Shown: positions 1 to 64,000 of the stretch, piece by piece | Position numbering within the stretch: position 1 is the first letter of the stretch | Layout: the number at the start of each line of letters is the position of its first letter | Notes under the pieces: model-generated | Told to the model about the DNA's origin: nothing | The model's input: only the letters and a program-made list of their open reading frames with translations | Databases searched by the model: none | DNA from: Thecaphora thlaspeos | Taxonomy: Eukaryota > Basidiomycota > Ustilaginomycetes > Urocystidales > Glomosporiaceae | DNA: 64,000 nt | Direction of reading: 5' to 3' | Assembly: GCA_900291925.1 (NCBI GenBank) | Contig: UWYS01000021.1 | Span: 310,001 to 374,000 of the forward strand | Translations under genes and position numbers: made by a program

Positions 1-2365
1 TTGTTTGCCGTCGCTGCCCATGGTCCCGCCGCCGCGAGGCCGATAGCCCCAAGCACGAGTTGGGCTGATGGCAGGTGCCCGCCCCTTTCGGCGGACGCCA
101 AGGCAAAGATGCGGTCTAGGCCGCAGAGGGAGAAAGAGACGGAGGAGAGCAGGGTGGCGAGACGCCATGAGGCGGACGAGCTACGTGGCAGGCTGGGTGG
201 CTGGCGGCGCCCAGACGCCCACGCCGCGTCGCCACGTGACGCACGAGGAGGTCGGGACCGGGGTCGAGCGGAGACAGGCGAAGGCAGGCAGGGTGAAAGG
301 CCAGACCCGCCGCCGCCAGACCAGCTTTGCCTTTTGACGCGTCGACCGAAACACCCTCTGTCGAAGTGCCTCTTTTGCTCGACAAGCTTCCGATCGTGGC
401 GACCCGGCATTTGTCACTGCTGCCTGCTCCTCATTGATGCACTGGTGCATGCTTTCGTGTCATCTGCATGCTACTGTAGCTCGGACGTGCAGGAGGTCAT
501 CGCCCGCAGGACTGGCCCCTCCGTTCGCCTTGCCTTGTCGTCGGCTGCGGATATGTACGGTCTGTCTGTCTGTCTGTCTGTCTGTTCCTGGAGCTGCTGA
601 CGCCGGCCGTACGCGACGGAGCTTCCGCTCTCTTGGGCTTGCTTCGGCTAGATAGACCTGTCGAGCAGGCGGGCGGACGGGGGCGGCGTTTGTGCGTGGC
701 GTGCGTGCGCCTGACGGCGTCGTCGCCGCCACCCCTTAACTTTAGCTTGTCCATCTGCTGCCATCCGGCCGGCCTGCCAGCTGGTCTGCCAGCCTGCGCG
801 CTGCTGACATTTCACCTCGGGTGCTGCAGCAGCTTCGCTTCGTCCCCGTCTGGTCCTTGTCTCGTCTCCCCCTCCCGCCTTTTCGTCTTTTCCCCTCTGC
901 TCTGCTCTGCTCTGCTCGCCTCTCTTCCGGCCTGACCACCGCCCCCCCGTCCATCTCCTGCATATCGTTCTCTGCCAGCGCCATCCCCCGTCCACGCGCT
1001 CACCACCACCACCACCACACCCGCCGCCAGTTCCCATCGCAGAGGCACACTCTACGCTGCTCCCTACCTCTCCACGGCTTCGCCCTCGTCCCTCTTCGTG
1101 GGGCAATCGTGACGACGCTCGGCCCGCCCAGCACCGCTCCACCACCCACGGCGAGACCCTCTGGCTCCATAATTGTTTCGATCCGGAGCGCACCGCCAGC
1201 ATCGTCCTACGCCCACGGCCTCGCTGTCCCGAAAGCCAGTCGGCGCCCCTCGTTCCCACCACTTGACAGTCCTCCTATCTTCGGCGGAAGCTCGGCGGCC
1301 AATCGGCAGTCCGGCCGCTCTAGATTGACTTCGGAGGCAAGAGCAAGAGGCGACAACGAGACATTCGTCCTCGGGCTTCTTCCGCCTCGCCTCGCCTCGC
1401 CTCGGCCCGACCCGACTCGCTCCCACCCCGCTCGGCAGCTTCCGACGCTCGTCCCTGTTCGCCCTTCGCAGCCGCCGTGACACCATTCCATAAGCTGTCC
1501 AAACCTTGATCAGCCCCACCCTGGCCTACGCCTCGCTTGCGCCTATACCTTGCCTGCCTCCCTGCCTCCCTGCGTCCCTGCGATCACTCCGGCATCCTCC
1601 CGCTCGACCCCTCCACCACCAGTCCCGAGTGTGTCACCCGACACACGCACACACGCCGCTGCCTCCCCGACACCGCTTCCGACAGCCGCCCTTCTCCGAA
1701 GAGCGAGGGATCGGTACCTTCCGCGGTCGAGACTGGGACGAGCCTGAGCTGAACTTAGAGATCGAGCGGTCACAGCAGAGGTCGACGCCGGGCTAGCAAC
1801 CTTGGCCTCTCAGGCCTTTGGTAAGTGTGCCTCCCCGTCTTCGCTTCCCGTTCGTCCCGTGTTCCCTGTCCCTTTGCGAACGCCTCGCCATCCTCGTTGT
1901 CGCCTTGTTCTTCCTGCCTTGCAAGCTAGGACAACGCTCGGTCGGCCTCGCCCTTGCTTTGTTGCTCAAGCGCCTGTGGCTGGCGGCACCCGGATTTCAG
2001 GTTTCCGGGGCGGCATTGGGCAATCTGTCCTGCAGCACTACGCGACGACGACAGGACGCAAGACGAGGACGCTTTGACCACCGCTTTGCGCTACCCTGTT
2101 TCCGAGCACAACCCGGCCGCCGAGGACACAAGGGCTTACAAGACAAGGTGCTGCCTTGCCTGCGCGCTCTCTCTCTCTCTCCCTCACCCCCTTCTCTCTT
2201 TCCTCCTTTCCTCACCCTTCATTAATACCCCAGGTCGATCCTCAAGGACGCACAGCCAGCTCGCTCCCGGATCCCTTTCCGACCGGCTAGCTATAGCTAT
2301 CCCCGCCCAGCCACCCGCTCTAGACCGACAAACTCCCCCACCTCTCCCCTCCTCCTTGCCTCTCC
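1..2365. other. Intergenic region and 5' leader of the homeobox gene
   Basis: No convincing gene. The open frames here are overlapping, low-complexity and unlike known proteins. The stretch is pyrimidine-rich on the plus strand from about 830 onward, as often seen in fungal promoters and 5'UTRs. A six-copy TCTG tetranucleotide repeat sits at 561-584. The last 550 bp probably form the 5'UTR of the homeobox gene, with one leader intron (annotated separately). Confidence 0.5.
1821..2233 (+). other. Probable 5'UTR intron of the homeobox gene
   Basis: A consensus donor GTAAGT at 1821 pairs with a pyrimidine-rich tract ending in CATTAATACCCCAG at 2233, including a branch-point-like ATTAAT just upstream of the acceptor. 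It would remove 413 nt of untranslated leader before the start codon at 2366. Seen: both splice signals and the branch-like element. Inferred: that it is used. Confidence 0.4.
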
Positions 2366-2590
2366 ATGCCTGCAAAAGTAGAGATGCTTCCTCCGCCTCC
2401 CCTCTCAGCGTCCCGCTCGGGCCTCGCGCCAGGCCATCACGAGCGCGAGCGCGACGTCCGCATCATGAGGAACGGCTCGCCTCCCCAGTCGTCCTACCGC
2501 GGGGCGCCGTCTGGATCTCACTACCACACTTCACTCAGATTGTTTGGCAATGCCAAAGGCAACAGCACCAACGGCAATGTCACCTCGAAG

Positions 2591-2623
<33 letters not shown>

Positions 2624-5128
2624 GACAGCGACGCCTGGTCGCGACGCTCGCCACGGTTCGACGATCGAGCGCCGCCCCTTTCGTCCGAGGCCGCCAGCCA
2701 CCGCAGCTCCGATACTAGGGCGACGTCCGGCCGCCCATCGTCCTCCGGTCTCAGCAAGGGCGCCGACATGGACCGCCTCCCGCCCATCTCGGCCATCGAT
2801 CCCGCCCTCGCCGAAGCCCACCAGGGCCCGACGGGCGTTGACCCCCAAGGCCGGAGGCTGTCGAACCGCTCGCAAGCCTCGCAGCAGGAGTTGCTTCGCG
2901 GCGAAGCCAGTGGCGCTGGCGCGGGCGGTCACACGAGGAGCTACTCGGCCCGCGAGCCCGCCACCGGACGCGTCGACATCGATGTGGCCAGGTCCCATGT
3001 TCGCGGCGCCCAGCAGGGTTCGGGCTCGTCTGCAGACGACTGGGACTCGGAGCGCGGTGGCAACCCTTCGCTCGCGCCGCTCCGCCCCTATGCAGCGGAA
3101 GTGACCAACGACGGACCGCGCACTTTTGCGCATCGTGTCGGCAACGGATACCGTTCCCGCCGAGCCTCGGGCGGCACCGCGGTCGACGTGTACGGCTACG
3201 AGGACGGTGACGCTTCGGCCTCTGCGCCCGCATCGGCTTTGGCGGCGGGTTCGGCGGCTCCTCTGACCGGTGCCGGCACGGGATCTCGTCGTACCAACGA
3301 TTTGCGGGTCTATTCTGACGCACTCCCTTACGACGGCGGAGACCGCAGCAGGGAGTCGATGCGCCGCGGCGACAGCCCGCCTCCGCTCCCGCCGCCGTCA
3401 TCGCGCTCGCTGAAGCGGAAACCTTCTTTCGACGACGGCGATCCAATGCCTCCGCGCCGGCCTGTCTACGACCCGGCAACAGCGGCGACGGCGGCATCGG
3501 CGGCCGTGCCGACCTCGTGTGAGCGCGAGTACCACTACCACGACCGCCAACTCCATCCGCGCTCCTATGCGCGGGGCGGCCGCGGCGGGTCGCCCGACCG
3601 AGACGTCCGAGAAGCGCCCTACTCGTTGACCGCTGGCCACGATGCTCCCTACTCGAGCCTTGCATCGCGCTACGCCAGTGACATGGACGACCCGCGCTAC
3701 TCGCCCCGCCACCCGGCGCGCTCGCCTCTACCGCCTGCACCTCTGGTCCCATTGTCCGGTGACGCCTACAGGAGCAGCCGCTCCTCCTACGGCCAACACT
3801 ACGAGGCCCTCGGACCGCCTACGTTACTCGACAGTGGCGGCGGCGGCCGTTACAGCCCGATGGCTTCGCCCTCGTATGCCCGCCGCATGCTGCCGGCCGC
3901 CGCCTCGTCGATGCCGCCTGGCGCTGCTGCGGGCGGCCCTCATCCCCATGCGTCTCCTGCCGCTCCGCTCCCTCCGCTACCCCCCCCGCCGTCAGGTGCA
4001 GACTACTACGGCTCTTCTAGCCAGCGGACCGCTCCGCTGCGGCACCGCTCGCCATCGTATGCCCCTGCCGAAGGTCGGCGGCCGTACCTCCCGCATCCAT
4101 CGGTCTCGTCGGCGGCGGCGACAGCTGGCAGCAGCGATCACGACCACGACCACGCTCGAAGTCGTCGACTTACGCCGCCGCCCGTCGAGATGCTGTCGCG
4201 ATGCAGCCCGAGCCCCGGGTTCCCGCCGATGCATGTCGCGCACGACCAGCCCTTTTATCCTGACCGCCGCCTCTACTACCCGCGCGACCGGATAGAGGAT
4301 GTCGACATCGACGAATATTACAACGATGGCCCGGGCCGCCCGTGGCTGGTTGGGGGTCACCCCTCGTCGTCATCGTCATCGACGGCGCACTACGGTGGTG
4401 ACCCGCCCGTCCATCCCTCGCAGCAACAGCAGCAGCACCATCATCACTACCCCCACCATCGGCAGCAGGACCCGTACGGTCCGTCGCCGACGACGTCTTT
4501 CCTCCCTCCGCCGGTCGCGATCGGAACGCACCACCTCGGCTCACGCAGCCACCCGCCGATGGCCATTCCTCTCTCCGTCCCCCCGCCGCAGCCGCAGCCG
4601 CAGCCGCAGCCGCAGCTCCAGCTCCAGCACCCGCATTCGCATTCGCAGCAGTCTCTGCCGCCGCCGCCGTCGAGCCACCACCGCCACCACGACCTGCGAC
4701 ACCATCCCGATGCGGATCACCACGGCCACGGCGGCCACGACTACGACCCGCGCCACGAGCTGGCCACGGCGGGCAGCAGCAGCAACAGCCGCGCGCTCGG
4801 CGTCGTTGGAATTCCACCCCCGCATGTCCCGCCGGGCCCGTCGACGGGCATCGCGCCGCCGCCGCGCCGCCGCGGCAAGCTCCCCAAGCCCGTGACCGAT
4901 CTGCTCAAGTCGTGGCTGCTCGACCACGCCAGCCACCCGTACCCGACCGAGGACGAGAAGCGTTCGCTCTGCAGCATGACAGGCCTGACACTGCAGCAGG
5001 TCTCGAACTGGTTCATCAATGCGCGCCGGAGGATCCTCCTTCCTGGGGCTAGCGGCTCCAATGGCGGTGGAGCAACGGCCGAGCAGGTTCAGGCTGCGTT
5101 TAGTCAGGATTCGGGCAGCGAGACTTGA
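2366..5128 (+). CDS. TALE-class (KN) homeodomain transcription factor
   Basis: Single-exon frame of 920 aa. A homeodomain lies near the C-terminus (about residues 834-893). It begins in the basic RRRGKLPKPVTDLL arm and carries the recognition helix QQVSNWFINARRR. The HPYPTEDEK segment supplies the three extra residues between helices 1 and 2 that define TALE/KN homeodomains (Cup9/Tos8 relatives in yeast). The preceding ~830 residues are low complexity: an Asn-Gly repeat near residue 75, Ser/Arg/Pro-rich blocks, and Gln/His runs around residues 685-800. The start follows CTCC and is the first ATG after the leader intron. It is probably a nuclear DNA-binding regulator; targets cannot be inferred. 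It is not an HD1/HD2 mating-type gene by context, since no divergent partner is present. Confidence 0.9.
2591..2620 (+). repeat. GGCAAC hexanucleotide repeat, five copies
   Basis: Perfect tandem copies of GGCAAC inside the homeobox coding sequence, encoding an Asn-Gly run. The unit length is a multiple of three, so copy-number change would keep the frame. Confidence 0.9.
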
Positions 5129-5767
5129 TGCCGGCGACCCGCAGCGGCGATACGGTCCCTCTTGTCTCTTCATCCCCTCACCTGGCCTCTAGACCTTGCG
5201 CTCTTTGTGTATAGCGGCGCCAGCACGCTCCACACACCCTCTCGTCACGGTTGCCGTCATACACGCAACGGCCATGGTGGCCCCTTTTCTTTTTCAAGAC
5301 ACCGACCGGCGGTTCGGCCTGTCCTTGCTCTTTCCCCTATGCACTACACACTCGCCAAAACCCGTTTCGGTCCGCACTCGTCTGCCTCCTTTCCTATCTA
5401 TGCAAGCAGATCACAAGATCACAATTTGCTTCGAACTGAGCGATAGACGTGCCGTTCCGTTCTGGTCGTCGTTGTCACCCTCGTTGTCGTGTCGCATGCC
5501 CGCTTGGCCCTGCCTCGCATACCAACGCCTTGAGCAGCGAGCAGAATGTAGCAGTTGGACATCGAACGAACGACGATAACCTTTCCCGTCGTACCTGCGT
5601 GAGACTGGTAGACTGAATGACTGGAGTTGGCGTGCATGTGTGGGTGGTGCAAGGACACTTGGCACCTCAAGTTGCCGAGTCGCCGCCAGCAGGTCGGGAC
5701 TTCCCTGGCTCCCCGAGCAGACTAAAGTGTTTCTTGCACATTGGAAAGTTCCGTCGAAGATCTTGCG
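5129..5767. other. 3' flank of the homeobox gene
   Basis: About 640 bp between the homeobox stop codon and the tRNA-Ala terminator. No protein-like frame or RNA gene is visible. It presumably holds the homeobox 3'UTR and polyadenylation signals. Confidence 0.5.
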
Positions 5768-5773
5768 AAAAAA
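5768..5773 (-). terminator. Pol III terminator of tRNA-Ala
   Basis: Six A on the plus strand, that is T6 on the tRNA strand, starting 6 nt after the discriminator base of tRNA-Ala. This is a canonical RNA polymerase III stop. Confidence 0.85.
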
Positions 5774-5779
5774 GATTCC

Positions 5780-5884
5780 TGGAGACTGTGGGGATTGAAC
5801 CCACGACCTTTCCGAGATTTATTGCATTGTATCCGACAGGATTAGAGGTGCAAACGGAACGCTCTACCACTGAGCTAAACCCCC
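5780..5884 (-). tRNA. tRNA-Ala(TGC) with a 33-nt intron
   Basis: On the minus strand the gene starts GGGGGTT and ends AGTCTCC plus discriminator A, giving a seven-pair acceptor stem with the G3:U70 wobble that identifies alanine tRNA. The D arm contains TAGCTCAGTGGTAGAGC and the T arm GTGGGTTCAATCCCCAC. The anticodon stem pairs TTCCG with CGGAA, with loop TTTGCA before the intron, so the anticodon is TGC. The intron (5816-5848) follows position 37 and contains TGCAA, which can pair with the anticodon as in other eukaryotic pre-tRNA introns. The mature tRNA is 72 nt before CCA. An AT-rich TAATAAATTA lies upstream and T6 downstream. Confidence 0.95.
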
Positions 5885-7833
5885 TTTCGACGGCAGGAAT
5901 CTGCTTCCTACCTAATTTATTACTGCGGTGAAGGCGAGGACGTCTACTACGTTATAAGGTGGTTGATTTAGTCAGGGGGTACAGGTTCATTCGATACTGA
6001 AGTCCCAATGGGGTTCAGTAACCGCTCCTTGCCCAGGAGGGCAAGCATGTTTTGCTTCCAACGATGACGACGACACCAACAGGGACAACGACGACGACGA
6101 CGACGAGAGCTATTCTTGATGCGGTTGCAGAGCGGTGACCGGATCCTTCGGAGCGTCTTGGTGCGAGTTACGACTCAGGGTTGCGAACTTGATGGATGGT
6201 GGTGGTGGTGAGAGACTTCCGTCGTCAAGAGAAACAGGTGGTCTGCTCCATACAGACAAAGCCAGCCCGAACCGTCTTTTCGCAGGAGCGCTAAACGGGG
6301 AGATTTCTACGACTCTTGCCAGACGGCCCCAGGGTATCTCACTATTCGACGATCTCGCCCCACCCTCAGACATCTCGCTGGCACTCGCTTGATGACATCT
6401 ATCTGGCGCAAGCGCCGCACACAGAGCCTCTCGACCATTGTTGAACGATTGCTGACTCCGAATTTACTGCCCCGGACGAGGAGAGAGAGATCACCAGTGA
6501 CTGCGTCGCCATACCGTCCTCCTCGACGCGTGGATATGGGAATATAAATGCGCTCCAGCCTGTTCCCTCGGGTTCCTGGCAGACATTGTCCCTGCCCTTT
6601 GCTACCCCGCCTCAGCTGGTCACCAGGAGCTGACGTTTCTGCCCCAGCATCCACTTGCTTCTCCGTTGGGCACCACTCACCGTTCGTGAGCGACGATCCC
6701 GATCTGCCATTTGATGAGCTGCCGCCCATCACGTTGATCCGCAATGACGCTCTGAAGATTCCCGCTGGCTTCAGTTGCTACGGTCTGCCTCCAAGCTTCA
6801 ATTACACCGCCATCACACCTCAACCAAGCCAGGATTCGATCATGACTCTGCTGATCTGGATCTACAGGACTGGCTACGTCCGTGGCACCTTGATTTTTCA
6901 GGACGAAATCACCTGGTCGAAAAGGGGGCTTGGCCGCGAGAGATGGCATTTGACCGCTCCGTCTCTCTGCAGATGGGAAGCCGCTCTCTGATACGTCTTG
7001 GCATAGATGATGATACCATCGCCGCCTACAGGACAGTCAAGATAGATCGACAGGGCCCATACACGGACACGGTCTGAAGCATCGCGCTTTAGCTGTCGAG
7101 AGATAACTCTTCGGCCTTCAGTAACTTGATGCCTGGACGATCTATACCACATTCATCGACAACGACGCTTTCCCGCCTGACAATTCTCGGCCAACCAACC
7201 CATCTCCCTCTCCGGAATTCAAGCCTGCAAAGCCCGCCCATCCATGATCGAGCAAGTCGAGGCAATCACGTCGTACCTCCCTGACTTCACTAGACAGCAA
7301 TGAAGACATCCACATCGATTATGCTAGTAGGTTCAAACACCGTCACTGCTGCACATGCATCCATCATTGTCGGATGAAGCGTTCTATACCGTGTGCGAAG
7401 CGTGTCCCCGTCGAGTTCGCAACGACGCCGGTCACATTACCCACAATCGCCCTACCGTGAAGCAACAGTCATGTTGTCGCGCCGAACGTACGATAAGACG
7501 ACCAAGACGCATTTCGAATCGCTCTACCACCTCGGTGAAGACAAGTGGATACATTCTTATTGTCTGTCCCCTTTCATCAAAGCGGCGAACCGACGGGCAA
7601 ACTTGACTTGGGTGATTGCTCAGTTTGCAAATAGCCCAACACGCTCAAACGGACGGGTTAGGTTCTAGGACGTTGTACCTGTAGACCGTCATGGTCGGTC
7701 GTTGCGACTGAAAGTTGCTACGTCACCGGTCGAAACCCACTCTTTAAGGCTGCTCATAACCTCCCTACACACCAGACATGTTTCTTCAACAAGTTGCTTT
7801 CGATTCGACAACGACTGGATAAGGTATGCCTAT
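5885..7833. other. Lower-GC gene-free stretch
   Basis: About 1.9 kb with visibly lower GC than the rest of the window and only short, fragmentary frames on both strands, none recognised. It includes a GAC-type trinucleotide tract around 6060-6110. It lies between tRNA-Ala and the Tm-1-like fragments, so it may be decayed coding DNA or an old insertion, but nothing in the sequence names it. Confidence 0.5.
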
Positions 7834-8412
7834 TCAACCCCTATTCCTCGTCATTTCGACCATTCTCTGCGCTACGACCTCTGCAAAGCCCTCATCGTTG
7901 ATATGATACTGCGTCCTCTCGACTTTGATCCCTTGCGCATCGTGCGCCTCCTGTGCCTTTTCACTCGCTTGAAACAGAGCCTCTCTCGCTTTGGGATCGT
8001 CGAACGCCTCGCCGTGTTTATCCAACATCGAAGTACCACCTTCAGGAAGAATGACCATCACCTCACCAGCTCTCCTCCCTTCTTTCTCGGCCGTACAGAC
8101 ACCACGTACCAGTCTCTCGACTAGACTCTCTCCCAACTGTCGGTTCTGCTCGATAGTGGTGCGGAGGAGCGTGGCGTATTCGTTGTGTTGCCATACCTTT
8201 CTCCCGTCGGCGTTGATGTGGAGAGGTCCAGAGGATGATGTATCGTCAATGGAAGGGAAAGTGGGAAGAGTGTCGATCGGACCATAGTTGATTATGTCCA
8301 TCTCTCCGACCGAGACGATGCTGGGGATGGAGAAGCGTGTGCTAGAGACGAGTCGGTCCGGGCCGACCGAGAGGACACCGGAGAAGAGGTCATCGACCAC
8401 GGCAATGTCCAT
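7834..8412 (-). pseudogene. Tm-1-like protein fragment: UPF0261 C-terminal part
   Basis: An uninterrupted minus-strand frame of about 190 aa, opening MDIAVVDDLFSGVL at 8412 and ending EMTRNRG. It matches the C-terminal half of the UPF0261/Tm-1-like ATP-binding family: GVLSVGPDRL, then DIINYGPIDT, LLRTTIEQNRQLGE, ILPEGGTSMLD, FDDPKAREALF and INDEGFAE are in the expected order. The N-terminal half of the family (nucleotide-binding start) is absent, and the fragment begins exactly where an oppositely oriented TIM-barrel fragment starts. The frame is intact, so decay is either recent or the short product is still expressed. Family known from plant Tm-1 and bacterial homologues; the biochemical role here is unknown. 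Confidence 0.7.
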
Positions 8413-8668
8413 CGACGATGCCGTCCAGCTCACACAACAGATCGTCGACGTCGTACAAGCCATATTGCCAGAAACACTCGTTCTCGTGCACGGCGGTTCC
8501 GTCTCGTCGGCCGACAACGCACAGCACCCCCTCCATCACGTACCCGGCCTCGCCGGATTCTACGGCGCAAGCAGCATGGAACGTCTCCCTGTCAAAGTCG
8601 CCATGCAGCAGGGAATGCAGAAGTTCAAGGACATCAGCCTCGCCAAGCAGCAGCAGCAGCAGCAGTAG
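8405..8668 (+). pseudogene. Tm-1-like protein fragment: TIM-barrel C-terminal part
   Basis: Plus-strand frame of 87 aa starting MSIDDAVQLTQQIVD and containing LVLVHGGSVSSADNA, PGLAGFYGASSMERLPV and MQKFKDISLA, then a Gln run before the stop. This is the C-terminal segment of the TIM-barrel (PEP_hydrolase-like) domain that is fused to or adjacent to UPF0261 in Tm-1-like proteins. The first two thirds of the barrel are missing. Its start codon overlaps, head to head, the start of the UPF0261 fragment (8-bp overlap ATGTCCAT). The frame is also open upstream to 8288, but that part is antisense to UPF0261 and unlikely to be meaningful. Rearranged remnant. Confidence 0.7.
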
Positions 8669-9027
8669 CCTGCCATGCCGCTCGCAACCACGAGCACCTA
8701 CAGGCTGGGCTGGACCCAGCCGTTAGCGAGCTTTGCTAGAAGTGATACGTGCAGCCACAGGCGCGAGGACACAAGGCGCGCCCGCACCTCGTGCCCGTAT
8801 CGAAGCGTTGGAAAGAATTGTTTCTGCGGATAGCGGATATCGGAAAGCATTTGTTACTACGTTACAGTGGTCAGGACATTCTTGGTTGCTTGACGTCGCA
8901 ACTACACCAGGGAGGAATAAGGATTTCAAAACCGTAAAGCGGGGAGATGGAAGGGGGAAAGGGGGGGGGGGCGAAAGGAAAGGGGTGCCCGGATATATCA
9001 CGTCATAAATCTCGTCGACGACGGGCT
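8669..9027. other. Spacer between Tm-1-like fragment and transporter remnant
   Basis: About 360 bp with no recognisable gene; a purine-rich run with a stretch of ten or more G lies around 8950-8980. Confidence 0.5.
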
Positions 9028-11204
9028 TCAGTATGAGGTAGTCCTGTACCTCGTATCGTCATTGTCGATCTCCTTCTTTTCGTCTTCCACGCTCGCTCCG
9101 TCCCTGGGTCTCGCCTCTGAATCGAGATGTCCAACGCCGTTGGGCTTACCAAAGTCAATTTCCTCCTGCGCCCTTGCCATATCCTTGTTCCTCTCCTCCC
9201 TAGACACGGATGCAAAGAGGACGTCCATGTCCTCGAGAGACTTTCCCTTTGTCTTGGGTAGGAAAAAGGCGAATACGGCAAGGCAAATCCACCGAGGTTG
9301 AGAGCGCCAAAGAGGAAAAAGGCCTTGTACGATAGGTCGGTGATGATGTAGGGACTGGCCCAGGCTTGAGAGAAGTTGAAGAGCCACTGTGTTGCCGATG
9401 CCAGTGCGAGGCCCCAGTGTTGTGTACCGTTGGAGAAGATCTCGGAGACGTAGATCCAGCAGAGTGGTCCTACGCCCAGAGAGTAGACGACGGCGATGAG
9501 GTACACCAACGCCGCCATGGCCTGAGATGTCGATGAGGGACCGGCATCGTTCGGGTTAGGAGGGTAGGACTTCAACAGAGCGCCGATCACGAAGAACAGA
9601 ACGCCCATATATACCGTGGAGCCAAAGAGCGACCAACGTCGACCGACCGTCTCGACACCGTACAAGACCCAGATCGCCGTAGCCGCCAGCTTGACAACTC
9701 TGTAGATTCCAGAGGCGAGCAGCGCAGAAGTCTTGCCCTTGTATCCGATCAAGTTGAAGACCTGAGGGCTGAAGTACGAGACCTGGTGGATGGCGAGAGA
9801 GGGCAGGGCTGTCAGCGGAACCGGCGGAGAAAGTCTACCGGTGGGACGACGGATGTCGACTTCCGGCGAGACGATGGGCGCTGTCATCCGGGCCATCCAA
9901 GAGCGTGCCACGCGCCGTCCGAGCGAAGCCACTGCGCCATAACCCTTCCCCTCCTCGACGTTAGGACCCGCACCCTTGATCGATACCTCGATCGTAAAAC
10001 ATCCGATGCCTAATGTCATTCTGATGCGCGGTACTCACAGTGTTCTGACCGCTCCATTGCTGAAAGACAAAGAGCAAAAAGGCAATGAGGAAGCGAATGT
10101 TGGTACCCTTTTCGGTGAGGCACAACCTGAGCGTGACCTGGGTGAGTGGCTCTTTGCGGATGGCGGCGTTGATCTTGGACATTTCGGCGACGACTTCGTC
10201 CGAGTCGGTGCGCTTGTGACGCAGGAAGGCGAGGTTGCGCAGCGCCTCTTCGGTGCGTCCCGCCTTGGCAAGCCAACGTGGCGACTCGTTTGCGAAGATA
10301 AGTCCGACCGCCATCAGTCCAGAGGGTAGTAGCTGGAATCCAAATGGTACACGCCAGATCAGGGCGCCTTTCAGGTTCTTCTTGGCCCCAAAATTAGCGG
10401 AACATGAAACTAGGACACCTCCCGCCTGCCGTGATGCAGAGGGACAGAGAGAGGGAGAGGGAGAGTGGGAGAGAGGAAGAGGGAGAGAGGGAGAGAGGGA
10501 GAGAGGGAGAGAGAAAGAGTCAGTCGAAATGTTCATGGTCAGGACGTGACAAGATGGAGGCCGGGGCGGTGCCCCTAGTCGGTCTCAAGACTGGGCCACA
10601 GGCGCAACTCACCACCTGAAAGAATCGCATGATTGTTGGGACGAGAGAGGGGAGAGAGCAGATGGACATAGTCAGAATCATGAAACGATTCAAGCTGTGG
10701 CGACGTCCACGATCGCTCTCAAAGATGGGCGGCAAGGGCAGCTTATGACGACCTCAAACATGCCCGTGATGCATCCTCGGACGTTCTTGGGGCAGCACTC
10801 GGACACATAACCAGAAGCAATGGACATGATGCCCCTGATGCCGAAACCTGCAATGACTCGACCGGCGTAGATGCAGAAAACGCTGTCTCCGACGCCTGGA
10901 ACGGTCTGAAAAGTGCTGCCGAGCATGATGATGAGGTTGAAGCCAAACAGGACCTTCTTGCGGCCGAACTTGTTCGAAAGAACGGGAGCGGGGAGAGAGC
11001 AAAAATATAAATAAAAAGGCGCCGGCCTGGAGGACGGCAACGATGATCGAAGAGACTTTCTTCTTGTCCTTGAGTCCAAAGGAGTCGAGGAAGAATTGCT
11101 GGGAAACAAGTCTCCCATCCAAACAAGAAGAGACCAAGGTATACTACCATGGCGAGATAGTAGATGTGGATGTTGACAAAGAATGATTCCTTTGCCAACG
11201 TCAT
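9028..11204 (-). pseudogene. MFS sugar (hexose/quinate-type) transporter, frameshifted
   Basis: Minus-strand remnant of a 12-TM sugar porter. Recognisable pieces in order are NIHIYYLAMVVYLGLFLFG (TM1), QQFFLDSFGL, SNKFGRKKVLFGFN (the loop 2-3 GRKK signature), AGRVIAGFGIRGI, WRVPFGFQLLPSGLM, NESPRWLAKAGR, FQQWSGQNTVS, SYFSPQVFNLIGY, ETVGRRWSLFGS, CWIYVSEIFSN and FFLPKTKGKSLEDMDVLF. Reading these requires frame changes near 11110 (between TM1 and VSQQFF, where the usual DTGxxGG is lost), near 10990, and near 9280 (before the PKTKG motif). An intron of about 256 nt with GTGAGT lies around 10040-9785, and a GA-repeat-bearing one near 10390-10600. Three frame changes argue for a pseudogene rather than a single sequencing slip. 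Confidence 0.75.
10441..10518. repeat. GA-rich imperfect tandem repeat
   Basis: Purine-only GAGAGGGA-type repeats inside the apparent intron of the transporter remnant. On the coding (minus) strand this is a long pyrimidine tract upstream of a probable 3' splice site. Confidence 0.8.
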
Positions 11205-12335
11205 GTTGGGCAAGCGGGTATGCTTGAGCAAAGGAGGTGTGAAGTGAGGGGCGTGGCGGAGCGTGGCGTGGCGCTGTCTGCGCGGGACCAGGTGAGGATG
11301 GCGTGGTGAACAGCAATGCCACAGGGCGATGCGCAAGGAGGGAGATGCTGCGGAACAAAGAAAGGAAGCGAGACGAGGTGCGGGATGGGAGGCGGTCTTA
11401 TACAACTTTAAGCTCGTGGTTGTCACTACTATGCCTCAATGGGCGAGCCATGTGCCCACAGCGATGGAAGATGCAGGTGTAAGCTGGACAAGGGCAGATG
11501 TCAGAGTGGACGATAGGCCTACGGGAAGGGCAAGGGGAGCAGGGCGCCTGCCTAACTGCTTTGGTGGCAATGGGGGGCCAAGGATGACGGAGAGAGGTTA
11601 CAGTCTAGAGCGGGCAAGGTAAGCGTGCGGTGCTGTGTGCAAGCCTGGGGCCTCGCACCTTACTGTAGCGCTCCAGACCCAACACTTGAGATCGCCAAGG
11701 CCAGGTCCACCACCATCCCCAGTCTCCCCCACTTTGCTGCTGCTGCGCATAGACATCCATGCGACGCATGCTGACGTGTCGACGCTCCCCGCTTGCCGTG
11801 CTAAAGTACCTTCACAGGCCCACCACCTTCCCCCCCCACTCATCCCCCTTTCCGCCTACACCGGCGATCACAAACCCCACCTACGCCCCCCTGCAATATG
11901 TCACACTGACCCTCACTGCCTGTCCCGCTATACCCGCCGTCATCTGGTTGCTGATGCGTCAGACAACGCAAGACGGCCACCCTCACCAGGTCCCTCCTTT
12001 ACCCCCAGACACAAACACCGTGATCAAGGAGATGTGACCGTGTCGCCGGTACAGTGCCGTGCACCAGCATGCCGCAACGTCATGACGGCGAAGCATCGTT
12101 CCCCAAGTGTACATGCGTCCGCACAGACAGGGTCCCTCGACGTTGCCGGTCCGTTTGTGTTCCTCTTTCGCTGCCGCTCTTTGTTCTCGCGCCTATGCTC
12201 CTCGTCAGAGACGAGCGAGACAGGCGCAGGTGTGCCTTTGCTCCGTACTTAACGCTAACCCTCCATCTAAGCACATACCAACCATCTCCTCCTTAGCTCC
12301 GACAACGCACTCTGCCGTCCATTAGCCAGCCGAGA
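11205..12335. other. Divergent intergenic region between transporter and DUF2264 remnants
   Basis: 1.1 kb between the divergent starts of the transporter (minus) and the DUF2264 gene (plus). It probably held a shared promoter. I see no additional gene. Confidence 0.5.
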
Positions 12336-13497
12336 ATGTCACCTTCCACCTCTCCGTCTTCCTTGACCGACAACCCATACGCCACACGTGCCGACCTTGC
12401 CTCATCCGCACGCTTCCTACTCGACTCCCTCGCCCCCTTCACCTCAGCCGGTGGCGCACGTGTCAAGCTAGGCTCGACGGGGACGCACTACGACGAGGTA
12501 GCCGCGCAGCTCAAAGGCTTTTTCCCGTCCACTATGGGCGCTCATACCGCTCATCAAGGTCGGACTGGCTGGAGAGTTGCAAGGCAAAGGCCTAAAGAGG
12601 TGGACGCGAGGGCTCGTCAATGGTAGCGATCCACAGAGTGACGAGTACTGGGGCGTATGTCTGGATCATGATCAGTGAGTTGTCCGGCCGTCTGTACAGA
12701 GGTGGCAGCTCGGCCAAACAAGCTGCTCAACCTTTGTCGGGCTTTCTTTCGCTTTCATCGTTACTCTCTCTCCCAACGCAAAAGACGAATGGTAGAGATG
12801 TGCGCTATAGGTTTTGCACTCGCCTACTGTCCAGAAACCTTCTACGACCCGCTAGATCAACGACAGAAGGAAAACATCTGCTCCTGGCTAGGCAGTCTCA
12901 ACGCTCGCAAGATGCCAGACAGTGAGTCATCTCCTCCCCCTCCCCCCTTTGCTTGCCTTTTATATCCTCCGAGCACCGCCGACCTCACCAACCTGACTCC
13001 TCTCCTACCCTTCACCGCTTGCCGCACCAGCCAACTGGCGATGGCTCCGCGTCAGTGCCAACCTAGGTCTTCGAAGCGTCTCGTCTCCTCACTACTCATC
13101 TTGTCGTCTCGACGCCGATTTGGAGTTTATGGAATCCTTCCATCTCGATCGAGGTGGGTCAGCTGATGGACCGAAGAAAGCATATCGAGTCACTACGCTC
13201 TCGGACATCGCCACAACCCTGGCCACCCACTCACCAGCAGGGCCAGACAAAAAGGTCACGCTAGCTCCCCAAGGTCATCTGCAGAGCGACTACTATTCCC
13301 ATGCTTTTGCATTACAGGTCGTACCGCTTGTGTATGTCAAGTTGGCAAAAGATGCAGATCCACAATGCTTCAACATGTTTAAGCAACAGGCTAGTCAGTT
13401 TGCACTGTGAGTTTGTTGGCCACCGCTTGCGATGTGCTCCTTCCTCGGTCAACCCGATGAATCTGCTGAACCTTTTCGTGTGACTCCTTCGACTTGA

Positions 13498-13541
<44 letters not shown>

Positions 13542-14894
13542 ACGACGACGGCGAACAAAAAAAAAACATGGCAGCGATATGGTGGCCTACTTCGACAAAG
13601 AGGGTCGAGCCATCCCATACGGACAGAGCATGACGTACCGCTTCGCCCAGGCTGGGTTCTGGTCAGCTGCTGCGTTTGCAGAGATAGATCTCCCCTCTCC
13701 CCTCACGTGGGGCGTCGCCAAGGGTCGTCTGATGCGCCACATGGAGTGGTGGAGCGCTCAACGGATCCTCAACCAAGGTGGTATCCTCAGTATCGGATAT
13801 GCCTATTCGAACAATCTCTTCCTGGTCAGTCGATGTGATGCCGTGTAATGCGATGGGAAAGAGATGACGCTGGTAGTCAGGGGACGACGCTAATACCACC
13901 ATTATCCTGCATTCGTCCCGGGTTACAACTCTCCCTCATCTCGATACTGGGCCTGTCTAGCCTACCTTGGGTTGGCGCTTGCCTCTTGCCATGCCGTCTG
14001 GACTTCTAGCGGCAAACCTCTACCTCTGCTCTCTCTTCCAACCCAGCTAACCCTTCCACACATCGGCCACGTCCTACTCCGCTCTCGCTCTCGCTCTCGC
14101 TCGCGCACCAACGCTCGACTTTCCCACACCTTCCTCCTTCCGTGCGGTCAATCTCCACACTACGCCATGCGAGCTGGATCATCCAAATACAGCAAAGATG
14201 TCTATTCCTCCGCCTTTGGATATCGTCGGAACGGATGAGTGGACAGTCAAAAGACAGAGTTTCCACGTAGAGGCTACACATGACCGCGGAAGGATGAAGT
14301 CTTCCTGGCGCGTCACGAACCGTGTTAGGTGTACCACTTTGCTCTACCCTCCCTCCGCCCTTGCCAACATCAACAACAACGACGACAGCGATGGGGACAG
14401 ACATCCGTTCTGCTTTGTGAAACTTTACAAACTCGAACTCGTCCCTACGCAGGGACGTAGCGGGGGATGCAGAGGGACGATGTTGCTCAACGACGCAGCA
14501 TACGCGCTACACGCCAACGAAAGGTCGGGGGAGCAAAGACCTCTTCCGCTCCTACCCTGCTCTTCCTCTCCCTCATCACCATCATCGTCCGAAATCCTCC
14601 CAGAGTGTCGTTACGAAAGCGACGGAGTCGCTCTGGCAAGCAGCAAAGCGGGCGTAGTGGGAATCCTCGATTTGACACCTCAACTCCACGCCTCCATCAC
14701 CTTCGAGAGTCAAGGTATCGAGAAAAAAGAGACGCGGTGAATGCGTACGAGCAGACGCCAATCTGTCTTCCCCAGCACCTCGTCCACATGGTGGCGAAGC
14801 GGGCGTGATCGACTTGCCGCCGCCTCGACTCGGCGCGAGCGGAGGCACGGCACTGGAGGCGGTGCGCGACGCCTGCATGTCTTACGTAGCGTAG
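12336..14894 (+). pseudogene. DUF2264 family protein, frameshifted
   Basis: Pieces of a DUF2264 protein run in order: NPYATRADLASSARFLLDSL and GGARVKLGSTGTHYDEVAAQL at the N-terminus, then [100 protein letters not shown] and HYAMRAGSSKYSKDVYSSAF. Introns with GTGAGT donors fit near 12674, 12921 and 13407. The frame breaks at a T5 run (12519-12523, one T too many), at an in-frame TAA near 13891 before GYNSP, and near 14225, where a segment also seems lost. Family members are probably carbohydrate-related proteins of unknown function. The N-terminal frame is intact, so decay may be recent. Confidence 0.75.
13496..13550 (+). repeat. GAC/GAT trinucleotide repeat
   Basis: Tandem GACGAT/GAC units inside an apparent intron of the DUF2264 remnant, just upstream of an A-run and the 3' splice site GGCAG. 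Confidence 0.85.
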
Positions 14895-15030
14895 ACCATA
14901 GACAAATCACAGACAAGACGAATGATGAACGAATTCCATACACTCGGTCGATGCCGTCCGGCTGTGTCGTGCCTTTTCGTCATCCTTGCAGCTTCGAGGC
15001 GGCGTCCAGTGAAAACAGGGTATGTGCGCG

Positions 15031-15786
15031 CTAGGCCGTGCGGAGGATGTAGTGGACTCCGCTGTCGGTCTCGACGATATCGCTCATGCTGCCTACGGCG
15101 AGGCCGAACGTGGCGTCCTCGAAAGGCTTCTGCATCTGTCCGCGCGTAAAGAAGCCCAGATCGCCGCCGGCTTTCGCTGATGAGCAGTCGCTGTGGGGTG
15201 CCGGGGCGAGGGCGAAGAAAGGAGGGGCGGAGAGGGAAGGCGAGTCTGTGAGCTCAACAAACGAGAAACAAGAAGCCCAAGAGAAAGCGGACACGAGATG
15301 CTCACGAGTGGACGCTGGCGACGTTTGCAAACTGCTCCTGCGAGGGGGTGGGTCCAAAGTCGGCCGTGAGCTCTCGCAGCGTGGCGATGGCCTCCTGCTT
15401 TGTGCGAGTGATGTTGTCGTCCCTCCAGCTGCTGGGCCTTCGGCTGTCTCGGTGCTTGACGAGGAGGTGACTGGCTCGTACCTGGGTGGCGGGGGCGTTT
15501 GCCGGTTCAAGGAAGTGAGCGCCGGGTAGCGACTGGATGGAAGCCTCTGTGTGACCCTGTGGGATCTCCCAGGTCGACTGGCGCGATGCGGCGTCGTAGA
15601 AGTAGGGAAGGCGGCGCGAGTTGCTAAAGCGGATCTCCCACTGTTGGGCCTGAGAGCGGGTCGTTGATACGACACAGGTAAGGAGGCGAAAGGGGGACGC
15701 AAAGGTGGAGGAAGCGCGGGGTTAGCCCTACGCGGGAACACAAAGCGGGAGAGAGGTGTAGGTGAGGACGGCGAACTCACCGACAT
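15031..15786 (-). CDS. ESS1: Ess1/Pin1-type peptidyl-prolyl cis-trans isomerase
   Basis: Three exons by splice consensus and homology: 15786-15781 (only ATG TCG), 15649-15306 and 15190-15031, giving 169 aa. The N-terminal WW domain runs from [15 protein letters not shown] to STWEIP (about residues 6-32) and should bind phospho-Ser/Thr-Pro. The parvulin domain follows: [16 protein letters not shown] with the active-site His and the arginines for the phosphate pocket, [20 protein letters not shown] with the catalytic-pocket Cys, and SGVHYILRT at the end. Known role of the family: isomerising pSer-Pro bonds in the RNA polymerase II CTD and cell-cycle proteins in the nucleus. Introns of 131 and 115 nt both start GTGAG. 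The two-codon first exon is unusual, but the [10 protein letters not shown] junction fits the family. Confidence 0.92.
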
Positions 15787-16726
15787 GGTGAGCGGGATGG
15801 CGTTGGTGGTGGTGGTGGTGGTAGATTTGGAGGAGGAGGAGGAGGAGGTGGTGGTGGTGGTGGTGGAGGGTGCGGAGGGATGCGCTCGTGTTGTTGTCTC
15901 GCCGTGGGGCCGTGCTTGGGCTCGGGCCACCTACACAGCTCGGATCCGGCAAACCCACGCCCCCCCCCCCCCCCCCCTCCCTCCCTTTGCCGATGCCCAA
16001 AGCGGCGAAACGCGAGGCGAAACGCGCGGCGAGCATGTAGGGCCATGTCCGGACGTTGCGATGGCATCGCTGCTCGTATCGCTGCTCGTATCGCTCGTCG
16101 GGGCGTCAAAAGTGCAGCAGGGCCAGGATAGGTCGATGGGCGCCGAGTGAAAAGATGGGACAAAACACCTTTCGCGGCTGGCTGTCCACGAGAGCCTGCT
16201 GGTACAGGCTAGGGCACAAGGTAGCAAGAAATCTCCAAAGCCGACACGGTGCAAATCGACGTCAATCCTCCCTGCCTGGCTGCCTACGCCGAGCAGCAAC
16301 GGCGGCGGCGCATCGTCCCACCGGCCACCGTCGGCAGGTGTCGCTCTTCCACGGCCTGTCTACTCATCTCGGCCTTGCGCTTCATACATTCATACATACA
16401 GTAGCGTCGCCTGTGCCCGCGCTTGAGGCCGGCAGAGTGCACCGTGGCCCGAGACTCTGGCCCTTGCACAGAGCCGTCACTACCGACAAAGCCATCGGTC
16501 GCGTCGCGTTGCCACTCTCGCGCATTCGCCTCCGACGGCCTCGCAGATTCCCTTGTCGCTGCTCTGCGGCCATCTTGCGTCCGTGTCCCTGTGCGGCCTG
16601 GCCCTCTCATGGCGTCATCGACTACAGGCGTGCTTCGTCCATCTCGCACGACGCCGTATCCCTCCCAGCGAAAAACAAGTCCCGCTTTGCCCTTCCGCTC
16701 CTCGGCCTGCCACCCCGCTCGGGGCT
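15787..16726. other. Intergenic region between ESS1 and the reductase
   Basis: About 940 bp. Contains the ESS1 promoter, GGT/GGA repeats near 15800-15870, and a poly-C run of about 18 at 15960-15977. No gene seen. Confidence 0.5.
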
Positions 16727-19700
16727 TTACGGCCGCGTCGCTACCTCTGTCGCGCCGCCGTCTCCCCTGCGCAGGAAGCCGCTCTCCCTCCACGCGTCCA
16801 CTATCTTGGCGACGTGCTCGGCGTCGATCTTGCGCAACTCAAGTGCCTCACCTTGGCCGCCCTCGCCGTCACCGTCTACGTCGCCCGTCTGAGCATCAAC
16901 GGCGCCCCGTTGTAGCGCCTTGGATAGAGCCGTCGTCTCGAACCAGAAGGCGTCGTCCCCGCTCCGCTTGACCTCGCCCTTGCCCCACACCGACCGAAAG
17001 TAGTCCAAGAGCTTGACCGTCGGGTTGGTCGCGACTCCGTACTCTTCGAGCGATTGGGCCAGCCGCTTCACCCATGCGTCCGGCGGCTCGAGCCTAAAGC
17101 TAGGACCGAGGTTCTCAGGCCGGGCGAGCGCAGCAAAGACGTCTGCATACAACGTCGCCACAGGATTGACAACGTGGACGAGTTCCGCCTTCGACGGGAC
17201 GCATCGCTCAGTAGCTCCCCGCATCGTGGCGGACAACGATGGCGGCGCGGTGGCGAGCCGCGCAATGACCTCGGCTGCGACGTCGACGCCTAGCCACTGG
17301 ACGGCCCGGTCGCTGAGGTCTGGCAGAGTACCCAACGTCTTGGCGGTGCGGATCATCAGCGGAACGGCCTCGGTCTCATTCCAGACGCCATGCACCGTGT
17401 CGCCAATCATCTGGCCGATCCGCAACACCACCGCCTCAAAGCCTCCTCCCACTGCGTCGCCGGCGATGCGGCAGAGCTGCTCGACGATCCACTTGGATCT
17501 CGCGTAGCCCATCGGCTGCGCATCTCTTGGGTCGTCGGAGATGGCCTCGATGATGGTCCCGGGCGCGCTTCCCATGGCGGCAGAGATGCTGCTGGCGAAC
17601 AGGTAGCGGGCGGGGCCCCGGCCGGCTCGGCTCTGCGTCGCGAGGTTGAGCAGGTTGACGGCGCCCTCGACGCTCGACGCAAAAGAGCCAACCGACATGT
17701 TGAAGTTGACTGGCCAGGCGACGTGCAGGACGGTGTCGACCGTCGCGAGCAGCTCCTCGTAGGTGCGGCTGCCGGTCAGGCCCAGGCGATCGTCCGTCAG
17801 GTCGGCCGCAAAGCAGTCGATCACAACCGTCTCGCCGCTGGCGGATTGCCGCAGGGCCTCGACGGACGGAAGCTTACGGACGGCGAGCGACTCGTCCAGG
17901 CGCTTTCTAGCGTCGGCGTCCGACGAGGCGCGGTTCAGGCACACGACGCGACGGACGCCCGGCCGGCGGCTAAGCTGGTAGACGAGGTGCGCGCCGAGGG
18001 AGCCAGTGGCGCCCGTCAGCACCACGACGCGGCCGACGGTCGCAGCAGTGGGGTGCGACTCGTCGACCTTGGATGCTGAGCCCGCATCTTCCTCCGCCGC
18101 CCCCGCCTCCAACGCTCGACGGGGCAGGATCCGGGCGCGGAGTGTGTCCACCATCATCTTGGTCTCTTCGAGCTCCTCGGCCGCCCGGTCCGACTTCCGC
18201 TGCTCTGTTGTGCTCGCCGTCGAACCGTTTGCGCCGTCCTTCATGTCATCTCGGTTCGTCAGGAAGCTGGCCAGCTTGCGGATCGTAGGATGGTCGTAGA
18301 CGACGTTCGAGGGAAGCGGTTTCAGACCCGTATCCGGTATCCCCCGCTGCAGCTTGTTCCTGATGCGCGAGGCGGTGAGCGAGTCCATCCCCCTTACGAC
18401 CAGATCCACGTCCAGCGCCTCGGCTCCGTTACCAGCGGGTATGTCCAGGAACAACCTGACGACAGCCTCAACAGTGGCTAGCCAGTCATGATGCGGCGGC
18501 AAATCTAGCCGGCCCACCGCCATCGGGTTCGGTAGTGAGGCCCGGCCGTGCTCGTAGTCGTCGTAGGCTCGCTCAATCTCGTCAGCATACTCTGCGATCG
18601 TCTTTGCGCGGATAAGGGAGCCCTTGTCGGAGCTCGGGAAACGGCTGCCGACGGGCAGCACCCGGATCAGCTCCGGGACGATGCGCGAGTGCGACGGAGC
18701 ATCGCGGTGCGCCCTCTCGACGACCGGGACCATCGCCTGCCAGAGGGCGTGCCGAAGGGCCTCTTGGCTGGCGGAGGCGTCTCCGTCGGGGGTTGTCTCG
18801 CCGATGGCCGCAAGGGCGGTGCGGGACGGGACGATCAGCACACCCGCAAGGGCGCGGTCGGCTCCAAAGACGACGCAATTGTCGACGAGCGGCGATGAAC
18901 GGATCATCAACTCAATCGGGAGCGGATTGGTCTTTTTGCCGTTGAAGTGGACCAGCGTGTCGTCGAGCCGTCCGACGCTTCGGAAGGCGTCCGGCCTTGT
19001 CGAATGGCGGCGGAAGAGGTCCTTGCTGCGGTAGACGCCTCCCTGGAACGTCACGTTGGCGAGGCCGAGCCAGCCCCGTTTGACGCAAAGCTCGTAGAGA
19101 GCGCCGTCGGCCTCGGTCCCCGTCGCCTCGGCGCCTTCCACCAGATCAAAGTAGGCAAAGGGCGCGGCGGCTGGGAGGATGCGGAGGTAGTCCCAGTCGC
19201 GGTCGCGATCGAAGTGACGCACGCTGGTGGCCATTGTTCCAAACTCGCTCGCGCCGTAGAGCACCACGAGCCGGACGCCCCGCCGGACGAGCTCATTGCC
19301 GATCTCGGTGGGGCAGGCGCTCCCGCCGACAATGATGCGCTCGAATTTCGCGAGCGCCTCGACGGCCGGTTGATGCTCGGACAGGAGCTTGAGCAGGAGC
19401 GGGACGCCGAAGAGCCACAGGGCGCCAGAGGCCTCCATCATCGCCGTCAGGTCGGCCGCGTTGAGGCTGCCATAGGCCATGACCACCTTGGAGCCGGACG
19501 CGATGCAGCGCCACAGGCTGATCTGGCCGAAGTGGTGGAACAACGGGAGGGTGTGAAAGGTGCTAGAGACGCGCTCGAGGGTGAAAAGAGCCGCTTGCGT
19601 CTGGTGGCTGGCGGGGCGAGAGAGGGAGAAGGGGTGTGTGCGTGTGTTGCGCCGCCACGGTCGGAGATTTGTCAGTCGCAGTCTCTCTTTCTCGTCCTCC

Positions 19701-20535
19701 TTCTGACGAAGCTCCTCTCTGTGGATTTGGGTTCCGCATGTGCTGCAAAGGGGAGAGTGGGATGCTTTGCTCACCTCAGACGGATCGGCATAGGGAGGCC
19801 GGTGGATCCGCTCGAGTGCAGAATCATGGCACAGTCTTGTCCGTCGGCTTCGGTGGCGGTGGCGGCCTCGCCAACGGTCGGTCGAGCGTCTTGGCCCTCG
19901 TCGTCGTCGTCGTCCAGCTTGGCCGACGCTAACGACGACGACGATGCCGGCTGTTCGTCCCTGCCGACAAAGGCGATGGGCGCAACCAGCGGCGATGCAA
20001 AACCTCGGCTCTTCAGCTGCTCGGCCGTCTTATGCGCCAGGACGGCTCGCTGGGCGTCGTGAAAGAGCGTCTTTGCGGCGGTCGACTGCAAGAGGTGTTC
20101 GAGCGAGGCGTTCGAGCTGTCGGGTGAGAAAAACGCCGAAGCGTGGCCGAGCTTGAGGACGGCGATCTGGTTGAGGAGTACATCGAAGCTGTCCGAGATG
20201 AGGAAGGCGATGACAGCTACGTCGTCGCCGGCCACGCGCGGGGCCACATGGCGCGCGTACTGCTTGGCGATACGCTGGGCGAGGACGTCGACCTGGCCGT
20301 AGGTGTAGGTCTCGAAGCATGTGCGATCGTCGTTACCTTGACGAGGGTGGCGGCCGTGGTGCCGTACGGTTGCACGTGTCGGGGCCAGGTAGAAGACAAC
20401 CTTGTCCGGCCTCGTTCGGACCTGGTCGTCCCAGAGCTCCTTGACCGTGCGGAACGTCTGCGTAGCGACCGAGGTCGCCTCGGCTGCGGCGACAGGTCGC
20501 GGCTCCGTCGTGCCCCTAGAGGAGTCGGGCGCCAT
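16727..20535 (-). CDS. NRPS-like adenylate-forming reductase (A-PCP-thioester reductase)
   Basis: Two exons, 20535-19775 and 19607-16727, joined over a 167-nt intron, give about 1213 aa. The adenylation domain (residues ~30-620) has the SSGSTGLPMPIRL phosphate loop, split by the intron, then LYGASEFGT, a GRLDDTL hinge-type motif and SDKGSLIRAKTI near its end. A carrier domain follows with GMDSLTASRIR, whose Ser (~660) should carry phosphopantetheine. The C-terminal reductase has VVVLTGATGSLGAH (NAD(P)H Rossmann loop, ~790) and the YARSKW Tyr/Lys catalytic pair (~955). There is no condensation domain. Such enzymes activate a carboxylic acid and release it as aldehyde or alcohol. It is not Lys2-like at the N-terminus, so I do not call it aminoadipate reductase. 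Substrate unknown; no obvious cluster partners are adjacent. Confidence 0.88.
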
Positions 20536-21801
20536 CTTGGCAGGGTGCGGTGGCGTCAGTAGCGTTGTCGACGTCGCGTCCGGCGAGCCACTTGAGACTG
20601 CCTGTCCCTCTGTCTGCTGAGCAGTTGGAATCGCAGGGACGGGATCGGTCCGAGGAGGCAGTGGTGTTTGGATGATGGAGGATGGGGGACGTGGGATGCG
20701 GGGAGGAGACGGCGCAAAGGAGGGGGGTCCATAAAGCCCTTTATCTGTATCTTGGTGTGCGTCTCGTGTCCAGCACCACAGCTTGCGGGGCGGATGAGAC
20801 GGGACAGGAGCGCTGCGAGCTAGCCAGACCTACTCTTCCGCTGCTTTCTACGTGTGAGAGGAGCGAGAGAGATCGAGCGCTCCCTCGGAGATACGAAAGG
20901 TGCGACGAGACGCACGGCTAGCCAGGGGATCGGCTGGCGGTGCCCACTGACTCGACAGGCTCGGGCGACCCTCTCTTCGAGCCAGGACCTTTCGGCCGGC
21001 CCGTAGATCGAGCCACGTACGTATGCGTACCTCCTTCTGGTGCCGGGGACCGCGGCACGTTCCGAAGAGTGGTAATGAGCACACGTACAAGGTGAAGGAC
21101 GACGAGGCTTGGCTCCCCTTTCCTCCGACCGCAGGCTTGCAATAGGGAGAAGGCCTCTTTCCGCCGTCTACCGGCCAAGCGTGAGCAGAAGGACCTTTCA
21201 CTCTGCGCCCGGACAAGACGCCAAAGCGGCCAGCTGGCCGCAAGTAAACTGTCGCCATGCAACGCCCCCTGACGCGCCCCTCGATGGCGCAGATTATGAC
21301 GGCGCCCCTTTCTCTCGGTCCATTGATGCGTCGAGCAGCGAGACATCACACCGGCCCAACCGACAAACTTTGGCGCAATGCGCGCAGCTAGTCCCACGGT
21401 CAAGCCTCATTGGGTCTCCTTATGGCCAAGCTTAATCTTGCTCGTCATCCTGGCGCGGGAGTCCGGAGGGAAAGATCGCAAATCATCCGAACGGGGACCT
21501 AGCGGACGAGCTTGTCAGCTGAGGCTGCGCAAGACAGTGGGAGTCAGTCGGCCGGACTGGCCGAGGCGGCACCTTCGGATCCTGCCGGCCAGCTAGCTAG
21601 CGAGCCAGTCAGCCGCCGAGCCCAGCGGGGGCATCACACGGCGCAGAGAAGCCGGACAGGACGCCCCGGACAAGGGCAAGGAAGGCAGGCAAAGGCGCCG
21701 CTAGAAATCCTCAATCGTTCCAGAGTAGGGCAGCGAAGGGTGTGATGATACAAAAGATGGGAAAGGGGAGGAACAAAGGGTACATGTCGCTGCAAAAGGG
21801 T
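20536..21801. other. Upstream region of the reductase gene
   Basis: 1.27 kb between the reductase start and the 3' side of the condensin gene. A TATA-like AT-rich element (ATAAAGGGCTTTAT on the minus strand, around 20735) lies about 200 bp upstream of the reductase ATG. No protein-like frame. Confidence 0.45.
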
Positions 21802-21900
21802 TTAATCCTCGTCTTCTGATTCGTCGTCTTTGTCCTGCTCGTCGGCTTCTTCGGCGCTCACGTCAGCACCATCGCCATCGTCGGACTCGGACGGCTGGAC
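21802..21900 (-). other. Possible alternative last exon of the condensin gene (acidic tail)
   Basis: Minus-strand frame rich in Asp/Glu (SESDDGDGADVSAEEADEQ then more, ending ESEDED and TAA at 21802). It lies about 140 bp downstream of the GTAAGT donor at 22040. The best acceptor (GTCCAG before CCGTCCGAG) is out of phase with that donor, so the join is unproven. Confidence 0.35.
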
Positions 21901-22037
21901 GGCTCGTCCTCGGCGGCCGTTGCGGCGGCGGCGGCGGCGGCGGAATGGGTTTACAAGCAGAAAAGGGAACGGCATGACGTCAGCTTCGTGTGTGCGCGGC
22001 GGAGTCAACGGACACAACCACAGTCTTTGCCTCGACT

Positions 22038-25000
22038 TACCTGGATGACTTTGTCGCCGTTGCTGCCGCCGTCTGCGATGCCTTGCCGCGCCCAGCACTG
22101 CCGCTCGCTGCGCGAGGCGCCGCGGCTTTCTTTCCACCGGCGGCGGCTGAAGCTGCGCTTGCTGCTGCTGCTGTCCTTCCGCCGAGCCGCACCTCGTCAA
22201 GGTTGATGTGGCACGACTCAAAGAAGCCGCGCAGGTCGGCCAGCTCATCTGCCGTCTCGATAAGGTCTAGCTCTACGCGCGCCTTCGCCGCGTCCGGGTA
22301 CGCTTTGGCCAGCGCCGCCTCGTACCTGGCAAAGGCGTTGCGCGTCACGGTGTCCTCGAACGGGTTCAGTTCCTTGAGCACCGCGTTGAGAATCAAAAGC
22401 TCCCTCGCCTTCCACTCGTCGAGCTCCTCGGGCAGGTAGAGCTTCCCCAGCAGCTGGCACATCGTCTTGCGCTCGTCGCGATCGTCGATCTTGTACATTG
22501 CCCGGACCAGGTCGGCGCCGATGTCGACGTGGATCGTGTCGTCGCCCGATCGCCCCTCGGCGACTCCCATCGCCTTCTGCGGATCGCTCCACTCGAGCAA
22601 CTGCAGCCCCATCTGAGCCGGCGTCACCATCTCTTGGTCCTCGTCCTTTTCCTGGTAAAGCTCGCTGAGGACCTGGAAGACAAACACAAAGACCTGCGTG
22701 CGCGACGTGAGATTGAGGAACAAAATGACAAGGGAAGAGTCAGTCATCCGGTCAGGGAGTCGGCGCGTGTACACCGCCCGCTCGCCGGCACTCACCCTCT
22801 GTAGGCGCCTCTGGTTGGCGCTCGACGAGAGGCAGTAGACGGGGATGAAGTAGCTGAGGCACTGGCGCAGCTCCTGATTCTCCATCGTGTCGGGACTCAT
22901 GTAGACGAGGACCAAGCTCTTGAGCGCCTCGTCGTCGTCGACCATGCCGGTCAGCATCAGCTTGGCCATGCCCTCGCAGGCGGCGCTCTGGACCAGCGCA
23001 TCGTCGTCCTCGAGCAGCGAGAGGAGGTACGAGGTGATCTGCTTCTTGGCTGTCTCCTCGCCCTCTCGGCGCGAGCAGAGGTAGCCGAGAGTATGGACGA
23101 TGAGCAGGTCAAAGATGGCGCGCACCGAGCAGAGCCGGATGTTTTCGGTGCCCTTCTGGACCTGGTCGAAGAAGAGCGGGAACGTGTCGATAGCCAGCTT
23201 GCGGTCGAGCAGGCAGCAGAGGGCGAGGCAGGTGAGCCCCTGCTCGCGGACGTGAGCGTTCTTGGACTTGACCGCGGGCGCGATCAGCTGCGGGACGAGG
23301 CCGTGGACGGCCGAGTTGTCCTGCAGCTCGCCGACGACGCGCTCCAGCATCGCTCGGATCAGGACCAGCTTGCGCGAATCGAGCGCCGTCTCGTCGGCCG
23401 AGGGCTCCTTGGAATCGCCCTTGGAACGGCGCTTGCTGCCTTTGCCGCTGCGCCTCCGCCGGCCGAGCGTCGCCTCGTCGTGATGGTCGACGTCCATCGT
23501 GTCCTCGAGCAGGCTGTCCTCGTCATCCTCCTCGTCATCCTCCTCGTCCTCCTCCTCGTCCTCCTCTTGGTCAGCGCCGAGCACTTGGACCATCTCGACA
23601 ATCATCCGCATAAAGTCGGTCTGGCCGTTGGAGAGCTTGCGGAGGACGTCAAAGCAGCTGGCGATCAGGCCCTCGGGGAGCTGAGTGAACGAGATCATGT
23701 CGCGGACGAGGTTGAACATCTTGCGGCGTCCGATCTCGTCGCCGTAGTCGGACGAGAGGGCGATGCCAAGCAGCTGCTTGATGGTGAACGTCTTGATTTG
23801 AATGGTGGCGGCGACCATGAGCTGGTCGTCGGTGACGTCGTCGGCATCGTCGATTGGCTGCTGGCGCTCGACGAGCGCGGTAAGGTCGTTGAACTCCTTC
23901 TGAATGCGGAAGGCCAGCGCGGTGACGGCCGGGAGGCATTCCTCGAGGCGGCGCTCGTTGCCGGCCTTGCGGAAGTGATCGATGACGGCGCGCGCAAGGA
24001 AGGCGGTGGCAGGAGAGAGGTTGGACCAGAAGGCCTCGGCCTCAAAGGTAATCTGGTTGGCGATGGCGGGACGCGCCTCGAGGATCGTCTGAAGCGCCGC
24101 CTCGATGTGAGACGCGTTGGCGGTGACGTCAAAGTGGTTGAGGAAGCGGACCAGGTCGCCGCCGCATGCGTCGAACCAGCTCTGGACGAGCTTCTCGGCG
24201 GCGCGCTTGACGCTGGGCTCACGGTCGCCCATGCCGGCGCGGATGACGTCGTCGGCCATCTGGACGTCGAGGCCGATGTGGGACGGGCCCGCGGCGCCGC
24301 CCTCGTTACTCGCCTTGAGCTGCGACTGGAGGAGCGCGGTAAGCAAGCCAAGGTAGACGCAGCGGCGGTTGACGGGGTCGATGTCGCGGAGGCGCTCCAT
24401 AATGTAGGGCTGCGTCTCGACGGTGGGAGTGAGGTTGAAGAGGGCCGCACGGCGGACCTCGGCGCTGGGATCGTAACGGAGGATGTCGACGAGGACGCGC
24501 CTAACGTCGTCGGCGGCGTCGTCCTCGCTGGCCTGGAGCTTGGCGAGCGCGATGACGGCCTGGACGCGGACGGCGTTGTCCTTGTCGCGGGCCCTGGCGA
24601 GGAGGAAGCTCTTGAGAGTCTGGAAGAGGTTTTCGTCGAGCGACTCGAGGCCGTCAATGAGCAGGACGACGGAGCCGCAGCAGCGGAGGCGGACATTCTT
24701 GTCCTTTGCGCCGAAGCCCTTGAGCAGGTGCTTGAGGAGAAGCGAGGTGAAGCGCGTGGCCGGGGTGTCCTCTTCCTCCTCTTCGTCATCGTCGTCGTCG
24801 CCGTGGCCGCCGCCGTCTCCCTGTTGGCCCTTGCGGGCCTTGTTAGCGCGCGCTGCGAGGCGGAACTGCTCCTGGGCGTCTGAGCAGGGACGAGAGGGGG
24901 GGATAAAGGGAGAGGCAGGAAAGCAGGACGTCGGAAAGTTTAGCGCGGGTGAAGAAGGGGCCTCTGGGTACACAGAAGGGCCGCGCCGACGACTCACAGG

Positions 25001-25391
25001 TGGCGTAGGCCGCGACAAACTTGCAGATGCGGTCTGCGTTTGCGAGGCCCTTTTTGATGTGCAGGACGCAGTCAAGGCAGCCAAAGAAGACTTCGTTGAA
25101 GGCCTTTTCGCCGATGAGGCGCGTACCCTTTGGCGTCTTTTCGGTGATGGCGGATGCCCTGATGTGGATGCGGTGGAGCGAGACCAGGTTCTTGCGGTGG
25201 TTGGCGAGCGAGTGCTGTGCCTCTTGGAAGTGAGGGGGCACCGAGGCGGGGAGCGAGGCGAGGGTGGTATTGGCGTAGGCGGGAGAGGAAGCGGCAGCTA
25301 CGGCGGACGTTTCGGTGGGTTGAGCGGCGGCGGCGGCCTGCTTGGTGGCCGAGGAGCGAGGAACTCGAGCCGCGGCTACGGCGGTCGGCAT
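22038..25391 (-). CDS. CND3: Condensin complex subunit 3 (CAP-G/Cnd3/Ycg1)
   Basis: Exons 25391-24998, 24879-22796 and 22693-22038 encode about 1044 aa of HEAT-repeat protein. Diagnostic stretches are HRKNLVSLHRI near the N-terminus, LLLKHLLKGFGAKDKNVRLRC, GLESLDENLFQTLKSFLLAR and AVRVQAVIALAKLQ in the first HEATs, an acidic linker with runs of Glu/Asp in the middle, and a Cnd3 C-terminal domain with LTCLALCCLLDRKLA and SYFIPVYCLSS. As the kleisin-bound HEAT subunit it would act in mitotic chromosome compaction. Introns are 118 and 102 nt; the latter is stop-free and a multiple of three. The 3' end is uncertain. The stop TAA lies inside a perfect GTAAGT donor, and a downstream frame at 21802-21900 encodes a typical acidic tail ending ESEDED, but no acceptor joins it in phase. 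Confidence 0.88.
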
Positions 25392-26025
25392 GGTCGGAGG
25401 GGGGTCGCCCTCTGGAGGACGAGGTCGGGAGGGGCAGGGGAGGGGAGGCAGCGAGAAACGGGTGGACGGAGCTTGTCTAGATGTGTCTCTTCGGGATAGG
25501 CGGATGTGCCGATAAGTGGGTCGAGGATGATGGTGGTGGTGGTGGTGGTGGCGGTGGCGGTGGCGGTGGCGGTGGCGGTGCTGGCCGGGCTGGCGCCGCC
25601 AGCAGCAACAGCGGCACCGAGGCGGATGCGGGCGCCCTCTGTTTTTTTGGTGTTGCTCTCGACGAGCAGCGAGGCGCGCCGCGCGCGTGCTTGCCTCTCG
25701 CCCACCCGTGCCAGGACAGGCTGCCCTCACACCCGCATCACGTGCCTCCACAACGGAGTTTTTTTTTTTGGTAGGGCAGCGAGCAGACCTTCCCATCCTC
25801 TCCTCCCTTCCTCTCCTCCCTTCCTCTCCTCCCTTCCCCTCCGGCCCTCTACCACCAACCATCCACCACCCTCCGCCGTCGTCACCGGCTACCCTTTCCT
25901 CCTCGCCAACAACCGTCAGCCACTCGAGGAGACCGCGCGACACCACCAAGTGCAGCCCTCGCACCGCCTAGCCCGCGCATCCACCGCCACTCGACACCGC
26001 ATCGCACCCGCCACCACCGCTCGTC
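25392..26025. other. Divergent promoter between CND3 and RRP42
   Basis: 634 bp between two start codons pointing outward. It contains a GGTGGC-type tandem repeat (25530-25580), a T9 run near 25762 and a CTCCCTTCCT repeat near 25800-25840. A shared bidirectional promoter is inferred. Confidence 0.6.
25530..25580. repeat. GGT/GGC trinucleotide-type repeat in the CND3-RRP42 promoter
   Basis: Uninterrupted (GGT)n passing into GGCGGT repeats, about 51 bp, about 140 bp upstream of the CND3 start codon. Confidence 0.85.
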
Positions 26026-27399
26026 ATGCCGACCCACACCCTCTCCAAGGCCCAGGCCGACTTCTTCCTCTCGGGTCTCACCGCCGACCCGCCGCAACGG
26101 CACGACGGTCGGTCTCTTCTCGCATTCAGGCCGATACAAGTCGAGGCCGACATCGCCGCTCAGGCAAATGGTTCCGCCTCCGTCAACCTTGGCGGGACAG
26201 AGGTCGTCTGTGGCATCAAGGCAGAGGTCCGCACCTTCGGAGACGACCAGGACGGCGATGATGACGACGCAGACGATCTCGCTCAGCAATACGACGACGA
26301 TTACGACGAAAAGGACCCCGACGACGTCACACCGTTCAGCAAAAAGGGCGGCAAGGTCAAGTGCACCGTAGAGTGGTGAGTGCCGTCCTCCGTGCCCGCA
26401 CCATCATCACCTTTGCTGTATACGCGCTGACCCTCTCCGAGGAGCCCGCTCGCTCATGCTCTTTCTACCTCTATTACCCGCGATCCACAGCTCCCAGTCT
26501 ATCCTGCACACCTTCGACTCGCGCCGCCTCGAAACGCTGACGGCGTCGCTGACGTCAACCATCGCTTCGGTCTTTTCGCTACGCTCGTCGCCAATACCGC
26601 TGGCGCAGCTGCTCGTCATCCCGCACTCCAAGCATTGGACACTCTACGTCGACGTCCTGATCACCTCGCTCTCGGGCGGCAACCTGTTTGATGCCGTGTT
26701 TGCCGCCATCTTTGCCGCCCTCTACGATACGCGCGTCCCGCGGACGAGGGGCGTCGCTTTCGAGGCGCCTTCGACCCTCGCCGCCGCCGCCGACGCCAAC
26801 GGATCGACGCGCGGCGCGCTCGAGAACGCAAAGGGCGACCTCGACCAGATGGGCATCAAAGGCCTGCTGCGGAGCAACAAGGAGGCGACCCAGGCGCGCG
26901 GTAGCGATGCGGCCAACAAGAACAAGGTCGTCGACTTTGAGCTCGAGAAGCAGCAAGACGAGGGCTTCCACCTCGACGGCAGGGCCGAGGTCCCGCTCTG
27001 CATAACCGTCAACGTGGTGAGTCTCTCGCGGCGTCTCAGAAGCGGGCGATGGGATCGTTGCGGTGCTCGATCTGACCGTTTGCCTTACCCCTCTACGCTG
27101 CTACCTTGCTCGCCCCTCTCCGCACCCCTTTCCAGCTTGCCAAGACATACCTCCTCGACGCGACGGTCGACGAGGAGGCGTGCATCTCGTCGCGCGTACA
27201 CGTGGTAGCGTCGCGCGGCGGGCGTATCCACGCGGTCAAGGTAGAAGGGACGGAAGAGATTGGCTTGCAGCGCGTCAACGAGGCGATCCAGATCGGGACC
27301 AAGCAGGCGTCACAGCTTTCGGACGCGCTTCGGTCCAAGCTGGAGAGGGATGCGCAGTCCGACGACGAGAAGGCCGAGGGGATGGAGCTGGATCAGTGA
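26026..27399 (+). CDS. RRP42: Exosome complex component RRP42 (RNase PH-like ring subunit)
   Basis: Exons 26026-26375, 26491-27016 and 27136-27399 encode 379 aa. The N-terminus has the RNase PH ring pattern: RHDGRSLLAFRPIQVE, then SASVNLGGTEVVCGIKAEV. Exon 2 has WTLYVDVLITSLSGGNLFDAV and AALYDTRVP, typical of Rrp42/EXOSC7, and exon 3 has GGRIHAVKVEGTEEIGLQR. The phosphorolytic residues are not expected in Rrp42, which is structural in the nine-subunit core. Two insertions are large: an Asp-rich loop after EVRTFG (about residues 70-105) and a charged segment of ~70 residues after TRVP. Introns are 115 and 119 nt. The exon 2 acceptor was chosen at CCACAG (26490) because it gives an in-phase CSQSILHTFDSRR. 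Confidence 0.9.
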
Positions 27400-27669
27400 G
27401 GTTGCATCGCGTCGGGCAAGAGAGGATGTGGTAGATGGAATGAGACGCCGCGAAGGAAGGCGGCCCCGATGTGTGTAGGAATACGACAAAGGTAGACATG
27501 GACGTCGAGCTAGAAGATACCGAGGATCGGTCTGTGGAGCGTTCATCGGGATACGTAGATCGTGGTCGAGTATCAGTAAGAACGGCGTCCACCGCTGCAT
27601 AGCGAGCGACATAGCAGGCAACGTATGGAGCTGAGCCGACGGCGTGGCTCGACTGCGACGAAAGGAGAC

Positions 27670-27704
27670 GATCCGATCCGATCCGATCCGATCCAATCCG
27701 ATCC
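27670..27704 (+). repeat. GATCC pentanucleotide repeat, seven units
   Basis: Seven GATCC units, one with a G-to-A change, about 270 bp downstream of RRP42. No spacers, so not CRISPR-like. Confidence 0.9.
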
Positions 27705-28188
27705 AGAATGCATGCACATGTCGCGATTGCCCGATTACAACAATCATTTCATATGTACAGAGAGTCTAGTCCAAGTACTCACTGGACCGTACTCTCTCAT
27801 CAGCGCCAAGGGAGCTGGCCACCGACCTGGGGTGCATCGTCGGTGCGATGCGAGTGGTGTGTCGCGATGGCCTGATTTTTGCTTTCCCCCTGCCTTCCCG
27901 GACGGGACAAGGCGATGGACGGATACAAGCATCTTTCGCGATGCATTTTTTGGGACCTGCGCCAAGTACCGTACGGTAGGACGTGTTGGCTGGTGGAGGG
28001 GCGCACGCAGGCAGATGGGCGGGCGGACAGAGATGCAAGAGAAGATTTCGTACACACAACGTGACACCAGTCCTTTTCATCTACAGTACCGTGGCACTCT
28101 GTAAGTAACCTTCTTTCGCAGTGTCGCGGCATCACCGAGATGTGGTTGGCTGCTTGGTTACAGTATCGACCGCCGCGACTTGCGGTTC

Positions 28189-28216
28189 GGGAAACGGGAA
28201 ACGGGAAACGGGAAAC
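28189..28216 (+). repeat. GGGAAAC heptanucleotide repeat, four copies
   Basis: Four perfect GGGAAAC copies in the intergenic region upstream of the ABC transporter. Confidence 0.9.
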
Positions 28217-29428
28217 ATGGCCATGCAGGCACGGGGGCAAAGCGTACATGACGCGGACGGTCCGAAGCGGCACGACGCCATGGCATGCGTGCGATGTCCA
28301 CGGCGCTGGTCATGCTGTGCGTACGCATGCTGAGTCCCGTCGGCCGAAGACGATGTCCGCGGACGCCGTGCAGCGGAGGGTTGGCGGCTTGGAGACCAGC
28401 TCGGGTCTGCTGCGCAACAGAAGGCGAGCGTTGGGTAGTAGTAATGTACATACGACCTCCGTCGGAAGCCAATGGCAGGTCCGACGGAGTTGTTGGTGCA
28501 CAGAGCACTTCATCGGCCGCCTCCGAATCGACGGGAGCGTTCCGCTCTCTCGGCCCTGCCGAACCACCGTTGCAGCTGTGTTTAGTCCGTCCATCGATGC
28601 TGCTGTATTTGCTTACGTCACCTCCTCTCTATCCCGCAATGCGCAAAGCAGTGCAATGCAGTCCAGCCCATTGTCGCTGATGGACTGTAGGTAGATGGTG
28701 CCGTCCTCTGTGTGGTTGACCGGTCGGGGCTTTGCGAATCCCGCATGAATACTAATGGCGCGGCAGGCGTAGGCACTCCGCGAACTTGCGCCTTCGCGCA
28801 TGATTTTGTCTGAGAAAGGCAAGGGGGTTGGTTAGGCTGAGAAAAGGGGGCCGCCCAGAGCTTAAGGCGCGTGACGACGCTTTCAGAGGCTGGGCGAGCG
28901 GCTGTGCCTAAGTCCGTACAGAGATCAGCTTGCAGCAGAGGCTGAGCCCGTCCATGTGCTTCTTGCTACGATGCCCGCCTGCCTGCCGCCTGCCTGCCGC
29001 GGAGTAGTTCTGGCGTGTGTTGCTCTTGCCTGCCTTGTTGCCTCAGCGAGAGCGTCTCGGCGATTACGAGATGCGAGCGTACTGTAGTAGTACCTCATGT
29101 CCCTGCTTGCCCTGCCCTGCCTCGCTTTCTCCATCATACTCCGCGGACCGAGAGGACGCTGTGGGCTGGGCTCGCCTCGCCACTGCTTCGCGGCCGGCCA
29201 TGGTCGCTCGCTCGCCCATGCCCGACCTTCGCTCCCTTCCACTTGTCTTCCTCTCCATTGCCCTGTCATCCTCAACACCACCACCCTCCCCGCCACCAAC
29301 CAGAGCACGGCAGCACGAATCACGGTGGATCACTTCGCCACCAGACGCCCTCGAGTGACTGACCTAGAAAGCACTCTCCACCTCCTCCCACACATCCTTC
29401 TACTGCTCACCGACAGACGACGCTCCGC

Positions 29429-32400
29429 ATGGTCCCAGCAGTGGCCGAGCCCAACCCGGGCATGGCAGAGACCATCACGGCACCCGTCCACCCATCCATC
29501 TCCCACCCGGAACCAGCCACCGTCAGTGCACCTCTTGACGACGGTGCCAAAGACGCCCAAGCGGCTGTCTTCAGCGACCCAACGCCCGTCCTCGCCACGG
29601 AGAGCCCCGCCGACGATGTCATTCACCACGCCACCGACGCCGAGAAGCGAGCCGCCGACACGTTGCCCGCCGTCGCCCGGACAACTTCGCGCGTCTCCGC
29701 CAAGTCGGACAGGTCGGCCAGGAACGGTAGCGTCTCGGTCCAGATGACGGCGGCCAGCCGCGAAAAGAGTCGCTCCCTCACGCCGTCCAGTTCGAGCGAC
29801 GACGAAGACGCCAGCATCGGCGAAAAGGGCGACGAGAAGAAAAAGTCCAACAAGGGAAAGAAGGGCGCCAACGCAGACGGCAGCGCCAAAAAGGTCGGCT
29901 TCAAGGAGCTCTTCCGCTATGCGACCAAGTGGGACCTCTTCTTCAACATCTGTGGCCTCATCGCCGCCGCCGTCGCCGGTGCGGCCCAGCCACTGATGAC
30001 CATTGTGAGTTGCCGACCTTGCTGCAGGAGTGCGACCCCGCACGTCGTCGTCGTCGTCGTCGTCGTCGTTTGTCTCCTCTCATGGTCGCGCGCTTGCTGA
30101 TGCAAGACTCCCTCCTCAACTTGTTCCCCCGACCCCTTGTCGCACTGGCACCGACACCGACACTCTCTCCGAAAACGACAACGAAATCGACACCGACGCC
30201 GACGCCGACAGGTTTTTGGCAACCTCACGACGGCCTTCCTAGAGTTTAGCAATGCCGCCGCCGGCCGCGGAAGCATCGAGGTGGCGCGCAAGAACCTCGA
30301 TGACGAGGTACTCAGCGGTGTCCTCTTCCTAATCTACATTGGCATTGCCATGTTCGTCGCGACCTATATCTACATGGTGTCCTGGGTCTACACGGGCGAG
30401 GTTATCACGCGAAGAATTCGCGAAAACTACCTTCAGGCCATCCTGCGCCAGGACATTGCCTACTTTGACGTCCTCGGCGCCGGTGAGATTACCACCCGCA
30501 TTCAATCTGACATTCAGCTGATTCAGGAGGGCATCAGCGACAAGATAGCCATGTCGGTAACGTTTGTCGCCGCGTTCGCGGCGGGCTTCGCTGTAGCATT
30601 CGCGAGGTCTTGGCGGCTCGCGGGGGTGATGACCACAATCATCCCATGTATCATTGCCGCGGGTGTTGCGATGAACGCCGCCGTCGCCAAGCTCCAGCAG
30701 GCCGAGCTAGACCACGTCTCCAAGGCCGCCTCGATCGCCGAAGAGGGGCTCGCCACCGTTCGGACCGCAAAGGCCTTTGGCATCGAGAATAAGATTGTCA
30801 AGCTCTACGGCGATCTCAACAAGCGCGCCACCCGCGTCGGCGTCCGGAAGGCCATCGTCCAGGGCGCCGGCCTTGGCGCCTTCTTCTTCATCATCTACTC
30901 GGCCTACGCGCTGGCCTTCTTCTACGGCGGCAAGCTCGTCGCCTCGGGAGAGATTGCCTCGGGCGTCGTGATGAACGTCGTTTTCTCGATTCTTATCGGC
31001 GCCTTCAGCATGGCGATGATGGCGCCAAACATGCAGGCTCTGTCCTACGCCTTGGGCGCGGGAGCCAAGGTGTTTGAGACGATCGACCGGGTCCCTGCCA
31101 TCGACTCGGCGGACCCGGGCGGCCTGAAGCCCGAGGCGTGCCTCGGTCAGCTCAGCTTCACCGACATCGAGTTCAGCTACCCGGCGCGCCCGGACGTGAC
31201 AATCCTCGACAACTTCAACCTCACCGTCCCCGCGGGCAAGGTGACGGCGCTCGTCGGCGCGTCGGGCTCGGGCAAGAGCACAATCGTCTCGCTCGTCGAG
31301 CGCTTCTACGACCCGCTCTCGGGCGTCGCGGCGCTTGACGGTCACGACCTCAAGACGCTCAACCTCAAGTGGCTGCGCACCCAGATCGGCCTCGTCAGCC
31401 AGGAGCCGACGCTGTTCGCGACCGACATCACCGGCAACATCGCCCACGGCCTGATCAACACGGTCCACGAGCACGCCACGGCCGAGGAAAAGGAGAGGCT
31501 CGTCGTCGAGGCGGCCAAGAAGGCCAACGCGCACGGCTTCATCTCGCAGCTCCCCGAGGGCTACAAGACCATGGTCGGCGAACGTGGCTTCCTCCTATCG
31601 GGCGGACAGAAGCAGCGCATAGCCATTGCCCGGGCGATTGTCAAGAACCCGCGCATCCTCCTCCTCGACGAGGCGACGAGCGCCTTGGACACCCAGTCCG
31701 AAGCCGTCGTCCAAGACGCGCTCGAGAAGGCGAGCGAGGGCCGCACCACGATCACCATCGCCCATCGCCTCAGCACCATCAAGACGGCCGACAAGATTGT
31801 CGTGATGGGCAAGGGCGTCATCCTCGAGACGGGTACCCACGAGAGCCTGCTGGCCAACGCTGGTTATTACGCCCAGCTCGTCGACTCGCAGCGGATCCGC
31901 GCCAACGCCGCCAGCCAGAACCTCTACGGCGACGACGACGGCGAGGCCCAGCTCAGCCGGACTGACAAGGACGCCATCCGCGAGGGGGCTAAGGCCGAGA
32001 TGCCCGCCGGGCTCGAACGCTCTTCGACCAAGCAGAGCGTCACCAGCGCCATCATGGCGAGTCGCGACGCCGAGAGGAACGACGCGGCCAAGGAAAAGGT
32101 CCCCAGCATCTTCTACCTCCTCTACCGCCTCGCCATGATCAACCGCGAGTACATCGTCCGGCTCTACGTGCCCGGTATGATTGCTTCGATCTGCTCCGGC
32201 GCCGCCTACCCGGCATTTGCGATCCTCTTCGGCCACGCGCTCGAGAATTATTCGCTCTGCAGCGCCGGCGGCCGCTGCCCTGAGCCGCAGAGGAGCGAGA
32301 TGCTGGCCGGTTCCAGCAAGTGGGCGCTCTACTTCTTCGTCATTGCCATTCTCTCTTCGGTCGCGATCGCGGTGCAGACGCACTCGCTGATGCTGGCGAG

Positions 32401-34006
32401 CTCGTACCTGATGGAGCGCCTACGCAAGCTCAGCCTCGCCGCCTACCTCCGCGCCGACGTCCACTACCACGACGAGGACGGCCACTCGTCCGGCTCGCTC
32501 TCCAACTCGCTTGCCGACAACTCGCAGAAGATCAACGGCCTTGTCGGCGTGACGCTCGGGACCATTGTTCAGTCGATCTCGACGCTCGCTACGGGCGCCA
32601 TTATCGCGCTGGTCTTTGGCTGGAAGCTCGCGCTGGTCGTCATCGCCTGCATCCCGCTGACGCTGTCTGCGGGCTTCGTCCGGCTGAAGCTTGTCGTGCT
32701 CAAGGACGCCAAGATCAAAAAGGCGCACGAGGGCTCGGCGGCGTGCGCCTGCGAGGCTGCCTCGGCCATCCGCACCGTCGCCTCGCTGACGCGCGAGGAC
32801 AACTGCCTCGACATCTATCGCGAGGAGCTGCGCGAGCCCGGCCGCATCTCGAGCCACGCCGCATTCGTCTCCAACGCCCTCTACTCGCTCTCCCAGGCGC
32901 TGTCGTTTTGGGTCATTGCGCTCTGCTTCTGGTACGGCTCGACGCTGCTCCGGAGCGGCGAGTACGGCTCGGGCCAGTTCTTCACCGTCTTTACCGCCGT
33001 CGTGTTTGGATCGATCCAGGCCGGAAACGTGAGTGCGAGCTGGCGTCTTGTCCGTTGTGATGTGCAGACGCAGAGAAGCCCTGACGCTGATCCGCTTTGT
33101 CCCCCCGCCTTTTCGACGCTTTCGCAGGTGTTCAACTTCGTCCCGGACATCAGCAATGCCAAGACGGCGGCGTGGGACAGCATCAAGCTGCTCGACATAG
33201 TCCCCGGGATCGACTCGGACTCGACCGAGGGCAAGGTGCTTGACCACATCGAGGGTCACGTCCAACTGCGCGACGTCCACTTCCGCTACCCGACGCAGCC
33301 GTCTGTCCGCGTGCTGCGCGGTCTGACGCTCGACATCAAGCCGGGCACCTACTGCGCCTTGGTCGGCGGGAGTGGATGTGGCAAGTCGACGACGATCCAA
33401 CTGATCCAGCGCTTCTACGATGTCGTCTCGGGCTCGATCCAGATTGACGGGCACGACCTCTCCGAGCTCAACCTCAAGGAGGTGCGCAAGCATATGGCGC
33501 TCGTCTCGCAGGAGCCGACGCTGTACGACGGGACGATCGAGTTCAACATCCGCCTCGGCGCGTTCGAGGATGCCGACGACGTGACCAACGAGCAGCTGCG
33601 CGAGGCGGCGGCGCAGGCCAACATCCTCAGCTTCATCGAGTCGCTTCCGGACAAGTGGGAGACCGAGGTGGGCGGCAAAGGGACGCAGCTCTCGGGTGGC
33701 CAGAAGCAGCGCATCGCCATTGCGCGTGCGCTGATCCGCAACCCCAAGATCCTGCTACTGGACGAAGCGACGAGCGCGCTCGACTCGGACTCTGAAAAGG
33801 TGGTCCAGGAGGCGCTCGACAAGGCGTCGAGGGGCCGGACGACGATCGCCATCGCCCACCGCCTCAGCAGCATTTCGCGGGTGGACCGCATCTTCTGCCT
33901 CAAGGACGGCGTCGTGGCCGAGGCGGGTGACCACAAGACGTTGATGGCCAAAAGGGGCCTCTACGCCGACCTCGTCGCGATGCAGGAGCTGCAAAGGGAG
34001 CAGTAG
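29429..34006 (+). CDS. Full-size ABCB exporter (MDR/P-glycoprotein, Pmd1-type)
   Basis: Exons 29429-30004, 30212-33028 and 33128-34006 encode about 1423 aa as TMD-NBD-TMD-NBD. NBD1 has Walker A GASGSGKST (~540), signature LSGGQKQRIAIARA (~653) and Walker B ILLLDEATSALD (~676). NBD2 has GGSGCGKST (~1210), LSGGQKQRIAIARAL (~1318) and ILLLDEATSALD (~1340). Both sites have complete motifs, so two active ATP sites are expected. A polar N-terminus of ~165 residues, Ser- and Lys-rich, precedes the first membrane segment. Function inferred from family: export of hydrophobic compounds at the plasma membrane; a Ste6-like pheromone role cannot be excluded. The second intron (99 nt) is stop-free and in frame. 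The first contains a GTC repeat tract. Confidence 0.93.
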
Positions 34007-35300
34007 CGGGCGGCTGCGCCAGCGGCGGATCACCGCCTCGATCTTGGTCTTCGGTCTCGTTTTGGGGTTTCATTCAGTCACGACGAACGGAAGCAAAGAA
34101 GGAAGGCAGGATCAAGAGTATCTCGTCATCTCTACACGGAAAGCACGCTAATCCAGACGCTATAACGACCTTCTCTCGGACTTGTACATACACACGCTAG
34201 AGACGTCGAGACGTTGTCATTTCCATCATGCTACACGCTCCCCTGCTCTCATACCATTCTCCATGCCTGGCCGCGATGGCGAAGGCGGATCGCCATCCAA
34301 GGATCCTGAGGCATTCGCGCGACGCGACGAGGCGGTGTGTCTGTTCCTCGTCGACGCTTCTTCCTGCTGAGACGGGGCGAACATCTTGCGCTGATCTCTG
34401 AGCTCTTGGAAGGCCTTTGGAGACATGTTGTTCCTGTCCTCCTCGCTCTCGCGGCCCGAGCGGATGCGTATATTGAAAGCAAAGCGGGATGGAATGGAGC
34501 GATTTCTCGTTCCTTTTGACCTTTTTCCTTAGCGCTTCGCATCCGAACACGGGCGGCGGACGCGGGCCTGGCTTTGCATGGCTGCAGGCAAGAGGCGCCG
34601 CTACTGTACACGCGCACAAGACGGGGGGGGGACCTGGCGGACCACGCCCAGAGGAAACGGCAGGCGCAGGCCCGAGCCAAAGCGCGCCGTCGGCGAGGCT
34701 CGATCGCCTCTCCAGACGACCAAGCTCACCGAGGTTGTTCCAGGGCCTCGTTGCCGCCGCCGCCACATCTCTCTCTCTCTATCGTCACACCAACCGCCGT
34801 CGGCATCGCCGCGCACCTCTGCAAGATCACATCCGGTGGGGGTTCACGCTACGCCCGCCCCTTTCTGCCGTCACAACAACCAGCAGCAAACCGCCCGCGT
34901 CCCTCGGTTGCCAGCCGACCGACCGACCGCGCTCGCTCGCCCGCCCGCCCCTCGTCGTCCCTCTCTTCGCCTCTACCGCCATCGCAACCGTCGGAGCTCG
35001 CCTTGTGGGTCAACCAGGTCCGCCAGCGCAACCAGTCCATCACCCGACCCACTCCAACCCGGCATCGTCCCTCGGATCCCACACCACCGCCGCCGCCGCT
35101 GCTCCGTCCCACAGCGTCTCGAGCGCCTCGGAGCTTGAGCAAGACGTCCAGCGCCAGAGGCAGGAGTGCCAGACGCGGAGGAACCGCCTCAGCACCTCTG
35201 GCGTCCGTGGCATCACCGACTCCCCTCTTGCCTCGCCCGTCTCGGAGTACCCGCCCTCGCCCTCGGCCTCGCCATTGCGCCCCTTTGCCCGCCTTACACG

Positions 35301-35333
<33 letters not shown>

Positions 35334-35338
35334 CCGCC
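34007..35338. other. Intergenic region and 5' leader of the GART-gelsolin gene
   Basis: 1.33 kb. No independent gene is recognised. The reading frame of the downstream gene is open back to about 34574, but the translation there is Pro/Arg/Ser/Ala-rich and shadow-like, so I treat it as leader. A (CAG)n tract lies at 35302-35333 directly before the start codon. Confidence 0.5.
35302..35333 (+). repeat. CAG repeat in the 5' leader
   Basis: About ten CAG units ending six bases before the ATG of the GART-gelsolin gene (context GCCGCCATGA). Confidence 0.85.
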
Positions 35339-38300
35339 ATGAACAGCGGAACCCCTTCCGCACACCAGCAAGGCCCGGCCCAGGCCAGTCCTGCGGGCCG
35401 CCCCAACATCGGACGGGCCAACTCCCTCCTCTCCCGCTACGGCGGACAGGATGGGCCGACAGGCGTAGCCGCCGGGCCCAGATCCGCCGCCGACTCGCCC
35501 GTCTCGCTGGCCAACTTCATGGGCGGCAACGCCTCTGGCCCGCGCCTCGGGAAGCTGGCCGACGACGCAAAGAGCGCTCCGTCCGAGGCCTCCGAGATCC
35601 ACGAGAGCCGTTGGGTCGCGCTCCCCGGCCTCGCCTCGGTCGGCAACGCCGGCGCCAAGCCTCTGGCCAGCTTCCTCGAAGAGAGGGCTAACGCCGCCGC
35701 AGCAAAGAGGAGCAGCTTCTCGGCCGCAGCCGCCGCCGCCGCCGCCGCCGCCGCCCGTGCGCCGCCAGCCACGTTGACCAGCGCGGCCAAGTACTCGGAC
35801 TATATCAGCCGCTCTCGCTCCCGCTCCAACTCCTACCGCACCTCGACCTCGCCCCGCAAGGCCTACATGGATCTCATCGGAAAGCAGCAGAGCGCCGACT
35901 CGGCCGCGGCTTCCGGCATCCCGCGCCCCGCCAGTCCCTCGAAGCCGTGGGAACGGCCAAGCGCCGCCATGGCCTCGCCGGACGACGTTGCGCGGCCCCG
36001 CTCGCCCTTCAAGTCGGCTGGCGGCGGTGGTTTCTTTGCACCATCCTCTCCCACCAAGGCGTCCGGAGTGCAGATTCCTACGACGGCGACCAGCAGCCGA
36101 CTCGGAGCGTCCATCGACAGCAGCTACACCTCCCCTCGCAAGGACGCAGCCACCAGCCCGCTGAAGCCCGAGGAGGTGCCTTTTGCCAAGACGGTCACCG
36201 CTTCGTCCGCCCTCGGCTCCAACTCGAGCTCCAGCATCAACCGCGGCGCGCCCGCGCCGAGCTGGAGGTCGAGCACCCTGTCCACCGCCAAGGTCGACGT
36301 CCCCCATCCGGCCTCGCCCCAGCCTCAGGAGGGCCAGCGCTCGGCCACCTTCCCCTCGGCGCCGACCTCGCCCACTGCCGGCGACCGCAACCCCACCGCC
36401 TCGCTGACCCGCCTCAGCGCCAAGAAGATGGTCGGGCAGAGGATTCGCGAGGCACAGCAGCGCGACGTCCAGGCGCACAAGGAAAGCGAGTCTACCACGG
36501 TCGCGCCCGGCGTCGGCGCCGGCCTCAGCAAGTATGGCGGCAGCGCGTACGGCGCAGGCGGCGTCCGCGACCGATGGCCCGCCGGCGCCCCCATGGGCGG
36601 CTCGACCGCATCGACGCCCACGCAAGAGGAGAACAAGAAGATCGGCGGATGGTCGCCGAGCAAGTTTGGCAACGCGCTACCCGGCCTCGCCGGCCGATCC
36701 CCGCCCAAGTCGTCTTCGGCGGCCGGAGCTGGTGGCTTCGGAACCTCGCCCTCAAAGCGCTATGCAGACGACGATGCGGCTGAATTGCGCGCGGCGCCCG
36801 TCCGTCTGCCCGGCATGGGCGGCGAGGCGAGCCCCTTTAAGCGTTTCAGCGCCGCTCCCTCTTCGCCGACCAAAGAGGAGCAGATCGAGCGTGCTGGAGC
36901 GGGCGACGTGCTCCAGCCGCTGACAAAGGGCCGCGTACGAGGACCGGCAAGGAGACCGGCAGCAGCAGCAGCAGCAGCGGCAGTATCGACTACCGCGCTG
37001 CTGTCGAGCGCCCACAGGCCTTCGCTGCAGGTCGCCACGTCGCCGACGCCGGCCGGCGCATCCACGTCTGCGGCGTCCAGCAGCCCGAAGAAGGTGATCT
37101 CGGGCTTCGGCGCGCCCGGCAGCCCGAGCAAGACGCAAGTGCTTGCCTCCAAGTTTGGTGGTGACGGCGGCGGTAGCACTGCCGCTGCCGCCACACCCTC
37201 CAGCCCGACGAAAGGCTCGTTCACGGCCGCAGCTAGCGGTCCGCGGAGCCCGGTCAAGGCGACTTTCGGCTCGACAACGACGACAGCAGCTGCTACTACG
37301 GGCAACACGATGCCGTCCACTGCGCCCGCCTCTACGAAGCCGCGCCGCTCGACCCGCGGCAAGCGGGTCCATGTGCTTATCTCGGGCTCTGGATCGAATT
37401 TGCAGTCGCTGATCGACGCAACGCTGCTGGACCCGCCCCGCGGCATCCCCGTCATCCCGAACGCGCAGATCTCCTTCGTCCTCTCCAATCGCAAGGCCGC
37501 CTACGGCCTGAAGCGCGCGAGCGAGTCCAACCCTCCGATCCCGACCAAGGTGCTGGCGCTCAAGATGTGGCAGAACGCCAACCCGGGCGGGACGCGCGAG
37601 GAGTATGACCGCGTCCTCGCCCGGGCCGTGCTCGATGGGGACGCCGAGGGCAAGGCGACACCCCCGGACTTGGTCGTGCTGGCCGGCTTCATGCACATCG
37701 TCTCCGAGGGCTTCCTCCACGCGCTCGGGCACAAGACGTCGCTGCCGAGCTCGACGCCGACGATCGGCACCCGTCCGTCCAAGGCGGTCCCGATCATCAA
37801 TCTCCACCCGGCGCTGCCGGGAGCCTTTGACGGCGTCAACGCCATCCCGCGAGCGTTCGAGGCGGTCCAGCAGGGCCTGACCGATCGGACCGGATGCATG
37901 GTCCACGAGGTGGTGGCCGACGTCGACCGCGGCCGTCCGCTTATTGTGCGCGAGATTGTCGTTCGGCCAGGCTGGGATCTGGCCAAGCTGGAGGAGGAGA
38001 TCCACAAGATCGAGCACGTCATCATCGTCGAAGGAGCACGACAAGTGCTCGAGGGCCGACTCGAAGAGCTGGACCGAGAGCAGGAGGCCAAGGAGAAGGA
38101 GCAGGCCGAACGGGAGGCACGGCAGACACGGCAGGCGCCGCAGCAACCCAGACCCTTGCCAAGCCGCAGCCTCAGCGAGACGGTCCATATCCAATCGGCA
38201 GAGGATGCGGCGAGCGTCGCATTCAAGGCAGAGCAAGCGCTCAAAACGAGCTCGTTTGAGCCCGACGCCATCCTGAGCTACGGAGCCCCGTCAGCATCAC

Positions 38301-39739
38301 CGCCTGCTGGCAAGCTCAAGACGGTCTCGGTCGACGTGATCGGCATCCGTGCGGACGGGACGCCCAAGGCGATCGACGGTGATGCCGATGCCGGTGCCGG
38401 TACCGCGTCCGGCTACGGAATCTCGGACGTGCCAGCTCTCTACGACGACGAGACGCTGGCCGTCGTCCATCGCTTCAAGGCGGCGAGCGGCCTGATGGAG
38501 AACCAGGTGTGGATTCGGCTCGGTATGCGCTCGCCCCTCCACCCGATGCAGCAGGGTCATTCGGCGTCGTCGTTATCGGAGTCGAGCGACGAGGTGTGGA
38601 GGCGCGCCGAGGAGCTGGCCAAGCGTTATGGCACCGAGCCTACCTTTGTCCCTGCCGGGTTCGAAAACGTCGACCTCATCGACGCTCTTGACAGCCGATG
38701 GACAGTGACGCGGCAGGGAAGCAGGGCCAGGTTCGACGCCATGGGGACCGGGCTCTACCGCGTCCGCAGGGCCATTGGCGCCGCAGTCGATGCCGGTCGG
38801 ACGACTATCACGCAAGTGGATCTCGTGAGTGCAGAGAAGGCGGTCAGAAAGGATGGCCGTCGTCATCGATGCGCGACTAGAATCGTCGAACAGGGTGGCC
38901 GACTGACACACGCTTAGACATTTCCGCTCCGCTCTTGCCTCTCGCAGACGACGTCGAATCTCTGCTCCGGCGACAGCTTCGTCGCGTCGGTCCTGGGATC
39001 GGCCCTCGTTTGGCACGGCCGAGGCTCGGACGCGGCAAGTCGCGATGCCGCTCGCCAGTTTGCCCGTGCATTGCAGCTCGAGGCGTCGTCTGGCGCAAGT
39101 GGCGATCGGATCTCTGAAAACGAAGAGGGTCGCGAAGACGGCTTCTTCTGGGACCTCTTTGACCGAGACGAGGCGTACGCCTCCGCGTGGTACCACGGCC
39201 TTGCGCACGGCGCCGCTGCGACGTCGTCGGCGGTGCAGCTGTTCGACCTGGGCCTGGAGCGCGGTACACTGACGCTCCACCCGGCCATCGAAGCGGGTTG
39301 TTTCGGCCAGATGGACCTGTGCTCGGCGCAGCGTCAGGACGAGATATCTCTGCTCAACCTATCGAACCGCGAGCTGTACGTCGTTGTGGGCGAGCGGGCG
39401 CGCAACGATCGCGTCAAGATCCTGGCGGGCTGTTTGCTGGCCGAGCGTCTCGCGGCGCACCTAGAGAGCAGCGGCGGACCGGAACGCGAGGCAGGCAGGC
39501 CAGCGACGCACGTCCTGGTACTACCTTCGCGCATCCCACGCGAAGTTCGCGCAGCCGCTCGCTACTGGGACGATGCTCTCTACGACAACCTCGGCGGCGG
39601 GAGCGCAAAGATGAACGTCAAGACGACGCGCGAAGCCGCCAAGGAGGTGACGACGCACCAGTGGCCTAGGGAGACGCTGCTGGATCCGAGCTGGTTGCCC
39701 GTCGGCGTGGCGGAAGAGGATGTCGGCGTCGAGATATGA
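35339..39739 (+). CDS. DUF4045-like / GAR transformylase / gelsolin-like fusion protein
   Basis: Exons 35339-38824 and 38948-39739 encode 1425 aa in one continuous frame. Residues 1-~670 are Ser/Pro-rich with repeated SPxK/SPTK motifs, GGWSPSKFGNALPGLAG and LTKGRVRGPARRP, which resemble fungal DUF4045 proteins. Residues ~674-905 are a complete glycinamide ribonucleotide formyltransferase: HVLISGSGSNLQSLID, SNRKAAYGLKRA, IINLHPALPGAFDG (catalytic Asn and His) and GCMVHEVVADVDRG (catalytic Asp). A charged coiled-coil follows. Residues ~1030-1425 are gelsolin-like: TLAVVHRFK, then LYRVRRAIG, DSFVASVLGSALVWHGRGSD and RDAARQFARALQ. The GART part would do step 3 of purine synthesis. The start has a strong GCCGCC context. 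The intron is 123 nt with a GTGAGT donor. Confidence 0.85.
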
Positions 39740-40169
39740 TAGAGACGTGCTGACTCGCTTCAAAGAACACGATCGATCGAGGATCTCAACTCCTTGTCGA
39801 TGAGGGTACGGTATAACGACCAACGAATCAAGACATCATAGGCTGAGACGTGTGCTGGCGATAAGCATGAGCGTGTGAACAAAGATACAACGTCAATCGC
39901 ATATGCTCGGCGAGGCAGAGAGGGGGCCGACCATCGTCAGTCGGACGAACCAACGAGGAGAGATACCCCGCTCATCTCGATGCGTCCTCATTGACCTGTT
40001 TGGATGCGTAGTGGTGGTGGTGGTATCGATGCTGAGTCATGGTCGTGACTGTGGTATAGAGATATGCTAGAGTGCTTGGACGTGGGGAACGAGGCAAGAC
40101 GGAAAGAAGGATGCGAGTAGCGCCAGCCAACAGAGGTGCGAGCGAGCGAGCGAGGGCGAGATATACGGC
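39740..40169. other. Convergent 3' spacer
   Basis: 430 bp between the stop codons of the GART-gelsolin gene (plus) and TAF13 (minus). It presumably holds the two 3'UTRs. No gene seen. Confidence 0.6.
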
Positions 40170-41261
40170 CTACGCTGAGATGGCACCGGGCGTAGCGGCG
40201 CTATCCACTCTCGCTTTACTGGCGCCTCTACCCGTCGCTGCGCCTCCTGCTGGCGTCTTTGCTTTCGCACCACCACCACCACCTTCTCCTCCTCCTCCTC
40301 CCTTGCCTTTTGCCGCACCGCCACCACCCGATTTACCACCTATCCCCTTGACCTTTGCACCCTTTGCAGTTCCACCTTGATGATGCTCTTCATCTTCGCC
40401 CACTGTCGCACCGAGCGCGGCGCCGTTGGCGTTTGCTGTACCCTGTTGCGGGTCGGTAGCGTTTAGTGCTCCAGCCTTTTCCGCTACCTCTTCTACACCT
40501 CCTACCTTTCTAGCCTCCGTGACGATCCTATCTGCGTACAGAAGCTGTTCGAATCTTGCTAGTTTCTTATCCTCGACCTCTTTTCTGAGAACGTGTCGAA
40601 AGTCTTCTAGCTTGACACGTTGACGGTGTGGAGCGCGCGGCGGTAAGGTTGCACCTGTGCCGTGTACGTCTGTCGATTCGTCAGTCGTTCCATCCTGTTC
40701 GCCGCCGATGGTGGTGGTGGTGGTGGAGTGGGCGGATGCGCTGGTGCTAGCTGAGAGGTTACTCGTGCCCAGTCCGAGCGCGTAGGGACTAGGTCGTGCG
40801 CGCGCACATAGGTCCGTAATGAATTCCACCGTCATCTCCTCGAGCATCGTGACGGATTCGGGGTCCGGATTCGCGACGTCTCCGTAGGCGTACATGAGGT
40901 TTCGAAGGTCCTTGGCGAATAGGTTGCGATGGTTGAATGCCTTTCGACCCCGGCTCCCCGCCAGCGCGTGCGTGGCCGAGGTCGAAAGGGTAGTGTTGGC
41001 ATTGGAAGATGAGGATGACGCGACTAAGGCAGGATGGATGAAGGGTACCTTCTGTGACGGACCCGTGGCGGCGAGAGAAGAGGAGCCCAAAGGTCCAACG
41101 ACACTGCCACTGCCACCGCCACCGCCACCGCCGATGGGAACTCGTCGACCTCCTCCGCCGGCGCCGCCCGGTTGGTAAAGATGCGGGGTGGGACGGACGG
41201 AGGAGCCCTGGCGTGATGATCGATCTGGCCGCTGTGAGCCTCGAGAGGGTGTGGGTGGCAT
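40170..41261 (-). CDS. TAF13: TFIID subunit TAF13 (histone-fold protein)
   Basis: Single exon, 363 aa. The histone fold starts FAKDLRNLMYAYGDVANP, continues ESVTMLEEMTVEFITDLCARA (about residues 115-153) and resumes VKLEDFRHVLRKEVEDKKLA through YADRIVTEARK (about 215-251). This matches TAF13, which pairs with TAF11 in the RNA polymerase II factor TFIID. An insertion of ~60 Ser/Thr-rich residues separates helix 2 from helix 3, where other TAF13 proteins have only a short loop. The N-terminus (Gly-rich) and the C-terminus (~110 residues, Gly/Ala/Lys-rich) are also extended; yeast and animal TAF13 are under 170 aa. The start was taken at MPPTPSRG; an upstream in-frame extension is unlike protein. 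Confidence 0.88.
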   Translation of the reverse strand: MPPTPSRGSQRPDRSSRQGSSVRPTPHLYQPGGAGGGGRRVPIGGGGGGGSGSVVGPLGSSSLAATGPSQKVPFIHPALVASSSSSNANTTLSTSATHALAGSRGRKAFNHRNLFAKDLRNLMYAYGDVANPDPESVTMLEEMTVEFITDLCARARPSPYALGLGTSNLSASTSASAHSTTTTTIGGEQDGTTDESTDVHGTGATLPPRAPHRQRVKLEDFRHVLRKEVEDKKLARFEQLLYADRIVTEARKVGGVEEVAEKAGALNATDPQQGTANANGAALGATVGEDEEHHQGGTAKGAKVKGIGGKSGGGGAAKGKGGGGGEGGGGGAKAKTPAGGAATGRGASKARVDSAATPGAISA

Positions 41262-41578
41262 GGCGGAATGGGATGTGTGTGCGCAAGGGCGTCGTGGTGG
41301 TGGTGGTGCGGAAGGGAGCGACGCACGCGCCTCGCCTTTTCCTGGTCGATACTTTGATGTGCCGCCTTTGCAACCCTCATCCACAACCACTCCCAATTCA
41401 CCCTTGGCCTCGTCCTGACTGCAACAGGACCTGACCACAACGGAAACGCGCAGCGATGGTCCACCAAGCAAAGACGTAGCGCCACAGTGAACCCCATGTG
41501 TGCCAGCCATCGTCGCCTCGACGCTGGAGCTCCCATGCTCGAGGCGGAGCTGTGCGAAGCCGATGAACGAAGCCGGAG
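41262..41578. other. TAF13 upstream region
   Basis: Short region between the TAF13 start and the tRNA-Gln terminator. No gene is visible; it probably contains the TAF13 promoter. Confidence 0.5.
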
Positions 41579-41585
41579 AAAAAAA
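41579..41585 (-). terminator. Pol III terminator of tRNA-Gln
   Basis: T7 on the tRNA strand beginning 5 nt after the discriminator base. Confidence 0.85.
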
Positions 41586-41589
41586 GACG

Positions 41590-41699
41590 AGGTCCTACCC
41601 GGACTCGAACCGGGGGCGAGCGGAACTTATCAACCCCTGTCAGAAGGGGATTTAGAAGAGGATCAGAACCGCTAGAGTTGACCGCTACTCCATAGAACC
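41590..41699 (-). tRNA. tRNA-Gln(CTG) with a 38-nt intron
   Basis: On the minus strand the acceptor arms GGTTCTA and TAGGACC pair over seven positions (one G:U), with discriminator T. The D stem pairs GAGT with ACTC and the T arm is CCCGGTTCGAGTCCGGG. The anticodon stem pairs AGCGG with CCGCT, with loop TTCTGA before the intron, so the anticodon is CTG. The loop and flanks resemble yeast tRNA-Gln(CTG). The intron (41625-41662) follows position 37, carries a CCCC/GGGG hairpin and contains CAG, complementary to the anticodon. The mature tRNA is 72 nt. Confidence 0.93.
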
Positions 41700-42067
41700 T
41701 GCCGATATTGGGTAGCGTAAATCTTGCTACTATGTTACATAACATAACGAGATTTAGGACAGCGTACCAACCTCAGGCGTCCTGCCTGTAGAATGCATAC
41801 AACCTTGTACAACAGCTGATGCCTATAGGGTCTCGATGCTACGTTCCGAGTTCAGATCAGCTCGGGATGCAGCGACTGAAAGGCGGCTCGGGTTCTTGTC
41901 TCATTGTGTGCGCTCATCGTTGATGGGCAGAATCGACGATTACCCTTCGATTTCCACATGATCCTTCTAGATACCGATGAACCAAACGTATGTCGTCATA
42001 GCTCGATGCTCGATTTGAAGGGTTGTATCGTTGTTTAGTGAACAGGAGTAGAGAGAGGAAGAGAGAC

Positions 42068-42101
<34 letters not shown>

Positions 42102-42220
42102 GGGGGGAAGCAACAATACGATGGATCCATCTTCCGAAAGACGTTAGTATAGGACAGGTCCTTAAATCCGTCCTCCCTTTTTATCCGTAAATGACAATGT
42201 GCCATGGCGCCGCGCTCTGT
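41700..42220. other. Low-GC flank of tRNA-Gln
   Basis: About 520 bp, visibly AT-richer than the surroundings, as on the upstream side of tRNA-Ala. Includes a (GA)n run at 42071-42099 and a G8 run. No gene seen. Confidence 0.5.
42071..42099 (+). repeat. GA dinucleotide repeat
   Basis: About 14 GA units followed by a G-run in the intergenic region. Confidence 0.9.
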
Positions 42221-42770
42221 CTACCTTCGATCACGGGCCCTTCCTCTCGGCTCTTGTGTCCTTGTCGTCGCCGGTGCGCCCGTCCCATCCTTCGAGATTA
42301 GGTTGACGCCGTTCGACGATCGCCTCTCGGAGTCAGCCGGGCTATCGCAACGGCTGATGGCTTGCCAGTGCGCGACGTCCAGCCCGTGGTGATGGGCGGC
42401 GGTGTGGTGGTACCATCCTCCGCCCTCGCCGCCGCCGCCACCTCCACGGCTCGGCGTCGAGCTCTCGCTGAGATCGGTGCTGCGCGTCCGCGACTCGCTG
42501 TGGTCGCGGAACGAGTCTCGCGACATGGGCCGCGAGCTGATGCTACTGCTGCTGCTGCTGCTGCTGCTGTCATCGGGGCCGGGACGGGACATCGGCATGC
42601 TCGGCGAGACCGGGCCCAAAGACAGCGAAACGAGGTCGGCGGGGCGCGACCTAGCCAGCGTCGAGGTGCCTTCCGCTTCCGGCGTGCTCCGGTCGCGCGA
42701 CTGAGAGCCTTCCCTCCTCGCCCTCCTCCTGAAGTCGAGCGCGGCGTCTATGGCCTCGAGTGACGGCTTC
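42221..42770 (-). other. Possible last exon of the kinase gene
   Basis: Minus-strand frame open from 42770 to the stop at 42221, with coding-like text: SLEAIDAALDFRRRARREGS, then a Ser-run, a Gly-run and a charged end in RGRARDRR. It could be spliced to the GTGAGG donor at 42881 by a weak acceptor GGGAAG near 42694 to keep phase; the better acceptors (CTCGTAG, CTCTCAG) do not keep it. Confidence 0.35.
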
Positions 42771-43040
42771 TACGAGATCGACTGGCCCAGTAGCGACGTC
42801 CGCTTCGCGCGTCTGGCCGCCGCGCTCTCTCCGCTCCGCTCCGCTCTTTGGCCGTCGCTGCCGTCTCGCCTGCATCCTCACCCGCGTCGTCTTCGTCATC
42901 GTCGTCGTCGTCGTGGAGCCAGGCGGACGCGCAAAGTCTCTCGATCGTCCATCGCTTCTCCGGCTCGGGTTCGAGCAGCCCGTGTAGGACCTCCCTCGCC
43001 GCGGCGCGATCCCAGCTGAGACCGTCCCACTCTGCGTCGA

Positions 43041-43074
<34 letters not shown>

Positions 43075-45879
43075 CGACTCTGGATCCACCTCGGCATCGG
43101 CCATCGCCTTGGCCGACGCGTTGATCTCGAGCCGGTCGACGTGGTCTGCCCGGCTAGGCACCGAGCCGACAACATGGTCGGAAGGCGGCTCGAAGGCGCT
43201 CATCAGCCTCCCCGGCCTCTCCACGGCGGCAGACAGGCTGGGCAGAGATGCGCTCATGTCGACGTCCGTGGCGCGCAGCCTGCCAAAGGGGCCGACGTGC
43301 CGTCCCTCCGTCAGGGTCGACAACCCAAGGTCACCTGTCCCGACACTGGCGAGGCTGCCGCCCGAGGCCTCGCGAGCATGCTGGAATGCGCTCCTTGACG
43401 CATCGGCCAGTCGTTCGGCCCTGCGCCGGAGCCGCGGCGGGATCTCCCACTGCGCCTTGGCGATCTTCATCTGGAGGCGAGGCTCGAACGAGTCCGAAAA
43501 CGGCAGCTTGCCGCTCAGCAGCGCATAGAGAATGCAGCCGAGGGCCCACATATCGGCGGCAAAGGGCGAGGGCGAGGGCTGACTTTCCGGAAACGCGTCG
43601 CTTCCGGTCTCAAAGGCGCCACCGGGCGTCGTGCTGCCCGACGACACGGCGGACTTTGCGCGCAGGAACTCGGGCGCCGTGTAGGCCAGCGAACCGCCGC
43701 GACTGTGCGTAGACGAAGAAGTGGTCGTCGTCGTCTTTGACGTCGAGGAGGATCGCTGCTGGCTGCCCCCGCCCCCGCCGAGCCCAAGGAGGGCGATACG
43801 GGCTGCGTCTCCCCTCGACTTCGCCGACGCTATGCGACGTGCAAGGCCGAAGTCCGCGATCCTCCAGCACGGCACAGAATCTTCGCTGCCCTCAAGCAAG
43901 TCGCCCGGACCTTCAGAGGAGGCGGAGGACGCGCTCGAAGGCGCCGGCGGGCCGGTCAAGCTCGAAGACTTCGACAAGGTCCCGCGACCGCCTCGGCGCC
44001 TCGAACGCAGCCCCTGTCCGAGGACGTTCTCGAGCTTGAGGTCGCTGTGCAGCACATCCGCCTGCACGTGAAGGGTGTGGAGGGCCGAGGCGAGCTGCCG
44101 CATCGTCTCGCGAGCCACTTTGATCGGCACACCGCGGCTGCGGGCCATCTGGCTGCTTGCCCGGCGCAGCAGACCAGAGCCGCTGGACAAGCTGCCCACG
44201 ACAGTGGCGGGTGAAGACGTGTTGGACGTCGTCGAAGAGATCTGGAGCTGCGATGGATTAAGTGCCCAGGGCGTGCCGCCACCGCCGGGCGGCACGCCGG
44301 AAGCCGAGGGCGCGCGACCGAGGCCGAACTGGCGGTGTGAGCGGCTGAGGAAGCCGGAACCGGTGGCGCGGCCGCCGTCAAACGACTTGCTCGCCTCGGT
44401 AGCTGCGCCGAGCGACGTGTTGAGCGAGGCGCTGCGCGACAGGCTGGACGGCCTCGGCGTGCCTCGTCCGAACTCGGTCGAGCCGAGGAGGAGCGAGGGC
44501 CCGCGCTGGCCACCCTCAGAGCGCACATAGTCGAGCAGGTTGCCGCGGTCGCAGAACGGCATGACGAGCAGCTCGGCACTACCGCGAGCGTCTGAGGCGT
44601 GCGAACCCGCCCCGCCACCCGTCGGCAGCGTGACGACCTCCGAGTGGAGCAGCGGAAGGAGGTGCGGATGGGCCGGTAGGCTGCGCCAGATCTCGAGCTC
44701 GTGCGACCACTGTGAGTGCCGCTTGGCGGCGCGCTGCACCCCCTCGTCATTGTCCTGCGTGTTGTAGACGATCTTGACGGCGACACGGCGCGCCGCCGCG
44801 CCATGGTGGGCTTGCGCCTGCGCCTGGCCTTTGACGTCGTAGCCCTCGCGCACCGTCGAGAAGCCGCCGAACCCGATCATCCGGCCCATCACATATCGAT
44901 CACCGGGTCCAAACTTGGCACCCTGCTCGTCGGGGCGTGGCGGCGCCACCGTCGCAGCACCCGCCTCGCCGCCGCCGCTGACGTTGACTTTGCCGTACAG
45001 GCTAGCGGCGGCGCTGCTACGGTCGGCGGACGACGATGCCACGCTAGATCTGCCATCAACGTTGAACGCATGTCGCGGAAGGGAGCCCGCTCCGACCGAG
45101 CTCGACGGCGACGCAACGCTGTGGAGGCTGGAAAAGGCGCTGAGGAAGTCGGCGGCAGGCGAACGGACGGTGGGCGACTGCGAGTCGCCCGGGCTAGGGG
45201 CGAGTCCGGCCTTGTGCTGTATAGCGCTGCCGTCAGTGACTATGCTGGGGCCCTTTGAAGGATCAGGAGCAGGTGAGGCTGTCGATGGAGGCTGAGATGC
45301 CTGTGTCGAGTCGCTGTGCGGAAGCCCGCGCGACCGGCCCCGCTCGACGTTATCAGCGGGACTCGTTGCATTGAAAGACTGCGGACGGGGTGGTGTCATG
45401 CTGGGAGCCGCCGCCGCCAGTTTTGCAGCGTCATCGTCGCCCTCATCCTCATCCTCATCGGCGGAGGAGGAGGAGGAGGATGGTGCGCCTCTCTGCCACC
45501 ATATGCGCACCTTGGACGTCACGCTGGGGGAAGCCTCGGATTCGAAGTCGTTTCCAAGGCGGACCGAGCCATGATCTCCTCGAGTCTGGTCTGGACTCCT
45601 GCTGAAACTACTTCGCCCGTCGATTCCGCCACCGCCGACTCGTCCGATGGTCGGCCCAGAAGACGGTCCGGCGGCCGACGAGGAGAAGGAGCTGTCGTTC
45701 AGGCCGCTGGAGCGAGCGGGCGACGTGATGCCGAGACGGGCGGCCGCTACGCTCGAGAGGTCGAACGAGTCCTGCCAGTCATCGGCCGAGAGCGAGGCGC
45801 CGAGTCCGCTGGGATCAAAGAGGGGCAGGTTATCCTCCGACGGTATGCGGAGGGACGAAGGAGGCCGTTGTGCCTGCAT
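42748..45879 (-). CDS. Serine/threonine protein kinase, large, non-RD type
   Basis: The open frame gives 1043 aa from the ATG at 45879. The Ser/Pro-rich N-terminus (~330 residues) is disordered-looking. The kinase domain spans about 330-990 because of long insertions: IGFGGFSTVREG (Gly loop), RRVAVKIVYN (catalytic Lys), VLHSDLKLENVLG (catalytic loop, HSD instead of HRD, so a non-RD kinase), IADFGLARR (DFG), AYTAPEFLRA (APE) and DMWALGCILYALLSGKLPF. All catalytic Lys/Asp residues are present, so activity is expected. I cannot assign it to a named family. The 3' end is unresolved: a GTGAGG donor lies at 42881 just after the kinase domain, and a second coding-like frame follows (next entry). It starts divergently from the small YABBY-like gene. 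Confidence 0.82.
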
Positions 45880-46092
45880 ACCAGCCTTGGCTGGAGCAGG
45901 GTCGGTGGGGTTGGGACGAAGCGAGTGTCGCAGAAGAGGGTGTGGGGTCCTTGCGTGAAGGCGCCAGTCTCGGGTGGCAGAGAGGCGGCAGCTGTGGGCC
46001 AGGCTCGAAAGCAAAGGAGGCGATGTGAGTGGTGGCGTGAGTGGATGACGGTATGGGTGGTATGGATGTGAGACGGAGTCGAGGGGGGGATG

Positions 46093-46203
46093 AGCAGCAG
46101 CAGCAGCAGCAGCAGCAGGGGCAGCGGAAGCAGGAGCCGGAGCCGGAGTCGGAGCCGGAGCCGGAGCCAGAGTCGGAGCCGGAGCCAGAGTCGGAGCCGG
46201 AGC
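46093..46203 (+). repeat. CAG tract followed by CCGGAG/TCGGAG repeats
   Basis: About eight CAG units, then after a short gap about eleven imperfect CCGGAG/TCGGAG hexamers. Located in the leader/promoter of the divergent kinase gene. Confidence 0.85.
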
Positions 46204-46380
46204 AGGGAAGAGAGAGTGCTAAAAAGCAGGCGGCGAGCCTCGTCCTCGGAAAAAGTCGAGGGCAAAGCGCGCAGGTGCGAGGCAAGGGCCCGTGCGGCGC
46301 CCACACGATGCAGGTGCGCTTCCGAAAGGCGGCCGCAGAGTGTAGAGTACAGTAGGGCCGCGTCCCACCCTTGCCTCGCT

Positions 46381-46410
46381 TGGCCTGGCCTGGCCTGGCC
46401 TGGCCTGGCC
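46381..46410 (+). repeat. TGGCC pentanucleotide repeat, six copies
   Basis: Six perfect TGGCC units in the divergent promoter. Confidence 0.9.
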
Positions 46411-46707
46411 TGGCTGCTGCTCGCCCAGGCAGGGTCCTCTCACCCAACGGCCCTTCGCTCGTCGCGGTCGCTCGACGTGTGGACTGCATAAGACCAGGCG
46501 CGCCTCCCCCTCTCGCATCCATCCCCTCCTTGCCCCTTTGCACCACCATCCACCATCCACCACTACCTGTGCCCCGACTTTGGCAAGGTCCCCCCCTTTT
46601 ACGTCAAGCCATCCGTCCTTCACACCTCCGCACATTTCGCTCTCACACACGCGCGCGCACATACACCAGACACTCTCTTCGCCACCCGCTTGCAGCCCAA
46701 GCCCGGC

Positions 46708-46890
46708 ATGCCTCCCAAGAAGACGACCTCTGGCGGTGGCAAGAAGAAGACGACGCCCTACCACAAACACATGCAGGTCACGCTGGCCAAGCTCAAGGCC
46801 GAGAAGCCCGACCTCGAGCACAAGGAGCGCTTCAAGTTGGCCGCGCACGCTTGGGCCACCTCGAAGGAGAATCCGAAGAACAAGGCTTAA
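46708..46890 (+). CDS. Small YABBY/HMG-like protein
   Basis: 60 aa. It opens MPPKKTTSGGGKKK, a basic Lys-rich N-terminus, followed by a compact helical part QVTLAKLKAEKPDLEHKERF and KLAAHAWATSKENPKNK. The spacing of the aliphatic residues, the HKERFKLAAHAWATSKENPK core and the small size match the fungal single-domain proteins with a YABBY/HMG-box-like fold; plant YABBY factors end in the same core. It probably binds DNA non-specifically or associates with chromatin (inference). The start was chosen at the MPPKK codon rather than the in-frame ATG-like upstream extension, because the family begins MPPKK. Unusually for this window it is intronless and very short. Confidence 0.75.
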   Translation: MPPKKTTSGGGKKKTTPYHKHMQVTLAKLKAEKPDLEHKERFKLAAHAWATSKENPKNKA

Positions 46891-47571
46891 GCACCGGACA
46901 GGTAGGTTACGTGCCATACATCCCGGAGTTGGCGCAGCCGCCAGCTGTGAATCTGTATGTGCGTAGTGATGACGAAGACCTCGAGGCTGGGCACCGACGA
47001 GTGTCGTGGCGTTATCGATGCACCATCGCCGAGTGTGGCGCCAGAGGGGGGAAAAGGCGCGCGTCGCGTCGCGGCCCGTGCGGCCGACGCCGCGAGGCTC
47101 TTCCTCGCTGTCCTACGCCTCCTTCCCAAGCCGGGACACTCGTGGCGGTCATCGTGGCTGCATCTTCCCACCCGCCGCCCGTCGTCTTCGACGCAATAGC
47201 TCGCCGCACATGGCCGCATGGCCATCCCCTGTGCTCCATTCGTCTTTGCTACCTGTCGACGGCGTCGTACGAGCCTGTACGCGGTCCAGACCGACGCAAT
47301 TCATCGCTGACTCGCTCGCTCGCTTCTTTCATCCCCAGATCCTCCTAGCGCTCCGCTCTAACCCATGTCCCTCTCTCTCATCTTATCACAACACATCATG
47401 TCTTTGTAACGTCTACTCAGACCGCAGCGTCCATCTCTCCTTGCCGGCCCACGATGCGCCCCACTGGTCCTCTTCTACGCCCTAGGCACCAAGGCCGCAC
47501 CGCCCCGCCTCGGCGCTCCGCCGCCCTGCCTGCCTCGGCCCCACAAGTTGCCCCACATCTGCGCCCCTTGA

Positions 47572-47621
<50 letters not shown>

Positions 47622-48643
47622 ACCTTCCGAATGTATTAATCTTGGTTTCTCTGCTCTCGTTGCCCCCCAATTGGCCCGGCTCCCCCAGTCGATCCTTACA
47701 TGTACCAAGGCCTGTCCCCCTCTCGCTCCTGTCTGAGGCAGCCCAGCCCGATCGGCCTTCTAATCCCAGACGACCGCTGTACGACCAGCCATCACCGTCG
47801 TCAAGAGTCAATTCTCTGACGAGTGCGTGCGCTTCGGAGGAGGCCAGAGGGCCCGTTGCCCATACACGCCTGTCGTCGTCTTGGCACGTTCCTCTCAACG
47901 GCATCAACTCGGTAGGTTTGTCTGCCGAAGCGTCCCTAAGCGTCCCTGACGGTGAGGACCGTGGCGAGCACGGGGGTCGAGGATGACGAAGCGCGAGGGG
48001 CTGCGGGCGACGAGCTCAACCCGATCACTCCGACCATCTGCAGCTGCACAAAGACGCAAGAGGCTCGGACGCGCGGGCCCACCGCTCTCGCCCGACAGCT
48101 GTACGTGTGGTCCTCTTTTGCCAGGCGAACCGTGCAGACTCGAGGCTCTCTCGCTGGGCAAGGCCGGCTGGGCGACGGCCCTCCGCCGATGGGGCAGGCC
48201 TGCCCCTCGGAATTGCCGCGGCAGGGCTGTGTCCAAGGCACGGCCGGCCACCTCTCTCCCCCCTCTCCCTTCCCTCTCTCTCCCTTCCCTCTCTCTCCCT
48301 TCCCTCTTTCTCCTTTCCCCTCTCTCCCTCTCTCCCTCTCCTGCGCCATAAACCCTTTCCTCCAAGACGACATCTCACCCATCCACCCTTTCCCTCCTCG
48401 CCATCATTTATTCTTTCATCCGCCCCTCACCCATCCCATTCATCCTTTTACGGCCCAGCAAGGCCAGACTACCTTGGACCACGACCCCGACGCCCCACGA
48501 TCCCCGCCCCGCACATCGTAGTGGCCCGCATCCGTCTGCGATCGCCGTGCCGGCTGGTTGAGCATCGCCTCCGTTGTTTGGTCCTTCCCCCCGGTCGGAC
48601 GAGAGCTCCATCCGCCCTTGGAGTCTAGCCTAGGTCGCCCCGC
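46891..48643. other. Intergenic region upstream of the intersectin gene
   Basis: 1.75 kb without a recognised gene. It has a (CT)n run at 47580-47617 and a TTCCCTCTCTCTCCC repeat block around 48255-48330, within a pyrimidine-rich stretch that reaches to about 48450 and resembles a fungal core promoter. Confidence 0.5.
47580..47617 (+). repeat. CT dinucleotide repeat
   Basis: About 19 TC units, preceded by a C-run. Confidence 0.9.
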
Positions 48644-51600
48644 ATGTACAACAACAACAACAACGGCAACATGCAGGGCTGGGGCCGCCCCCAGCAGTTG
48701 CATCACGGTGGCTTCCAACAGCCTCAGATGACGGGATATCCACAGCAACAGCAGCAACAGCAGCAGCAGCAGCAGCAACCTCAGCAGACCGGCTTCATGC
48801 AGCCACAGGCGACCGGGTACCCGGGCATGTCCATGTTCCAGCGTCCGATGGCCACCGGCTTTCCCCAGCAGCAGCAGCAGCAGCAGCAGTTCCAGCATCA
48901 GCCTCAACAGTCGTCCTTCCTCTCCGCCCAACCCACCGGCATGGGCGCGATGGGCATGGGCGTGGGCATGGGCTTGAGTCTGGGCGGACCTGGCCTCGCA
49001 CAGCAGCGCTTCCTCTCGCCCGGTCCCGGCCAGCAGCAGCAGCAGCAGCCGCAACGATTCCTCTCGCCCGGGCCCGGCGCCATGGGCGGCGGTGGCTTGC
49101 AGCCACAGCCTACGGGCTATATCGGCAGCAGCGGCGGCCTCCAGCCACAGCCGACCGGCTTCGTGGGCGGCGGGTTGATGCAGCAGCAGCCGACCGGGCT
49201 GATGCCACAGATGACCGGCATGCCCATCCGCGATCCGCGGATGCAGCTGATGAGCGCCCAGTTCCTCCCAGCCTCGCAGCCCTTCTCCGGAGGTGCGCCC
49301 AGCGCCGGCAACATGAACTTCAGCCAAGCCAGCATGCAGCCGTCTAACTTCCAGTCCCAGATCCAGAACCTCAGCCAGCAGCAGCAAGGCTCCAAGGAGC
49401 CCAAGATCCCGTGGGCCCTCAGCAAGGAGGAGAAGAAGAGCTACGACTCCATCTTCCGTGCCTGGGACTCGAACGGCTCCGGCTTCATCAGTGGCGACGT
49501 CGCACGCGAGGTGTTTGGCCAGAGCGGCATCGGTCGCGAGCAGCTGATGCAGATTTGGCACCTCGCCGATACGGGGAACCGCGGCAAGCTCAACGTCAAC
49601 GAGTTCCACGTCGCTATGGGCCTTATCTACCGAGGTGAGTGGCGGGCGCACTCGGGGCGATCAGACGGTGTGGACCACCGCACCCTTCCACCTTCACTGA
49701 CCAAAGCTCTGCCCCCCTTGCACTTTCCTCTCGCTCCTTTCCGCCGCCGCCGCACAGCGCTCAACGGCAACGACGTTCCTGACCAGCTTCCGGCGGAGCT
49801 GGTTCCGCTCTCGGCGCGAGACCTGAACGACTCGGTCGACTTCCTCAAGGATCTGCTAAAGAAGGACACCAATGTGCGCAACAGCACCGGCCTCAACATC
49901 CCCGAGGCCGGCTCCAACAGCGGTACCTCGTACGCCAAGGCTCGCTCCTTTCACGAGAATCCGGTGGCGCCCAAGCAGGACGCCCGCGCCTATCGTCATG
50001 AGGAGTCTGAGTCGGCTGGGTACAAGAGCAGCAGCCGCCACCTCGACCGCAAGGCCGTCCGCTACGAAGGCCAGAGCGCCACTGACGATCTCAGCGAGAT
50101 GAAGCGCCAGCTCGTGAACACGCAAAAGATGCTCGACAAGCAGAATACCGACGACGACGAGGATCGCGAGCTGAAGCGCGAGATGGATGATCTTCGCTAC
50201 CGCATTCGCCGCGTCCAGGACGACATCGAATACTACAATCGACGCGGCGGCCGCGACTCGGCCGACCTCAAGCGGAAGGCGGAGCGCGAGCTGATCCATC
50301 TGATGCACGAGCGCCTGCCTCAGCTCGAGAAGCGGATCGAGGCGAGCGAGCGCAAGCTCGACCAGAGCCGGGATCGCGATCGCCGCAACGATCCGTACCA
50401 ACGCTACGATCGCGACGGCGAGTACCTGCGCGGCACCTTTGACCGCGGTCGTGGCCGCGACGACGACGATGACTCCTCGCGTCGCGGCGACTACGGACGG
50501 GATCGATCTCGCGACCGATCGCGCGACCGCTACGACGGCCGAAACGGCTCTCGCGATTGGCGAGATGACCGCGACCGAGGCAGCAGCCGGAGCGACGCAT
50601 CGGCACCACCTCCTCCACCTGCCGCCGCCTCCACGTCTGCCCCGCCACCTCCGCCGCCGGCTGTCCCTGCTTCCGCGCCGGAGGCCTCGCCCGCCTCAGT
50701 AGCGCCAGCAGCAGCAGCAGCAGCAACGACGGGGCCGCCCAAGAACATGTCGGCCGAGGAGCGGGCAGCCTGGATCCGCTCAGAGGCCCAGCGCCGGGTG
50801 CAGGAGCGCATGCGCAAGCTCGGTGCGATGGCGCCCGCCGGCCCGGCCGCCGTAGACACGAGCGTAGAGGAGAGGCTCAAGGCCGAGAAGGCTGAGGCCG
50901 AGGCTCGCAGCGCCGAGGCCGACCGTGAGGTTGCGGCCAGGGAAGAGGCGCGCAAGGCACGCCTGGAGGAGCACCGCTTGCAGAACGAAAAGGTCACGCT
51001 GCAGACGGTCAAGGCGGAGATCGACGAGTCGGCCAAGGGATCCAACCCGCCGCCAGCGCCCGTCCTGCAAGCAGCCAAGGAGGAGGTCGACGATCAGGAG
51101 GACATGCTGCGAAGGCGGGAAGAGGTCCTTGCCAAGGAGAAGGCCGAGCGCGAGGCCCGCCTCCGCCGGATCGAGGAGCAGGAGGAAGAGGCCAAGCAGC
51201 AAGAGGCGGCCTTCAAGGAGAGGCAGGGGATGTTCAGCGGCAAGTCGAAGGCGGGCGCACCCGCACCGCCTCCCTCGCGCAAGGCCAAAGGCGGCGCACC
51301 GCCGCCGCCGCCCTCGCGGAAGGCGCAGACCGCCGCCGCTCCCGACGCGCCAGCAGCCCCGCCCGCTCCCCCGCCGGCACCTCCCGCCACCCTCGCCGCC
51401 CCCGCTGCTCCGCCCGCTCCACCGCAACCCATCCCCGGCTCGTCGTCGAGCACCAACCCTTTCCACCGCATCCAGCAGGGTAGCGCCGCGGCCGCAGCCT
51501 CGCCTGCTACCCACGGCGGCGGCGGCACCAACCCCTTCTTCCGCCAGCCGCAGGAGGCGGCCGCGGGAGGGGTCAAGTCGCCGGCGGCCCTTGGCCTCCC

Positions 51601-54201
51601 TTCGGCGTCGCGAGCCACTCCTCCAGTATCGGCACAGCCCACCGGCAACACTTCGACCGCATCTCGGTCGATCCATGTCGCGCCGAAGCATGACGACGAC
51701 GACTGGGATGAGTCGGACAAGGAGGCAGACGACGACGATGACGATGGGCCCGGAAGCAGCACGCGGGCGACTCGGCAGAACCTGGCTCAGGCGCTCTTCA
51801 GCAACCTGGTGCCCGGCGGCAGGTCGACACCTCCCGCCGGGTCGCCTGCGCCCCCCGCTCCGGCGGCGCCTGCAGCGCCTGGGGCACCTCCTCCGCCCCC
51901 AGCTGCACCGGCTGCGGTAGTCATCAAGCCGGCCGCCGGTCCGGTCGACCGCGGCGCGCTGCTCGGCCAGATCCAGGGCGGACTGAGGCTGAAGAAGGCA
52001 GAGACGAACGACCGCTCCAAGGTCGCAGGGGTGGGAGACGTCATCGGCGATCCCAGCCCTCCGGTGCAGACGTACGTCCCGCCGCCCAGCCCGCCGCCAG
52101 TGGCGCGCGAGGCTCCGGCGGCTGCAGCTCCTCCTGCGCCGCCCGCTCCCCCTGCTGTCCCTGCTCCGCCCGCACCCGAGACGAGTATGCCGGGTAGCTT
52201 TGATGCCGCAGGTGATGACCTTGCCAGCAACCCGAACCGGCAGAGCGTCGACTGGACCAACAGCCTGGCTGCCGACCAGATGAACGGACACAAGACGGCT
52301 TTCGTTCCCGAGGAGCCTTCACTGCGCGAAGACGACGAGAAGAGCGCCGACGAGGCAGAGGGACCCGAAGATCTGGATGCCGTCGCACGTGGCCCGTCCG
52401 GACATCAGGCCGACGACGTCCAGGCGGCGTCTTCATCTGGCGACGAACTGGACGATTTCGACCTCGGCACGACCCTCCGCGTCAGGACGATCTACCCCTA
52501 TGCGGCGCAGCGCGACGAGGACCTCTCGTTCGAAGAGAACATGGTGCTCAAAGCGCACCCCGCCAAGGCCGTCGAAGGCGACTGGTGGTACGGAACCCGG
52601 CTCGACGGCAGCGGGAAAGGCTTCTTCCCTCGAGCGTACGTCGCGGATCTGACAGAATGTGAGTGGGGCGCATGGTATCCTGATTGCGGTGCCGCTGGCG
52701 TCAAACGTATTGAGAGAACGGATAACTGACGACCCTGGTTAACCTTGCGCTGAATTGCGACCCGCCACGTTGTGCGATCCCTCTTGTCCCGCGACTCACA
52801 GCCGCTGCTCGAGCCAAGGCGCTGTACGACTACGCCGGCACCTCGCCCGAGGAGGCCTCGTTCGCCGAAGGAGACGACCTGACGGTCGTTGATCAGAGCG
52901 ATGCCAACTGGTGGAGGGTCGACGTCGGCGGCGATCGGATCCTGATCGCGCCGGCCACCTACCTAGAACTTCAGGGTTAGTTGAGCGTGGCCTAAGCTGT
53001 TTCCATAGTCAGTCGCCTTGCTTTTCCTCGTCTCTGCCGCCGTGTTCCAGTCTTCGTTCGTGGACCCGTCTCTTCCTTTCGCATCCCTGTAGCAGCCAGG
53101 AGTTGATCGAGCTGGTCGGTGGACTCCCCGGGGTCCAGACGCTGTAGGTCAATGGGCGAGTACAGAAGCCGTTTGCCGCAGCAATGGGGCCAGGAGGCCA
53201 GGATGGGAGCTGGTAGGGACCAGCGGGCGGAAGGGAAACGAAGGGCCAACTCAAAGGTCCGCTCTTCCTCTCCTTCTCCTGCGCTGCTACAGCACGTCGT
53301 GCGAAAAAGAAGAGGAACAGTGCGCTGAGTCGGTCCTCCTCTTTCCCCTCTTCCCTCTTCCCCTCGATCATGCCCCTCGGCCTCCCCGCCTCTGCCCTCT
53401 GCCTGCCTCGTCTTCGACCCGTCCTGGCCGCAACGTCCGCTCCCGCCCAACCGACCTACTCGGACGATCTCCTACGGCTCGACACAATCCTGTGTACGCA
53501 TCGCGTCCGACACTGCTCTCGGGTCGGTCTGCATCAATCATTCATAACCTTTTGGCAACCTCCTACCGTCGACTGGCTCTCCTTGTTTGCTGCCCTCGCA
53601 CGCTTCCGCGACGCTCGTTGTTTTAGCTTCGGAAGCCAACGCCTCAGCGCGATCGACCGAGATGCCACTCGCGGCGACGGTCACGCCATCACGAACCGAC
53701 AGCGATACAGAGTCGGCAGTGATGGTCAGGCTGCAATCGGCAGACAGCGAGTCCCACCAGCAGCAGCAGCAGCAACGAGGCACGGAGGACTGGATTGTCG
53801 TCGACGAAGACCGAGACGCTGCTCCGTCCGCCCAAGCAGCTGTGCACACAAGCGACGTCATCGGCGTCGTCGAAGGTGCAGGCTCGACCGGTCCGGCCGC
53901 TAACGCGCGAACCGCCTCGCTCGGCCCCGGCGAGGTGGACGAGGCCGCAATGCTAGCCCAGGCGATGGAAGAGTCGCGCGTTGAAGAGATCCGACGAATG
54001 TATACGGCCGCTCAAGAGGAGGCCGAGCTCCAGCGGGTCTTGCAGCTTTCGAAGCGGGAATCGACCGGGCTCGACCAGGCCATCCGCGTCAGTGCGGCAG
54101 CAGCTGGTGTCGATAGCGAGGAGCACGGGGGAAGCACGATTGAAAACGGAGACGACGACGACGACGACGACGACGACGCGTACTCCGAGACTGGTTGGAC
54201 A

Positions 54202-54233
<32 letters not shown>

Positions 54234-56399
54234 AGGCGAGGAGGACCTCAAGCCGCGCACCGATCAGGAGATCCGCATGCAGGCTGCCGAGCGTATCCGC
54301 GTGCTCGAAGCCGCCGGCATCCTGGTCATGACGAATGAGGCGGACCGCACCGATGCGATTTCACCGGCGGCCACGCCCGGGGGGGGCAGTGGTGGTGACG
54401 ACAATGTTGATGCGGTGAAGCCTACACGTCGACCGCCACCTCCCCCGGCCGTTAAGGGGGCCCCGAAGATGGATGAGCTCCTCCTCCTTGAGCGCAAAGG
54501 CACTCAGCGGAAGCCGAAGCCCGAGAGGCCCGAGAGGCGGAAACCGCCGAGGCCGAAGCCAAAGAAGTCGCTGCCGCCCGTCCCGACGGAACCGGCTGCG
54601 CTCGAGGACAAGATGGAGGATGCGTACGACCGCTACCTCAAGCTCCAGAAGGAAGTCTCGCTGCGACCCATGTCTCCGCCGGCCGCTGCAGAGGATCCGC
54701 AGAGCCTAAAAGCGCGGGCACTATCCACGTCGGGGCAGAGCATCTCGTCGTCGCCCTCGGCTTCTGGGAGACCTTCGACCTCTTCGATGGCCCCTCCCGG
54801 ATCGCCACCACCCCACTCGTCCGCCACTCGACCGGGCTTCTCGCACGGCGGCGAGTCGAGCAAGACGTCGGCCTTTCTCAACTCGATCAAGAACATGTCG
54901 CGCTCCTCTCGCGCCGCCTGCGGGGCCGCCACTTCGTCGTCTGGTCTGATTGATCGCATCGGGACGCCGACGCCCATGTCGAGACCGGACTCGGCCCAGC
55001 GAGTTTCTCGGATTGTCAGCGGGCCTGTTGGCAGATCGTCGCCGGGACCGCAGGAGGGTTCGTCGTGGTCCAAGATCGTCGGATTGGAAGCCATTGGAGG
55101 CGTGCCCGAAATGGAGAGGAAGCGCCAGGAGGCTATCTTTGAGCTGATCAACACCGAGGTGGCACACGTCAGGGATCTCCAGATCGTCGTCGAGGTACGT
55201 CGCTTTGCGCGTTCGCCGTTTGGCATTATGTCAAGACGGTGTCGGACTCGCTGACGCTTCTTGATTCGCACCATTCCCGCTGGACTTTGCTTCCTTGCGA
55301 TCGCAGGTCTTTTTCAACTCGATGCAAGACCTGCTCAGCGAAAAGGCCAGCACGGTCATCTTTGCCAACATCGAGGCCGTCTTGCTGGCTGCTGTCTCGT
55401 TCCTGAGCGATCTGGAGGACCGGCAGAGGGAGTCGCGGCTCTACGTCGACCGGATTGGCGACGTGCTGGCCAGGCACATGCCACACATGCAGGTCTAGTG
55501 AGTTCCGCCTGCTAGCCACGGTCTCGTTGCATCGCCATCGCTGTCTGCTGACGACGTTGCCTGCCTCCTGATGATGCCGGGCTGTCCCGGACAGCCTACC
55601 GTACTGCGTCAACCAGTCCGCCTCTTCCGAGATCCTCCAAGCCGAGCGAGCACGAGACAGCCGCATCGACATCCATCTGCTCAACCTGCGATCCTCGCAC
55701 CCTGCCGCACGGGGTTTGGACCTCTCTTCGTTCCTCCTGATTCCGATGCAACGCATCACGCGCTATCCCCTGCTCATCTCGCAGATCGCCCGCTACACGC
55801 CGGAGAGCCACGCGGACACGTCGAAGCTACAGCAAGCCCAAAGGATGTCAGAGAAGCTGCTCAACGAAACAAACGAGAGCATCCGATCGCGCGAAACGCT
55901 GTCTACACTCACCACGCTCTCGTCGTACCTCTGGATCGGCACGGAAGCGCGACTAGACCTGACGCAACCGACGCAATTCCAGGGTCGACGAACCATCATC
56001 AAGGACGCGACAGTGACAAAGTCCAAGTCGGGCCGGAAGCTGAGAGTGGTGCTGTTCAACGATCTACTGCTCTTGCTGGACGCAGAGAGGGAAGCGCTGT
56101 ATCGAATGCCCATCCCGTTGGATCACGTGGATGTCGTGGAGGAGACGAGGAAGAAGTTGAGAAGAGGCGAAGATGACGTCTGGACGATCAAGGTGGATGG
56201 AGGCGAAAAGGTTAGGTTCAGATGTGCTTCCGCAAGGGAGGCGACGAATTGGATCGGTAAAGTCAAAGAGGCCAGAGAGGCTTACGTCAATGCCAAGGTG
56301 AGTGCGAACACGTCAAAGCGAGACGCTCCTCGAAGGCGATAGTACTGACGTTCGTCCTGGCCTAACTTTCGACGACAGATCAAGGCTGGTGTTGCCTAG
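48644..56399 (+). CDS. CIN1: Intersectin-like endocytic scaffold / RhoGEF (Cin1 type, long form)
   Basis: Exons 48644-49634, 49758-52658, 52802-52975, 53627-55194, 55307-55497, 55595-56297 and 56379-56399 join in phase to 2182 aa. Domains: Gln-rich N-terminus with repeated QxTG motifs; EH domain (~256-345) with the calcium-type loop DSNGSGFISGD; charged coiled coil; Arg/Asp-rich and proline-rich parts; WH2 (GALLGQIQGGLRLKKAETND, ~1060); SH3-1 (IYPYAAQRDEDLSF, WWYG); SH3-2 (ALYDYAGTSPEEASF, WWRVDV); two UIM-like motifs; DH (IFELINTEVAHVRDLQIVVE, LIPMQRITRYPLLISQIARY); PH ending near KIKAGVA. Domain order equals animal intersectin-L and Cryptococcus Cin1. It would couple endocytic coats to actin and Rho/Cdc42 activation. 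Without the 651-nt intron 3 splice, the protein ends at 52980 after SH3-2 (1356 aa). Alternatively there are two genes; phase agreement favours one. Confidence 0.8.
52976..53626 (+). other. Long intron separating SH3 and RhoGEF halves of CIN1, carrying the short-form stop
   Basis: The donor GTTAGT at 52976 follows CAG G. Read unspliced, the same bases give GGT TAG, a stop. The acceptor TTTTAG at 53626 restores the frame as GCT TCG GAA (A S E). At 651 nt it is about five times longer than the other introns. It could also be an intergenic spacer if the two halves are separate genes. Confidence 0.6.
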
Positions 56400-56585
56400 T
56401 CGAGGTCGTCCCTGAGTTCATCCTGAGATATCTCACACGCACATGCGAAACGAACATGACCGAGTAACGAACTCGCTAGCTTATCGAATCACAACGACGT
56501 ACCAACGAACACAATACAGATATATCGTACAGAAAAAAAAAAGAAAAAAAGAAAAAAGCAGCCAAGTTGATAGGGACGACAGAAC

Positions 56586-59500
56586 CTACTTCTTAGCAGC
56601 AGCTCGCGATCTCGTCGTCCTAACAGGCAGCGCATTCGACGACTCTTGCTCTCCTCCCGACATCGCTTTCCCCCTCGTCGTCGTCGTGGCTGTCGGTGTC
56701 TTCCTCGTGGTAGTTCTGGTCGTACGACCTCGAGTCTTGACTTGATCATCAACTTTCCTCTCCCCATCGTCCTTATCCTCCTCCTGCTGAGTCGTCGGAA
56801 CATTTTCATCGACGTTTCCGAGATCTTGCAAGACTTTCCTCCCCCTCGTCGTTGTCGTTTTCGACATCGCGATCGAGGTAGAGGTGGATCGGGTAGATCT
56901 TGACTTTTTCATCGACGTAGGAGATGTAGGTTGCTCTTCGATACGGTCACTCAGATCAGCTTCCGATACGGTCGGTTTGGATTTCGAGCTTCGCGATCGT
57001 GTCGTCTTGATTGGTGAAGAGACGGATTCGAAGTTGGGAGTTACGCCTCGACGTGGTCGAACTTTGGAAGGTCGAGGGGAGATGGAGGGTGTTTCCTCTC
57101 TCGCTGCTGCGCGTGTTGAGGTCGAGCTTCCACTGTCGACAGAAGCATGACATGACGTCTGCGACGATTCTTTCGTAGAGACCGTCTTGGCTGGTCGACC
57201 ACGACGTCGTCCCGTTGCTTTCTCCTCTACCGCAGCAGGAGGTACGACTTCGACGACAGTCTCAACGTCGGATGTAGATTCTGCCGCCATCGTTGCTGCT
57301 GCCGCTGCCGCTGCCGCTTTGCGAGTTCGCGTCGTCTTTGTCTGAACAGGCGAAGAGGCACTCGCAGCCTTTTGACCTCGTCCTGCGCGCATAGACCTAA
57401 CCGGCGAAGTCGCAGGTTGAGGTACGACATCGATCTGCTCTCGCACGTTTTCCTGCATCTGCTCGACGACCTCCGTTTCCGCCGGCGTTTCAGCGACGGT
57501 GGTGGCCATGTCTCGTCCCTGCGACACAACATCGACGGTCTTTTCGGTCGTAGGTGCAGACCCGATACCTTCTTCCCCAACCTCGGCGGTAGGAGCAGAA
57601 ACGGTCTCGACGACTTCTTCTTCTTCGACGTGTCTTGCACTCGCTTTCTTGCCTCCGCGACCCTTTGGCTTCGGCGTGGCCGCTTTGGCTGCTTTGGCGC
57701 GTATCGATCGGGTCTTGGCGGGTGTGGGCGCTGCGATAACTACCGACTCCTCTTCCGCCTCGACAGGGCTAGCAGCGTCGGCGACTGACGCGTCGACTGG
57801 GATGGCATCGACTTCGGCAACGGGCGTTTGAGCGATGATCTCGACCTCTGCCTCAATCTCCGCTTCAGCAGTTGACTCGACGATCGCTGCTGCCTCGTCC
57901 GTCTCTAGCTCGGGTTGGGCCGGGTCGACTGCCTCTGTCTCCTCCGGCTCCTCCGCCGGCTCCTCTGCCTCGCGACTTGGCTGGTTGGACGTCGAAAGAC
58001 GACGAATCTCATCGAACAGTCCGTCGTGCTCGTCGTGCACCTTCTTGTCCAGCACGGTGACCTGGATCATCGCTTCGAGGGCGGGCGAGAGGAGCGGCGA
58101 TCTAGACGTAGCCTCGATGACCTGTTTCGCCTGCTTGGCGTTGCGGATGGGCGTGACTGGGTCGAGGGCAGCGGACTGCTCAAGCCTCAATGGGCCACTG
58201 TCGACGCCAGCCTTTCGCATCGAAGGGCTAGAGATGACCTCATCGTCTTCTGCGAACGTCTCGAGACCGCTCGCCTTGACGGCAGCGTCCAAGATGCACT
58301 TCTTAGCCGCCGGCGTAGCCATCAGGTCCCTAAGCGCCTGACCGTCTTCGTCGCTCTGGCCCAACAGATCGCTGCGGCTCAGGGCGCGCTCGTGCGAGCG
58401 GAAAAGATTCTTGACGACCACCAGGTGCGGCTCCGCATGCAGCTCGATCGAAGGCAGCGCAAAGACGTGACGCAGGAACCGAACGTCCGGCGTCACGGCC
58501 TGCGACAGCTTGGGCTCCGCGAGGAGATGCTTCAGCCCGCGCATGTCGGGCGTCTTGGGGGGCAGCTTGCTGCTGGCGGCGACGCAGGTGGCACCAAGCT
58601 TCGACGGCGAGGGCCTAGCCTTGCCCAGCTTCATTCTCTCGCTTCGGTCCTCCGGTGAAATCAGCTCCGCCAGAGCTGGGTCGGAACGCATCTTTTCGCG
58701 CAGCTTGCCGTATTCGACGGGTCGCTGCGAAGAGCTGTTACCGGCGCGGGTGGGGGCCGGCGTCGCTAGCAATTCGCGAAGGCCGTCAAAGTTGGGCGTG
58801 CTGAACTCGGCCGATTTCGTGGACAGCAGGTGGCGCAGCGCGTCCATCGCGGGCGTCTTGAGGGTCTCGTTGCTGGCAGACTGTGACACGAGCGATCGTC
58901 GAGCACGAGCCTGGCTGGGAGAAGGGGTGGCTGGGATAGCGGCGTGGACGACCTTGCCGGGCGGCGGCAGGTTCTCCTTGTCCTCTTCCTCGTCAGGTTG
59001 GTCTTCTTCGTCCTGCTCCTCGTCCTCATCGTCGTCGTTGTCCGTCTCGTCGTCGGTGTCATCGTCGATGGCGGCAGTGAAGAGGCCATCGAGTGCGGCG
59101 GCGAGACCCTCTTCTTCGTCCTCGTCCAGCACGAGGTCCTGCTCTTCGACGTCCTCGATCAGATCGTAGCCCATCGACTTGTCCGTCGGAGGGAGACCGA
59201 TATCGCTGATCCGAATGATCTTCTTTGCGGTGGTCTTCTTGAGCGGCGAGAGGCACGTGAGGGCATCGAGCTGGAAGGCCTCCTCGGCCCTTCGCCCAAA
59301 GTGGGCGCGGATCAGCGTCGACCTTCGCTCCGTCGTAGCGGCCGACATGGAGGCTCTGCCGGATCGAGGCTTCCTCTCCTCGGTCTGGTTCGCCGACGAG
59401 ACGGTGGGCAGCTCGCTTGGCTGAGTCGCGAGCTCCATGCTGTGCGCCAGTCTGTCCCCGCCTTTGCCGTCATCATCGCAGGCGGGGCTGAGGCTACGGT

Positions 59501-61438
59501 CGACCTCGTCTTCATCTTTGAGGTCCTGCATCTCGAGTGCGAACTCGGGCGTTCCCGGCGTGCTCTTCGGGAGCGCGATACGCCTCGGTGTCAGAGGAGC
59601 GGGCTCGGGGGCGGCGGCAGCGGCAGCGTCGGAGAAGTGCGCCAGCATCGACATCGACTTGGTCACCGACCAGGCGCCATCGGCGCCAGCCGACCTGGGC
59701 GGAGGCGGGATGTAGAGGCGATCCAAGTACTGCGCGCTCAACCGCAGGAGTGTCTGGGTGCGGAGCGAGACTTTGCGCTTGGTGGGCGAGCTCATCCTCG
59801 AAGGCCTGCGGGGCAGCGGGATCAGGTGGGCCGTCGGCGACGAGGAGGCGGGCGAGGCGGGCGAGGAGGCGGGCGGGGGCCCTGCGTCCTCAGTTGAGAG
59901 GGGCTTAGGTCCCGCGTCCGGCATCTCTTCCTCGGGCATCTCGGGCAGGCTCTGCTCTCGCTCCTCGTGAAGCGTTTGTGATGGCTGCTCGTGACCTTCG
60001 GCCTGCTTGCGCTCCTCGCTGTAGAAGCCGAGATTTACGTCCTTGAGGGGTCCGGCGCGGCCGCGGAAGCTTGAGCTGCGCCTCTGCCTGCGGCCCTTCT
60101 GTGGAGACCCTTCCGGGGTGGTGTTGGAGTCGCGGTCGTCCTCGTCCACCTCGTCCTGGCCCTCTTCTGCAAAGGGCAGGGCGGACATCGGCGATTCCCG
60201 GTCCTCTTCGACCTCTTCGACGACGATGAGGTCATCTTTCTCGTCCTCCTCTTCGGCGAGGCGTCGGACCGCGGCCAGCTCGTCTTGTAAAATCTCTCCG
60301 TCGTGCGCCGGGTCGTCCTGGCTGGCCCCACCATCTTTGTCGCCGTTGTCCTCGGCCTGCTCGTCCATCTGCGGCATGGGAGGCAGTGCCCTCATCTTCT
60401 TGACCGGGCTCATCCTCCCCTTTGCCGCCGAAGTGCTGCCTACGCCGGAGAAGAGGTTGAACGAGACCTGCTTGGGTGGCGCCGTTTTTGGCTCAGCAGC
60501 ATTGCGCAGGCCGCCCTTGGCCTTTGGCGTGGAAGGGGCCAGCGGGGCGGAAGAGGGGAAGCTGGAGAGGCTCTTTCGGCCGCCCATTCGTCGAGCGTCA
60601 GCAGCCTGCCCCTGAAGGAGGAGGTTGAGCCCCGACAGGCGACGAGACGCCCGTCCGGCCGCCTTCAAGAGGCTCGAAGCTGGCGATGGCGCTGCTGAAG
60701 AGGAAGACGACGCGAGCCTCCTTTCACTCAATGGAGTGGGCCGGGCAGGCTTGGAGGGAGTGTCGAGCTGGGCGATATTGACGAGGCTCATGCGGACCCT
60801 CCTGGTTCGCGTTGTGGCGGGGGTTGGAGCGACCTGTGGCGCGCTGCTGCTCGCGATGGCGCTGACGGCAGCGATGACGCTGCTTGCCTGGTCGATGAGC
60901 TCGAAGCGAAACGTCCTCTTGGCTACGACGATGCGGTCTCCCGTCTTGAGGGGGTACACTCCATCGCCTTTAGGCTCTGGCAGCGCATAGGTGTCGTTGA
61001 GGCGGACGCCATTTGGGCCGGTGACATGGAGGAAGGCCTGTATTTTGGAGCGACATGTGGGAGGAGAGGAGGAGGTTGAGCAAGCTGGAAGGACAGACAG
61101 GTATCGCGTCGCAGAAGTTAGAGCTGACCTACCTGGTTGGCGTGTGTGTCGATGCGTATGGAGCAGTGCAGCCTGCTGACGTCGTTGGTGAGGAAGCGAA
61201 CGTCGTTGTCGGTGGACCTGCCCATGGTTGTGGTGGTCCTCGTGACGGGAAAGCGTTCCTTTAGGGTGCCGTTCTTGTCCTGGAGGATGAGGAAGGCGAG
61301 GATGGAGTCGTCGTGGTGCTGCTGCGGCTGCGGAGGGCCATGTTTCTGCTCTGCTGGTTTGGAGCGCGGCGATAAGAAGCTTCCGGCAAAGGAGGCTGAG
61401 CTGCGCAGCAGCGACGCTGGAGATGAGGGGCGGGCCAT
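56586..61438 (-). CDS. FHA-domain chromosomal protein with PP1-docking motif and TP repeats (Ki-67-like)
   Basis: Exons 61438-61133 and 61037-56586 encode about 1585 aa. The N-terminal FHA domain (~45-135) has MGRSTDNDVRF, DVSRLHCSI and TGPNGVRLND, the phosphothreonine-binding set, with the intron in the middle. Around residue 293 PPKQVSFNLF gives an RVxF-type PP1-docking motif. A large acidic middle follows. Residues ~830-1040 carry repeats of the form TPxMxxLRHLL/TPNFDGLRELLATP. The C-terminus is Lys/Arg-rich with AT-hook-like PKGRGGKKASAR and RTRGR motifs. FHA plus RVxF plus TP repeats plus basic tail is the Ki-67 plan, suggesting a mitotic chromosome-surface protein (inference). Convergent with CIN1 (186 bp apart), divergent from HNT1. 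Confidence 0.75.
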
Positions 61439-62201
61439 GGTGGATGGGCGGGCGGATGGAAGGTGGGACAACAGGTGTGTGTGTGTGTGTGTAGGTGGAG
61501 CGCCAACGCTGAATCGGAGTGGGTAGATGTGGGCGCGTTAGGCTCGCTGCTGGGCTGTCGATGTGGTGAAGCAAAGGCGGGGGGGGGGGGGGGGGTTGTC
61601 GCGAACGAAAGTGTCTGGATGCGGAGGGTGTTGGGGCGGAAGTCAACTTGGCGGCAGGGACGTGGATGGCGTGTTTGGATAGAGATGGTGTTGGTGTTGG
61701 TGTTGGTGGTGATGGTGGAGAGGTAGGAGGCGAGGCGGGACCGGACCGATGGGAGTGGTTGCTGGATGGCGTTGGCCTGGAACGTGAATGGGAGAGAGGA
61801 AAAAGGGAGGTGAGAGAGAGAAAGAAAGAGAGAAAGAGTGAGAGAGAGAAAGAAAGAGAGAAGGCGCGTCCATCGCCCAAACGCATTCGCGCCCGATGCC
61901 GCCCCCGGATCCGACAGGTCACGTGCCAGACATCGCCGTTGCAAGGTGTCGTGCCGACGTGCCTCGCTCCACCCGGCGTGCGCAACGAGGGCCACAAGGG
62001 ACGAGGCGAGAGGTGGTCCGTGGGTCCCGGCTCTCTTCTTGCGTCTACTGTAGCGCTCCACATCTCTCTCTCAACGCTCTCGCCCTCCTCTCCTCTCGCC
62101 TCCACCACCCATTGCACCGCTCTAGCACCTTTAAACGCTACTTGCTCCCGACCCTCCAGCCTCGCTCGCCCATCATTCTCGCCACACGTACACTCTTCAA
62201 G
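61439..62201. other. Divergent promoter between the FHA protein and HNT1
   Basis: 763 bp between outward start codons. Contains a GT run near 61474-61490, a G18 run near 61577-61594 and GAAAGA-type purine repeats near 61810-61862. Confidence 0.55.
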
Positions 62202-62848
62202 ATGGCCACCGACGCAGACTGCCTCTTTTGCAAGATCATCGCCGGCAAGATCCCCTCGATGAAGCTCTACGATTCCGACAATACCTTTGCCTTTCTCGGT
62301 ACGTTGCCGTCGTGCACTCCCTCCTCTCTGGCCCCCTGCGCTGCGCTGACATGTCCTCCCGCCCATGCCATGCCTTTCCCCTCCCCCGTCAGACATCGGT
62401 CCGCTCTCCAAGGGACACGCCCTCGTCATCCCCAAACACCACGGCGCCAAGCTCCACGACATCCCCGACGAACACCTCACCGAGCTCCTTCCCGTCGCCA
62501 AAAAGATCGCAAAGGCAATCGGTGCGACTGACTACAACGTCCTACAGAACAACGGCACCATTGCCCATCAGCAGGTTCACCACGTCCACTGTAAGCAGCA
62601 TCCACGACCGTGCGAGCGGCGCGCATCTCAGACGGTGAGCCTGCCCCGAGGCGCCTTGACACTAGCCCGCCTTCTGACCCTCCGCCATCTGCTCTCTCTC
62701 TCTCTCTCTCTCTTCGAACCAAGTCCACGTCATTCCCAAGCCCAACGAATCCGAAGGACTCGGCATTGTTTGGCCCGCCGCCAAGGCCGACATGGACAAG
62801 CTCAAGAAGCTCCAAGGCGAGCTCAGCGAGAAGCTCGAAAAGCTCTAG
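62202..62848 (+). CDS. HNT1: HIT-family nucleoside phosphoramidase (HINT/Hnt1)
   Basis: Exons 62202-62298, 62393-62590 and 62724-62848 encode 139 aa. CLFCKIIAGKIPSMKLYDSD and DIGPLSKGHALVIPKHH are the HIT N-terminal signatures. The catalytic histidine triad is QVHHVHFHVIPK (HxHxHxx), formed across intron 2. NYNVLQNNG-like YNVLQNNGTIAHQ precedes it, as in HINT1. Expected activity: hydrolysis of AMP-lysine and other adenosine phosphoramidates, cytosolic/nuclear. The basic C-terminus ELSEKLEKL is longer than in animal HINT1. Introns are 94 and 133 nt; intron 2 has a (CT)n pyrimidine tract before its acceptor. The start lies in AAGATGG. Confidence 0.95.
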
Positions 62849-63065
62849 ACGCGACCCTCGTTGGCGTCGGCGTTGCGGCACCTTGCCTCACCTTCTGTTC
62901 GTACACGCCCAGACACGCATCTTGCCAGGGCGGTAGGATGTAGGATCATACTCGAGTACAGACAGTGGTAGGACTAGCACTGCCTTTGACCTCACGAGAC
63001 AGGTAAATCAAGAATCGTTTTACCGAGAAATACAACACTGCCGTCTGACCCGCCACAAAGACGTC

Positions 63066-64000
63066 TCACCGATTCCTCGTCCCCCCGAAGCCCGTACTAG
63101 TCCTCATATCGCTCGAAGACGAAGACGACCCACCTCTCATCCATCCCGCAGAGGCGTAGGTGGTATTATCATCCTCGCGCGATCTATCCCAATAAGATCT
63201 AGCATCCGGTGCAGCGAAGCCCGCTCTACGGTATCTCATATCGTCGGTGGATCGACGGTTGGTCGCTAGACTCGCTGCGAGACCTCCTAGACCTAATCCT
63301 GTCCAGAAACCAGGTCGCCAGTTGGATGTGTGCGTGTCGTTGGAGGATGGAGTGTCGGTCTTGCTGTATGGTGGTGGTGGTGGTGGCGGAGCGTTGCCAT
63401 TGCTAAATCCGCCGGGAAACCATCCCCCTCCTCCTCCTCCTCCGCCGCCGCCACCGCCACCGCCACCGCCAACACCGCGTTGACCCTGGCTGCCCGTAAC
63501 GGAACGCAGGAAGTTGTAGAGGATGTAAAGCAGAGCTCCCCAAAAGGCGACCCAGAAGACGTAGCCGATTACTGTAGAGATGATTTCCTCCACTCTGGCT
63601 GGAGACGGTCGACGGGCAAAGGGACAGGTAGAACGGCGTCATTCGCGATGTCAGCGGAAGCCTAAAAGCAGACGAGCTGGGAAAGGGAACGAGGATGGAT
63701 GGAGACTCACATGACGGTGTACTGTACTGCGATCTTGATCCTTCGTCTGGACCGTAGGCGGGGAAAAGATGGTATGTCAATGCGCAGGAGTCTGTGTTGA
63801 GGTTCAAGGAGGGCAGGGGACGGCGAGGGTCAGTAAAGGGTGGGTCCGAGAGGAACGACGATGGCACTGGAAGGAGGACGACATGCTCACCTTTGAGTAC
63901 GTATGGATCGTCAGGCGAGTCGTAGCCTTCGCACGATACCTCGACCCTGCCCATGCGGATGGAGGGAGGGAGGTCTGCCCGGCACTGAGAGCAATACCAG
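63066..64000 (-). CDS. SARAF/TMEM66-like protein, 5' end outside the window
   Basis: Three exons are visible, 64000-63891 (incomplete), 63791-63711 and 63598-63066. The first gives YCSQCRADLPPSIRMGRVEV then SCEGYDSPDDPYVLK, the hallmark of the SARAF family (Cys-rich luminal domain). The second gives DSCALTYHLFPAYG. The third encodes one membrane segment, EEIISTVIGYVFWVAFWGAL with LYILYNF following, a long Gly-run, a Pro-run, then a cytosolic Ser-rich tail with GFWTGLGLGGLAASLA. In animals SARAF is an ER membrane regulator that inactivates store-operated calcium entry; fungal function is unknown. The signal peptide and N-terminal part must lie beyond position 64000. The 3' end is convergent with HNT1. 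Confidence 0.85.

Follow-up and report, generated by a model that had tools for sequence, protein, structure and literature searches.

Thecaphora thlaspeos carries a predicted GAR transformylase (GART; Ade8/PurN), which catalyses step three of de novo purine synthesis, inside a gelsolin-like protein. The gene lies in a stretch of 64,000 nucleotides (contig UWYS01000021.1, positions 310,001 to 374,000; hereafter the window, to which all coordinates refer), and its architecture is real, old and conserved, joining known families in a new combination. We consider it likely that this is a fungal gelsolin-like protein in its Ustilaginomycotina form, with the cell's GART inserted in its linker, which would tether the enzyme to actin structures. 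Relatives were collected in three protein searches, which gave at least 249 proteins; P numbers denote the rows of these matches.

Gene structure and reading frame

From stop to stop, the frame is open for 1465 codons (34520-38917, plus strand). The gene model, on the same strand, starts at ATG 35339 and encodes 1425 aa. Exon 1 (35339-38824) corresponds to residues 1-1162 if this ATG is used and covers the tail, GART, the linker, gelsolin-like domain 1 and the start of domain 2, as judged from the open frame, the gene model and homologues. An intron of 123 bases follows (38825-38947, GTGAGT...CGCAG), and exon 2 (38948-39739) supplies residues 1163-1425 and the stop, that is, the remainder of domain 2 and then domain 3 (gene model and alignment). 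A splice scan returned eight donor/acceptor pairs after which no stop interrupts the frame before its end; the pair adopted has the donor GTGAGT and joins ...TQVDL to TTSNLCSGDSFV..., a junction with which the aligned relatives agree. Across 22 bins of 150 bases (35400-38699), G+C at codon position 3 of the ORF frame was 0.68-0.96 and was top or tied in 19 bins, the three exceptions beginning at 36900, 37200 and 37950. With the open codons, this composition and a Pfam match to the GART family (below), the uninterrupted frame through GART into the gelsolin part that an earlier note on this DNA had described is confirmed. The same note had placed the gelsolin-like repeats behind one intron: there is one intron, but domain 1 and the start of domain 2 precede it. 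The adjoining gene (window 40170-41594, minus strand) encodes a TFIID-18kDa (TAF13-type) domain (52.7 bits).

The start of the gene at ATG 35339 is provisional. Proteins of the relatives extend N-terminally past the position of ATG 35339, and their conserved N-terminal peptides were found upstream of it on the plus strand, split over two frames: SELALWVNQVRQRNQS at 34991-35038, in the frame of the ORF, and SSASELEQDVQRQRQ...PVSEYPP at 35119-35256, in another (offset 2). The split over two frames may come from an error in the sequence or from an intron of an unusual kind, or translation may truly begin at 35339.

The N-terminal tail

Within the tail, a conserved block (RANSLLSRYGGQ..SLANFMGGNASGPRL..LPGL, 35393-35674, plus strand; alignment and profile matches) is partly common to gelsolin relatives that lack GART, and the anchor motif LTKGRVRGPARR (36920-36955, plus strand) is the final block shared with them ahead of the insertion. 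The Ser/Pro region had been called DUF4045-like, a label not borne out by Pfam: PF13254 gave no match up to an E value of 1, with either the whole protein or residues 1-672. Alignment shows instead that the tail is homologous to gelsolin relatives. Residues 1-666 contain three [LM]PG[LM] motifs, against 0.0 expected in shuffles; of 22 proteins examined for this motif, 21 have one or more, P0247 being the exception. They also contain 15 Cdk-like [ST]P.[KR] sites. Of 15 fusions tested, 9 were richer in S/T-P-x-K/R than any of their shuffles; the three Tilletia and three Malassezia-type fusions among the 15 were not.

The GAR transformylase domain

The GART domain (37352-38053, plus strand, residues 672-905) was delimited by PF00551, TIGR00639, PDB and profile matches. 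Its score with PF00551 (Formyl_trans_N) was 89.1 bits (3.9e-25), above the cut-off of 26.1. With TIGR00639 (PurN) it reached 139.7 bits, under the cut-off of 150.1, which is the NCBIfam equivalog naming threshold for PurN, set for prokaryotic proteins. Three of six other fusions tested reached this cut-off and three missed it, whereas all five free fungal GARTs tested passed, at 164-177 bits. On these scores, the inserted domain is more divergent than the free fungal enzymes.

Alignment to human GART predicts the catalytic Asn and His in NLHPA (NLH, N821 to H823, 37799-37807, plus strand) and the catalytic Asp in DVDRG (D863, 37925-37927, plus strand); we take N821, H823 and D863 to have the same roles as in the human enzyme. 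With the PF00551 match, this is in line with the full GART with catalytic Asn/His/Asp of the earlier note. The motifs are present in 57 of the 58 fusions, the window protein included, among the matches listed. Decay of the domain was considered and rejected, the catalytic motifs being kept. In LAGFMHIVS, a His stands at the place of an Arg in human GART; this His was also found in 57 of 57 free-size GARTs that matched the pattern (116 examined, P0062-P0178 less P0151, the other 59 giving no pattern match). A structure model of the close relative P0003 matched both the GART fold and the gelsolin folds.

PF00551 matched three loci in the T. thlaspeos genome: the window locus, a PurU with an ACT domain (304.3 bits, cut-off 285.95) and a partial Fmt-like ORF (118.8 of 201.5 bits). 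No second GART was found in this genome with PF00551 or with the GART domain itself, searched exon by exon, a procedure that a gene of short exons could escape; the HMM search for another copy, which the earlier note had proposed, thus left the fused domain as the one GART found. GARS is encoded at a separate locus.

The linker and the gelsolin half

The linker (38054-38293, plus strand; limits from the profile) begins with a charged stretch rich in Glu, Arg and Gln. The gelsolin half (38294-39727, plus strand, residues 986-1422, interrupted by the intron) comprises three gelsolin-like domains, as judged from the profile and from comparison with the modelled P0003, which matches three gelsolin folds; with a pTM of 0.57, the structure model gives no domain packing. 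PF00626 (gelsolin) had no match in the window protein, and in the relative P0034 it scored 26.2 bits, above the cut-off of 21. For DUF7904 (PF25480, cut-off 30) the window piece and P0003 both fell below, at 11.9 and 20.1 bits; the domain is precomputed in 8 of rows P0001-P0043. The relative P0001 matched villin in phmmer. The residues at the places that we presume to have a calcium role vary wherever patterns matched. Identity to P0001 is 93% in GART and 68% in the gelsolin half, which by this comparison drifts faster.

A search of the T. thlaspeos genome with the gelsolin half returned only itself, and the other PF00626 matches were of the Sec23/Sec24 type (3 of 3). The PF25480 profile matched nothing in this genome or in 14 control genomes, so that its result is empty.

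Distribution among fungi

An alignment of 15 fusions (the window protein among them) and five proteins without GART, 20 in all, supplied profiles that were then applied to the 249 listed proteins plus the window protein. GART was present in 243 of these 250, GART with a gelsolin half in 58, and a gelsolin half without GART in 7. The full order of N-block, GART and gelsolin half was found in 45, including the window protein and counting profile sources, which match by construction; N-block and GART only were found in 5. The 57 database fusions bear at least 24 Ustilaginomycotina species names, besides unnamed records and one plant-named record. They comprise Ustilaginomycetes (Pseudozyma flocculosa, Thecaphora frezii, Ustilago, Sporisorium, Moesziomyces, Melanopsichium, Kalmanozyma), Exobasidiomycetes (Tilletiaria, Microstroma, Tilletia) and Malasseziomycetes (Malassezia, which includes the human skin yeast), that is, three of the five classes listed; lineages were looked up for four species and the class placement of the others is our assumption. 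Many of the source names read GART and several "hypothetical". One search covered the best 120 of 2429 matches, and the other two scored about 8000 candidates each; no name from Moniliellomycetes, Peribolosporomycetes or Wallemia was among the matches listed, which does not show absence.

The earlier note knew of no described protein with this order. Our literature search, which mostly did not reach subscription journals, likewise found no paper on a GART-gelsolin protein, but the order itself is present in at least 24 named species: the domain-order comparison that the note had suggested recovered it in smut fungi and Malassezia. Relatives with the two genes far apart, which the note had named as evidence against its reading, are contradicted by these fused relatives. 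The plant-named record (P0020, Cichorium endivia) is a smut-type fusion that groups with Moesziomyces P0014 (100/98) and is probably fungal contamination.

Insertion site and phylogeny

Five proteins that lack GART, from Coniferiporia, Heliocybe, Ceratobasidium, Pleurotus and Mycena (P0051-P0055), are collinear with the fusions, and the alignment runs from an N-terminal segment (LAEWTSKIK... / ELASWVNQVR...) to the gelsolin half. All five share the intervening blocks SLAxFxGGxxxGPRL and S(L/I)(S/T)RLxxxxxV, and the ending LxDxxxLPxG is present in four, P0051 lacking it. Where the fusions have GART, these proteins have a linker. Moreover, a TKGRxxGPxRR anchor precedes GART in the fusions and appears as TK(G/S)RA(K/R)GPKRRAP in the DUF4045-type proteins P0244 (PF13254 detected) and P0247 (PF13254 precomputed); it is weaker, TKDRAK-like, in P0051-P0055. 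The simplest reading of these alignments is that GART was inserted between the anchor and a DUF7904-like domain, in line with the insertion into the linker of a gelsolin-family protein proposed in the note. Heliocybe sulcata has both a gelsolin protein without GART (P0052) and a free GART (P0116).

In a tree of 98 GART domains (IQ-TREE, midpoint root; the fusion fragments P0190 and P0194 were excluded, with fewer than 180 residues of GART), all 56 fusion rows fell in a single clade (95/94), together with eight others nested among them (P0021, P0059, P0060, P0061, P0151, P0189, P0191 and P0195). None of the remaining 34 rows is a fusion. Mapped on the tree as a label, fusion required 8 changes, of which well-supported branches force 6; shuffled labels required 31.8. 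In our interpretation the fusion was gained once, and the exceptions are later losses or gene models that were cut. P0021 and P0061 point to cut models, since full-length fusions adjoin them on short branches (0.0095 and 0.046). The Tilletia sequences P0151 and P0195 have diverged further and may be genuine paralogues. The name Tilletia horrida covers a full fusion (P0042), a short GART (P0151) and an N-block with GART (P0195); a secondary separation of GART is possible in this species.

Function and alternative explanations

In the scenario that we favour, the host was a protein with a low-complexity tail followed by three gelsolin-like domains, and GART would have entered its linker, probably once, before the split of Ustilaginomycetes, Exobasidiomycetes and Malasseziomycetes. 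The middle domain would formylate GAR with 10-formyl-tetrahydrofolate and provide the GART activity of the cell, the gelsolin half would bind actin and thereby tether the enzyme to actin structures, and the tail, rich in S/T-P-x-K/R here and in most smut-type members, may be a regulated targeting part. The tether is plausible and unproven. A bolder version, which we regard as rather unlikely, would have GART obligatorily on F-actin throughout the subphylum, with actin state and purine supply controlling each other and, in smut-type members, a tail switched by Cdk-type phosphorylation.

It is a real possibility, if not the one we favour, that the fusion makes the cell's GART and is otherwise a neutral accident, the gelsolin half being only a carrier and purine synthesis and actin independent of the link. 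Other fungi, too, have GART fused to unrelated proteins, for instance within alpha-aminoadipate reductase-like proteins in Taphrinomycotina, so that the enzyme seems to tolerate many hosts, and the gelsolin half changes faster than GART. Retention can also be entrapment, because no other GART was found in this genome. However, the link persists in three classes, and both the N-block and the gelsolin half are still conserved.

That one locus yields two products, GART and gelsolin as separate proteins with the fused chain minor, through alternative starts, polyadenylation or proteolysis, seems improbable. Five models in the fusion clade end at GART or at most 28 residues past it (P0021, P0061, P0189, P0191 and P0195), so that some species may have a GART that lacks the gelsolin half; the short P0151 also lies inside the clade. 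Animal GART genes give a precedent, making a short product via intronic polyadenylation. In the window, an ATG at 37310 stands 14 residues ahead of the GART profile start, near the internal start at 37,312 that the note had envisaged. However, the 60 residues ahead of GART contain a Met in 11 and none in 40 of the 51 fusions with that much sequence, and the linker behind GART contains one in 17 of 58 (linkers of 10 residues or fewer counted as none): separate local starts for GART and gelsolin are, by this count, not a conserved feature. The frame is moreover open across GART, linker and gelsolin-like domain 1, and two of these five models are the probable cut ones, P0021 and P0061. To an assembly or annotation artefact, two adjoining genes joined on paper, we give practically no credence and reject it: the conserved N-terminus in two frames upstream of ATG 35339 means that the assembly or gene model may be faulty at the 5' end, but the GART-gelsolin junction is one uninterrupted exon and the three-part order recurs in 45 proteins of many species.

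Claims that metabolic enzymes are linked to the cytoskeleton mostly rest on weak or transient binding. If the tether to actin is true, the link would be covalent and present in three fungal classes, and no unfused copy of the enzyme was found in this genome, which makes the idea testable by separating the two halves. The case is also an example of an essential enzyme captured within an unrelated protein and retained.

Comparison with known systems

The embedded domain shares with the stand-alone fungal GART (Ade8/PurN) its catalytic Asn/His/Asp motifs, the INLHPALPGAFDG loop and the fold, and mushroom GARTs are about 49-56% identical to it (best 120 of 2429). The stand-alone enzyme is free and of about 220-240 residues, whereas the window GART is embedded in 1425 residues and scores below the PurN cut-off. 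In the annotation of several mushroom GARTs (P0044-P0047, P0201-P0202), the enzyme is fused to a protein kinase or to threonine synthase; these may be merged gene models.

With the DUF4045-DUF7904-gelsolin type (P0244, P0247) and the mushroom relatives P0051-P0055, the window protein has in common the collinear blocks, a TKGRxxGPxRR-like anchor, a DUF7904-like domain and further gelsolin-like domains; those proteins lack GART, and the window protein lacks a PF13254 match. Identity to animal gelsolin/villin G4-G6 is about 14-20%, and the window protein has one three-domain set, not two. Among fungal gelsolins, MGG_10059 of Magnaporthe oryzae, tagged with GFP, labels appressorial F-actin rings (PMC5542705).

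In the animal trifunctional GARS-AIRS-GART proteins (P0056-P0058), GART is likewise one domain of a larger protein, but its partners there are purine enzymes. In Taphrinomycotina (the lineage looked up for Savitreella), GART also lies inside an unrelated host: in P0205, P0207 and P0210 it stands between the AMP-binding and PP-binding domains of an alpha-aminoadipate reductase-like protein. By their precomputed domains, P0048 and P0209 may have the same arrangement. The host protein is different, and P0205 and P0210 occupy a separate branch of the GART tree; by this placement, the Taphrinomycotina case is an independent capture of GART.
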